Part shown: positions 1 through 64,000 of the stretch, one piece after another
How the letters are laid out: each line of letters begins with the position of its first letter
Position numbering within the stretch: position 1 is the first letter of the stretch
NCBI GenBank assembly: GCA_021234155.1
Contig: JAJEKV010000487.1
Location: forward strand, 110,339 to 174,338
DNA length: 64,000 bases
Source: Isoetes taiwanensis
Taxonomy: Eukaryota; Streptophyta; Lycopodiopsida; Isoetales; Isoetaceae
Reading direction: 5' to 3'
Position numbers and translations under genes: made by a program
The notes under the pieces: model-generated
Database searches by the model: none
What the model saw: the letters and a program-made list of their open reading frames with translations, nothing else
What the model was told of the DNA's origin: nothing

Positions 1-1527
1 ATGCCGATCAAGATTGGTGGGTCCAGATCCAGTAGAAAACTTGATAAGCCTGTTATCACTATCAAGATTCAAGACTAGCATAGGTTGGGGTGCACTGCCA
101 CATGTGTGGGTTTGCCATTGCAGGAATATATGGATATGGGCTCCTCTTTTGCAAGATATAATATGAGCCTTCACAAGATTGCCATTTTCCATGCCTGTGC
201 TCCAGACATGATCACCAGATTTGATGATGGCATGAGGCCTTTGACAGATGGAGGCAACTAAATCTTGCGGTTACATCACAAGATGCTTGGAGGGGTCGAG
301 GAGTAGGATGACATTGTCATTCTTAAGAGTAGTCCATAAGCATCCAGAGTACTTTGGTGATACAGTCAAGCCATGGAGGCCACTCACTATACCAGTACCT
401 ATATGTAAAAGGGATGACTGTAGCATCAAGCCTCATCTTGAGCAGGGGACTTGGTTTCTGCTTAACGCATTCTACACAATGATTGTTTGTTTGGCCAATG
501 CTTAATGCATCTTGCGCAATGATTATTTGTCCGTGCAGAGATTCCACCAATCCATTTTACAAGTTTTATTGTGTTGGTGGCTGCCATCCAATCAAAACTG
601 CAAATTCAACGAATTCATTATTCAGTTTTCAGTTTTCTTAAACATTTAAGACTGCTATGAGAAATTTAAACAATTTTCATAAGTTCAAAATAGATTGATG
701 ACATCAACCATGGTGGTAATTGATTTCAAGATTTTGTTGTGACAAATTTGATTGGATTTTAGCATCGAATTCTGTTTGTTCTTCAATTTTGGTCATCGTA
801 GCCTTCAATGGGCCAATCTTGGAGCCTACGGGGCTGCCACCTGAGCCTTAGTGGTACTAATACCCCCCTCACTTTGCCACCTCATATGTTGAGGTGGCAT
901 TGTCAATTTGACGCAAGACGAATCTTGCCATGTAGGATACCTCGTTGGGCATCTTGCAACGTTGCATGTATAGCCTTGGAGATGCTTACGTGGGTGTTAA
1001 TTTGATTATGCACTTAAGTGGGCAGCCAATGGACACCCTCCCCTACCGCTAAAGTTTTGTAGGATTTTGCGCACTATAAGCGGCGACGATGCCTTGGCCC
1101 TACGACTCTCTTGATAACAGTAATGGCGCCTAAAACGATTAGAAAAGAATACATCCTCAAAAGCAACAACCTAAAGTAATAGTAACCCACAAATAGCTGC
1201 AAGCCCCACAAAAAAAGTGGACTGGGGTTTATCCCATAAGCATCGAATCCCAAAATTTGAGTCAAAAAATCAAAGCACTAGTTGTTTTATACGTGCACGA
1301 CCGCTTTTAGCGAGGAGTTTCTTCCGGGATTGTAGTTAAAACTTCTTACAGGGCTCCTTGATCTTTGAATTTTCCCATTCCATCCACGGTGAAGAAATTA
1401 AAAAACCGCCTTGATTTTTCATGTTGCGGGAAAAGGAAGATTAATTAGAAACTTGCGGCGTTGCAAGGGCTTTAGTAGCAATCTTAAAGGAGGGGTGATC
1501 GGTTGATTGGCTGATCCCCCCACCCCC
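1..1527. other. Unassigned sequence with one exon-like stretch
   Basis: No gene is recognised here. The best coding hint is positions 124-261 on the plus strand: it follows an acceptor-like ATTGCAG and stays open for 45 codons to a TAA, with a plausible mix of residues, but it matches no family I know. Around 800-1010 and 1030-1500 there are only short ORFs and TE-like non-coding text. A C-rich run lies near 1518-1535. Confidence 0.3.
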
Positions 1528-1553
1528 TCCCCCACTTTTCCGCATTTTTTCGC

Positions 1554-1640
1554 TATGCCACGTGTCCCGCCTGCGTCGGCTTAATTGCATCTCAACCATT
1601 AGATCTACTAATTTTTTGAATCCACGGCTAGGAAAAATAA
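1554..1640 (+). promoter_or_regulatory. CCACGTGTC-type cis module, copy A
   Basis: The stretch holds CCACGTGTC (an ACGT-core G-box-like element), then ACCATTAGATC, then GAATCCACGGCTAGGAAAAA. The same ordered set of motifs recurs at 5691-5775 and inside the LTR at 20989-21083. Its position upstream of exon-like sequence fits a promoter, but no transcript start is visible. Confidence 0.35.
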
Positions 1641-2630
1641 TAAGGTGCTAAGCTTTCTCGCTATGGCGTTGCCCTCCCGGCGTCTCGGCCAGATGGGCCC
1701 GACATCGCTTCATTTATTCCTTGACATAAGCCCAATACTTAGAAGATTTTCCTCCCCATCGCCTAGTCTCATTTTTTCTTAAATCTCAATTTGTTGAAGC
1801 TATGGTTCCTTTCATTGTTTTTGGCCCTAACTAGTGCCACGAGATCGAGAGAAATCGAGGAAAAAATTGCAAGAGCTGGATTCGAAAGTGCCTTGTGCGT
1901 GAACCGCTAACCAAAATAGTATTTTGCTGTTCTTTATTTTACTGGGAACAGTATTGATTTTGGGAGGATGTTGTGCCAGATTTTGCCTGGCTTTGTGCTT
2001 TTATTTTAGTCTTGGCAAAATTCTAGAACGAATTCTAAAATTTGTGCTGAGATACTTATAACCGTTCCTAAAATGTCACCAGATGCCAAAGGCGATGCTA
2101 GCTTGTGAACAAGTAAAATCCGAACAGGTGCCCAATCTTTTTCCGAATTTGAATTGCATATTGTGTTTAGTGTTGGTTGTCCTAATGCTAGATATGGATG
2201 CTTAGAAAATGCTCAAGATCTGTACAACCTATCAATTCATAGGGAAAGAAACACGTTTTATTTTGAAAATGGAAATGAGCAGATATTAGTATCCAGACAA
2301 TTGACGTCCATTCAGTTCAATGAAAAATGGTAGGGTTCATGCTTGTTGTTTTATTGGACATGCGGCAGCATATTAGTGTCATTTGGTCTTTGTCCTTTTT
2401 TTTGCGGGGAAGAATACGGCATGTTCAAATATCTATGGCGGGATGTAAAATAAGTTTTTCAAAAGGGAAAGCTTTTACATTTCTTAGACCTCAATCCCTC
2501 ATTATCATTTTTCATTTTAGTTTCTCCGTTCTTGTCGATAGTAGCTTGGCATATGTTGTTCATGAGCTTCTTCCTACCAATCTCTGTCCAATCTAACTCT
2601 AGCCATTTTTTTTGCACATGACTTAACAAG

Positions 2631-2693
2631 CTTTTATCTTATGAAGGAACTGATTTTACTGAATTGAATGCTGGATTTGCTTATCTTTGTGAT
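2631..2693 (+). other. Possible internal coding exon, gene unknown
   Basis: A T-rich tract and acceptor ACAAG precede a 63-base open stretch of 21 codons (reading LLSYEGTDFTELNAGF and onward), which ends at a good donor, GAT|GTGAGT. Composition and splice signals look like a real exon. No flanking exon could be joined to it and the family is not recognised. The rest of 1641-3537 shows nothing else I can support. Confidence 0.28.
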
Positions 2694-3537
2694 GTGAGTT
2701 ACTAGTTTGTATTTATTTTTTTGTAGACTAATTTCCATTTCAATACCTAGTTGCCTTAATCTACCTTTTGCTAATTTGTCTGTTTGAAGAACAATATCTC
2801 GAATTAAGCTCTTTCTTACACTTAATGCAATTTGGCGGAGATATTCCATATCCCATATTGTTGATGAGAAGAGTTCTCTGCTAGACCATTTCCTTATATG
2901 AGCATGAGCTTTGGAGCTCTTGCAATAACATGAATAAAGTCTTGGTCTCCGGTTTACGTGAATCAAGTGTACGGATCAAGGACTTTTTGCATTTTGTATT
3001 GCATGTTCATATAAACAAACTTTCGATAATTTGGCATATCCATGGCGTTGGTCATTTGCATGCATTCTAGCTAGAGCCAATAATTTTCGTCTCCATTGCT
3101 AATGCCCTTTGTGTCGGCATTTAGTGTACTATTTCTCACACCCCATAGCCCTTTGAAGAACAATAACATGAAAGCTTGTTGTTTATTTCACCAAGTTATG
3201 ATCTTGCTCCGGAAAAATCCTTTCAAATATTTCATTTCGCCCTTCTTTGTAATGCTAATTATTCAAGTGCAAGTACACGAGAACTAACATCAAGGATTCT
3301 TATCTCAAAGCCACTAGGATTGCTACTTTTCTTGATCATTCATCTTTTTTCCCGGCCAGGTCTTACTATATTTTATTTACGTCTAATTAATCAAGGTCTA
3401 AGATCCCAAAGAGGCATGAAAGTGTTTCTTAAACATGCTTATCGTTTGTTTCTACTTATGTGGCCCATTCGTTGACATCATGATGATTGCCCCGTGTCAA
3501 AAAGAACCATTCTTATGGCGGTATATCCAAATCCAAA

Positions 3538-3748
3538 TCGATGATTCTCTTGGGCCGGTACCATTTCCGGTGCTTGGTAACAAGATTGACATCCCCGCAG
3601 CAGCCTTCGGAAGATGAACTCGAGTCATTACCTTGGATTAACCAATTACCACGACAGAAAAGGAAACGCATCCTTGGATGAGACAATACGCCCAATTGAA
3701 ATTTTTATGTGCGATTGTATACGAAAAATGGGTTATGGTGAAAGTTAA
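3538..3748 (+). pseudogene. SAR1-type small GTPase pseudogene fragment
   Basis: Translation gives VPFPVLGNKIDIP, the NKxD guanine-binding segment of SAR1/ARF-family GTPases (SAR1: VPFLILGNKIDIP). It is followed in a second frame by SEDEL (SAR1: ASEDEL), and in a third frame by RPIEIFMC then IRKMGYGE (SAR1: RPLEVFMC, VRKMGYGE). SAR1 drives COPII vesicle assembly at the ER. Only about the C-terminal 70 residues are present. The P-loop and switch regions are missing, at least two frameshifts occur, and a stop comes just before the usual GFKWLSQYI-like end. The absence of introns over this span suggests a processed (retrocopied) fragment, but that is inference. Confidence 0.8.
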
Positions 3749-5690
3749 ATGGCCGTCGCGAAGACATTAAGTAGCTTTGGTGATGATTTACAAATTCATT
3801 CCGAGTAAAAAGGTTGGTAGCCTTTGTTTAATGGTCCTTTGGTCACTTCTCTTTAGATAATGCGTGGTATGCCCATCAATGTGTCGAAACTTGTGATCGA
3901 TTCCACTTGGGGAATAAACTAGGTGGTTCAGAGTGATGCTCAATAAGTTGCACAATAATCACTGCGAGTTTGGCGGATCTGTTTTTTAGTACCTTGAGAA
4001 GGATTCGAGGATTAAGTGAAATGTAATGAAGAGTTCTTTGTATGCGTTGAAGTTTTGTTGCATTTAACATAGTTGAACATTAAAACTTCGATGGAATTGC
4101 TCTATCGGCCCAGAATGTGATAAAGGAACAAGAAATGTGATCGATGTTTGTAAATGGACAAAACCCGAACGCAAGATGCTGCGCCAAGTCTTAATTTTTT
4201 CGTATATTGTATTAGGAGATATTTTGTTGTCACTGATTTTTCAAATAGAAAACAAAGAGGCGTAAAGTTTTGAAACTTTGTGTTGTCCTAGAGGGTTATA
4301 ATGTTATGTTGGTTTTTCATTGTTCTCTTGTTTGGGCGGATGTTGGGTGTTGCCAAGAAGGATGGATGCCGCGAGAATAGATATGACATTAACTCCAATT
4401 TGCATGCACGAAAAACTTTGGGATATGTTGGGGTTATTAACCCAATTTTATAATTATGGAGCATCTAGAGCAAGAGAAAAAAAGTAACTTAAAAAACGGG
4501 GAGAGATTTAGCAAGAGAAACGGATTAAAGCTTCTCAAAGGAATAGAGATCTACAATGAGCTAAAAAAGGGGCGTTTTATCAGTGGTTATGTCAGGGCCA
4601 GAGAAAAATCTCAGCTTTACAACCCTGGCAGAAGATAGTCTTGGTTATTAGTTTCATCTGATTTGATCGAATGGCCGGTGAGATCCTGAATTCAGATATG
4701 TGGTACATTGGTCTTCTCGCTAACAACATCGTAACGATGTAACGATGTTGTTCACATGGAGATCATCTAGCTAAGATAGTAGGTGAAGGGTCTATAATTG
4801 AATTGTTTTTGTAATTCTTCTGCATTGTTTTTTTTGTCCACTCTAGGACAAGCTGAGTTTTCCTCTCTTTCTCCTTTAGGCTTTTTCAGTCCCATAGGTT
4901 TCTTGGTCTATATAAACGGAAAAAATAATTCTAATCCATGTGGCAATGCCATGTGTTTTGTGTTTTAAAGTGGGATTTTGTTCCTTGTTTATGCCCTCGT
5001 GTCATTATAATAAACAAACTCTCTAAAGTCACAAGCATGTGGAGATCATCTAAGAAAAATTATTGCACATTTTAAAATGTTAAACTACAAATTGCACAAG
5101 GTCATTATGATTATTGAGTTACTAAGCTCTTCTGTACAATGTACATATGCCATTGTATAAGTTCTTCAACATCTTATACCTTGTTAGGGAACATACATCA
5201 TAAAAACAAATTAATGTCTTAACATTGCAGATTTACATAATTGTAGAGCCTTGTATGGAAGTCCTCTTTTGAACTTGCACTTGGTCCTTTGAATACAAGA
5301 CTGGATTGTGTCCAAATTTGATAGTTCAATTGAAGCCTAATCCAATTATAATACAAAGCATACTAGACCTTGTATAATCTACTAAGTTATTGTTGCTAGA
5401 TGGCATAAAGGGACCACTTCCCGTACGAGGGGGAACCGTACATTTGTAAAACGCCGCCGCGATGCGGATTCTTCCTATCAGAGACCCAATAAGGGAAGCA
5501 CAATGTAAGATTCAGATATTAATACATATTCTCTTAGCATGCCGCTGAAATTCAAATTACTACAATTAAAATTACCAACACAAATCCATCTGCCTAGCCT
5601 TCTTCCCAACCCTGCAGTTCTGCTAGTTCTTTTTTCTTCTTTTTAGCAGGGTTGCCTACCCGAGCTGCCCACTTTTCTGCGATTCTAGCT
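3749..5690. other. Intergenic, no supported gene
   Basis: Only short ORFs are seen, the longest a purine-rich 60-codon frame at 4456-4638 (plus strand) with no recognised similarity. A small perfect inverted repeat lies at 4722-4752. A stretch starting CATGGAGATCATCTA near 4755 recurs with changes near 5036. Confidence 0.35.
4722..4752. repeat. Inverted repeat, 11 bp arms
   Basis: AACAACATCGT (4722-4732) and its exact reverse complement ACGATGTTGTT (4742-4752) flank a 9-base spacer. It could fold as a small hairpin; no function can be inferred. Confidence 0.6.
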
Positions 5691-5775
5691 ATGCCACGTG
5701 TCGTGCCACGTCACCTAAAATCATCTTGAGCCGTCAGATTCTCTAATTTCGAATCCTACGGCCAGGGAAATTAGA
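5691..5775 (+). promoter_or_regulatory. CCACGTGTC-type cis module, copy B (upstream of the KxDL gene)
   Basis: The order is ATGCCACGTGTC, then GCCGTCAGATT, then GAATCCTACGGCCAGGGAAA, parallel to copies A (1554) and C (20989). GCCGT and ACGGC form a small inverted pair. It lies about 1.9 kb upstream of the KxDL-protein start codon, which itself directly follows an acceptor-like TTCATAG, so an upstream non-coding exon driven from here is plausible. A donor-like CTG|GTAAGT at about 5931 would fit that exon. Confidence 0.4.
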
Positions 5776-7657
5776 AAACCCAAGAAATTCTCTGTTGTGC
5801 CTCTGGCAAAGAACAGGCCCAACTCGGCTATGGCAGATCCGGTTCTGCATTAGGTCTTATTAGAGGCTTGAATGGCTGCATGATGAAGCAATCTACATAT
5901 CGTGTGGTAACCTCCATTGCACAGACTGGTAAGTCGGCGTTGCACAAGTCGCTCTGATATCATAAATTTTGTCGTTGTTCTTTATCAGGATTTAGATTGT
6001 GTTAGAACTATTCAGGACGGAAAAAAACGGCGTCTAGGGCAATGTTTTCGAGCGGAGTGGTGATGGATATCAGGTTTTTCATCTTCATTCCGTCATTTTT
6101 ACACTGGTTGCAGTCATGTGTGGAGCGATCTTGACTTCTGAGGCGGTTTATCCTCCTGTACCATGCAAAGCAATCAGTAGAAGGTGGATTCCCTCCTATA
6201 GAAGGAGCATTTGAAGTCTGAAAGGTGGACATGGAGCTCAGTCAGCTAAATTCCTCTTGCATTTTCCATGAATAATACAAACAAACACTGAGCTCTAGGT
6301 TCTGATTTCAAGGAAGACACCAGAACCTTGGCAAATTTATGCAGTCATAGAACCTGCTCCTTCATAGTTTATGCATTTTTCCGACATCTTTTTCGTCATC
6401 ATCTAGATCAAGCGTGATTTGGCCATTTCCCTACAAACCCAAACATGTTTTCGAGGGTTTAAAATGCTTATAAGACCGATCCATGTGTATTCAAGTTTCA
6501 AAGTGATTACTCTAGGTGCTACTAAAAGTTTGACAATATTACAATATCCTTACATTCTCCACTTCACTTGCAGGAGAAACATGGCTAGTCAGCTTCTCTA
6601 GTTTGTTGTTAAATTGCAAAAAAAAAGTCTTGGCAGGGCATTTCCCATTTTCACTAGTGTTCTATCCTTCTGCTTCAAACAACAACAAATGCTGGCAGTG
6701 TTATTTGCTTGAATCTTCTTGTTTTCAGATTTTATGTTCCATGTTGTTGTTAAGACAACAAGAAAACCATTCGGACATTGACACTCGTTTTCTTTGCTGG
6801 AAGTAGGACGAATTTTTGCAGGACAAAGCAAACTTGAATGGTACTTGGCTTTCAAATTCAACCACTTGAAGCAAGATATGAAAATATGATTTGCAAATGA
6901 GGTAAGGCAAGGCATTATGCACTTATCGATGGAGTTGTTTCTTACTGTAAAGCTCTCTATCATCTGCCTTGTTTAACAACAAGCGGAAATGGAAAATAAT
7001 AAAATATATAACATCTGCCCATTTTGTTCAAGGAAGTTCAGAGTTTTGGTGTAAGATTTTTGTTGAGTTTGCTTAACCTCTTGTAGGTTTTATCATGTAG
7101 TTTTTGCAGGTTTATCGGTAGTATCTCAATATTTGTTCAGTGTTTACCTTACAAAAGGTCTTTCTTTCTAGATGGGTTGCTTGTCTAAGTGAAAATGGCA
7201 AGGATGGTCTTGCTTTGAGTTTTTTCTTGTATGTGATTTCTTTCTAAGTGCCGATCCATTTTTTGAAACTTTATGTGCTATTGCAGCCTAGTTTTGTATT
7301 GTAGATGTCGAAAGAATGAAGCTTCGTTTCGGTAATCTTTTAATGCGTTGCATGAAGCTGGATTTTGGTAATCTTAGATGAGATTTATTTTTTCAGTAAA
7401 CTGTATTGTGGCATTATTTTATGCATTTTCAGAAGAAGCTGTCAGACTATGATATGTGCCACAACTGATATGTGCCAATCTTTTGCAGTGAAAGTTTAAA
7501 GGCAAGATCAAGATAAAAAGAAAGAGTGTGTTGATTCTCTTCATGTTTGGTGAAACTTCATGTGGAATGCTTTATTTTGAAGTTATGGGAAGAAGTGTCA
7601 TTGTCACACGTTAGATTTTTTGTGTATGATGATCACTTTTTTATCTTATCTTCATAG
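5776..7657 (+). other. Probable 5' UTR and leader introns of the KxDL gene
   Basis: There is no recognisable coding sequence. The stretch is AT-rich and intron-like, with a donor-like GTAAGT near 5931 and an acceptor TTCATAG ending at 7657, immediately before the ATG of the KxDL gene. The leader structure itself is inferred. Minus-strand open frames here (for example 6598-6963) have no recognised similarity. Confidence 0.35.
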
Positions 7658-9857
7658 ATGGCTTTAGATCCGAAAGCTAAGCATCAAATAGTTGAAGCTG
7701 CAAAAGCATCATCATCTCTTCTTGAAAATATTTTGGAAAAAAAAGATGTGGAAGACCTTAAGCAACTTCAGCTTCTCATGTAGGCATGATACTAATTCTT
7801 CAAAGGATTAACTAGCAGCTTTCGTGATTGATCTTATTGACATTTGTTATTATAGATTGGGAAGACTACAAGATAGCAATGAGGGTGTAAATATGGTAAT
7901 GCTACCCAAAAAAACGCGAAAGCACTTAGCACTTAAAGCACTTAAAGCACTTATTTTAGCAGACGCCAAAAGTCATGCGTAAATGCTTCCCCTGTACTTT
8001 TTGTTCTCGGCTAAGTTAGATTAATGATTATCACCTCGATACTCTCAATCTTTGCATTTTGATGCCGTGTAATGTCAAAATTTTTTTTTTGAGATACATT
8101 ACATGGCGTTTTGATGTTGGATTGGTTTCAATAGAGTATGGAGAAAGTTAGAGAGAAAATAACAAACAAAGAAGACTGGTTGTCCTGTTCAAAAAGAAGT
8201 AATGGAATTGCAAGGATAAAACTAAGAAGTAATGGAATTGCATGAACAAAGATAAGATTGTTTTTTAATACAGAGACGGAATTGCAAGAATGTATTAAGA
8301 TTGCTTTGATACAAAAGGACTGATTAACAAAGCTTGATCAATAATGTAAATGACGAAATGTGAATGCACATAAGACTACTCACAACAATATAGAACAACA
8401 ATGATCACATAAAAGACAATGTTAACCCACTATTAGTGAAAATTGACCAACTTTGAGAGGTCATTTCTCCCGCATCCAAGCTCAGATTTAATTGATTTAA
8501 ACTGCAAGAGAAAGGCCATAGTGCCTACTTTTAGATGCAGGTAAAATCATCAAAAATTATTCATTAAAACTCAAGATATCAAATTCTGAGTTTTGGTATA
8601 TTTCTGTGACAAAAAATCAGAACCTGTAACAAAAAATCAGAACTTTGAGAGACTGTTTCTCACTCCTCATAGCTCAGATTTGAGTGATTTAAATTGCAAG
8701 AGAAAGTGCTAAGTGTCTAGTTTTAAATGCATGTGAGATCACTCAAAACCGATCAGCACCACTCAAGATATTAAAGTCTGAATTTTGTATATTCTTGTGA
8801 CATCAATTTCTGCACCCACTGTAACAGAAAATCAGCCAAGTTTGAGAGGCTATTTCTCACTCCTCAGAGATCGGATTTATGTGATTTTGATTGCAAAATG
8901 AAATCGCTCCAAATAGATTGGTAGAACTCAAGATATCAATGTCTGAGTGCTCGCCAATTTTCCCATTTGGGGAAAAAAAAATAACGTAGATCTAGGATAC
9001 AACATTAGAGATGCATAATACATTGAAAGAATGGAACAAAAATACTCTTAAGAAAAACAAAGAGTAATCAGATTGTCTCTTCTCACTTGATTTGAATCCT
9101 AAAAAGCTTCTTCCGGTTAAATGGATGCTTTCAAGAGAGCTGCCCACAATTCAATCTCCAATGCAACAGAGATTGAATTATCAATCTAAATCAAATTGCA
9201 ATAAAAGATTGTTAATTCACCTATGATTTCTATGCCGATTTGAACTCTAATTTGTGTTCTTATACTGCATTGAAAAAGAGAAACTCCATCAATCTTGTCC
9301 CGCCAATGGAGTTCCCGCCAATGGAGTTCCCGCCCTTGAAGATCCTCGTCAGCGATCCTTACCATTTCAGAGATCTCCCACCGCGGGATCATCCATCTCA
9401 TCGATCCTTACCTCCACGGAATGATCCATCCTATTTCTGGAGTAACAACCCCCCGAGGTCGTTGAATGAAAAAGCACTCGAGGGTAAAGCACCTAAAGCA
9501 CTTAAAGCACTTGTCCAGATAGTGCTTTTTGGGTAGCATTACCATATTTACACCCTGCAGTGCTTGCACATTTCAATGACTTCTCAGAACGCAGTTTTTT
9601 AGCTGTTTCTAATGACTTTTCCATGAACACTAAGCTATTATGGTCGATGAAAGTGGATTTGGATCACATATTCCAGCGCCTACGGTATGTGTAATGCTTA
9701 ATTTCTAGCCAGCCATCGTAAAGTTCAGATATAACACATGTGTGCATAAAGCAACCTGAAGTGTCAGATTGCGAGTTTATCTCTAGATGCTTTTATGGAC
9801 TTGCCAAGTGGCATATCCGACAACCGCCCCAGTCTTGAAGCTTCTATGATTCCATGA
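7658..9857 (+). CDS. KxDL-domain protein (BORC subunit KXD1-like), split gene
   Basis: KxDL proteins are small coiled-coil subunits of the BORC/BLOC-type complex that acts in lysosome or endosome positioning. Exons I can place: 7658-7779 (starts MALDPKAKHQ), 7856-7884 and 9561-9684, with donors GTAGGC, GTGTAA and GTATGT and acceptors ending TATAG and TGCAG; the frame is kept across these joins. The exon at 9561 encodes LAHFNDFSE and then MKVDLDHIFQRLR, which contains the family's K-x-D-L signature and following helix (human KXD1: MKRDLDSIFRRIR). A terminal exon at about 9787-9857 gives DAFMDLPSG and stops at TGA, like the PEAF/PDAF region of the family. The roughly 12 residues expected between LR and DAF are not found intact: the 9685-9786 interval contains a stop in the best candidate frame. 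The second intron is a transposon. Confidence 0.78.
7882..9556. mobile_element. 1.68 kb TIR element forming an intron of the KxDL gene
   Basis: AGGGTGTAAATATGGTAATG at the left end (continuing CTACCCAAAAA) is matched exactly by its reverse complement at the right end, giving TIRs of about 31 bp. Subterminal AGCACTTAAAGCACTT repeats lie inside both ends (7931-7956 and 9487-9512). There is no transposase-like ORF, so it is non-autonomous. The intron that splices the gene in frame is 7885-9560: its donor G|GTGTAA lies inside the left TIR and its acceptor GCAG lies 4 bases beyond the right TIR. A clean target duplication is not visible; GCAATG and GCAGTG at the two flanks are at best a 6 bp imperfect one. 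The superfamily cannot be assigned. Confidence 0.82.
8450..8960. repeat. Diverged tandem repeat, about 195 bp, three copies
   Basis: TTTGAGAGG, a CTCAGATTT-type block and an ACTCAAGATAT block recur in order at about 8450, 8642 and 8839. They fill the middle of the intronic TIR element and are clearly diverged from each other. Confidence 0.6.
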
Positions 9858-10077
9858 CACATCTTGGCAGAAGCTTTCTGCTTGATGTATGGGGATTGCT
9901 GCCGTGGTTCAAGGTGCCTCAAAGCAAGAATATAGCCTTATGCTTGAGGAGAAGCAATGAATAGTTTGATTCATCTTGTTGTGTCAAAAAACCCCTATAT
10001 CTGGCACATAGTTAGTGAGTGTATATTGGCTTCGTTTTCAGAACCACTAAGGACTTGTCCAACATGGGCGAAGATAT

Positions 10078-10271
10078 GATGCACTCTTTTAACCGAGAAG
10101 GCTATTTCTTTCTTTCTAAAGAGTGTTATGATAAACCCTTGGAATCATCATTGTTTGAATGTAATAGTTAATGAGATGCACTCTTTTAACAGAAAAGGCT
10201 ATTTCTTTCTTTCTAAAGAGTGTTATGACAAACCCTTGGAATCATCATTGTTTGAATGTAATAGTTAATGA
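10078..10271. repeat. 97 bp tandem duplication
   Basis: Two adjacent copies (10078-10174 and 10175-10271) beginning GATGCACTCTTTTAAC differ at only a few positions (for example GATAAACCC versus GACAAACCC). This is a recent local duplication in the likely 3' flank of the KxDL gene. Confidence 0.92.
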
Positions 10272-10911
10272 GACTTGCATAAGCTCTGCAACAATACTTT
10301 GAGGCTTGAATCACGTGTAGAAACGGTAGATTTGGGTTTGGTATCCTCCCATATTATATCCGAACTCAGAAGCATTTTCATATGCTGGTCAATGTTCATG
10401 CATTCTGGTTTTCAAATCAGATGAGCTTTGGTAGTAATGTAACATTGTGAGAGATGAGCCATCTCCGTGGGCTTCCATAGATGAGCCATCTCTGTGGACT
10501 TGTATTTGCTTCTGATACAAATCTGAAGGTATGGAATAGCAGGCTGAATTGATGCATTCACATGTAAAAGTCATACACTTGCAATTCATTGCTACAAGAC
10601 CAGCTCTATGGTCGTTGGGCAGCAAGGACAATACTGCTAAAATGGTATCATAGACCTTGGCTCTTTCAATCTGTTCCTTATGAGAATCTAGAACTCATTA
10701 TGAAAAAGGTTAAGTTGAAAATGATATTGCAGATCAAACATCATCTTGTTGACTCTATACAGGTTCAAGGTGCATTCCACATAAAGTCTGTTTTGGGTGG
10801 TTTAGGCCTAGGTGCATTTTGTGAAGAACCTATATTCACTAATGTAAAGGTTCCGTTGTATACAATGTAAGATCAAAATTGATATAGATGTCTAATTATA
10901 TATACACTCTC

Positions 10912-11482
10912 AAGATCAATTAGACAACCTTATTCGCCTTTTAGGTGACTCCAAGTGAATTCAGGCTACAATGCACACTCTATTTTTATGTTAAAGGTCA
11001 AAAAATTCCTATACCAAACACAATAAGCTACAAGTCCATTACACCTAGCCAACAATACCAATGTATACCCTATACACATGAAGACTAAAAACATTGAACA
11101 ATGTTGACCAACAACAATGCCCTTCTTTCTACCCATCATCTAAATGAACCATATGCACTAGCATTTCCTTGACTTAATAACCATTTTAAACATTGCAATT
11201 TCCAACTATTGAATGTGCCTAGAAAATACTCTACATCAATGTACCATATTTTACCATAATTTTTGCCATGAATGTTAGTTAGCCTTTGATTAAGATTTGC
11301 CTTGTGAACTATTGTTGGTCTTTCGCCTTTTGCTAATCTCATTTTAGAAATATTAAGATCATTGAGACAACCTTATTCGTCTTTTAGGTGATTCCAAATG
11401 AATTCAAACTACAGTGCACACTCTATTCATATGTTAAAGGTCAAAAAATTCCTATACCAAACACAATAAGGTACAAGTCCAT
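10912..11482. repeat. Pair of direct repeats, about 128 bp each
   Basis: 10912-11040 and 11355-11482 share AAGATCA, GACAACCTTATTCG, CTTTTAGGTGA and GGTCAAAAAATTCCTATACC in the same order, at roughly 88-90 percent by eye. The 314 bp between them shows no LTR-element features, so a local or dispersed duplication is more likely than LTRs. Confidence 0.85.
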
Positions 11483-12220
11483 AAGTTCTGCTAGTTTTTG
11501 TTTCTCTCGTTGGGGGTTACTATAGAGCAATCCTTAAAATCCGTTGATGAAGATAAGAAAAACATTCTGCCCTAATATGAATTTGATCTCAGTGTTGAAC
11601 TCTGCATATGTTATAACGCTTTATGACTGATCATTCACATGGATAACTTGATGAAATGTTTATGTTATTTATGGAACATAACTCAAGAGTTTTTATTGAA
11701 CAATAAAGTAGGATAGCTTGTTGAATTTTCTCGTTTGCATCTTCAATGATTGAGTCATATCCCATTTTGTTACCCATCTTGGTAACCATTGATTCATTAT
11801 GTAAAGCAAAGACTTTCGAAAGGCACGGTTGCTTCAAATACATCCAATCTATTGAGCTATGAAAGAATGTGATGACGCTTGTTGTAATTCCTATCTATTC
11901 AATGAACCTTGCTCGGCTAGTTGGGTTTGGTTTTGTAGTCACATAATAAGCCCAAAAATGTGCAAGGGGAATGTAACTTATAATACAATTTATGGTTGAA
12001 GTCTTTGTAAGTAAGATTGAATTGATGCCTTCGATGAAAAGTAATAAGGCATTTGGGTCGAAATGGTAAGATGATATACGGTAGTTATGTATTTAAGGAG
12101 CATATCGTCAAAATGGTAACATGATATATGACACTTATGCATAATACCAATGGCAATGTTTGAAGGGGAGATTTCCGTTCAAATTATATACGCCCAATTT
12201 GGGTTAGGCTCCCAAGAATA

Positions 12221-12390
12221 GGAAACCTCCCCAACTTTCTTCCGTGGAAACCTCCCCAACTTTCAATCAAAGCCCGGGGAGGTTTCCAACTGTGCTACCC
12301 TGGGGAGGTTTCCACTGCTTTAACTTTGGAAGGTTTCCATATAAAGTTTTGCTAATAGATTTAACATAATCGCTGGGGAGAGGTTTCCAT
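12221..12390. repeat. GGGGAGGTTTCCA minisatellite, locus 1 (strand-switching)
   Basis: Two copies in the GGAAACCTCCCC orientation are followed by at least four in the opposite GGGGAGGTTTCC orientation, with irregular spacers. The same motif forms a larger array at 15364-15840, 3 kb away. Confidence 0.8.
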
Positions 12391-13656
12391 AGAATCTCAA
12401 AATATCTCGATCACATGATCTTCTCTGTTCTAAATTTATTAGAAGCGGCTCCATTGCCTTTTTTGTTGATGATCATTTCATTTCTATTTTTCTTTCGAGC
12501 ATTTGCTCCGCCCAAATCCAGCTTTTGCATGAAGATTATCTTCAGCACCAGCGGAATCTCACACCCTCGGACAATCTGGAAGGCCTGATAAAGAGTTAGC
12601 AAAGCAAGAAAGCGTATGTTTAAATTATAATGCTTGAGAGTTTTATCATATTTTCTTGTTTACTTGCATTTCTAATCTAAATCGGGCTCATTCCAGCATC
12701 TAGAGCCTTCGCCGACCTCTGAAGACAGGGAGGGAATGTTTTTCGCCTACATTTCGGTGGCTCGCCTTCTTGATCTTCGTTCTGTTGCCCTAATAGAAAT
12801 GGCACAAGATCTACATGTATTTCTTAAACCTAGTTCCTTTTGTTCCTTATAAGTTCTGGCTTCTCCTTTGTGTCTTTTATTTTTGGGCTTTACTGGACTT
12901 GCATTGAGATCACGTTCTTGCTTTCTTGATCGATTAGAAATAAGATCAGAACATTGAACCAGTGTCAACCTCTTCATTCCTTTGCAAAGTTATTTAGTTC
13001 ATCCATCTCTGCTGTAAAAGCTAGGCATCAAATTGATTCACGACTAGTATTGTGGCAGTCATTGCAAGTCTCGTTATTAGCCCTTTGTTATGTCACTGTG
13101 GTATATAGATTCCTATAGAATTGGAGTCATGCTCAGTGTAGGGTTCCTGAATATGTATTTTACATGTTTTCATTGCAATACTTCTACTCGCTAATTAGAC
13201 ATCACAGATGTTGTTTATTTGTTGTTGGCAGATGTATTAAAGAGTCTGATATGTGATCAACATTGAAATGCATTATGCATATAGAGTCACGTGACAAATT
13301 ATTCATTTAAGGTATCATTGCAATTCCAGTTTTTGTTGATGGTTACTTTTGAGATCTGTTTGAATATCAATTTTTTAATGGTTTTTGAGGAAGGAATAAA
13401 TAATGATAGCGAGGTTGAGACAAGTGCTTGATTTAGAAGATGCTTATATTGGGTCATCATGAGACCTAAATACCCTTGAGGGTTCAAAGGTAGATTTGTC
13501 ATTTTAATTGATAAATTAACAGGTGTTTCTTTCTTGCTTTTCGATATTATTATTATGCACTATATAATCAGAAAATTGTGCATAGTAGGAAAGTACAAGA
13601 TCCCCATATTGCTGGTCATACTGATGCTAAGGATCGGCAAACAATTGAGCTTTTCC
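12391..13656. other. Intergenic, no supported gene
   Basis: Short frames only, on both strands (for example 12747-12977 minus, Lys/Arg-rich, no family recognised). Nothing else is seen. Confidence 0.35.
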
Positions 13657-15325
13657 ATCATAAAATCAAAGTACGTCTGCAAATTTAGAGATAACACCTC
13701 GGAGTCAGGAACATTACTTGCTTTTTTTTATGAAAGTTGAAACATGCTAAATAAAGTCATATTTGATAGTATACTATTTCTTTTTTTTGGCAAGAAACAT
13801 GTTGTTTCTGGTATTCAGCCAACTGCAATTCATTTGGAAAATTATCTTGGGGCAATAAAAAACTAGATCAGATTGCAGGTCATAATCTCTTTCTATGACG
13901 ACTCAATCAACAATAGAAGCGTATTCTGATCAAGCAAGGCAAATCAATAGTGTAAAAACTTGACATCTGATGGCAAATGCATAATGACTAATGTGCAAAG
14001 GTTTAAACAAATAGAAAGATTAACCCTTTTGTTGACTAGGCATCATTGTTCATTTGTTATTTTCACAAAATTACCTTCCATTCCTGCAACATAATATAAA
14101 TAATCTTGGAGCATGTTATCATTTTTCAAAATTTTGAAACAAGCATGCTACAATTCAGACATTGCCATCAGTGTAGTATATCAAATCTTGAGTGGATAAA
14201 TTTTATTAACGCCAAAGGTACTATGAAATTCCTTAGTGTGATAATTAGATCATAAAATCAAAGTACGTCTGTAAATTTAGAGAGAACACCTCGGAATCAG
14301 GAACATTACTTGCTTTTTTTTTAGGGAAAATTCCAATTATACCCCTCAAGTTTGCAAAAATTCCAAAATACCCTCCAAATGAAGAGCATTTTTGGAAAAA
14401 AAGTAATAGAGTTTTTGTTGATCCTCAAATGCAAAAGTTGTCTTCACAAACATTATAGATTAGGATTAGATCTTTCGAACAACATCAAAATTCATCGAAA
14501 TTGGAGTTGAAATTCACAAGTTATGCTCATTTATGTTGTTTTTTACATCACTTACTTAAAACACTAAGCTTCCAACTCCGTTTTAGACGATTCTACTGCT
14601 ATCGGATAGTTCTTATTCATATCTACAAATTTCATGAACGACACTTTTTTAATTGATTGATCACAAGAAACTTATTGCCATCGAGATAAATACCCTATAT
14701 TTTTTCTAGTGGTGGCGAAATTCAAGCACTAAATTTCATAGGCAACATGTGTGATCGGGGCTTCACATTACCAATAACTCATTATGTTATACATAACTAA
14801 AGAACATTCGATTATTTTTGAAGGGCAATGAAGGGAAGGGAAGGGCAATGAAGGGGTGAAGGGCAATCAAGCACCCTATACACCACCAATAAAAAAAAGA
14901 CCCCTATATCTAGGGGTATTTTTGGAATATTTGTAAACTTGAAGGGTATACTTGGAATTTTCCCTTTTTTTTTTTATGAAAGTTGAACATGCTAAATAAA
15001 GTCATATTTGACAATATACTAGTTTTTTTCTTGGCAAAAAACGTGTTGTTTCTGGTATTCAGCCAACTGCAATTCATCTGGGAAATTATCTTGGGGCAAT
15101 AAAAAACTGGATCAGATTGCAGGTCACAATCTCTTTCTATGACGACTCAATCAGCAATAGAAGCGTATTCTGACCAAGCAAGGCAAATCAATAGTGCAAA
15201 AGCTTGACATCTGATGGCAAATGCATAATGACTAATGTGCAAAGGTTTAAACAAATATAAAGATTAACCCTTTTGTTGACTAGGCACCATTGTTCATTTG
15301 TTATTTTGACAATATTACCTTCATT
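13657..15325. repeat. Duplicated segment of about 430 bp (second copy carries a TIR element)
   Basis: 13657-14080 and 14249-15325 align throughout, sharing for example ATAAAATCAAAGTACGTCTG, GTTGTTTCTGGTATTCAGCC and TTAACCCTTTTGTTGACTAG, with roughly 93 percent identity by eye. The second copy is interrupted by the element at 14323-14965. No coding potential was recognised. Confidence 0.9.
14323..14965. mobile_element. 643 bp TIR element (MITE-like) inserted in a T-tract
   Basis: It starts AGGGAAAATTCCAA and ends with the reverse complement TTGGAATTTTCCCT; further inside, TATACCCCTCAAGTTTGC pairs imperfectly with GTAAACTTGAAGGGTATA. The paralogous segment at 13657 shows the uninterrupted site with 8 T. 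Here 9 T precede and 11 T follow the element, which fits an 8-9 bp target duplication (hAT- or Mutator-like), though length is ambiguous in a T-run. It encodes no transposase. Confidence 0.88.
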
Positions 15326-15363
15326 CAACCATAGGAAAATCAAGATGAACTATAAACATTCTG

Positions 15364-15840
15364 TGGAAACCTCCCCTAGTTTCCTTGGAAAATTGGGGAG
15401 GTTTCCATTAAAATATTTAAAAAAAATACCGTAGTTAATAAAGGCGGGTGTAATTAATAAAAGATGTTTACGCAACCACCGAGATGGATAATAAAAAAGC
15501 ACGTGGATCGAGGCGAATCGTGAAGGGCTTTTTTTTTCTAAATTTTATGGGAAACCTCCCCAATTTTCCATGGAAACCTCCCCTATTTTCGAATATGGAA
15601 ACCTCCCCTAGTTTTCCAGGAAAGTTGGGGAGGTTTCCAGGGAAAGGTGGGGAGGTTTCCATGGAAACCTCCCCTACTTACCAAAATGGAAACCTCCCCA
15701 GGTCTACATGGAAAGTTGGGGAGGTTTCCAGGGAAAGGTGGGGAGGTTTCCGGGAAGATGAGGGAGGTTTCCAGGGAAAGTTGGGGAGGTTTCCACTGAA
15801 AGTGGGGGAGGTTTCCACGGAAAATTGGGGAGGTTTCCGT
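15364..15840. repeat. GGGGAGGTTTCCA minisatellite, locus 2 (large inverted arrangement)
   Basis: A small cluster at 15364-15412 and a dense array at 15548-15840 hold more than a dozen copies. On the left they read mostly as GGAAACCTCCCC, on the right as GGGGAGGTTTCC, so the two halves can pair. The array is free of stops in several frames on both strands, producing artefact ORFs of Pro/Trp/Gly-rich sequence that I do not call as genes. The switch in orientation lies around 15620-15710. Confidence 0.88.
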
Positions 15841-17597
15841 TGAAGTCCAACCAAATCGCGCGTAGAAAAAACCGATTTCTATTGTCTCTAAGAAAAGAGA
15901 GGTAGGGGTGAGGGAGCACATAGTGTCATGGAGGGGGTATAATTAGTTATTGAGCTGAGTTACGTCAACCCACAATATCGAGTGTTATGGATAATAAATA
16001 GTTTGTGTCTGCCCCTAAATAACAACATTTTCCATCGCTTTTATTTTATTCAAAGAATGTCATGGAAGCAGATAGTTTGTGTATGCCCTTAACATTTGCT
16101 ATCAGTCCTTTTTTTATTGAATATATACATTGGATTTATTTTATAGCATCTCAACTTTGCCATTGTTGGAGACGATGGACTTGGGTCTTAAAAGAAAGAA
16201 TATTGTGGTAAGGTTACCTCTCGCAATTGAAAAACTATAATTTCATCCTTGATGATTTATCAAATTATCAATGTTTTGCAAACAAAGCATGAGAATCTTC
16301 CACATTTGATCGTGTTAATTGCCAAGTTCAAGATTTGGATATAGGCTGGTTGATAATAATTTCCAAGTTTAGGAACTGCATCCAAATGCAAATATATCAA
16401 ATGTCTCAACATGTCTCAATAGAAATTTCACCGAAACTTGAAACTTGATATTAAGGCATGCTATGTTAGGCAAGATAAACACTACGAATACTAATTTGCA
16501 AGTATTTAATTGAAGGCTGGCAACAATGGAATAATAAACAAAAATGTAGCTCCAATTGAAATTACGTAACATAAAGGCTTTAAATGTAGAATAAATAGAA
16601 CACTTTTGAGATGTTCAATCAATGTATCAGAGTGTGTAGAAAATGCAATGTCTTTATACTCAGGTGTACTTTGGAGTAGGTTGATGGAAAGGGTGGGAAC
16701 AACCCTGCTACGCACATGCGCCTAAGTTTTGAGCATTTAAGTTCTCAAATATTGTCTTCGCCTGTTCCTTTAGACCTATCAAGTTGTTATACTAAGAAAT
16801 CAAAGGGCTTTGCAATAACATAACCATTTACACAGGTCCTATAACCATTTACAAAGGCCCTAAGTGATGTGCCTTTATAAGGTTTGTAATGGTACAATAT
16901 CTATCAAAAAAACCATTGAAGAAGACGGGAGCATTTTGCAGCTTTCGAGCTTGCCCAAGAAGCGCATCTTTTCAATGCAAACTATAAAATTTATTCAAGG
17001 TTTCAAGAATGAAAACATTTTGCACCTCGCAGGTTACCCAAGAAGCACCTATCCGTTCAATGTAATCAACATTTCAAGAATGCATGGCAAAAGTAATGCT
17101 TACAGACTGATTTGTAAGGGAACACGTGAGCCCAGTCTAATGCTGCCATATAACGGAGCCATGTTTTATGCTCTCCCCCCAAGCTGAGACCACTTTAAAC
17201 CCAACTGCACCATTAATATACGTCAGATTTCAGCAAGCGAAGTTGTTGATCTATGTGCAGGAAGCCCAAGAAATTTGTATTATATCCCTTCGCTCTGGTG
17301 CCCTGAAGCTCTGTTGTGATGTCAAATACCAACATTGGCAATTGTTTAAGTTCTAACCTATAACAACATGAAAATCTAAAACGTTGAAAATTTTTATCAG
17401 AATTATCGAAGACGCCATTAGAAGGGATGTCATCTCCAATACCTTTTTACAGGGCCACAGTGGCTTGCATGCTTCTAACATCTAGTGGTATATAGTCTAC
17501 ATATGTTCAGAGCTTGAACAATGTGAACACAAAGTTGCAGCTTACAAAAAATCAACTGACCTTTTACAAGGCTATGATACAACGGGCCTTTAATTCA
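15841..17597. other. Intergenic, no supported gene
   Basis: An open frame at 16864-17187 (plus, 107 codons) covers a two-copy tandem repeat with a period of about 84 bp (16932-17083; cores CATTTTGCA and TTTCAAGAATG), so its openness is probably incidental. Nothing else is recognised. Confidence 0.35.
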
Positions 17598-17623
17598 TCC
17601 TCGCTGCTAGCTAGCAGCGAGGA
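17598..17623. repeat. 26 bp perfect palindrome
   Basis: The sequence is TCCTCGCTGCTAG followed directly by its reverse complement CTAGCAGCGAGGA, with no spacer. It sits 3 bases from the larger palindrome at 17627-17686. Confidence 0.95.
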
Positions 17624-17626
17624 AGT

Positions 17627-17686
17627 AATGGCACTGTAGTACATGTTGGAAGGCTATAGCCTTCTAACATGTACTACATTGCCATT
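17627..17686. repeat. 60 bp near-perfect palindrome without spacer
   Basis: The left arm starts AATGGCACTGTAGTACATG and the right arm ends CATGTACTACATTGCCATT, with centre GGCTATAGCC. Only two of 30 arm positions mismatch. It could extrude as a cruciform or derive from a foldback element; no gene is adjacent. Confidence 0.95.
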
Positions 17687-19024
17687 TCTGATCGAATGTT
17701 ATATTCTCTTTTCTTGAATAGACATTGCAGACTATCCTGCAAGACAAACTTCAAAGAATGACCAAAGAAGAAACTAATATAATATATAACCGCGGGAAGC
17801 ATAGAATGGCCTCTTAAATTAAAGCAAGCTCTGTAGCATTTTCCTTATATACTATATGGCATCCTCACATAGTACTGAATTTGTATACGCGTTCCTTGTG
17901 CCAAAAGCTAGTGAATCATGCATGTGCGAGCAGACAATCAATATGTAATTTGTAATACTTCCACGTCCCTGTTGGCGCAACATGATACCTTGCAAAATGC
18001 ATTAATAAGATGCCAACCTCGGCTACTTTTTAACATATACAATTACCCAGCCTTATAGGCAATAAGAGCTTATTTGCATCCTAACAATCCGAACTTGCAA
18101 TAACTCATATATATATGAAGAACAAAGATATCGTAGAATATATAGCCATCACTTGCATGTTGAGATGAGGCTGCGAAGACGTGCCGTATTATAGGTATTT
18201 GCTAGATAAAGAAGGAATGCACTTCTCTGATTTAGTATCTTATTGCCTCCCTGCTCATACATCTCCACATCTTAAATTGTTATTGCAACTATATAAAAGA
18301 AAATTGCAGTGATGATGCACTCCATTTTGCATTCTGTAGAAAGTCTTAAAAATGACAGATAAAAGTTTTAAAACCAAGAAGGCAAAAACGAAATTACCTG
18401 AGACAATGGAATTACCTGAGAGGTAGCTCTATAAGCTAGGCAGTGAGCAAAAATTATATGCTAAAGCCGTAGCTACATATTCCAGAAATCATCTGTTGCT
18501 TTTCTCATCTATGGAAGTAAATCTGCAAGGAATTGCTGCTTTATGCATCTTGTACATGAAATTCAAATATGGGTTTTGAAGTGGGCAGCAATTTGAGAGT
18601 AGAACCATAGCAAACAATCAAAAGTTACCTAAAAGACATGTACACCAGTCTCCTTCAGTGCACATAATTTTAAAGTAGTGCGAGAAGCAAATCTGCAAAG
18701 ACTTGTTGCTTTCTGCATCCTATATGTGAAATTTGAATATCGTTATAAACTGGATTTCGTCCAATTTTTTCAAGCATGAATGGAACAACATCCAGAAATA
18801 CGTACTTTTATAAGAAGATGCCCTAAATGGATGCAGCCCATGTATAATCTAGGCTTCAATCAATATCTGAAGCTAATGTTGTGCCAGCATTCCCAGATAC
18901 AAATGAATATAACATCAGCATATTGGTGGAGATCAACATGTAAAATATTTAAGAACATTATCTTAAGCTCACCTGGAAAATGATATTTATGCAGATAATA
19001 AACAATACTTAAAGAATGAAGAAA
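17687..19024. other. Intergenic, no supported gene
   Basis: A diverged direct duplication of about 75 bp is visible (about 18510-18585 and 18684-18758, sharing AATCTGCAA, TTGCTGCTTT-like and TGAAATT-AATAT blocks). No coding region is recognised. Confidence 0.35.
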
Positions 19025-19069
19025 CCATGATTCTATTAATTTGAAATTATTCCACGATTTTGAACCCAC

Positions 19070-19500
19070 CGGGTGTGAATTTCGGGGTTGTTAGTTTTGG
19101 GGCCCCATGTGTCAGTTCAGGGTTGTCAGTTTCGGGGCTGTTAGTTTCAGGGCTCCCGCCTAGTTCTAATTTTTGATTTCCCCCTGAGTGTTGGTTTTAA
19201 GCTTCCCGCCCAGTGTTACTTTTAAGTTTCCCCCCTACTATTAAAATTTGGATTTCCCGCCTAGTGTTATGGGCTTCCCACGGAATACAAATTTTGGGGT
19301 TAAGTTGGTTCTTTTTTCTTCTTGAATGGGAACGTCTTTATCTGGCGCCTGGCGCCTAGCGGTCAGGCGAGTTTTATTGTTTCTCTCTTTTTTCTTCCCC
19401 TGGTGCCTAGCGGCCAATGCGAGTTCCTGGCGCCTAGCGCTGAGTAGGCTCCTGGCACCTGGCACCAATACGAACTCTTGGCGCCTCAACTAGAGCCTCA
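19070..19500. repeat. Mixed GC-rich minisatellites
   Basis: First come several copies of GTTAGTTT(C/T)GGGG-like and GATTTCCCGCCTAGTGTT-like units. They are followed by repeats built on CTGGCGCCTAGCG (about 19336-19490). It is non-coding by appearance. Confidence 0.7.
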
Positions 19501-19829
19501 ACGCGCGAGCTCCTATTCTTACCTTCTATGAGTTCGATGGGCTCTAGTTTGGCAAGTGTTTAATAGATTTACCTTGGTGAAGCAGCCAGGCAAGAGAAAT
19601 CAAAGCTCTTCAGCTCTTTGCAAATTGAGGTAAGAAAATCACCTCTTTTCTTCATCTATCTAGAAATTTTTAGCTATAATGGATGACATGGGTGCTTTCA
19701 GGCTTGAAATTGAGAAATGGGTATTGTCAAATCGATTAAGTTCCTATATAATACTCTTGGAATGCTTTTAATTATCTGCTTTCAGATTTTATGAGAAATG
19801 AGGGGAAGCGAAAGGTGATTGTTAGATCC

Positions 19830-20310
19830 TTCTCTGCCACATCTCGCACTTAGCGTGAAGGGAGGGGGAGGATTTTTTTTTTCCCCCTTCCTATTTTGCC
19901 TTGTCGCGCTAAGCACGAGATGTGGCAGAGAAAGTTTACTATTCTTGTCATACAACATCCAATTGGACTAAGTATATTGATCTGAAAGGTTAAATTCTTA
20001 GTTTTTTTACAACATGAATTTGTATTTTTGCATTACCCCCGCGCGTAGCGCGAGATGTGACAAAGAATGGGTTGCTATTCTTCCCATGTGACATCTAATT
20101 TGTACAACTAAAATTTAAATTCTTGCATTAACCCTCGCGCTTAGCGCGAGATGTGGCAAAGAAGAGTATGCTATCCTTGCCATTGCCACCTCCAATTGGA
20201 CATAGTATATTGATCTGAAAGGTCAAAATCTTAGTCTTTTTATAGCTAAAATTTGTATTTTTGCATCAATTCTCGCGTTAAGCACGAGGTATGGCAGAGA
20301 AGGGTCTCTA
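19830..20310. repeat. Tandem repeat carrying palindrome CTCGCGCTTAGCGCGAG
   Basis: Each unit has the palindrome followed by ATGTGGCAGAGAA and then about 90 bp with TTGGACTAAGTATATTGATC-like text. Direct copies start near 19905, 20040, 20135 and 20272. One inverted copy at about 19832 pairs with the 19905 copy across a G-rich/C-rich spacer. Confidence 0.8.
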
Positions 20311-20757
20311 TCCTTGCAACGTGACCTCGAATCAGATCTAATATATTGGTCTAAAAGATTAGAATCTTAACTTTTCTACAACTAAAGTTCATGTAAATAG
20401 ACCATTTTTCTACTATATTTCTGCAAAATTTTCATAAAATTAATTTTTAATGCGTATTTTATGTTCGTATTTTAATGCTTTGGTCAATCTTAGACCAGAT
20501 TCTTTGGAAATTGAAGCCTTAAAATCCTATCTGTTACTCCAAAGAACCTCAAAATCAAGTGTGAAAGACACACTTTTATGCCATTTTCAAAAAAATGAAA
20601 TGTGGAATAATTTCAAATTAACGGAATCGTGGTTAAGAGGAAACATTGAGATATAGATTCTTCAAAACTTGAACAATCTGGCATCAAAGTAAAATCAACA
20701 AAACAGCAGGAACTATTGGCAGGGATGGCTTCACACCACGAGGGGATCTAGGAAGCT

Positions 20758-20883
20758 ATGGCGAACTTGATTCTATGCACTTCTGGGATGACTGCACAAA
20801 GCTTGGATGCTTTAGTGCAGAAAACAGTCATTTTGGATGCACCACCATTGGATCCAGTAATACCAGCTCCTCTTGCTGCTTAG
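20758..20883 (+). other. Possible terminal exon of an unknown gene, next to the LTR
   Basis: After an acceptor-like ATCTAG, an open stretch from an ATG runs 41 codons (begins MANLILCTSGMTAQSLDAL) to TAG, with a natural-looking composition. The LTR starts 63 bp downstream. The family is not recognised and no upstream exon could be joined. Confidence 0.25.
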
Positions 20884-20946
20884 GAAATGCATGGGTAAAA
20901 AATCTCAGGTACAGAGTCAGAGCTTCAATGAAAAGCGAAATTTTGT

Positions 20947-21670
20947 TGTTAGCACACCAGCCCTACCGGGCCTACGGCCTTTCCTGTTATCCATGTGTCA
21001 TTTCCACCTCAGCCAAATCTGAGATGGCATGCAAATGTACCATTAGATCTAAGCTTTTTCTCATCCACGGTCACCAAAATTAGAAAAGCCTTAAAAATTG
21101 GAGAACGGGGATAGCAAAGGAAGTCGATCCCCTGCTTTGTCATAGCTCGTTATCAATCCCCTGCTCTGTCATAGCGAGAAGCTACAAACGGTCAGGTCCC
21201 AACACTTTTCAACCCACTCTGCAAAGTGTGCACAGGAGGGGCGGATGGAGTGGACTACCCTCAGCCATGTTCCTATGCCAGCCAAATCCAGTTGCCATGA
21301 ATTCTGTCTGCAATGATGTCTGGAGGCCAAGCCGTCGGTCAAACCCCCTTGAGTCTGAGCCTTGGGTAGGTTTCCCCCTTTGGTTATTATTATTCATATT
21401 GATGTTGTTGTTTATGTGATGATCATGATGTGTTCATCCTTCGAGGTGATTGTATTGATATATTGTTATTATGTGCTCATGTTTGTACACGCTTTCGCAG
21501 ATAGGTTGACCCGAAGGGAGATGGGTGAATGACACATCCACTCTTCCCTTGCTGGCTCATTCCACTGGGAGTGGAGTCAGGTGGGTGGCCCCTGCCAGTT
21601 TGGCTGACAGGGGGAATGCTCCGTCTTCTAATACGATGTGTGCATCGTATAAGAAGTAGGGGACGTCACA
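20947..21670 (+). mobile_element. 5' LTR of an LTR retrotransposon
   Basis: The right edge is well defined: GGGGACGTCACA ends in CA one base before the tRNA primer-binding site at 21672. The left edge is set at TGTTAGCACACC, the first TG-starting block that fits a TG...CA LTR (724 bp), and is less certain. It contains cis module copy C (20989-21083). No second LTR copy is present in the window, so neither its length nor the target duplication can be confirmed. Confidence 0.62.
20989..21083 (+). promoter_or_regulatory. CCACGTGTC-type cis module, copy C (inside the LTR)
   Basis: CCATGTGTCA, ACCATTAGATCTAAGC and CATCCACGGTCACCAAAATTAG occur in the same order as in copies A and B, in the region expected for LTR U3 regulatory sequence. 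Confidence 0.4.
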
Positions 21671-21671
21671 G

Positions 21672-21683
21672 TGGTATCAGAGC
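21672..21683 (+). other. Primer-binding site, initiator tRNA-Met
   Basis: TGGTATCAGAGC is the standard plant LTR-retrotransposon primer-binding site, complementary to the 3' end of initiator tRNA-Met, placed one base after the LTR's terminal CA. Pairing weakens after 12 bases. Confidence 0.9.
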
Positions 21684-21891
21684 ATGATCTTGGTAGACCA
21701 AGATCGAGCACTGACCATTTTCCCATAGGACTAACAGTAGACTTCAAGTCTTGGGAATAGCCACCCAAGCAAGAACCTCAAAAATTGGAAAAAAAAAAAA
21801 TCCAATTTCTAGAGCAGTAAATAGGTTAATGCTAAGTTAGTAGTAAGTTTTAGCAAAAACCCAACCAAATTTGGCCAAAAAGAGGTGACCC

Positions 21892-21954
21892 CTCACAGAG
21901 TGCGCCCAAACCAAATCCGCCATTCTCGGATTTGCTCCTCGCGCACTGTGTGAG
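21892..21954 (+). repeat. 63 bp two-stem hairpin, copy 1
   Basis: Outer arms CTCACAGAGTGCGC and GCGCACTGTGTGAG pair over 14 positions with one mismatch. After an internal loop, inner arms CAAATCCG and CGGATTTG pair perfectly around CCATTCT. It lies 222 bp after the primer-binding site. Confidence 0.95.
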
Positions 21955-22103
21955 TGGTGACCCATGTTGACCTAGTTAGATGCATAATTTAGCTAATCTG
22001 ATAGTCCAATTCAGCTTATTCCTTAGATTCTAGCTAGTTTTGCATGTTAGAGCACTAAGAAACTCCTTATAAATTGAAAATTAGGCCCAAAAAGAGGTGA
22101 CCC

Positions 22104-22166
22104 CTCACATAGTGCGCCCAGACCAAATCCGCCATTCTCGGATTTGCTCCTCGCGCACTGTGTGAG
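22104..22166 (+). repeat. 63 bp two-stem hairpin, copy 2
   Basis: Same structure; the outer mismatch position is T (a T-G wobble). It shares the flanking AAAAAGAGGTGACCC with copy 1 and lies 225 bp upstream of the H3-like ORF. Confidence 0.95.
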
Positions 22167-22278
22167 TGGTGGATGCTTTCTGGCTAAATAAACCTAATGT
22201 ACACTTGATATCTACACTAATACCTTCTAGATTGGCCTAATATGGAATTGCAGGTCCAAACCCTAAATTACCCCTACC

Positions 22279-22300
22279 TATAAGTAGAAAATTAGGGTTC
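22279..22300 (+). promoter_or_regulatory. TATA/AGGGTT promoter of the H3-like gene
   Basis: TATAAGTAG is followed by ATTAGGGTTCCTC, about 110 bp before the start codon, a normal plant core-promoter spacing with a CT-rich leader (CTCTCCTCACCTCC). The same TATA plus AGGGTT pairing precedes the second cassette at 24366-24385. Confidence 0.6.
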
Positions 22301-22390
22301 CTCATTTACTCTCCTCACCTCCAGCAAACAGCTCCTCGTCCCAGAAGACGATTTTTAGGCGCCAGGAGTCGGATTGCTTCGATACAAAAC

Positions 22391-22966
22391 ATGGCCCGGA
22401 CCAAACAAACCGCCCGCATTGTAGTGCCCCCTAGTCACACGAGCCCGCTCAACAGAAGGCCCGACAGGCTCAAGAGCGAGCCGGGCGGGAACAGATCTTT
22501 GAGCCAACCTAGGCGCCCAAGAGCAGCCCCGGAGGCGTCGGGGAGGAGGAGCCGGCATTGCACAGCACTTAAGAAGAGCACCCCAAGCCACGAGGAGGAG
22601 GAAGCTGCAGAAGAGTTGAGGAGGGAGCTCAAGAAGTTGGAGAAGATGGACCGGAAGAGGAAGCGGGAGGGCAAAGAAACAGAAGTAAAGAAGACAAAGG
22701 AGGAGCGCCGGCGAGAGAAGGAGGAGCGCCGAAAACGAAAGGAGGAGAGGAGGCAGAAGAAGGAGGAGAGGAGGAAGCGCAGGGAGGAGCGCTTGAAGAA
22801 GAAGGCAGAAAAGGGGAAAGACCCCGAGCCGCCTAAGGAGGCACGACGGAAGCTGAAGACGACGCCGGCCAAAGACGTCGTAATTTGGGAGCAAGAGCCC
22901 GATAAGCCGCCATCCTCATCTGACACTGAGTCAGATGATGGGGATAAGGATCCTCGCTCCAGCTGA
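22391..22966 (+). CDS. Histone H3-like protein, N-terminal long-tail part
   Basis: The start codon sits in AACATGGCC and the protein begins MARTKQTAR, identical to histone H3 residues 1-8 after the initiator Met. It then departs completely (IVVPPSHTSPL). Residues about 10-65 are basic and Pro/Ser-rich; about 67-141 form an uninterrupted Glu/Lys/Arg helix-like stretch (repeats of KEERRK type); about 171-191 are acidic and Ser-rich (SSSDTESDDGDK). Canonical H3 has a tail of only about 40 residues. The frame stops at 22966, but the histone fold continues in the next frame (22884-23585). The join could be an indel, a +1 frameshift or an 88-base GT-AG intron at 22880-22967, which keeps the frame. 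Base composition is much more GC-rich than the flanks. I know of no such H3 variant. Confidence 0.85.
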   Translation: MARTKQTARIVVPPSHTSPLNRRPDRLKSEPGGNRSLSQPRRPRAAPEASGRRSRHCTALKKSTPSHEEEEAAEELRRELKKLEKMDRKRKREGKETEVKKTKEERRREKEERRKRKEERRQKKEERRKRREERLKKKAEKGKDPEPPKEARRKLKTTPAKDVVIWEQEPDKPPSSSDTESDDGDKDPRSS

Positions 22967-23585
22967 GGGCTCGGGACCCTCGAACCCAGGAAATGAAGAG
23001 GAGGAGCAGGTAGCAGAGGTACCCCCGTACCCAAGGTGGCCATCCCCAAAACACCCGAGCACCGACAAGAAGAAGCCAAGGCCTGCGCGGGAGTCCTACG
23101 TACTCAAGCACGAGCTTGAGTACAGGAAGAAACTCAAAGAGTATAACCAGTACATGAAAATGTACGAGGAATACTCAAAGTACTATGAGGAGCACAGGGT
23201 CACCTACGTGGAAGGAGGCGGGCCAACCAAGAAGAACACCTTGAAGCCGCCCCGAGAAAGACCAGCACCTCCGAAGAAGCCCATAAGGAGGAAGGCGGAC
23301 TCGTATTTTGCAAGAGCTGCTCGAGAGATCCGGCACTTCCAGAGGAGCTATGGGTTGCTGATCCCAAGAGCCCCTTTCGCGAGACTCACTCGCGAAATTT
23401 TGCAGGAATTCGACAAATCCAAGCGAGTAACAGACGATATGTTACTCGCGCTACAGGAGGCGGCCGAGCAGCACATCGTCCAGCATTTTGAAGATTCCAT
23501 AGCATGTGCTCTACATGCAAAAAGGGTAACATGCATGCCTAAGGACATGAAGCTGGCCAGATACATTAAGAAAGAAGACTGTTAA
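22884..23585 (+). CDS. Histone H3-like protein, C-terminal part with complete histone fold
   Basis: This frame is open from 22884. Counting from its first ATG (22935): an acidic patch, then a Tyr-rich coiled segment (residues about 52-88, EYRKKLKEYNQYMKMYEEY), then a Pro/Lys linker, then the histone fold at about 123-216. The fold reads EIRHFQRSYGLLIPRAPF (H3: EIRKYQKSTELLIRKLPF), RLTREI, ALQEA, FEDS, HAKRVT and MPKDMKLAR, covering alphaN to alpha3. Loop 1 has the same length as canonical H3, while LLIP-APF resembles CENH3. Residues matching H3 R83, C110 and H113 are kept (R164, C191, H194). AlphaN lacks the GTVAL signature and is about 2 residues shorter. The gene ends with GACTGTTAAG and an AT-rich 3' flank. 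A role in nucleosomes is inferred from the fold only. Confidence 0.9.
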   Translation, partial: FGSKSPISRHPHLTLSQMMGIRILAPAEGSGPSNPGNEEEEQVAEVPPYPRWPSPKHPSTDKKKPRPARESYVLKHELEYRKKLKEYNQYMKMYEEYSKYYEEHRVTYVEGGGPTKKNTLKPPRERPAPPKKPIRRKADSYFARAAREIRHFQRSYGLLIPRAPFARLTREILQEFDKSKRVTDDMLLALQEAAEQHIVQHFEDSIACALHAKRVTCMPKDMKLARYIKKEDC

Positions 23586-23730
23586 GTCTGTTGTAAATAA
23601 TTTTTGTAAATGCAAATTTATGGTTTTGTCAAATTAATGTGTTAAATCCTGCTTAATTAGGGTGTATTACTAAGTTCTGCATTTGGAATCAACAAAATTG
23701 GAGCAAAACTCAGTGTTTTTTGCCCCACCC

Positions 23731-23793
23731 CTCACAGAGTGCGCCCAGACCAAATCCGCCATTCTCGGATTTGCTCCTCGCGCACTGTGTGAG
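23731..23793 (+). repeat. 63 bp two-stem hairpin, copy 3
   Basis: Agrees with copy 1 except one base in the internal loop (CCAGACC instead of CCAAACC). Preceded by GCCCCACCC. Confidence 0.95.
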
Positions 23794-23933
23794 TGGTCGA
23801 GCACTGATCTTGGCCAAAACTTGTCCAAATGTAGAAAGTAAGGGCACCATTCGACTCATCTCATTGTGTTTAGTAGGATTTGACCCTTAGATTGTAGAAA
23901 TTGGCCAACCCAAACCCAAATGGAGCCCCACCC

Positions 23934-23996
23934 CTCACAGAGTGTGCCCAGACCAAATCCGCCATTCTCGGATTTGCTCCTCGCGCACTGTGTGAG
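23934..23996 (+). repeat. 63 bp two-stem hairpin, copy 4
   Basis: Differs from copy 3 by one base (AGTGTGCCC), which turns a C-G pair of the outer stem into a wobble. Confidence 0.95.
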
Positions 23997-24137
23997 TGGT
24001 CGAACCCAAAACTAGGCCAAAACTTGTCCAAATGAAGAAAGTAAGGGCACAATCCGACCTATCTCGACGAGATGAGCAGGATTCCACCCTTAGTTTGCAT
24101 GTTTGGCATAATCCTCGACCCAAACAAGGCCCCACCC

Positions 24138-24200
24138 CTCACAAAGTGCGCCCAGACCAAATCCGCCATTCTCGGATTTGCTCCTCGCCCACTGTGTGAG
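24138..24200 (+). repeat. 63 bp two-stem hairpin, copy 5
   Basis: Two differences from copy 3 (CTCACAAAG; CTCGCCCACTG); the second breaks one outer pair. It lies 177 bp upstream of the second cassette's TATA box. Confidence 0.95.
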
Positions 24201-24365
24201 TGGTCACACCATAATTGTCCTAGATTGTCCTAACTTTCTCCAAATTAGATGAAATTTGTTGCAATGGGATCCTTAGAATGCACTCTTCAACATAATTAGC
24301 CTGTGATTTGCATAGCAATATCTTAGAATCATAGGGATTCTCCAATTTTGAAATTTTCCAAAATT

Positions 24366-24385
24366 AGGGTTTTGCCTATAAATAG
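24366..24385 (+). promoter_or_regulatory. TATA/AGGGTT promoter of the second cassette
   Basis: AATTAGGGTTTTGCC directly precedes TATAAATAG, about 100 bp before ATG at 24483, with a CT-rich leader. The layout mirrors the promoter of the H3-like gene. Confidence 0.6.
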
Positions 24386-24482
24386 ACCACAATCCTCATT
24401 TGTATCCTACACCTTTGCTCCTCACTCCAAGCCGATTTTCCAGCTCCCTAAGGCGCTTCCCCATCTGTTTGTTATCCCCACC

Positions 24483-26009
24483 ATGGCAACCTCTGCATTT
24501 AGGCGATGATACAGCGCCACAGCTCATGTGGCCGAGGCCGACATCAACTCCGTCTTCGCCATCTTCCAGAAGGAGGTTGGAAGCCACCATCAATGCCACA
24601 CCTTACTACCAAGACATCATGTCTGAGTTCCATGCTAAGGTAGGACCTTCTCTAGTAGAGCTCCCACCTTGCATAGGATATTTTGCACCAAGCATGGCCC
24701 TCAAGATAGCACTGCAAGACATCCCCAACATAGATAAGTACCTAGAAAACAAGGCTAGTTGCTTGCCTAACTATATGTCCATAAATGTGAATAGGAGGAG
24801 ATACTTTTCTTACACCGCAGCCGTAGCTATCTTCCTATCTCATCGAGCCCAAACCCAGATAGGAGAACCATCAGTGCAACCCTTAGACATCGAACCTATG
24901 GCCATGGCAGCAGCTGAAGAAGAGAAGATGCGCCTTGCATACGAGGAGGCGGAGGAAGAAGAAGAGGAAGGACGCGACTCAGACACAGAAGACATCGACC
25001 TAGTACAAGAAAGGCAGCAAGCAGAGCAGCAGCCCCAAAGCTTCGAAGAAGGGCTGAGAGCCACAAGAACAGCCCCACCACTTGGGCAAGGCATCACAAG
25101 CTTGACCCAGTGATTATCCAAGGAGAGGCATACTTAAGCCTCCACGACATCAAGAACCTCCCAGAGTGCAGAGATAGGGGCTATAGAATAGATGAACTTC
25201 TGCATCTCCTACGGCAAGAACCAGACCTCGACGACTTCATCGACCGGGAAACACAGGACTTTCCCATTAGCATAAGGGAAGCCCGGATTTACACTGGCCA
25301 GACATCAACGGATATCGAAGCCTACACCGGCATCAGACAGATGATGGCTCAACAGGAGTTGCCCTCGGAAGAGGAGTTCTTAGCAATTCAGGAGAGCATG
25401 GGAATCAGAGGAAAATCAATGTTCGCGCTCCTTCCTAGCACATCGGCATCGGCACCAGAACTAGTTGAAGGCAGCATCAACCTAACAGCTTCCATGTACC
25501 GTGATTACAGAGAGATGGTGGAAGTACTGGTTGATGAGTACTCCGGAAGACACAGAGCAGCCTTCACATCGGGCGAAGAGGCAGGGCATGACAAAGCCCT
25601 TAGGTTCTACCTCTCCTTGCTCATAGATGGAAGGATAGCGGTTATACACTGCCAATACAGCCCACGGGGTGAAGAAGGAGTCTTCATGCTCATTGCTCTC
25701 TCAGGATTCGGAAGTCATATTCGGATGGCCCCAAACATCGACCATGTCATCCTCGTCAAGAGAACAATAGCATTGAGCATCTTCGACTTCGCAGTCCCCT
25801 ACAGACGGCAGGGCAGATTGGCAGTGACTGCAGCCTATACATCAGAGAGGAGGATTGAAGACTTTTTACGTCACGGCCACAAATATCCTCAGGAACCTAG
25901 GGCGAACAATCAGCACGGCCGAAGTGAAGAAATGTTTGGAGGACAACCTGGATTACTTGAAGAAATTCCAAGAATAGAATTAGAAATGTTTTCAAATTTC
26001 CATGACTAA
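24483..26009 (+). pseudogene. Orphan protein of about 500 residues, broken frame (cassette 2)
   Basis: The probable start is CCACCATGGCAACC (MATSAFRR), but codon 9 is TGA. The same frame goes on as YSATAHVAEADINSVF, then shifts near 24575 into a long frame reading ATPYYQDIMSEFHAKVG, with an acidic Glu-rich stretch (about 24910-24990). It shifts again near 25098 into a 300-codon frame (IIQGEAYLSLHDIKNLP and onward) ending at 26009 with an AT-rich 3' flank. There is no signal peptide, membrane segment or motif I recognise. The long open frames and two clean frame switches show a gene damaged recently, or sequence errors. Being an accessory ORF of the LTR element, between primer-binding site and gag-like sequence, is inference from position. 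Confidence 0.6.
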
Positions 26010-26095
26010 TATCTTGAATGTATAAAAAGTATTATATCCATGAATATAAAAGATGATCTTAATTATGTTTTCTTGACATATAATCGCTTCCACAA

Positions 26096-27260
26096 TTGCA
26101 TCATCAAACAAACCAGTGCAACAACCCAAACAAAGAACTAATCATCAGAGTTCAATCTAATGTGCATGCAGCTGGAGCACCTAGGAATGTTGGGGAACAA
26201 GGACAACGTGAACAAGAGCGTACTCCACCAAGGCGTTTCCAGCCAAGAAATCTGTACCAAGAGTTTGATGCAGCAACACCAGAGGAAGAGCTATCCCAGA
26301 TTAGGTCTGACATTCATGAGATAAGGGCATTCTTTGGCGGGAAGCGGCGGGGAGGCGGGGATCGAGAATGTGCCATTGCGAAACACCACCCGCCCGAGCG
26401 GTGCAACAAAGGAAGAAAGCGGGAGAAGAAGATCTCCCTGGCTTCGGGGTCCTCAGACTCTAGCTCGGTCGATTCGGATCGGAAGAAGGGGAGGAAGGGA
26501 GGTAGGACCGCCAGGAGGGTCCAAACCATGATAGGGGCAGGACACAATCTGACTATCAGAAGAAGGTCGACTATGGAAAGCAAGGAAGCTAGAGCAATTC
26601 TCAGGGGATAGCAGATCTGGAATGGAAGCAGAAGCTTGGTTAGATGAGATGAGAGAGTATGGCAATGCTTATGGCATGAAGGACAAAGACAAAGGCGAGT
26701 AGCTACAAACAAACGAAGGGAGCGACCCGGGATATGGTGGAAGGGATCGCCAAAGCACATGGATTGGCGAGGGACGATTCTGCGAGGTTCAAGAAGTTTG
26801 CTAAGGCATTCAAAGCGTCATTACGTGCCAAGAGAACATAAGTGTCACATGATGCGGCGATTTTTGCGAGGTTACAATGGGGGCAACAAATCGATTCAGA
26901 GAAGTACGGAGGAATTCATGAGACTAAGGTTATATGTGCGAAGTTGAGTGAGAGGCACCTTGATAGGGAGGTTACATCGAAGGATTGAATGAAGAGATCC
27001 GAAAGCTAGTAAGAGCAATAAACCCTAGGGCGGTGTCGAAGCGAGAATCCAAAGCGGTCGGCAAGGGCAGGACCCCAAGAGCATGCACCAAAAGCGGCGA
27101 TATTACCGGGATAAGGAAAAGGGCACGGAGGCTATAGCCCAAGAGTAGCAAGCCCGACAACTAGCGGGCCTCAATACAAGCGCTAATTATGGGAAGCGGG
27201 GCAATGCAAACACGACAAGCGGGGATAAGAAGCGGTGACCTTCAAAGAAGCGGGGGGGGG
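26096..27260 (+). pseudogene. gag-like remnant of an LTR retrotransposon
   Basis: A 172-codon frame (no ATG at its start) reads LYQEFDAATPEEELSQIR, coiled-coil-like, then a basic Ser/Lys-rich stretch. After a frame switch it reads GMEAEAWLDEMREYGNAYG, similar in shape to the AEAWL segment of plant Ty3-type Gag. Downstream to 27260 the frame is broken by several stops but stays Lys/Arg-rich. No zinc knuckle, protease, reverse transcriptase or integrase could be found after it. Gag assignment is moderate; lineage is unknown. Confidence 0.45.
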
Positions 27261-27600
27261 TTCCAACTACTCCAAAGGCGGTGAAATAGTTTTTGCAATC
27301 CATTCTTAAAGAGAAGAAGGAAAAGCCCTTATATAGAAACCCTTAGGGTTAGGTTAGACATTGGCCAAATGGGGTTTAGCCATTTGGCAATGGGAATCCA
27401 TGGGGTTTATAATTGTGTATGTTTATTTAACATGCACAACACGAGTTCCCCACTAGGTGTAACACTTGCCCTCTAGGTGCAACCCTTCTGACTCTCAAGT
27501 ACATGTCATTTGTGACATATGCGTGTGACGATGTGATATAATATCACGTTCGGATCGTATATTATCTTTGGAACATCACATGCCATAATTATAGTTTCAT
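27261..27600. other. Non-coding stretch with TATA-like motif
   Basis: A G-run (GCGGGGGGGGG) is followed by CTTATATAGAAACCCTTAGGG, a TATA-like box next to an AGGGTT-type motif, then non-coding text with CACTAGGTGTAAC/CTCTAGGTGCAAC repeats. It could be a polypurine tract plus degraded 3' LTR, but it does not match the 5' LTR at 20947. Confidence 0.25.
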
Positions 27601-29273
27601 ACCACAAAAAGTGGCGGATGCGTGACCACATTTTGGGAGGGACGAGGAGGGACAAGCTGAATTGGGATACCACAACATGCTTTTACCTCATACTTTCCAA
27701 AAGATTTGACACCAAAATGTCTTCCTCAATGAAGTTAAGAGCTTCAAATTCTTGTACTTTGTTGTATAATCGACCACTCAACTTCGGGATGATGAAAGGG
27801 GCGGATTCTTTGAGGCATTGACCCGGATGATTTCTCCAAGGTCCCTCGTCGCCGTCTTCCTCTCTATGTCAATTTGCTTCAAAAGACCTAGAGAACAAGT
27901 TTCTACTTTGCACATGCAGCCACAAGAGATGACACAATTTCGATGTGCATTGAGGTCTGAATTACATAGCAAAGTGTCGTGCTGTTGCTTACAGCTCAGC
28001 GGCAAAATTCATCTTTGAACATGCAAAGCTTTGGGAAGCAATTGAGAAGCATAAAGTTGGAGTTCTTTGCTTGTCATATATTTGTGGAGCATCTAATGGT
28101 TGATATTGGCAAGCAAAAGACAAGATTTACTCTGCCATGTCTACGAGGTGTCTGAGGTTGTAATACTGCATGCGAGCATTGGAAGAAAGCATGATCACGC
28201 CAAGTGGTGAGCTTGCTAAGAACACATCTAGTCGAGTTCTTTGCCTTGGAGCGTTCTTATTCTCATGCAACCAAGGCACCTCCAACTTCTTCTTCAAAGC
28301 ATCATGATCCTAATGTGAGATCCATGCCTAGTTCATCCTCCCCAATTTCAAAACTCTCATGTAGCGGGTTTTGCATCTACACACGCATCTACACCTTTCG
28401 AGGCGTAGAGAATACATTGATAGGCACAACCGTCGGTGTAATCACGGTAATTCGTGGCATGCCGGAAGAAGCATCGGAGGACTTACCTTGAAGGTAGTCA
28501 GACTTTGGTGTTAGCTAAATTGGACTTCACAACACAAGTTGTTGTCCTTCTTTGCACATAGGGTTGGAGCATTGCGCCCTACCACCACCCGTGCATAGTG
28601 AAATTCTGGTCTGAGAAATTTGAGTACTAAAATGGATATCCTCAAGCAGGCCAAGCAATTGAAAGGGACATCTCTCTATACGGATTTTGATCTTACTAAG
28701 TCCCAGCAGTTAGCGGATGCGAGAATTTGCAAAAGGTCGGGACATTCAAAAGAATGGTGGTAAAGTGCATTGATTCGTGGAAAACTCACGTATTTTTACA
28801 CCATCACATGCAACCTTCTGGCGGCGCCTTTCATCATGCTAAGGCCACTCATCTTCTTTGGTGTTAAAATCCATTCTCCCATTTCCCATGCACACACCAA
28901 TCTTGCAAATCGCCTCGTGTTGTTCCATCTTCTTCACCCACCACATCTTCTTACGCTCCAAGACCATTCCTCTCCGCGATGTTGCTAATGGTACCCTTGA
29001 TCTTTGCATTTCAGCGATCTTGCTTCTCTTTGCTGCATTTGCCTCCTCTATTGCTCGACCTCCTCGGTTCGCTTTGCTCATACCTCAAATGTACCTTCCT
29101 AGGAAATGTGCCTTCGGTTGGTGTCTTGGAATTGAGGTTTTCCACTGGCGTAAAGGTGATGGCTTCATTGCAAAAGATATGGATATCCTTACGCTCATGG
29201 AAGCGTGGGAGCATTGATAAGCGGCTACCTCATTTTCTGAGGCTATCAATTCTTTTCATTATTTAATGAATGT
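27600..29273 (+). mobile_element. Decayed L1-type LINE, 5' part (ORF1 region and start of endonuclease)
   Basis: Fragments in shifting frames resemble plant L1 ORF1: FIFEHAKLWEAIEKHKVG near 28000 and MDILKQAKQLKGTSLYTDF near 28640. Then LRLVSWN near 29110 and DMDILTLMEAWEH near 29180 resemble the start of an APE-type endonuclease (SWNVRG, LQETW). The element is full of stops. The left boundary is not visible and is set where LINE-like translation begins. It is interrupted at 29273 by the CACTA-type element and resumes at 38897. Confidence 0.65.
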
Positions 29274-29289
29274 CACAACAAAGAAAAGG

Positions 29290-29510
29290 TCATTTAGCGG
29301 CGTCTATAGCGGCGTCGGCGGCGTCTATCGACGGCGTCGGCGTCGCCGCAGGGCGTCGTTGCGACCGCGTCGCATCGCGGCGTCGCGTCGCATCGCGGCG
29401 TCGGCAAAGCGTCGCTCGGGCGTCCTGTGAGCGTGACTTCGGGCGTGACTCATCGTCGCTCCGGGCGTCGCATCGCGACGTGGCGTCGCGTCTTGCGGCG
29501 TGGTGTCTGA
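29290..29510. repeat. GGCGTC subterminal repeats, left end of the CACTA element
   Basis: There are more than ten copies of GGCGTC or GCGTCGCATCGCGGCG-type units, in one main orientation. In CACTA elements such arrays are the binding sites for the element's own DNA-binding protein. An open frame across it is a by-product of the trinucleotide-like repeat. Confidence 0.85.
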
Positions 29511-29629
29511 AAAAATAAAAAATAAAAAAAAAAAAAAAAAGGAAAAGAATTTTAATAGTTAGTTACAATATACAAGAGGCAAGAGGCGGTAGTGGCTATC
29601 TTCGTGTTCCTGTTAGGGGAAAACCCTAT

Positions 29630-29700
29630 GAGACCAATATTAGACAATGACATTGGCGACCAATATTAGACAATCGACCAATATTAGACAATGACATTGA
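29630..29700. repeat. Three copies of GACCAATATTAGACAAT
   Basis: Near-identical short direct repeats separated by TGACATTGGC or directly adjoining, just inside the left subterminal array. Confidence 0.85.
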
Positions 29701-30244
29701 AAGTTAACGTGAACTAAGAGTTTATAGCACTTACGAATCTATGTAAAAAGCCTTTTCGACGCGCGAGAACCCAAGTGAGGCGAATTGCGTTTGCTTGAAG
29801 TTGCCTTGGCGGTCAGGTGAGGCGAGATGTTTTTCTTGGAATCCTTTGCACGTTCGAAAGTGATCGATTGCAAGGAATACAACATGACAAGTTAAATGTC
29901 TTATTTGAATTGAGCGAATGGCAACAAATAACAAATACCTTGATATCTTCCTTATGGATGATTAAGTGGTTTAGGGACCTTTGACCAATCGCCTCCCAAT
30001 TTTTTTTGGCATTCGACTTCAATTTTGCAATCACTCTTTGCCTTTTCTATAAATCAATAGATTAACACAAAACAAAAGAATAAAAATAAGACTATGACTA
30101 GGTCATGTACCTTCTTTTTGAGCGACTCCCCCCATCATCGAAATGAGCCCCTTCCAAATGCGGATTAGTGGGATTAAAAGCTAGAGTTGGCTAACATATG
30201 CTTTAGGGTTATAAGCTAGATTTGGCCACCTCTACCTAAGAATT

Positions 30245-30550
30245 ACAAGAAAAGTCGACTTGGACCCGAACACTGGTGGCGTCTCCACTTCGTGAGTGGA
30301 GCCCTACGTGGTGCCCTTGAACAAGCCACTACAATTTTATTTTAAACCTAAAAAAATAACAAGTGGTACGTGGACTTGAACGGAGTGCGTGGCCCTCTCC
30401 ACTCTAGGTGGGCCCGTGAGTGCCCTTGAACAAGCCACTCCTTAACCTAGGAAAATATATGATCGTAGTGAAGTGGACTTGAAACGGGTACATGGTCCTC
30501 CCCACTCTAGGTGGGCCGGCCCCGTGCCCTTGAACAAACCACTCCATCAA
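30245..30550. repeat. Three diverged tandem units around GTGCCCTTGAACAA
   Basis: Each unit has a GTGGACTTGAAC-like block, a CTCCACTCTAGGTGGGCC-like block and GTGCCCTTGAACAAGCCACT. Non-coding interior of the CACTA element. Confidence 0.7.
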
Positions 30551-30654
30551 TTTTTTTAACACGCTTAAAATTATAAAAATAAAATGCAAAAGCGCGATCA
30601 ACTTACCAAAAAGAAGGGCGTGTGTAACAAGATCACGGCGGGTCCAAATCGAAA

Positions 30655-31012
30655 TAGAAAGCAACAAAGAGTTAGAAGAATAAGAACAACGGAAAAAAGA
30701 TCGAAAAAAAACAAAAAAAAAAAAAAAAAAAAAAAGATGAAGAAATAGTAAAACAAGAAAAAAAAAAAATGAATGAATCAAAGAAGAAGAGAAGGGTGGG
30801 AGAAAGAAGAGAAGGGAAAAGAGGAGAAAAAGAAATTAGGGGAAGAAAGAGAAGAATGGAAGAAATAAAGAGAATGAAATGGAAGAAGATAGAAGAATGG
30901 AAGAATGGAAGAGTGAAATAAGGGAAGAATCGAAGAAAAAGAAATGAGGAAAGAAGGGAAAAAAAAGAAGAATGAAGAAACAAGAAGAAGAAAAAGAAAT
31001 AGAAAAAAAATT
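30655..31012. repeat. Polypurine tract (GAAGAAA-rich), about 360 bp
   Basis: The plus strand is almost entirely A and G, with AAAGAAGAGAAG-type units and one very long A-run near 30714-30735. The complementary strand gives long Phe/Leu/Ser frames that are artefacts of composition. Confidence 0.9.
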
Positions 31013-31189
31013 TGAAATCTACACTAAATCATTCAATCAAAAAAAACCATTCAATCCAAAAACCATGATCTACTAACCTTAAAAAGAGTGCGCAAGTTGT
31101 TCAAGGTCGGCGCCGAAGATCGCCCAAAATAGTCGATAGAAGGAAGCCTAGGAATGGTCAGGAAAAGGCTGACCAGCGGGATTTGTAAA

Positions 31190-31370
31190 AAACACGGCGT
31201 CGCATGCGGCGTCAGCGGCGTCTATCTTGGCGTAATTTTGAATCGTATATATGATTTGAAATCGTATATCTGATTTCAAAATCATATATCGATTTCAAAA
31301 TCGTATATCTGGTTTAACGTCGCATCGCGGCGATGTCATAACGATATTTTGTTATAGCGGCGTCTAACAC
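31190..31370. repeat. Internal GGCGTC cluster with ATCGTATAT repeats
   Basis: GGCGTCGCATGCGGCGTC and TATAGCGGCGTCTAACAC resemble the subterminal repeats. Between them are four copies of an AATCGTATATCTGATTTC-like unit (31237-31316). It may mark the inner limit of the left subterminal region. Confidence 0.7.
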
Positions 31371-31499
31371 TTTTTAATTTTTTTGGTGCCATTTTTTTCA
31401 TCGATGGTCATGAAAGTTTGTCCTTATGCTAATTTGGACATTCCGAGCCATATATGCGATCAAAATCGCATTGGGATTTAACCAATCTTCTATTGCTAC

Positions 31500-34400
31500 T
31501 ACTTACGAATGTTTGAGCACGGGGTGGCATGTTTGAGCACAGGGGTGGCGGTTTGATAAGTTCTCGGACGGATGTTGGATTTTTTGGCCCTTATCGAGCG
31601 AGGGCCCTTGAGCGAAAAGGATTCAATGGTGGGATAGGGGGCAGAGATCCGGGGAGTGTGGTCTTTAAGCGTCACGGCCCCGTAGCTGCCCGGGAAAGGC
31701 TACCTTGGGAAACTTTTTGGGGCTCGCCTCTTGGGGTTCGGACTCTCCCCTCTAATGAGGCGGCCTTGCAAGGTCCTGGCCTTGTTTGACTTGGGCAAGT
31801 GTGCCGGCTCTCATTTGCCCAACAACGAGGCTGCCGGACCGTTCTAATGCAAACACTTTGATCTAAACCTTGTCGGGAAATTTTGGCGGCTTTGTATGTT
31901 GGCGATGACTTGGGAAGCCCTGATGACAAAAAATCAGAATTTAATTAGGTACTATGCATTAATTACGAATTTATGAATGTCTTGCTACTTGCAAAAGGCG
32001 CCCTTTACTTCTAACTACCACAGCGGAGAATCTGGATCAAACTCCATTCCGTCGGTTCCCCTTGCTTGGCGTTCTCAAGCGCATCTTATCGGCCAAGTCC
32101 CAAGTGCAAAAGACCAAACTTCGGCACCCAAAGCGCCAAACCTTTGCTAGAACACGGCAACTCATAGGGTTTTACGTTTGGGGCTCTATCCTTGTCGGAT
32201 TCGACTAGGACCCTTGGCAGTGTCTTGATGTAGAGAGTGGTGTTGGCCTTGAGCACGGACCCTAAAACCCACAGGCGGCTTGCCCCAAAGTCCTCTCCAG
32301 AAGGCCACGGCGACCGGACGGGCAGCTTCCCTCCGGAATCGTGATTCGGCTACGCCAATGGACTCGGAATGTCGACATTGTCACGGTGACCAAGTTTCGT
32401 GGCGAGAAGACCACCCCTTCTCGGGAGGCGTCAAACTATCTCATGTCCAACACACTCGTAGTCAATTGGCCTAGGAGGTGGCTATCGAATCTTTTAGCGT
32501 GGGCGTAAGTGTTTTCTTTCTTTTGCAAAACCGAAGTTGTGAAACTTGGTCTCTAGGGTAATTTCGGCCTCATGCCGGACGATGTGGCGAGAATCAAATC
32601 GCCATTAGAACCCCTCTGCAATGTCGAGCGACAAAACACTTTGGTTTCTACGATTCGGTAGCGGAGGGGCGGCCAGCGGTTTGATAAGTTTCTCGGACGG
32701 ATGTTGGATTTTTTGGACCTTATCGAGGGCGGGGCCCTTGAGCGAAGGATTCAGCGATTGGGATAGAGGCAGAGATCAGGGAGTGTGGTCTTTAGCGTCT
32801 GACCCCCGTGGTTGTTTGAAAGGTACGCCTCGGGGAAAACTTTGGGGCTCGCCTCTTGGGGTTCGGACTCTCCCCTCTAATGAGGCGGCCTTGCAAGGTC
32901 GGCCTTGTTTGACTTAGGCAAGTGTGCCCATTTCGGTTGCCCAACAGCAGAGCTGCCCGGGACCGTTCTAATGCAAACACTTTGATCTAAACCTTGTCAG
33001 GAAATTTTGAAAATTGGCTGTATGTTGGCGATGACTTAGGAAGCCTCTTTGACAAAAATCAGAATTTAATTCCGTACTATGCATTAATTACAATTTATGA
33101 ATGTCTTGCTCTTTTGCAAAAGCTGCCCTTTACTTCTAAGCTGCCACAGCGGGAGAGATGCAGATCAAACTCCATTCCGTCAGTTCCCCTTGCTTGGCGT
33201 TCTCAAGCTGCATCTTATCGGCCAAGTCCCAAGTGCAAAGGACAAAACTTCGGCATCAAAAGCGCCAAACCGCTGGAACACGACAACTCATAGGGTTTAC
33301 GTTTGAGCTCTATCCTTGTCGGTCGACTAGGACCTTCGCCGAGTGTCTTGGCGTAGAGGGGTGTTGGCCTTGAGCGGACCTAAAACCACAGGCGGCTTGC
33401 CCCAAAAGTCCTCGCCGAAGGCCACAGCGGCCGGACGGGCAACTTCCCTCTCGGGAATCGTGATTCTCGCCAATGGACTCGGAGCGTTGACATTGCCCTA
33501 GGGACCAAAGTTTCATGGCCAAAGACCACCCCTTCGAGGTAGCATCAAACTATCTCATGTCCAACACACTTCGTAGTCAATTGGCCTGGGAGGTGGCTAG
33601 CCGAATCTTTGCAGCGTGGGGGCGTAAGTGTTTCTTTCTTTTTAAGCCCGTGAGTGCAACTTGGTCTCTAGGGTAATTCGGCCTCGGACCGATGTGGCGA
33701 AATCGAATCGCCATTAGGAGCCTCGCAATGTTACGAGCGACAAAACACTTTGGTTTCTACCGCGGTCGACCAGCGGGGCGCCAGCGGTTTGATAAGTTCT
33801 CCCGGGCCGGATGTTGGATTTTTTGGACCTTGTCGAGGCGGGGCCCTTGAGCGAAGGATTCAGCGGTCGGATAGGGGTAGAGATCGAGGTGTGGTCTTTA
33901 GCGTCGGCATTGCATTTGCCGAAAGGCGCCTCGGGGAAACTTTTGGGGCTTCGCCTCTTGGGGTCGGGACTCTCCCCTCTAATGGGGTGGCCTTGCAAAG
34001 GTCGGCCTTGTTTGACTTGGGCAAGTGTGCTTGTTCGGTGCTTAACAACGAGCTGCCGGGCGTTCTAATGCAAACACTTTGATCTAAATCTTGTCGAAAA
34101 TTTTGAAAAGCGGCACGTATGTTGGCGATGACTTAGGAAGCTGCTGACAAAAAATCAAATTTAATTTCATACTATGTATTAATTACGAATTTATGAATGT
34201 CTTTTCTTGCAAAAACGCCCTTTACTTCTAAGCGCCTAGCGGAGAGTCTCTGAGGATCAAACTCCATTCATTGCGGTTCCTTGCCGTGTTCTCAACTGCA
34301 TCTTATCGGCCCAAGTCCAAGTGCAAAAGACCAAAAGGCTTCGGCACCCAAAGCCAAACCTTCTGGGGCGACAGCTCATAGGGTTTACACGTTTTAAATC

Positions 34401-37400
34401 ATGTCGGTCGACTAGGACCTTCCTTGCCAGGTAATGTCTTGATGTGGGGGTGGTGTGTTGGCCTTGACCACGGACCCCTAAAACCACACAGGCGGCTTGC
34501 CCCAAAGTCCTCTCAGAAGGCCACAGCGGACCGGGGCAACCTCCCTCTCAGGAATCGTGATTGGCTACGCTAATGGACTCGGAATGTCGACGCATTGTCA
34601 CGGTGACCAAGTTTCGTGGCGGAAGACCACCCCTTCTGAGGAAGCGTCAAACTATCTCATGTCCAACATACTGCGTAGTCAATTGGCCTAGGAGGTGGTA
34701 TCGAATAACCAGCGTAGGGCGAAGTGTTTCTTTCTTTTGCAAAATGGCCGGAAACTTGGTCTCTAGGGTAATTTAGGCCTCCCGGACGATGTGGTGAAGT
34801 CAAATCGCCATTCGAGACCTCGCAATGATCAGAGAACGACAAAACACTTTGGTTTCTACCGCGGTCGACCCGGGGCGCTTAGCCCGGTTTGATAAGTTCT
34901 CGGGGCCGGATGTTGGATTTTTTGGACCTTATCGAGGCGGGGCCCATGAGCGAAAAGGATTCAGCGATTGGGATAGGGGAGGCGAGAGATCGGGGAGTGT
35001 GGTCTTTTAAGCGTCGGCCCCGTGTTGCGGCGGCCGGGGAAGGCTACCGGGGAAACTTTTGGGGCTTTCGCCTCTTGGGGTTCGGACTCTCCCCTCTAAT
35101 GAGGCGGCCTTGCAAGGTCACGGCCTTGTTTGACAGGCAGTGTGCGGCTCGGTTGCCCAACAGCGGGAACTGCGGACGTTCTAATGCAAACACTTTGATC
35201 TAAACCTTGTCAGGAAATTTTGAAAACTTGGCTTTGTATGTTGGCTGATGACTTAGGAAGCTTCTCTGCAAAATCAGAATTTAATTCGACTATGCATTAC
35301 TCATGAATTTATGAATGTCTTGCCATCAGTAAAAGCCGCTTTACTTAATCATGCCAATGAGGGAGGCTGTATCCAAACCCATTCCGCCGCCTTGCTTCAA
35401 GGCTCACCGCATTCATCGCTGTTCCAAGTCAAAGGGACTAAAATCGCATCCAAAATCGAACCCTCATGGAAACCGATAACCATAGTGGTTTACGCTTCGG
35501 AGGTTTCTATTCCCTTTGCCGGGCTGGACCAGACCTGCGCTCGGTCTTGTCGAGGGGTGTTGACGCCAGCCACGGACCCTAAAAACCACCCAGAGGCGGC
35601 TTGCCCCAAAAAGTCCTCCTTGAGAAGGCTCCAGCGACGGACAGGCAACTTCCCCTCCGGGAATCGTGATTCGCTCGCCAATGGACTCGGGCGTTTGACA
35701 TTGCCCTAGGGACCAAGTTTCATGGCCAAAAGACCACCCTTCTCGAGGTAGCATCAAACTATCTCATGTCAACACACTTTCGTAGTCAATTGGCCTAGGA
35801 GGTAGGCATAGAATCCGACCGCGTGGGGCGTAAGTGTTTTCTTTCTTTTTGCAAACCGACAGGTGCAACACAGTCTCTAGGGTAATTTCAGCCTCCCGGA
35901 CGATGTGGCCGACCGCATTCGCCGAGTTTTCCGCACGTTCTGAGCGACAAAACACTTTGGTTTCTACGGTCGGCCGCGGGGTGGACAGCGGTTTGATAAG
36001 TTCTCACCCAGACCCGGATGTTGGATTTTTGGACCTTATCGAGAGACGGGGGCCCTTGAGCGAAGTTGATTCAGCGGTCGGATGGGGGCAGATCCCCGGA
36101 GGGTGGTCTTTAGCCGGGACGGCTCCCCTGGGAGTTTCGCCAGAAAGGTCAGCTGAAACTTTAATGCCTGGTCGTGGACTTCTCCCTATCGAGGTGGCCT
36201 GCGCTGTCCTGGCCTTTATTTCGACCTGGGCAAGTGCCACCGCTGCTCAACAACAGTCGTCGTGACTGCTTCCACGCAAACACTTTTGATCTAAATTGTC
36301 CAGAATTTGAAATCGGGTCAGAGTGTTGGCTGGCGACTTTAGGAAGCTTTGTTGACAAAAATCAGAATTTAATTTGCTACTATGTATTAATTACGAATTT
36401 ATGAATGGTTCCTTGCCATCAGTAAAGCTGCCCCTTTACTTAACCGCCACGGAGTGAGTATGATTAAATTTTCCATTCCGCCGCCTTTGCTCGTGATTTC
36501 AATCAAGACCATCGGGCCAAGTCCCATGCAGAAGACTAAAATCCTCAGACCCCAAAACGCAAACTCCGCGAACTCGCACTCATAGGGGTTGACGCTTTTG
36601 AGGCTCTATCCGTCGACCGACTAGGACCTGGCGTCGTTGTCTTGACGTGAGGGGTGGGTGTTGAGCGAAAGTACCTGGACTTTTAAACCACTCGAAGCAA
36701 ATTTTGCCCCAAGTCCTTCCTCCTCAAGGCTCTCGCGACGGGAGCTGCAACCTCTCCGGATCGTGATTCGCTCGCTAATGGACTCAATGTCGACATTGCC
36801 CTGGGACCAAGCTCGTGGCTGTAAGACCACCCTCTCGGCGGAAGCGCCAAACTATCTCATGTCCAACACACTCAGTCACTGGCCCAGGAGGCGGGCCGCC
36901 ACCACCCAAACGAGGGCGAAGTGTTTTTTCTTTGCAAAATCGACTGTGTAACTTGGTCTCTAGTACTTCGGGCTCGGACGGCGTGGCAAGTCAATCGCCA
37001 TTCCGGAGCTCGCGAAGGCCGTCCGAACGACAAACACTTTGTTTTCAGTAAGGTTTACCGTGCAGAACGCTTCAAGGTTTGATAAGTTTCCTGACCTGAT
37101 GTTGGATTTTGTTGGACCTTATCGAGCCAGGGCCCCTTGAACGAAGGATTCAACGGTGGGATAGGGGAAACCAGATCCGGGAGGTGGTCTTAGCTGTCTA
37201 CGGGCCCCTGGGAGCGCCGTACCGGAAAGGGCTACCTCGGGAAACTTTTGGGGCTACTCTTGGGGTTCGGACTCTCCCCTCTAATGAGACGGCCCTTGCA
37301 AGGTCCCCGTCCTTGTTTGACTTTGGGCAAAGTGTGCCCTTCATTTGCCCAACAACCGTTTTGCAGGACCGTTCTAATGCAAAACACTTTGATCTACACC

Positions 37401-38600
37401 TTGTCCGGAAATTTTGAAAAACTGGCATGTATGTTGGCTGGCGACTTAGGAAGCCCGGCGACAAAAAATCGAGAATTTAATTCCGTTACTATGCATTAAT
37501 TACGAATTTATGAATGTCTTGCTTTGCAAAAGGCGCCTTTACTTCTAAGCGCCATAACCGGAGGAGTCTGGGATCAAACTCCATTCCGTCGGGTTTCACG
37601 CTTAGCGCTGCGTTCTCCAAAGCGCATCTTGCTCGGCCAAGTCCCAAGTGCAAAAGACCAAGGCTTGACACCCAAAAGCGCCAAACCACCTGCTAGAACA
37701 CGGCAACTCATAGGGTTTACGTTTGAGGCTATCATCTTGTCGACGGACTAGGACCTTGCGGAGTGGCTCTTGGCGAGGGGTAGGCACGAGGCGAGTGGAC
37801 TTTAAAACCATCCGGAAGGCTTGCCCCCCAAAGTCCTCTCCGGCCACGGCGACGGACGGCAACTTCCCTCTCCGGAATCATGAATTCGGCTCGCTTAATG
37901 GACTCTTTAAACGTCGACATTGCCACAGGGACCAAGTTTTCATGGCGGAAGACCACCCTTCTCGAGGAAGTGATCAAACCATCTCGCGTCCAACACACTT
38001 TCGTGGTCGGTTTTAGGAGGTGGCGGTCGACACCTTGAGCGTGGGGAAGCGTAAGTGTTTCTTTCTTTTGCAAAATGGCGGCAACTTAATCTCTAGGGTA
38101 ATTGCCCTCCCGGACGATGTGTGGCCGAATCGCCATTAGGAGCCTCATAATGTCTAAGCGACAAAACACTTTTGGTTTCTACCGCGTAAAACCCAGCGGG
38201 GCCGTTTGGTCGGGTTGATAAGTTCTCGGACCCGGATGTTGGATTTTTGGACCTTATCGAGGCGGGGCCCTTGAGCGAAGGATTCAATGGTGGGATAGGG
38301 GAGCAGGATCAGGGGTGTGGTCTTTAGCGACTGACCCAGTGCCGGCCTGCCGAGGAAAGGCGCCTCGGGGAAACTTTGGGGCTAAGCCTCTTGGGGTCAG
38401 GACTCTCCCCTCTAATGAGGTGGCCTTGCAAGGTCACGGCCTTGTTTGACTTGGGCAAGTGTGCCGGCTTCGAGGTGCCACAAAGTTCTCTTCTGAAGGC
38501 CGGCAATGGACGAGGCAATTTCCCTCTCAAAACCATGATTTGGCTCTTCGGACTCGAGGAATATCGACGCATTACCACAGGGACCAACACCGTGGCGAAG
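31500..38600. repeat. Array of about seven diverged 1.1 kb units
   Basis: The landmark GATGTTGGATTTT occurs at 31571, 32700, 33810, 34909, 36017, 37098 and 38235 (spacings 1129, 1110, 1099, 1108, 1081 and 1137). Units also share CTCTCCCCTCTAATGAGGCG, AATGCAAACACTTTGATCTA and TTATGAATGTCTTGC. They differ by many substitutions and small indels. No frame stays open through a unit, so they do not look coding. The last unit is truncated (jumps at about 38460) before the right subterminal repeats. Units are GC-rich compared with the surroundings. Confidence 0.92.
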
Positions 38601-38639
38601 ACCACCCCTTGTTCTCCAAAAGAACAAAGTACACCAGAC

Positions 38640-38880
38640 GCTCCAGACGCGACAAAGACGTCATCGCCGCGACAAAAGTGACGACGCTGGCGCGATGCGG
38701 TCGTGAGATTTGCGGCGCACTCACAGTGAGCGATCTCGCCACGCCACGGTCGATTGTTTGCGACCACGCCGTGATGCGACGGTCCGCGACGTGACGTCGC
38801 ATTGACGCCGCATGGCGACGTTATTTGCGACGCCACACGCCGTACGCATTTCCCGCCGCAACACGCCGCTTAAATGTCCA
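38640..38880. repeat. GACGCC subterminal repeats, right end of the CACTA element
   Basis: The same family as 29290-29510 but in the opposite orientation (GACGCC, GCGACG and CGCCGC units), more diverged. They end in ACGCCGCTTAAATG, the inverted counterpart of CATTTAGCGGCGT at the left. Confidence 0.85.
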
Positions 38881-38896
38881 TTCTCTTGTTGTGTGT

Positions 38897-41800
38897 CATG
38901 GGCTTGAGAGGTTGCGGTGGAGTTGCCCCACTATTTCAAGGATGCCCTTGCTCCATATATCCGCTTCATAAAGCGGATAGATATAATTGCTACATGTGGC
39001 TCAAACTTCATTGTCACAATAGTAGTACCATTTTTGTTTACATTGTTACTTCCCACCTACATCATCACCTTTTTATGATGAATATGATGTATTTCATGGT
39101 GATCCCTATGGTGATCTTTTATGATGACGTGCTCAATTCAAGCAGGTTGGGGCATGTTATTCTTCTTGGTGATTTTCAATGCTTTCGCCTTCTTGAAAAT
39201 GAAAGCTGCTCAACTCATACTTGAGGGTGTCCATGTGACCCTTTATGGATGTACGCTAATGATAGATCTTTCCACGTTCATCGCTGATGCTAACAAACCC
39301 GTCTCAACATTTGGAAGGGAGCTCATCTAGTTGTGTGAAGTCTTTGAGATGGTACTTTGTAATGGCTTAGAGCAATGGCCACACTCTAAAAGGTATTACA
39401 TGCGAGATAGGATGGCGGGGTGGTATTTACACTGTTATTGATTATGTCATTTCCCAAGTGCAAGCCTTGGATCTCATTTCCAGATTTTGAATTGGCACAA
39501 GGCATAGAGATGAGGAGATAAAATCGATCCACTATCCACTTTATTTTATCATTAGCGGGTGGCATTTCCACCTCTTCAACCCATTGCTATCAGGCTCTCG
39601 TCCCCGCATTCGTTTGACTTATTTTAGATCTTTTTTGAATATGAGCGAGACTTATTATCCCTGGCGGCTTGGGTATTTTGGATACCCAACTCTTCAAAAT
39701 AAACTTTGCGTCCTTACTTATTTGTCTCTTGCTTTGGTACGCGCACTACGAGTGTTACTTACTTTCGTACTAGTAGGAAATCCTTTCTGAAATGCGGTTT
39801 GTGGTAAAGAAGGCTGGCAGGCTTAAAACAATTGCGAGCGATAGTTGGGCGGTCCTTGACATAATGCCATTAAAGATTATAAGAGTTTGTTTTTGAAACG
39901 CAAGAAGGCATGCTTGCTGTCGAGCATCGGAGTAAATGTTTGGTTTCATCGCTTTTTTTATGGAGCCCCACCTCTCTCAAGCGCAGGTGTATTACATCAC
40001 CACCTCCTACCTTGGACATACTTCTATGCGGGAAGAATGGGATGAGAGCGATTGGTCCACTTATATGACTGGTCCCAACCTTAATTCCTTGCGGCCTCCT
40101 AGAAAGTGATATCTCAATTTACAGAGAGTGGAAGTCAAAGAAGGACTCGTGATATCTATTCACTGGCAAGTCTCCCCGATTCTGTTTCAGGCAGAATTGT
40201 TTAAACAACAGTTCCGGCTATTGCTTCCAATCATCATCATTTTTAAATCGTTTTCTGTTACGCTTTGCTGCAAACTTGTCACAAGAAGATCGTACTAATT
40301 CTTACAAAGTGGTGTGATAAGCATGATCCTCTAATTATCGCATGATCATGGTGGGTGTCTATTTCAAAGCTCTTAGCCGCCTTACCGAGAAGCAGTGGAC
40401 ATCATAAGTGTAATATTATCAGATGGCTGTGAGGGATGATAAAGTTTTCGCCCATGCCATTCACAGACCATATTTTCACATTGCACATGCTTACGAACAT
40501 AACAAGTTTGGAAACAAGACTCTATATATGTTTTCAGGATTTTACCGCTTTTGATACAGCACCACGCCGAGTTTCTTTTGGCGCTGCTTCAGTACACTTC
40601 AGTTCCACAAGATCTCTCAAATGCGCTTATTGGTTTCATAAAGGGTTTTAAGTAAATCTCCAAAGATCGTGTACTAAATCACTAGTACATTGGAGTCTCG
40701 TGGCTTGCCCCATTCCCAAGACTCTTGGGCCTGTACATTGATCAATTGGAAGAATGGCTTTGATAAATCACATGCGGAGGTCCACATTTGGTACACTAGT
40801 ATCACAGGGCAACTTGAGTGGAGCAAGATGATGTTTTTACTTTCGGCATCACTGCTAGCATGCAAGCATTTACATGCCTCAAGATGCTTAGAGAACATGT
40901 CTCACAGAGTTAATCTCCAAAAGACCAAGCTTTTGCAGTCTAACTCTCATTACATGTTCACTATGCACCATGATAGTCATGAAGTTGGGGTTGTAGAGCA
41001 AGTATCTTGTGTAGAATTCGTGTTATCACATTTTAAATAGTAGACACAAGCGGGTGGTTAGTTTGATGTGGAGAGCACTTATGCAATGCAAACAATTGTT
41101 TTCAAGCAAGAGAAATCCAAGGATTGGCCACGAAAGCCCACTCTGTTTCCGGGCTTTGGTAGAGCCTGCTTTTACTGTATGGTTCTCAAGTGTGGGCCTC
41201 GCCATTATGCTAGTGCTTGGGAGAGCTTGGAGCGAGTGCAAAAGTCCTTTTCTCATTTCATGTACCGAGTTAAAACAACGTGCCCTATGCTATTCTTTTT
41301 ACAGAGATGTGTTTTGCCTCTTTCAACATTCTGAAGCGCCATTCTGATTTATATTCTACAGTACCCACGGATGAAGTAGTATCCCGTTTTGCATCACAGC
41401 TGAATTTCTCAGCGTTTAAACGAGCAAGCTGGAAAGAGCACAGACCATGGTTTGCCTGCTGGGTCAGGCAACCGCAGCACCGCTCGATGCTTCACAGCCT
41501 GAACCTTTAGCTTTTGCAATAATATCTCAATTGGCTGCTTTTCTCAAAAGATATGGGACAGCGTGACTTGGCTCAAGTGAAAATCAAGCCACATTATGCA
41601 CAGAGAATCCTACCTAGCACCAGGAATAAGTTTGTAGAAGTGCATCAATTCGCATAGGGTCCCCGCAGTCTGATTGAGACAGTAGATGGGAGGCGGCCGC
41701 ATTTCCTTGAGAGAGTATTACTTTGTGCCCGATTCTGCTATGTTATTGATAATGAAAGCCATACTCTTTTTTGAGTTGCCACGCTTTTGAGATAGTCCGA

Positions 41801-42110
41801 ATCATTTTTTGACCTTAGCATTCCATTCCACGCCTACAACCCAATTTTGAGCACCATCACATTGCATGACTTGAAGCATTATACATACTTGAGGTTCTAG
41901 ATAAATGTCTGCAATTACTAAGCCCTCGGTAGTCATTGTATCTAAAAAGCATTTAGTATAAGCCATTCTTGCAAGCTGTTTTTCCTTGAAAATCTTTTCT
42001 GAGATTTTTAATCCTAGTAGTAATGATTGTACTAGCCTATTGTATGGTCCCACTTGACCTATTGGTCTCGATGGACGTTAAAAAATCTATTCTATTCTAT
42101 ATTCTATTTG
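38897..42110 (+). mobile_element. Decayed L1-type LINE, 3' part (endonuclease, reverse transcriptase, tail)
   Basis: Continuing from the left half: HKADRYNCYMWLKL (about 38970) and LGHVILLGDF (about 39150) are endonuclease-like, followed by LCEVFEMVLCNGLEQWP (39332-39381) and VIDYVISQVQALDLIS (about 39440). Reverse transcriptase-like pieces run from about 40700: VNLQKTK near 40915, FRALVEPAF near 41150, and a Cys/His-type end FCYVIDNESHTLF near 41735. The YADD box position (near 40825) reads EQDD in the best frame, so the polymerase is dead. The 3' end shows a TATTC-rich tail (42086-42109), typical of LINE insertion. No target duplication was found. Confidence 0.8.
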
Positions 42111-45100
42111 GCACCGCTATCCGCCCCCAATTCCCAGAATGAAAGAAGCCATAAGGTATAAATGTGTTAGGCATGATTTACTTACATTTCTTATAAGTAA
42201 GAGGTTAGATTTTGTATATTAGTCATTCACGGTGTTTATGGAAAGTCCGATATAGAGGAGAAAAAATGGGTTCTGGTGTCACGCCCGCTTCCGTGGCTAG
42301 GGCTGCGCAATGGGGAAGGAGGCCGCCCCATCTCCTCTTTCTCCGCATTGCCGCAGTACCCTTTGCAAACCGCATACTACGATCCCATAGTGGGGTTTGC
42401 CGATGCCGTAAGATTTTTCTTCAAAGAACAAATTTGCCGGACGATTCTCGAAGTGCGGTCTTGTGGATTTGGTTTTGGTGTTACTACGTGGGTATCGCCC
42501 AATCTTTATAGCTGATTGCTGGCAAACTGCTACCGGTATGGGCGCAGAGTCTATAAGGTGGAGGACGAAGCTTCTAATCTTTCAAAGAGAGCAGCTTGGG
42601 TCCGTTTTGCGCCTTTAGTTGGATCTTCATTCATTTGGTTTTTCTCCCGCCTCTTTCTTGCTAAAGGAGCATCTTAGGATGTTTTTGAAAGGAGCAGTAA
42701 ATTTTGATCTTAAACGAGAAGTTTAAAACAGATATTAGATTATTTGAGACGCTTTAGCTAGGATTCGGAAAGTAGGTCCGCAAGATTCCACATCAAGACC
42801 CAGAGCATCAGAGCTGACTAGGGAGAGTTCTGGCCGGGCTGTGGTTCAGGCCTGCATAGCATTTGATCGAGCATCCCGAGCACAAATATCTTATTTTTAA
42901 TTCCAGTCGGCCAGTGTGTCGTTTTGAATTTGTCTAGCTCAGCCATACTTGCTTCTCCCATGTGCCATGAGATTGTCCAAAGTTACTCCACATCCTTTCT
43001 CTATTTCCTATTCTCACAAGAGGTTTTCTCGGATATCTTAAGATCCGTTTTAGTTTGTGGAAAAATTGCATTTGGCTCCTATAGTATCTCTGCTAATTGA
43101 AGATAAGTATCGAGTAATCAAGTAGATGTATGAAGAAGTAGATTTTATGTACTGGGAGTTACAGAGCATATTCAATCTTAAGGGATCATTTGGTACGAAC
43201 TATATCCGATCTATGAGGATCTATCAGACCCAATTTTTTCTATTTAAATACATAATCTCTCACTCAAAAAAAAAAAAAGGGAAGAGTCTGTAATTCAAAT
43301 ATCAAACCTGAGTCAGCGATTAAACTCATAAGAACTTTATGGCACCTCCCATCTCAAGCATGGCACCAAGACATTTGCCATGCCTTACTCTCATCATTTC
43401 CTTGGAAATAGTCTCAGCCCTGAAAACCGCAACCTTTTATAGCTCAATCGTTGTGTGGCCTGAAAGTGTCCAAGAAGGTTAGTATCGATGATTGGGATCA
43501 GATGACGAGAAAATCGGTTCAAAGTGAACAGAGGTATAGTGCACTTTCCGAAAACCGGTGTTGCATGCACATGAAGATATATTTTGTTTGAATGAATATC
43601 ACAGCTGCCATTACTGTGAGATCCTAAATTGAAATGATGGAGTAGAAAGTATTTAAATTAACTGTTGAACTATACAATAAACAACAAGCAAGGGATATCC
43701 GCGATTCGAAGCAGAAGCACTGTGTGATTTCTAAGAAAATGTGCAAACATGATTAAAATGTGGATTTTAGGTCGACATTAACGAATAGGTTTAAAATCAG
43801 ATTTCAAGCTATGGGATGCTTTTTGAACTATTTTAAACAAGATTACAATATGTCGATACATATAAATTAAATTTCTATGCAATGAACTCCTCCACTTGAC
43901 TTTATTCTTCGAATCAAATGAATATTTTATTATTGGATACTTGCAACTTTGCATTTTTGTTTCATTTCCTAATAATTCTCATAAAGACTTGTTACAAACC
44001 CCAAGAGAATAAGAATTCATTTTCTTTAATAAATTTTCAAATTAAAGTTTAATTTTACCCTTACAATCCTCATCATCATCAGCCTGAAATATAGCTGAAT
44101 TTGTTGCTATCAAACGCAAAATACACCATACTTTTTATATATTCTAAATGAGTAAAAATTGGACGGTCTCGGTTGTTGGATTCAGAGATCCGGTAGGCCT
44201 AGACTCAGGAGCAGGTTTACCTCCGCCTCCCCGCCTCAACTGTAGCTACTTAGGACTGAGGGAGCACTATGATACCGTGGGCACCATGATTTCAAACAGT
44301 GAAATACATGTCACTTAAGGATTGAGTGTGAAATTGGGGAATCAACTTTTAGTAAAAAGGCTAAGGGTCCTAATTAGAATGTTTGACCAACACAAATATA
44401 TTCATTGATGATATTATATAGGTCATTCTAATAGAAATTTGGCGTTACAATACAAAAACTAACCTTTATGGTGTGAATATTCTTCAAAGGTGCCATCAAA
44501 TCGATCAAAGATCCACACAGTTATTCTTCATTGTCATAAACTACAAATCCTCTAGTAGTCCCTCCTGCTTCAACTTTGGATCCCAGAAAATAGTATGGAC
44601 TTTAGTCTATGGGTGTTTCGCATGGATAAGGCTATTGGGATTTTGATTATAATTAGACTATGATGAAAAGGCCACCCTGGCTGAAATTGCTTATAGTTCT
44701 TCAAAAGCATCGAATATATCCTAACGCGCAAAGAATATTTTTTGTTTGGGGTGTTATGGGAAAGCTACATTTTTTGTTTTAAAAGGAGATCTTATTTTGT
44801 TAAAAAATAAAACGCAGTATCCAAAGGTGAGGCAAATATATAATCATCTCTGGAATCTTCCTTCTGCTTGTTTTCTCAACTGCTAAACCTGCCACCAAGC
44901 TCGCTTTCACCGACTCCTTCCAACCATCCGTACGACATAAAGCAGGGGTTTTGAATCAGAGCTTTTCGGCTTCTAAAATGCCTCGCCGCTACAAACACAT
45001 TTGGCCTGAATTAGCCCAGGCTGGCGTAGCCAGATGGTTTGCCCAAGTCATTTGTAATTTATCCATGTTGCATATCACCACCTCTTTAGATTATGTAATG

Positions 45101-48100
45101 TTAAAGAGAATGGGCTCCGGTTGCGGAGACATCGGTGTTTCGCTTTCCGTGGAGCCCAGAATAGATCCGGAAATCCTCCATGGCCGAGTTCTGTCGCACT
45201 GAATCGCTTAATTTCGGCGGTAATAAATCTCTTGAAAGAGCTGAATCGCGTATATGCTTGCACAAAGCACGGTATGTAATTACAACCAAAACCCGATTTA
45301 TTCTCGACCGACTGGCCAAATGGGTCCAAGGAAGAATTAAAAAAAAGAAGGCAAGGAATTTCTAAGGATGCACGCCAAACAAAGTTAGGCAATTCTTTGA
45401 ATAGACTACCATCCAAAGAATTGCTTCTTCGCTTAAATATTTTTTTTATTAGTTGGCAAGAAAATCACCTGTTCCAGGACCCAAGCTATAAACACACATT
45501 CCAATCATGCATTATGTCCACGGGTTATGTCTGCCACACCTGGCCATGCTCTGACTACTACGTAAGGAGGGAGATCTTAAGAATGATGAGTACAGGATTT
45601 AGAGAGATAAAGTAATATTTTTATTTAATAAATGGTTTTGAAGGTCAAAAAGAGGACAACTAAAATCTCAAAGTTTAAACCACATTCTTTGAACTCTATC
45701 GATGGAAAAGAAAATTTGGAAATGAGAATTTCTTTTAGGGGAAAAATACAAGGGGGCATTTATCAAGAAGGTGATGGATTTGGCAAATGAAGAGTGATAT
45801 GGCAATATGAAGGTGGTGATGCAACGGAAAATAGGAGTTTCTAGTCAAACTGAGCCAGGATAGAGGATGAGGATGACATGTGAGGCAGATGTGGATGACA
45901 TGACGATGATGTATGGTGATTATATGGAGGAGTAGTAGGTGGGGTAAGGTATATGAAAATTCGACATGTACAAAATCTAAGGTGTTTATTTTTTTATATT
46001 TCTAGACCAACTTTGCCCTTCTAGATAGTGATGTCAATGGTGAGGTTTCCGTCTCTCAGTTTGATTAGAGACAAATACAATTCAAATGGCCACCTAGTTG
46101 GAATTTGCACCATGTATGGGTGATTTAACAGTATGTTTGACTAGGAAAAATTCTTTCTTCCTGGTTTTCTAAGATGCAATCGCATATGAAAGGAAGAAAA
46201 TAGGTTTTGGATATAATCAAGGTGGCAACGCCTTGACAATGATAAACTATGCCTGGAAAGTGAAACATCACAAATCTAGTAAAATACCAATGTGACTCGA
46301 GGGTTCGAACTTGATTTAGAGTAAGTTTCAATCTTGGTCCTGCTAAAATAATATCTATCTTCAAGTCTCTCATATCAAAAGTCCTCTTGCATGCCCATAT
46401 GATGTCCAATCAAAATCCCTCCTTGGTTTTCATAATAAATATTTTACAGCTCAAAAGGATAGATGTATTTAGGATCTATGTTCCACTAGTTCACACACAT
46501 ATATCAAGTCAAGTATTAGCAAATGTATAATGTATATATGGTCTTTTCATGCTGCCAAAACGTGGTAGCAACATTCAGAGTACATAAGGTTGTAACCAAA
46601 TCCATTCAATTTCCAGGTAGAGCACTTTGTATGTGAACGCGAGCTCACTTATACTCCTAGCTACTAAATCTTTATCAATCCATAAAGCTAGTTTCAGGAT
46701 ACCTAGAGGAATGTTACAAGAACAACAAGGGCCTTGTATGTACATCTCATGGACCTATTAGTCTCAAATGATTGGAAAAATATTCTCAGAAACACCCATA
46801 TTAAATTTCAATTAATATGTTTTGCAAGAATGATTATGTAAAAATACTCTCTCGAGTATGCTTTCCTTCCTTTTTTTTTTTTTTCTTTTTGTTATCAACA
46901 GGAGTTTTTATTTCAACAGGGCACACAGATGCCATATTCAAAATATCCCGTGCACAAAATTACATCATAAAATCGAAGAAATAGTTTGAATTCAAGAGAC
47001 GACCACAATGAGTTCATTAACAAATTTCGCATTGGCATATGCTATCAATAAGTAGAAAACAAGAACTACTATTAGAAGAAATAATATAATAAGATTATTT
47101 CTGGCATATCACTCCATCCCTGAGTCTGTTGTACCAATTGTACGGTCTCAAAAAGGATGGTGAAGGCATGATTCCTGAAGAAGCATTCTAAAATATTGAT
47201 GTCTTGATGTTGCAACGATGATAGTGATTTTATCTTTTGTAGCTTTATATTGTACCGTATTTGAACACCATGAACTCAATCATCTTGCCATTCTATGTGA
47301 TCTTTACTATCCTATACTCTTCCATTGTTACACAATCTAGCACCAAGTCACCATTATCATGCACTGGATACCAACCGCCCTGCTGCATTGACTTCCACTC
47401 CACCTTTACCATTATTCAACAACTGGAGCTGTCCTCGCCCTTCATCAACCTGACGCAATTATCTGTCACTATCAACAGGACCAGATCTCCAACAAACCTG
47501 AATCTACTTATGCGACGCAAAATCATCAACAGAGATTGCTCCTGAGCTGACACGTGCATTTCATTATGTATTCCATATTTGATGACCACCGCTGTTTTTG
47601 TTTGTGTTGTATATGTGGCGGTAATGGAATTTCATTCACCTTGCTCACTACTTTGCCACCATTGGCAGGAGTGAGGAGGAGAAAGATGAGGCGAATGCAA
47701 ACAAGTATGAGATGGCAGGAGCAGACAAGACAGAAGGGTGTGGAATGATTTGTTGAACTTGAAAACATGAACCACAAGCCAAATATGCAACAAATAGTGA
47801 CAATAGTAGATGCCCCATTTTCAGCTCAACAGATCCGCCTCAAGACATATACCACCTACACACTTCTGCCATCTGTTTCACTATGCATGATTACTAAACA
47901 AATGGACTAAGGAGATACTATTCGAGACTACGGTTGGAATAAAAGTTGAGGTAAGAGGATGCTTTAATTTTATTATATTACATATAAAGAGTAGTCATGT
48001 TCATAAAGAGCCACTTTTTTGCTATACATTTATATAAAAAGGAGTAATCAACAATTCAGGACATGTTTAAATTGTCAAGAGACCAGTCCAAGGTCACTAA

Positions 48101-49099
48101 ACTTTGTTGGTGTACATTAGCGCCCAATTCCGCCATGAATGCCTTACAATTAAGGTTAAAATATCCATTGTTTCCTATTTTTCCTATGGTCACATTTCTT
48201 GAGCTGGACAACACATGGCTCATTGTTATATACTTGTGGGGCCTATGCAGAGTCTTATTCCTGGACATTTAACGTACTTGATGCATCTTTGAGGGCATTT
48301 TGTGGCTATCAAAGGTCATCATCCACAGGATCAAAAGGGCAACAAAATCTAAATAGACTTCAAATTTGTCAAAATGTCTCGAGTCTCACAAAATTTAACT
48401 ATGATATGCCAAAAATTAGAGGTTAAATTGTTTTAACCCCATCGTAATAAACTTTTTTTGCCTCTTAACAGTGCTTGGACAACCTTTCCTATGGTCTCTC
48501 TCTTCCCAGTTACACGCGTATTGGCTCCCGTACTTTTAATTGATCTGTAGACAAATCATGTGATTCGGGCTTTGTTACACCACATCGTGATTTGTTCAAG
48601 CTAAAGAGCAGTGATGGGGAGCGCCTATGTGGCATGCTCGATCCATTTTTCTCCCCTCAACTCATGGTCCGTGACACCGGGGTCAGACTTTGATGCCATA
48701 TGGTTTCGTGCTAATCACAATGATGTGGCACTGGTGTGGCATGCTTCTCCGATCCCTTTTTCCCTAAACTCATGGTCCAGATACCGCATTTGTAGCATAC
48801 ACTTGAACCATGTGGTTTGTACGCATTATGACGGTCTTGAGCTAACTATGCGATTCACTAGACTAATCACATTGTCCTATGGTTAGGAAGCCAACATCAA
48901 GATCAAACATTGAGAATATGGCAAGGGTCACATTGAAAGCCTTATTTCTAATTGAAGGAGAGTTTAGTCGAGCGATTTAGCTGCATCCGAAAAGGGGTGA
49001 AAATTTGCCTAAACAATATTTTCTTTGCATCTGAAACTTAGTCTACAACCCTTTACGTCAATGATTTCAATAGTGGTCGATCATATAACGCTTCCCAGT
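42111..49099. other. Anonymous DNA, no supported gene
   Basis: Some stretches look faintly coding: 42276-42515 plus (contains YYDPIVGFADAVRFFFKEQ), 44951-45202 plus (contains MPRRYKHIWPELAQAGVARW) and 47261-47545 plus (hydrophobic N-terminus). None belongs to a family I recognise and none shows a convincing exon chain. A two-copy repeat lies at 48629-48780 (period about 107 bp, core GTGGCATGCT and AACTCATGGTCC). The rest is AT-rich with poly-A or poly-T runs (for example near 46870). Confidence 0.35.
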
Positions 49100-49345
49100 T
49101 AAGCGGCCGCCAAAGAAAGCATCTTCCGCCAAGAACTAGTCGAAAGAGAAAATTGGAGGCAAATTTCATGCCCCTTGTCTACCATGGTCGATTCCCCATA
49201 GACCGATTGTCTCCGGATTTATAAAAATACCTTTCTTCTTCCTTCCGACTCTCAGATTATGCGGCTACCGCCAGTTAACTTCGCCAATAACTAGCCGTAA
49301 AGAGAAATTTGAGGCAAATTTCACGCCTTTCCCCGTCATTAAAAG
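49100..49345. repeat. Imperfect direct repeat around a TATA-like box
   Basis: Blocks at about 49109-49180 and 49262-49335 share CGCCA-(A/T)AACTAG, AAAGAGAAA, TT(G/T)GAGGCAAATTTCA and a GCC-TT-CC run. Between them lies TTTATAAAAATACCTTTC, TATA-like, at 49219. It could be a promoter region or TE debris; no gene follows that I recognise. Confidence 0.4.
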
Positions 49346-49399
49346 TTTCGCAATTGAAATTTTTCCGACGTCAATAAAAAATTCGACCGAGTTTTTCTA

Positions 49400-50746
49400 C
49401 GAAAATTCTTCCTTACGAAACCACGGGGACCCCACAGATTCGTGGTTTTCATGTTTTATTTATTTTTAGTGACTGTTTTCACCAGGTTGCCATGCCCGCT
49501 TGGCTTGGCTTTTCATGGAGTGGAGATCATGCCAATGCAGGGTCTACATGGATGAGGTGTCCGACCCGGTCGACGGCATGTAGTCATACGTGGGGTGCTT
49601 TTGAAGCGACCATTCCCGTGGCAAGAGTCGCTACCCAAGCAGCCGCGCTATCGCTCTAACGGCAATACACGCGCCTTGTGCCGTCATTGCTCAGTGCCAC
49701 CGCCCACACGCGGTCGCTTTCCACCAGTTAAAAGGCTCAATACCACACGCAGGTCATTTCAAGTAAACCGTATAGCGTATATATAGCAAATCATCCACAA
49801 AGCTCAATTGTATGTTGTTTATCTATTTCTACCCTCGTCCTCCAGATTTAAATGCATCCCATCGACTTATGAAAAAGAAATCCGGTGTTGTTCCTTCCGC
49901 ATAATTTGATTTTTCGGTCACCTTTGTGCAAACTTTCGCTCACTGGATTCGTGGTCACAGATTCTCCAAGATGGCCGATGTGATTGCAATAGGGAGGAGG
50001 TAAATTGATATTGGTAGGAGGTAATAGGATGTGGAACCGCCAAAATTTTGGCGCTTACTTGCCCTGTAGAACTGGCGCCGCAGAATGCTCTATTAGATCC
50101 AAGGTGATTTGAGTTGGTACCGTCGGCAGTCATGATTAGGGCACCGCCAAATGTACCGGCTTATTCCTTCCATGAATACCGCGCTTTTGAGTAATCATGG
50201 TCGTAAGGCCGAACGGGCCTTTATTCGTACCCACGATTCACATGAAGGTGTTTTTAGCATCGTAATTCCTAACGCCATTAATCTAGCTTAAAACAATCGA
50301 TATTCCCCTTTCCCCGAAAGCTATCTCTCCGGCCTGTCTTCAAATTCACTGGATCATGGCTCAAGATCATCTCCTCAGGTGCAAATATTTCAATGATTAC
50401 CATCTCGTGATTCCATGCACACAAGCAACCTGGGGAGGTAACCAGACTATGACTTTATACCTTACAAAATCGATGGAATGTAGACTGAAAATCCACACCC
50501 CAAGAGATCTCCTCAGAAAGCTTCCCGACTGTACAAAGGCTGGGAGGATAGCCCATCGTTTGCCTGGCATGTGAGAATGGGCTATGGTTGAGTGTCATAA
50601 TCCCGCGGGGCATCAGCTCAACTCTGGGTATCAGTCGACGAATTTTGAGGGTGATCACCCTTACCTAAAGAGCACTTTATGACGTCGACTCCAAATTTCA
50701 TAAGTCTGCTCATGAACGACCCAAGGTCGAGGGTCAAAGCTCATCT
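49400..50746. other. No supported gene
   Basis: Short frames only: 49595-49786 plus is Arg/Pro-rich; 50356-50574 plus begins MAQDHLLRCKYFND and has a donor-like GGAG|GTAACC inside. No similarity is recognised. Confidence 0.3.
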
Positions 50747-50926
50747 TTAGGGAAACAGAGAGGGCCTGGTTATGGTGGTTGAAAGCATAGGCATGGTTAT
50801 AGAAGCACCACTGAGAGCTCCATAGCCGTGAGCAGCCTGTGCCAGGTCTCCCAGCTCCACAGCGTACAGAGCCAAGAAACACAACAAAAAGCAAAAGTGC
50901 CAACAGAGGCTACAAGGAAGTGCCAT
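50747..50926 (-). CDS. Candidate secreted-protein exon with signal peptide
   Basis: On the minus strand the ATG at 50926 (after GTTCAGTG) opens a 59-codon frame beginning MALPCSLCWHFCFLLCFLAL. That is a classic signal peptide: short n-region, Leu/Phe/Cys-rich core and a likely cleavage site after AQA. The mature part (HGYGALSGASITMP) is too short to identify. It may be a first exon, though no clear donor follows. It faces away from the candidate exon at 51152, 225 bp apart. Confidence 0.3.
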   Translation of the reverse strand: MALPCSLCWHFCFLLCFLALYAVELGDLAQAAHGYGALSGASITMPMLSTTITRPSLFP

Positions 50927-51151
50927 CACTGAACACCAACTCCGCAGAACAATACAGCACTAACTTGCGTAAACAATGTTAGTTGATCATGGATCCAAAA
51001 TACAAGAAGATCACAAGAGTGGTGACATTGCACGCCACAATCGATCCGCATAAGAGAGCAAAAAGAAGGAAAAGGATGGAGGATGGGTAGATCTACACGG
51101 TGAAGGATCTCGAACATAGTAATAAACAATGTTTTTCGCACGGCGAAAAAC

Positions 51152-51232
51152 ATGGGGCCGAGCCTGAAGTCTCGCCTCCGTCGGCTCTTCGCTGGCTCCT
51201 TCTCCGTCAGGCCTCGCTACCTTCTTTCTAAT
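51152..51232 (+). CDS. Candidate first exon with organelle-targeting-like N-terminus
   Basis: ATG in ACATGGGG opens 27 codons (MGPSLKSRLRRLFAGSFSVR and onward) and ends at a strong donor AAT|GTACGT. It is Arg/Ser/Leu-rich without acidic residues, like a mitochondrial presequence. A hairpin GTTTTTCGC-ACG-GCGAAAAAC lies immediately 5' of the ATG. I could not find a second exon; the open frame at 51528-51839 has no recognised similarity. Confidence 0.3.
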
Positions 51233-51977
51233 GTACGTACGCTAATATTCTAGATGGAGCAAATGCTTAGTGCTGCAGAAAGTAGTTGAAGGAAGATGAA
51301 GGAAGCGAAGTATATTTGGATCGTCCACTTGAGTACAACCGCCCATGAGACTATGGATACAATGTGGTAGAAAAATTTCCAAACAAAAGAAAATACGTAA
51401 ACATGTGTATGAAGGTGTCTTCTACTAACGGATGAAAAACTCCCCAAACGGGAGAGGAAAACTCGTAGTAAAAGCGCTGAGAGGCCCTATCTGGCGCTTC
51501 AAATTCTCGGTGATGTGAGGGCTCTATTTGCGAGACTTCTGCGCACGTAGGACGCGCGACGCGCTACCATTGGCAAAATTTCGAGTCACAAATTACACCT
51601 CCGAAACCGTAGGTCCACGTATGGCTTACAGGTTTCTAGCGTGCCAACCGGCATGGTTTCCAGTTTGGAAAATCGGTGCGACCTTAAAAGGTTTCATCTG
51701 GGAAATCGGTAAGAATGTAGTTGCTGGCAGGTTTCTGGTGAAACCATTCTTGATGGCACGTTTCAAATACAAAGATTACCTGGGGCCTGCTAACATCCGT
51801 GGATATTCAACGCCATTGCAATGCTTCCACCAAAGATAAGCATGGCTGCCATCCTGCCTACAGCTTGCATCAACGCTGCCTACAATAGAAGGCTTGAAGG
51901 ATGTAGAATTAGCATTTTACACCGAGCATTATGTGCCTGTAGATTGGCCCATACTTTTCATCTAAAACAGAGGAGTT

Positions 51978-52466
51978 TCAACCAATTCTTAGTGTCAAAC
52001 CATAGCTGTGGAGCAGACACCAACTACTTGAAAACAAGTCGCTAGCTACATCTGGCAGGAACTTTGATTTCCTTACTGGAATTAAGCCATCTGGCAGGGA
52101 ATAGGCAGGTGCTGCAGAATATTTTCCCAGGCGAAGCCTCCAGTTCCTAAAAGATGATATTCTTATTTTGGATGTTTCTGGGTAGTATTTCATGAATTTC
52201 TCCAACAGCAAGGTCTGTTTCGCTGTATCAAAATAATCAAATACAGTCCCTGAAGTCGCTAGGCCCGGATGCTCTTGAAAGTTATTGAGGAGCTGACAAG
52301 GCGGTCGTATGATATTAGCCCAAATGGTGTGTCCAGGACTCCATGAGCCCCCAGTGGTGTCAATTTTTAGTGGATTGTGCAGGAAGGCTGGAATGCGAAT
52401 ATTTAGTTGATGTGATACAGCATCAGTGACCCCAAGTTGATGTGCATTGGCACCGGTCTGAAGCAC
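51978..52466 (-). CDS. Unidentified 162-codon open frame
   Basis: It is one of the longest uninterrupted frames of the right half, reading for example FDYFDTAKQTLLLEKFMKYY and SAAPAYSLPDGLIPVRKSKF, with balanced composition. Its first codon may not be a true start. No family, signal peptide or membrane segment is recognised; the frame could be chance. Confidence 0.25.
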   Translation of the reverse strand: MLQTGANAHQLGVTDAVSHQLNIRIPAFLHNPLKIDTTGGSWSPGHTIWANIIRPPCQLLNNFQEHPGLATSGTVFDYFDTAKQTLLLEKFMKYYPETSKIRISSFRNWRLRLGKYSAAPAYSLPDGLIPVRKSKFLPDVASDLFSSSWCLLHSYGLTLRIG

Positions 52467-55400
52467 TCATAGCTGGACCTGCAGAATTCGATGTATTGTT
52501 GTTCATGCCAAGCACTGTAGAAGTAGAGGGCGTTAGTATTTGTTGACTTAGATGATTGATGATATCTTAATTGGCAGTGGGAATGGTAGAAACTGTGCGG
52601 TAGCGTACATGGACCCGTGATATAAAAAAGTTGCCAGCCTAGAATCCATGTTGATGTCATTGACTTAACTTTGAGAGTTTCATGAGATGATCGATGGTTT
52701 ATGCAGTTATTTACAAGATCAACTGCCACATGCGAATATTTTCCTTAACAGTATATTGTTATATTAGGAGGATTGTTGACAGCTGCAGCAGCTGAGATAG
52801 CTATTTGGTTCTTCCATCACATAGGAGCCGCTACAGGTTCATTGCCCATGGCACTAGCCATAAATGCTAGATCCAAGTGTGTTTCCTGACATGCAAGCAA
52901 ACATTTAAATAAGTTCATTCTTATTAGATGCACAAACATGCATAAGGAGATGGTATACATATGGGTTGTCTTTCAGCCAATATAACTGCAGTTTGAAATG
53001 TCTGTATCTGCTAGTCCTCCCAGTATGGTATGTATTGAGCAAATTATGATGGCTGACACTTTATTCAACTTAATAACATCATGTGAATTCTCTCTAATAA
53101 CGTCATTATCCAGCTAGATTACAGAATTACATGCAGATAGCCTCATGGTTCCTTATTCAAATAAAGGATTTTAATCTTGTTTATGTTCGAGAGCATTTGT
53201 CTAGCATGGTAGCACCTGTAAGTTTAATAGGTTGGACTGTTTCAGCCTTGGGTTTGAAGTAAGCAAGAAGTCATGGCGTATTAGTAACAGATTGCTTGGT
53301 AATAGATTGTGTACAGACAAAACATCATTTCGGGTCATAAATTCTGCTAATTAGGATAGAGTCCGAATATGTTGGGAAAAGAAGGTATGTTCTTCTGGTA
53401 AAATCTTTTCTCATGGACTGTGCAGACAATTTTGTGTCGGTATTATGATATAAATATGTCTTGAAGTCTCTATACGGCAAAAAATGTGTTGTTGGCCAAG
53501 AGCTGCAAAAATTCCTCAAGTATTAGAGGAGCAAGACATGAAGGAGAAAAACTCCCCATGGCCATGTTTATTCTATCCTAGATAATGGCTTCAAAATGCA
53601 TCTTTTGGATACCACATGCGGCTGTGGCCTACAAATTTGTAAGTAATTTTATGTTTTAAATAAAAAGGTTTAGTATTTCTATTCCCAATTTGGTAATTGA
53701 TCTTACAAAAGTTTGTTGATCCCATCCCATAAAAATAGGAAACTATCATAGGGTTCACGCATTTCAGTGGACTCAAAGTTTAGGAGCCTCAGCAGGCGTT
53801 TATCTTCAACCTTGAAAGATCTATTTGGTTCTCAGGCTGCCAGATCCCATTTTGTTCTTAGGGCTTGTTATCGAAACTAAACAAAAGTTGATAACGAGAC
53901 TTTTTCTTTGTTTTTGCTGAGACGCAGATGCATGAGGAAAAAAGATAATGTAAATCTAAGACATGAGAATAAAAGATATTTTCCAATATGTAGAAAATAT
54001 TTAGACATAATTGAGGGCAGTGGTTGTCGATAGACCGCAGGAGGAGGACGTTTGTCTAGAAATATCTCCCCGTAGCTTCACCAGATTTGTATGAGTTAGA
54101 ATCGCTAACAAGAGTTTTTTTTTTTTTCTGTTTCAAGCCCAGGACATTGGTATTGTGGTTTAGAACACCCAGTTTGAGGGGTTTCATGCTCTGGTCTTTA
54201 GATGAGGCATGAAATATCTCCCGGAAATTAGGTATTGTGAATTTCTTCACTGCTTTAAACGATGTCAAACTGCTTTACAAAAATTAGTTCATGGATAAAC
54301 GTAAATCCTTCTCATTATTTTGGTTTATGCTCTTGATTTATTAGTATGCTTCTGCTGATGTCATTGCAACGATTTTGTGAGCTTAAATTAGGTAGCTCAA
54401 CCATCTTGCTATAAACACGGTTAGCCTGAATGGGATTTAAAAGGTTTTATGGCAGAATTTAATAAGAAAAAGCATTGTGTTCATGTTTACGAGAATGCTT
54501 ATCGGAGGAATGTTTTATGTTGAGGATTGGAGTAATAAAGAGGATAGAAGGAAAAGACGGTGGGATATGAAGAGGCTATGTTGCAGAACCATCCATGTAA
54601 TTCATAAAGGAAAAGGACATGTGACCTGCTTTTATCACAATTTTATACAGTCTGTGTTCAGGCACAAAGCCGTTTTCATTTTGACATAAACTACTTCTAT
54701 GATGCTGCCTGTTTTGTTTAATGTATTATCAGTACTCTTTTGATAGTCCACGGTTTATAGGTTGACGTGATATTTCCAGAATACGTATGGAAAAATGCCG
54801 CTCACACGCTGATGCTCCTAAGATCACTTTGTGAAGTTAATCTTCAGTTTTCCAAGCAGAATGGATAAGTTATGATACTGTTGAGGCAATGATAGGTATT
54901 CTTCCAAACGTAGCAGATGCATTGTTGCAAAGCAGGCTTAGATATGCCTCTAAACTTGGTCATTTCAAAAGCATCTTAACTTTTTTCATATTCACCTAAT
55001 GGCAACTACTAGCAGGCCAAGTATGTTCATTATCTCAGGCAAAGCAGCTCTTTCAAAACACAGCAGATGTTGCTGTGGAAGCAGGCTCAGACCTCCTTTA
55101 ATTTTGATCTGGGGTGCCCTTTTTGTACGAACGTCTTGGTTGTGATTCAGCTCTAAGGGCATTTCCACTTTAGTCTCCCAAAACCTATTAGAAATTTGAT
55201 GGGGGGGGTCAGGTTCAAGAAGGTCTACACGGGTTGTTCGTAGATAGTCCGTATTTCAAAAGTCACATTTCATCAAACGACATTCAGTCATTTACTGGCT
55301 CTAAAAAGAAAATCACTTCACTATGAAAAATAACTAGGTTTTGATAATGGGTCTCAGAAAAATCTTCTTGTATGTTTACTGTTGGGGTTTATTTCGTCGA

Positions 55401-58400
55401 TGGTCCTTAGAAACATGGGTGTCAAGATGATGCTGCTTGTAACTGTAAATTAGGTTAGTTTTTGTTGACTTAAGAATTAGGTTTTGCTGTGCCATCCGGT
55501 CAAGGAATGTATTGCTACCAAAGGAGAGCTTGTTGTGGTGCAGGTACCATCTGAGGGGAGATGTTCTGAGGCGCCTGGCTCATGTGGGGTGTCTGGCAGG
55601 CAGCTTGATGTGTGTGGGCATCCCGAAATAGCACCGCATGGGCCTGGGAGGCAGCCGCCGGGCCCGCAGAGTAGTGCAAGGGAATGCCCGTTCATGTGAG
55701 GGGTTTAGTTTTCAGAGAACGCCACTCTACGTGAGTTTTTTGTGGAACTTCCAACGCTGTGTGAGCATGGGCGCCTCGATAATCGCGGTGCATGGAGCAA
55801 GGATAGAGCTAAGTAATTTGTGCAACTCGTAGTGGTGTTTTGAAGAAAGAGTTATAAGAGGCAGGATGAAGAATAACCAATATGCTGACGCAGGTCTGTT
55901 CTCTGGATGCTGCTGTCAAGGCCATGGGAGAGGAATCGGGAGTGTGGACACTTTTATGTTAGTGTTTTAGATTACTTTAGATGTGTGAGTGGTGTTGTGA
56001 GTCGAGAGGTTGTGAATTAGACCACCCCACATATTCAATGTGTGTTTAGAGTTGTGATGACAACCCAATGGAAAGTGTAAGTCAAGACATACCTTAGTTT
56101 GGGACACTCATAAGTCTGCAGAGAAGTTACCATTTGTAAGGCACTGAAGGATATTTGTGGCTCCATTGCTATTAGGGAATGATTGGGCATCGAGAAAAGG
56201 GACCTTGGGAAGATGGTATTTTTGCCAAAGATGAAAGTGAGTACTTTGTTGCATTGAGATGGAGATATCAACTTCGTGACTTTGATAATAAAAACTGACA
56301 GTTGAAAGTACCTACACTTCTTGTGCTCTACTTTTTTATGACATATAGGTCTCATTGCTAGGAACAAACTGTGGTAATGATGTCGAGGACAGAGAAATTC
56401 ATTCCCAGCGCTGCGATGGGTCTCCGCCTCTCTCTCGAATTGTGCTTTCTCTCTATTTCGCAAAATAATTCCGGTCGAGCTGGCTGGAGGGTCACCTTGA
56501 TCCCAGCTAATGCGACACTTCATGATGTAAGGTCTGCCATCTTGTACACCGCTGATTTATACTAGTTGAGAAGATAGGGAAGGGAGGAGAAAGAGATTTC
56601 GGATGTTGATAGAGATCCCAATGGGAAGATAAAGAGAGACAGAGGACATGGAGCCCATGATAAGGCAAACGGATGGTCTGAGTCTGCTGTTCTCGCACAA
56701 TTCTATCGTAGCTGCATGATTATATTCAACCTCATAAGGAAGAGGAATCTTGTTGTCAAATTAGCTAGTGAGCTCTCGTTGTGTTGTGTTTCTATGTTGA
56801 CTTGTATATATGCTTCACTTGTAGGTGTTGTGAGTCTTGTGATGAAGAAGGAGGAGCCTTCAAGATGTCATTGGCCACACGGGGTTTCTTCATCCCTACA
56901 GAACTTGGACAACATTCTCGATGCAGAGCCAGCTTAAGACATGCATGCTTATTTCCGTACCACCGAGGATTCGAAAAGCCTACTGCTCACGGATGTTGAG
57001 CTTTTCAAAGGAAGCAAGCTTAGTGGACTGTGAGTGCAAGAGAGCTCTAGCAACAACATCTGAAGAATGAAGGAGATCGCCTTTGGAGGCCTTGAAAAGG
57101 AGAACTAATATATCTCTCTTGTGTGTGATAGAAGCTTCTGTGGCTACATGTGAATCTGCTTTAGGGGGATACTTCTATCCAGCATATTATTTATTGATCG
57201 ATCGCACGATTCCAAAGACTACAAAGGCATAGACTTGTGGTGAAGAATCAAAGTGAGCTACTTGGCTTTTCAATTCGGCTTCTATACAATATGTCGTTGT
57301 CCTCATTGTGTGGTCTTTGTCTCACGTGGATTTTGTGGTCTTTGCTTGTACAAGACGCTTTTGCTGTTTATGTTGTTTCTGTTGTTTTGTGTGCCCCATG
57401 AGGTGCATGCCACTGTGAACTTTGTCTTTGACAATGTGAATATAGTGCAGCCTTTTGCTTTGTATTTTTCCAAAGGTATTATATGCTTAATACTGCAGTA
57501 TTTTCCAATGGTTTCAGGTAACTTTCAACGGTTGATCCAATGGTCTAATGCGGGAAAAGGGAGATATGTATTGAAGGTGGCTAAGAGATATAAGGTATGG
57601 TTTATGAAAAATAACCAGGCTTCGAATAGGTTTGGATTGTAAATAGAGTCTTATTTTTATTCCTAAGATTTCAGAAAATAAGACACCTAATCTTTATTTG
57701 AATTTAGGAACTAAAAACAAGACGGTTCTTTTTTTTCATGTTTTTCCACTAATATTTTATGGTGGTATTATATTTTATGACTATCATGTAAAGCGGGAAA
57801 AAGTTTAAATTTGTGTGTTCATTTTAGCCCGGAGTCATAAGTGTGTCATATATGATATATGATACTATATTTTATGTATTAGTGTGAAAAAGGCCCGTTA
57901 AGGTAATTTTAAATTAAATAAGAGAAAATTGCCATTTGTCTATACATTGGTTATGTTAGCTAGCAACATAAATCAATTTTGTTAAACTTATTTTCACACA
58001 TGATCCATTATATTAAAACTTTTTTTAACGTGATCGGATTTCATGCAACATACCTTCACACATGACTGCTATATTGAAATTTTTAAGATAATGGATTTCT
58101 ATAACATATCTTCAAAACCATAATTTATTACGCTAAATTTTTCAATATAATGGATTCCCAAGAACATACTCACACTATAATCTGCTATATTAATCCTTTA
58201 ACATAAAGAGTGATTTAATGACTCGGCAACATAATTAGTTGTTATATAAAAATACACCCATTTTGGCTTTTGCACTCCAATTTTGTTTCTTCCGCAATAA
58301 AACTTTAATCTTGCCCCATTTTTTTTTCCTCAATTGGTTTCCGACATTTAGGCAGGTATCGCTTTAAAGAAAAAAGGGGGATTGTTTAGGCGTATTTTTT

Positions 58401-60230
58401 CAGACTGGCCTTTGGTTTAGCTGATAGAACTTGTATCAACGCATCATTTGGAGCTGGTTACCGAGAGACCTGCAAACGCGCCATGCAGGCCTCAGACTAT
58501 ATATCCCGTCGTGTTGAGGCTAAAAAGCACCATGACACACCTATTTGTAGACATCACTGTGAGAGAAATTAAAAGGTACCCTAAGTAAAGGAACGCCATT
58601 TTTCATCAAGAATAGAGTCCTGAATCTACCGGTCCATTTTCCCCCTCTCGGTCCAATTGAATTTTGCCTTTGCCAAACTATATAACGGACTTATGCATCT
58701 TGTCTTTACTAGATAAGACTGAGATGGATTTTTCACATTATATATCCAAGATGGGCTTATTCGGCCTGCTGTTCAAAGCGATGTTGCCATAGCTAAGAAT
58801 GTTTGGTCTTACCACCTACTCTAATTGTGGTTACACAATTATTTAACTTTAACATACAAAATAAAATAACAGTATTTTCTTGTTTTTCTCTCGCCTTCGT
58901 CTCCCACCCCACGCTTCTTTCTTTTTTTCCTCGGATGGCTTCTCTATTTCCACCTTGAAGTGGGGGCTGCCATTCCAAGAATCCGACTGCTACGACACCA
59001 GCAATGGATAACGATGTCACAATCATAAAAACTGGGCAACACATGCTCAATTTAAGGATGGGACCCGCTGAGGCAATTCTTCCGCTAGTTCCCTACTCTT
59101 TATAGAAGCGCTCAATGTGGAATTAGAAGATGGTGATACATAGGAAGCTACCATTTCTGGCAACAACCTGTAATGGATCGCAAAAAGGACCGAAAAGTTC
59201 TTGCACTGCCTTTTTCGCATGGTCATGTTACTTAACAGAATCCTCAACAAAAATTTAGCATTAATATCCTTACGATATGATCGACCAATGCAATGCTGCT
59301 GTCACTTTTTGTACACCGTAGTTTTATGCTGGATATGACTTCCATCCTTAAAAGATTCAAACAACACATTGCCTCACCCTATTTTAAAAAAGAGATGTTA
59401 AGGAATTGCAATTAGGTCGAGAAAAATTTTTTTTGTGATATGGGAAACTAAAGCCCCTTTTAATATAGGGTTGCATATAAAATGAGGGAGCTATTATCTC
59501 TATTCACCAATGTATAAAACAATATCTCAAGAGCTCCATCAAGATGTACAAAACGAGGGGCTCAATGAGGATAAAGGAATTTTTATTTGGTCAAAGAGAT
59601 GATATTTTAGACAAAGGCCAGAAGAATGAAGACCTAGTAAGAATGAACAAAATGAACATACAGAAAATGATCTGCATCTCAATAAACCTCCTTTCTTTCC
59701 TCGTGGTATACTAAACCAATATAAGAAAGAAAAAATGTTGTCACAACTTAGGTTCTAACATTGTCAAAAAGTTGTTTTAATAATGCAAATGTAGCACCTT
59801 CCGCTTATTGTTAATATTAATACTCATATTATTACGATATGAATCATATAACATTTGACACACAATTGATGGGACAATATTTTGTAAACAGGTACTAGTA
59901 ACGACATCTATTGTGGCATATGCTATGCACAGTAAACATTGTAAAAAAATTTGTGACACTTAAAGCCCGGGGATGTACTTATACAAAAGGATATGTCAGT
60001 ATCCAGAGGATGACCAAAATACCACAAAAGCATTTTGAAAGGCAAATTTGACATCATCCATACAAAATTTACCAGCAGTGACAAAAAGACCCCTAACTCA
60101 CACGCAGTATGTGGAATGGCCAAAAAATTCGAGTCACCGTGCATATTATATGCAACATCAAAGGAATCCCTTGTATTAAAGGTGCTACTATATTTTATGT
60201 TAATAATTATACCTATAATATGTCACTAGT
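52467..60230. other. Anonymous DNA, no supported gene
   Basis: Weak hints only: 55484-55699 plus (71 codons, GC-richer than its flanks, contains ATKGELVVVQVPSEGRC), 56035-56523 minus (162 codons, no motif), 57253-57642 plus (129 codons, two hydrophobic stretches near the start) and 58793-59050 minus (hydrophobic N-terminus). A short duplication around GCAGATG and AAGCAGGCT lies at about 54905-54945 and 55055-55090. Non-coding AT-rich DNA fills 57650-58440. Confidence 0.35.
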
Positions 60231-60592
60231 GGCAATCGACACTAATACAAAAGGGTTTGTTGGTTTCATGCGAGCCCCATTCTAGAATGTTGTATGTGAC
60301 AACTAACGATGTTATATCGGATGATGCTAATAACACCACCTATAGTGTCATTAGGGCAACGCACTAACATCGATGCTATATGTGTATTCAGATTAGTGAT
60401 GCTATAATTGGTGCTAATAGCAACATCTAGCAGCATCATAGCAAAGTTATCGACATTGTTGGTGAGATATAAGAGGAGGTTGTGTCACCTATAGCATCAC
60501 TCAGAGAAATGTCACCCACCAATAATGTCATAGTTATACTTTCCTCATGTTCTCACGACATTTTGTGACACTAATCGACCCCTCTTGTAGTG
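60231..60592. mobile_element. Possible small CACTA-type element or end fragment
   Basis: The right edge read in reverse complement is CACTACAAGAGGGG, a typical plant CACTA terminus. The left candidate is CACTAGTGGCAATCGACACT at 60234. Inside are many GTGTCACCTATAG/ACCACCTATAGTGTC-type subterminal motifs in both orientations. Flanking trinucleotides (TGT and GTT) do not match, so the left end is uncertain. Confidence 0.4.
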
Positions 60593-63500
60593 GTTTGGTC
60601 CCTCAAGGTGAGAGAGGGGCTCCCTCGAGCTGCAATATTTTGTAGTGTTTATTGGCTGAGCTTGGTGCTGCCTTTTGAAGGCAATCACCGGCAATGCACA
60701 ACAATATCAAGCTACAACTCGTGCAAGGCCCCATCCCATTAGGCCAAAGTTTCGATAAATGCCATAGGCAGACACAACTCCGGGATGATGTCGTTGAAAG
60801 GGCTCACGAGGATGAAGAATATGTTTCTTGACCATGAAGGATTCAAAAATTTTGGATGAAGCTATATAAAATTTATAATTTATTAGGATGGATCATTCTT
60901 TTGAATGTAAGCAAGAAAGACATAGTCGATCATTCAACCAACAAGGGCATGTAGCTATTTTGTTATGGTTCCATCTCAGATAGTTTAGCGGCCCGCTTGA
61001 GTCTATGCATTGATTCATTGGTTGTTCTGTGGTCCCTTTGTCTTGTAAGGAGAAGCAACGCCGAGAGGAAACTAATCTTATGCTCTCTCATTGGGTCCCA
61101 ACATACTGCTTGAGGGTACTTGTTAAAATGAATATTCCAAAGAGGGATACTTTTAGGGCGTGTCCGAGAGTAGGAATCTCTCTGCTAACATTCAGTTAAC
61201 ATTTGCTAGACTCTTCCACGGTAACGGCATGGTGCAGAAGAAAGAATGTCCGATTCTATGATTTAAGTCGCAGGTTGGGGAATTTAGGGGATGCTTGACG
61301 CAACAAGATAGTGTGTGGCAAATGCTTATTTTTATAGATATTGTGTTTGTCGCTATTCTTAGAACCGGCCCCGAGCATCCTATTTTGGTGTGATTGATGG
61401 ACTCAGATCCTCCCAACGAGTATCTATTGCACCCCTTGCCCGCTTTGAGGGAGCTTTGCAGCATTTTCAATCTCATTGCTAGCCTACATACTAGGTAGTC
61501 TAGGTCTTCCTAGCTTCGAGCCACAAGAACCCACAGATTGACCGGCAATTTAGATCATTCTTGCTATTGGTTCTAACCTAATCCCTACCATCCGCAGATT
61601 TCTGCTCCCCGATCCAACATCTACCCAATTCATGCACTATGATTGGTTCCTCGATTTGCCCCCATCCCCTCGATCCCAAGTGTTTCTGTTCGGTCCTAAT
61701 CATGTTCATGTCTCGCTCAATTTATGTCATACTTTGTGCAGATGTATACTGTTCGTTCTATCTCTATTCTATATCTATCCCAATCTTAATCCCGCACCGA
61801 TTCTGCTGCATATGTACGTATGGACTGGATGAAATGTAAAGACGTATAGTAAACAAATGTATATTACAGGAAAATATACGGACGGATGGATGGATGGATA
61901 GATGATGGATGATAGATGGATGATGATAGATTTTTACATCCTATATGTTAGAGGCGCTAAGGATGCCCGCTGGTTCTATGCTATTCGGCATCTTCATGAA
62001 CTTGAAGACCGATAAAGGAGCGATCTAACCTGGTCGAGAATAGGTATGTACATTGCAGCAAATTGCTTTACGAGATGATGTGGGCAATAGTGGCAACAGT
62101 TATATTCACGAAAAGACGGTAATGCCTAGAGTCTTTTGCATGGAAAATAGATGATAGTTAATGTGGCTGGAGTCCAAAATAATGTATTTGCACGAGATAC
62201 TGATTTTCAAGTACAAAGAATCGGAGCAGAGATGAGAATGATAACAGACTGGGATACAGATCGTCCAAGTACAACTGAGAGATTGCATCGCATTTTGTGG
62301 TCATGTGAAGCAAGAATGTACTGTACAAAGATGCTATCAAAATGCGGAGCTTCTCTTACAAGAGTGGGGGCAACAGATTGAATCCATCTAAAAGATCTTT
62401 CGGCGAGGAACTAGGAAGAGCAGAAGTCTTATCTGAATAATCATGTTATCGAGGCTGGCTCATTCCATCAGGATGGAAGACTTTTCCGCATAATAACGCG
62501 ACAACAGTACGAGGGCAACCAACAGATCGCCCAATACACTGTGCCATGTTGAGCTCGAACATCCGAGTGGATGCAAGACATCCGTGGAATGGACAAGCAG
62601 ATGGGGTGTGATGGCACCTGGCTCCAATAACAAGTTAGATGGCACGAGATTGCCCTTTAAAAAGTCATAAGAGAACACATATGGAAAGATCTGGTGAAAG
62701 AAATGCGATTATTGTAAATGGGATTGCCAACTTGATTATGAGAGCCAAACCATTTGAACACAAGAGTATCCATGACACAAACAGTCACTGCCGTGACAGT
62801 AATCGCGCCCACACAGACTTGCTGTATTGAGATTGAAGATGGTTTAAAATCCCATCAAGATCGATTTTCGGGTTATGTGAAGAAAGCGAATTTGATGAGT
62901 ACTATACATCTATAATGCCCGTGATATCAAGATATCAGAAAAGTTCAGTGGCTGATTTTCATCTACCTTACGCCACCAATTCCTTGGCATTTGAGCCTAT
63001 ACACATGAGAGCTTATGGATGTACACCGTCTATACCCATGAAATTGTAAAAAGTTTTCAGTTCATATCTCTCAAGGCCCTACATGAGCTAGACCAATAAA
63101 TAAATAACATTGGCGATCCATGAGACCTATGACAGACTCTCTAGAGACGGAACACAAGATAGGACATTTCTCTTCAAAATAAAAGCTTCGACATATGTTT
63201 TATTATCAAATAGATTGAACATCTAAATGCATTGCAAGCACAAGTTATATTGCATCTCTATATGTGCGTTTATTATGTTTTAGGCATGAGGGCAAACATC
63301 TCAAATCTTCTAAGAATGGGTTCTACTTAAAATGAACATCGAAGGCAAATTACTCCCGCATAAAATATTACAATGTTTGAAAAGAATATCTTCATATCAC
63401 ATGCCCGTGAGAGACATCCTCAATTCTTGGAGACATCAAGTGTCTCATCTCCAAATTAGCACCATCACAAGGTCAATGTGCTTAGTTCCATGGAAATGAT

Positions 63501-64000
63501 AGTCTCCTCCCTCGTATGAGTCGCATTTTCTACTTATCTATATTGGATGCTGTAGTTTGTGGCGCGTCTCCAACAAGTGTCGCAAGGATAATGATCAAAG
63601 CTTGCATATATGATTGGCTCCACGTTTACTGTCCTTATCGCAGTTGTACCGATTCCACAGTGCAGGGGGTGGTGGATAGCATGGCTTCCCTTCCTGCGCT
63701 CATCTTCACTCAAAGCTGAGCCGCTTTGTCGTCAAAATGCCCTAAATCGTATGGCAAGAACAAGGGGTTAAGTATGGTCTAACTATTTATGTCTATTGAA
63801 CAGCCCCACGCCTTGCTCCTTGAAGATACGCCTTAATGCCAAGATTTTATAGTCGCTTGATGATCTTATTACAGGAAAATGGAGCTCGATCGGGTTGGGG
63901 TTACCTCTACAAAAGAGTGTTCGGGTTTTGAATGCCGCAGTGGCTCCGTTTACCCACATGACCGCAATCTCCTGGAGATTGATGGTGAAGGCGCCTTTAC
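60593..64000. other. Anonymous DNA, no supported gene
   Basis: Only short frames without recognised similarity (for example 61192-61476 minus and 63516-63719 plus). The one clear structure is a microsatellite near 61.9 kb. Confidence 0.35.
61881..61930. repeat. GATG/GATA microsatellite
   Basis: GACGGATGGATGGATGGATA is followed by GATGATGGATGATAGATGG-type units, an imperfect tetranucleotide run of about 50 bp. Confidence 0.92.

Follow-up and report, generated by a model that had tools for sequence, protein, structure and literature searches.

How does a protein that starts as histone H3 starts and finishes in a complete H3-type fold come to hold hundreds of residues between the two, and whose gene is it? 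The question was raised by a reading of the bare letters of 64,000 nucleotides of Isoetes taiwanensis DNA (a stretch that we call the window), which described the gene as a divergent H3 and tacitly left it to the host. Here, we propose a different owner. The H3-like gene, which we call ORF1, is almost certainly an extra gene of a ~13.3-kb Ty3-type long terminal repeat (LTR) retrotransposon, a chromovirus, of Isoetes. That answer replaces the first question with two others: has the element kept the protein for use, and if so, for what?

Results

One Protein in Two Frames

In the window, ORF1 falls into two frames, the second offset from the first by one base (Table 1). The sequence-only reading had placed a MARTKQTAR start and a complete H3-type fold about 275-300 residues apart, with a Glu/Lys/Arg stretch, acidic patches and a Tyr-rich coil in the insert; the frames bear this out, with a separation of about 300 residues, and the C-terminal part matches the Pfam Histone family (E 2.6e-25), with histone H3.3 as its closest solved structure in the PDB (E 8e-24). 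When residues 195-397 of the joined protein were used as a query, six proteins among 316 candidates reached E <= 1e-3. All six are Pfam Histone proteins with 42-60% of those residues covered, and none of the six has an ORF1-type tail in its sequence. The fold alone returned two proteins at E <= 1e-20 among 317.

By hand, from the listed donor and acceptor sites, an intron of 55 nt or 130 nt could restore the frame; we rejected such an intron because two sister copies read through in a single frame. The break is local to the window copy and is either real decay or a residual assembly error. The assembly was made from Nanopore reads and polished with racon and pilon (PMC8566536), and small indels in repeats may, therefore, be errors. 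The word histone is absent from the main text of that genome paper.

Sister copies are many. In the genome (1,658,258,908 bases, 1110 contigs), a DNA search scored 40 copies among 1417 first-look candidates, namely the window and 39 others at 75-89% identity, spread over many contigs; a 30-mer of the ORF1 coil, with up to three mismatches, matched 139 times, and its reversed control matched 0 times. Among the 39 sister copies fetched, two carry start, tail and fold in one open frame. In L003, this frame spans 418 codons between stops and gives 415 aa counted from Met; in L044, it spans 460 codons and gives 411 aa, as against an H3 length near 136 aa. In the other 38 of the 40 (the window copy among them), start and fold never share a single frame; we counted as broken four copies (L007, L024, L027 and L039) with fold frames of 368-399 codons in which the start is not intact.

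Table 1. Coordinates of the features discussed, numbered from the first letter of the window except for the last two rows, which are genome positions
Feature	Position	Strand	Remarks
Decayed element fragment	21188-27319	+	last 485 bp of LTR, primer-binding site, ORF1, ORF2, gag start
5' LTR remnant	21188..21670	+	last ~485 bp, ends GGGGACGTCACA
Primer-binding site TGGTATCAGAGC	21672..21683	+	12-mer beside LTR in window and five sister copies inspected
Leader with two ~73-nt hairpin copies	21885..22172 (21885-21960, 22097-22172)	+	MFE -37.7 and -41.3 kcal/mol; z -6.9 and -7.3
TATA-like motif CCTATAAGTAGA	22278..22289	+	113 bp upstream of ORF1 ATG
ORF1, first part	22391..22966	+	191 aa; MARTKQTAR start, charged Glu/Lys/Arg stretch; frame-shifted relative to second part in window copy
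ORF1, second part	22935..23585	+	216 aa; acidic linker, Tyr-rich coil, H3-type histone fold (about 23310-23580)
Spacer with three further hairpin copies	23724..24206	+	in ~203-bp tandem repeat
Second TATA-like motif CCTATAAATAGA	24375..24386	+	108 bp upstream of ORF2 ATG
ORF2 (MATSAFRR...)	24483..26009	+	split into several frames in window; no Pfam family above cut-off
gag start, decayed	26084..27319	+	homology to sister copies stops at 27319
Antisense LTR-start piece	27317..27405	-	adjoins break point
Second H3 fusion family, locus L065	G000:C974:15273857-15275598		
Second H3 fusion family, locus L066	G000:C913:1406170-1407891		

The Carrier Is a Chromovirus

The window copy is a decayed fragment, and the anatomy of the element is best read from its sisters, in which ORF1 lies between the primer-binding site and gag. 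Their complete LTR is ~1.6 kb long and runs TG...CA (L009 160-1767); we rejected the 21188 edge as an end of the element because the LTR has that length and the window copy is truncated. The primer-binding site we take to be of the initiator-Met tRNA type and, judged by it, the carrier would presumably belong to the Tekay/Del-like lineage of chromoviruses. Downstream of gag, sister copies hold protease, reverse transcriptase (RT), RNase H, integrase and a chromodomain. In sister copies L012, L013, L014 and L020, gag, protease, RT, RNase H, the integrase zinc domain and the chromodomain all exceed the Pfam cut-off, whereas the integrase core match falls below it (18.2 vs 32.6 bits); the chromodomain sits at the integrase C-terminus (PF00385, E 4.4e-9 and 1.9e-9), and gag has a zinc-knuckle-like CFRCFQPGHRTNNC stretch, with a Pfam match below cut-off.

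Both LTRs are present in four of the six sister copies fetched as 10-kb chunks, compared with one truncated LTR in the window, and the members of a pair differ by K2P 0.030-0.038 over ~1.35 kb. The length of ~13.3 kb for complete copies is arithmetic from LTR and chunk coordinates. Both sets, the 40 copies and the six 10-kb chunks, were picked through ORF1 and describe ORF1-bearing elements. To the left of the LTR in L009, positions 1-159 resemble by eye the ORF2 of another copy, so the L009 element may sit inside a relative.

The element is like other chromoviruses in its LTRs, its initiator-Met-type primer-binding site, its gag-pol order and its chromodomain. It is unlike them in that two further ORFs, both preceded by a TATA-like motif, separate the primer-binding site from gag and in that hairpin repeats surround ORF1. 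Each of the letters TATAA before ORF1 survives in 95-97% of the 39 sister copies (the following G in 59%), but many columns around the motif are kept at 90-97% too, which leaves a small excess for the motif itself. Before the ORF2 ATG, CCTATAAGTAGA is intact in five of seven sister copies and deleted or cut in two. Five ~73-nt hairpins flank ORF1 (window 21885-24206), with z from -6.6 to -7.3. ORF2 is alike between copies; that of L018 has a subthreshold match to the HindVP restriction endonuclease family (18.7 and 15.2 bits vs a cut-off of 25). The AlphaFold2 (AF2) model of ORF2 was unusable (mean pLDDT 36). Elsewhere in the window, a unit of about 1.1 kb is repeated in tandem at least five to six times over 31566-38470, with a GC content of 0.41-0.53.

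The Fused Frame Was Selected

Has the element kept ORF1 for use? Variants of different ages should be told apart here, and we took singletons as mostly postinsertion and variants in at least three copies as mostly inherited from active elements, counting codon positions in 33 of the 40 aligned copies (seven gappy copies were dropped, as they were for the non-coding controls). Singletons fall evenly over the three codon positions (193:174:182), whereas variants common to three or more copies pile up at the third (131:123:329). Put as silent over changing variants, the ratio is 129/420 for singletons vs 318/265 for shared variants (p 6e-27), with a shift in the same direction in all five segments of ORF1 (p from 6e-4 to 2e-10). 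Transversions only give p 2e-9 over all of ORF1 and just p 0.053 in the first 80 residues. The 600 non-coding bases on each side of ORF1 have no codon-position bias: 58:44:53 in the leader (p 0.38) and 75:66:69 in the spacer after ORF1 (p 0.74). Between the intact frames of L003 and L044, dN/dS is 0.18 (0.177).

Because shared variants favor third positions and both the singletons and the non-coding controls are even, these counts show that purifying selection acted on the fused frame (tail, coil and fold together) during the period in which the element was moving. Parallel mutation among the shared variants would dilute this codon signal and not create a third-position excess. The sister copies and the codon test together exclude a chance fusion in one assembly, the case in which the sequence-only reading would have fallen.

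What the Protein Kept and What It Lost

Compared with 12 loci of canonical and variant host H3 genes (L053-L064), ORF1 shares the fold, the residues of the H3-H3' bundle and the ARTKQTAR end, and it differs in its length (~415 vs 136 aa), in having lost lysine 9 and segment 39-44 and in a fold identity of ~55%. At the ARTKQTAR end, between 27 and 36 of the 40 copies retain any given one of residues 1-9; where H3 has lysine 9, 32 of 40 copies have Ile and one has Lys. Within the fold, the residues kept (of 40) include H113 (36), R116 (38), D123 (37), L126 (37) and I130 (40) together with R49 (38), R69 (39), R72 (34), R83 (35), K115 (38) and T118 (36), which we take to be H3-H3' and DNA-contact residues. 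The H3 segment HRYRPG (39-44) is absent, R63 is replaced by Pro and K79 is replaced by Asp, and with these changes, a normal nucleosome is not assured.

An AF2 model of ORF1 predicts tail helices at 19-48, 81-158 and 252-285 and puts the H3 helices in the interval 323-413, with modest confidence (mean pLDDT 65, pTM 0.24). The 50 best PDB matches of this model in Foldseek are chains of nucleosome entries, in loose superpositions (rmsd 12-23 A, TM to target 0.43-0.59). The tail scores 21.1 bits, below the Pfam cut-off of 26.4, against CAF1A_acidic (the acidic region of CAF-1 p150), a match that may be composition only. What stands of the original description, then, is a single protein that begins like H3 and has a giant, charged and partly helical tail and a fold that, to judge from its residues, could be competent for nucleosomes; what falls is its place among the genes of the host.

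Where the Fold Came From

Window fold identity is 55% to host H3 and 49-52% to two plant CENH3s, and it is highest to two unplaced proteins, P0008 (59%) and P0005 (58%). We built a larger tree with the 25 of 40 element folds that have no gap or stop and a smaller one with seven of those 25; the CENH3 sequences in both are provisional, and branches are long. All element folds (TE1) fall in a single clade (100/100), itself on a long branch. The smaller tree sets them on the same side of a branch as the two plant CENH3s, at a nonsignificant 73/40 that depends on the provisional CENH3 rows; the larger tree, with provisional rows and long branches too, puts them with P0007, apart from CENH3 (98/95), and joins P0005 to the two plant CENH3s (99/96). 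Topology tests reject neither a grouping of the element fold with the second fusion family described below (p-AU 0.16) nor one with P0007 (0.61). ORF1 is like plant CENH3 in its divergent long tail and, presumably, in its LLIP.APF and T..LLALQEAAE stretches, and it is unlike CENH3 in loop 1, which has H3 length in the alignment and not the longer CENH3-type form.

A Second Family of H3 Fusions

Searched with a canonical H3, the genome yielded 150 scored matches from 9022 candidates. The first 15 are host H3 at 96-98%. The other 135 align at 71-86% from a point between H3 residues 3 and 36 onward, and many of them lie in frames 400-567 codons long. Two loci, L065 and L066 (Table 1), join a 300-aa head to an H3 fold that is near-canonical, and both lack MARTKQTAR. 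The head matched no protein at E <= 10 among 3707 candidates and no known family, and no homology was found between it and ORF2. In the one pair compared (L065 vs L066), dN/dS is 0.085, with 0.02 for the H3 part at a dS of 1.5. With the head as query, at least 131 loci were found (131 scored of 7252 candidates), about 90 of the 131 without an internal stop by hand count, and because of this spread, we infer that the second family is mobile.

Another protein, P0004 (549 aa; longest ENA contig 6349 bases), has a MARTKQ start and an H3 fold fused to an Ulp1-type peptidase C48 and, going by its domains, is possibly one more mobile-element histone fusion. It was excluded from the alignment used for the model.

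Discussion

Is a histone on a mobile element without precedent? The sequence-only reading knew of no described counterpart. For retrotransposons this stands in the open literature searched, and for mobile elements at large it does not: hAT DNA transposons of Dothideomycete fungi captured histone H3 (PMC6710886). Like the Isoetes element, they carry H3-derived sequence at copy numbers from tens to hundreds; unlike it, they are DNA transposons with a transposase and terminal inverted repeats in place of LTRs and gag-pol, and their captured H3 has an ordinary-length coding sequence of 411 bp (PMC6710886). The captured H3 is RIP-dead in Pseudocercospora fijiensis and recent, in identical copies, in Pyrenophora tritici-repentis, and the portion of that report drawn on here describes neither a giant tail nor selection on captured copies (PMC6710886), whereas ORF1 has both.

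Another parallel is found in orchids, where Ty3/Gypsy elements carry an AlkB-like m6A demethylase ORF proposed to bear on host surveillance (PMC9289625). These too are plant Ty3 LTR retrotransposons with an acquired host-type extra ORF, the product being an RNA demethylase there and a histone in Isoetes. The same report screened LTR elements of 121 angiosperm genomes, a set that lies outside the lycophytes, and counted 15 extra domains, with no histone among the approximately nine named in the part drawn on here (PMC9289625). We found no retrotransposon-borne histone, and so no retrotransposon with a rebuilt, selected H3, in the open literature searched, most subscription papers being outside its reach.

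What, then, might the protein do? The best explanation overall, to which we give a probability of roughly 0.45, is that ORF1 is an element-encoded H3 variant that enters nucleosomes and resists silencing. The element would make the ORF1 protein as a private H3 variant; the protein would pair with host H4 and enter nucleosomes through the H3-H3 and DNA-contact residues that it has kept; its ARTKQTAR end, of the kind that H3K4 readers and erasers bind, would still be offered to them; and the long charged helix could bind DNA in the manner of the CAF-1 KER helix or bar compaction. H3K9 methylation is the transposon-silencing mark of plants, and because ORF1 is without lysine 9, chromatin containing its protein would be unable to carry that mark (the absence is uninformative on other marks). 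The net outcome would be less silencing of new element copies. For the antisilencing step taken by itself, our commitment is a tentative one.

Several other readings have to be weighed against this one, and some of them are dealt with quickly. A single-copy host H3 variant gene would have the H3 start and fold that ORF1 has, but a dispersed multicopy family with LTRs and gag-pol is no such thing; we rejected it on the scored sister copies and the coil matches in the genome and leave it almost no chance. A captured passenger without function, on the pattern of the RIP-dead fungal copies, would account for the many copies without a single frame holding start and fold. It would not produce a third-position excess of shared variants that runs through all segments and is absent in two non-coding controls, nor the low dN/dS between the two intact frames, and on the codon signal against those controls we rejected it as hardly credible. 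That ORF1 mimics CENH3 and brings the element to centromeres is very improbable: the LLIP.APF and T..LLALQEAAE resemblance, the nonsignificant branch of the smaller tree and the likeness to P0005, which groups with CENH3 in the larger tree, speak for it, and against it are a loop 1 of H3 length, the higher identity to host H3 than to the two CENH3s, the larger tree and the dispersal of the copies over many contigs.

The remaining alternatives grant the protein a function and differ on where it acts. It could pack DNA or RNA, coating the cDNA in a virus-like particle or a preintegration complex outside host nucleosomes, and the highly charged tail, the lost 39-44 segment and the presence of gag in the same element would suit such a role; packing needs neither an exact ARTKQTAR end nor the kept H3-H3' bundle residues, however, and gag already has its zinc-knuckle-like stretch (its Pfam match below cut-off), so we think this unlikely. 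Nor do we expect much of a targeting tether, in which ORF1 nucleosomes mark element-rich chromatin that the element's own integrase reads to steer insertions. Its integrase does end in a chromodomain, but the usual chromodomain ligand is methylated K9, which is missing from the ORF1 tail. A free protein acting as a decoy, titrating H3 chaperones, K4 readers or demethylases and thereby upsetting silencing without deposition, is similarly improbable, if a shade more so; the kept ARTKQTAR end and the long charged tail would serve it well, but constraint covers the full fold and not the tail alone.

With ORF1, nature has run an experiment on what in H3 can be altered: the tail is some eight times longer and K9 is lost, and selection maintained the H3-H3 interface along with most DNA contacts. 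Mobile elements are silenced via histone H3, in plants chiefly via lysine 9. An element that carries, rebuilds and conserves its own H3 would attack that silencing directly or would handle element DNA in a new way. A broader proposal, which we hold to be rather doubtful, is that Isoetes retrotransposons write their own nucleosomes, the chromovirus blocking heterochromatin on its new copies with an H3 that is without K9 and has a giant charged arm, and the second, separately built fusion family doing likewise in another way. If this is true, there would be a histone-based arms race between the mobile elements of plants and the silencing that restrains them.
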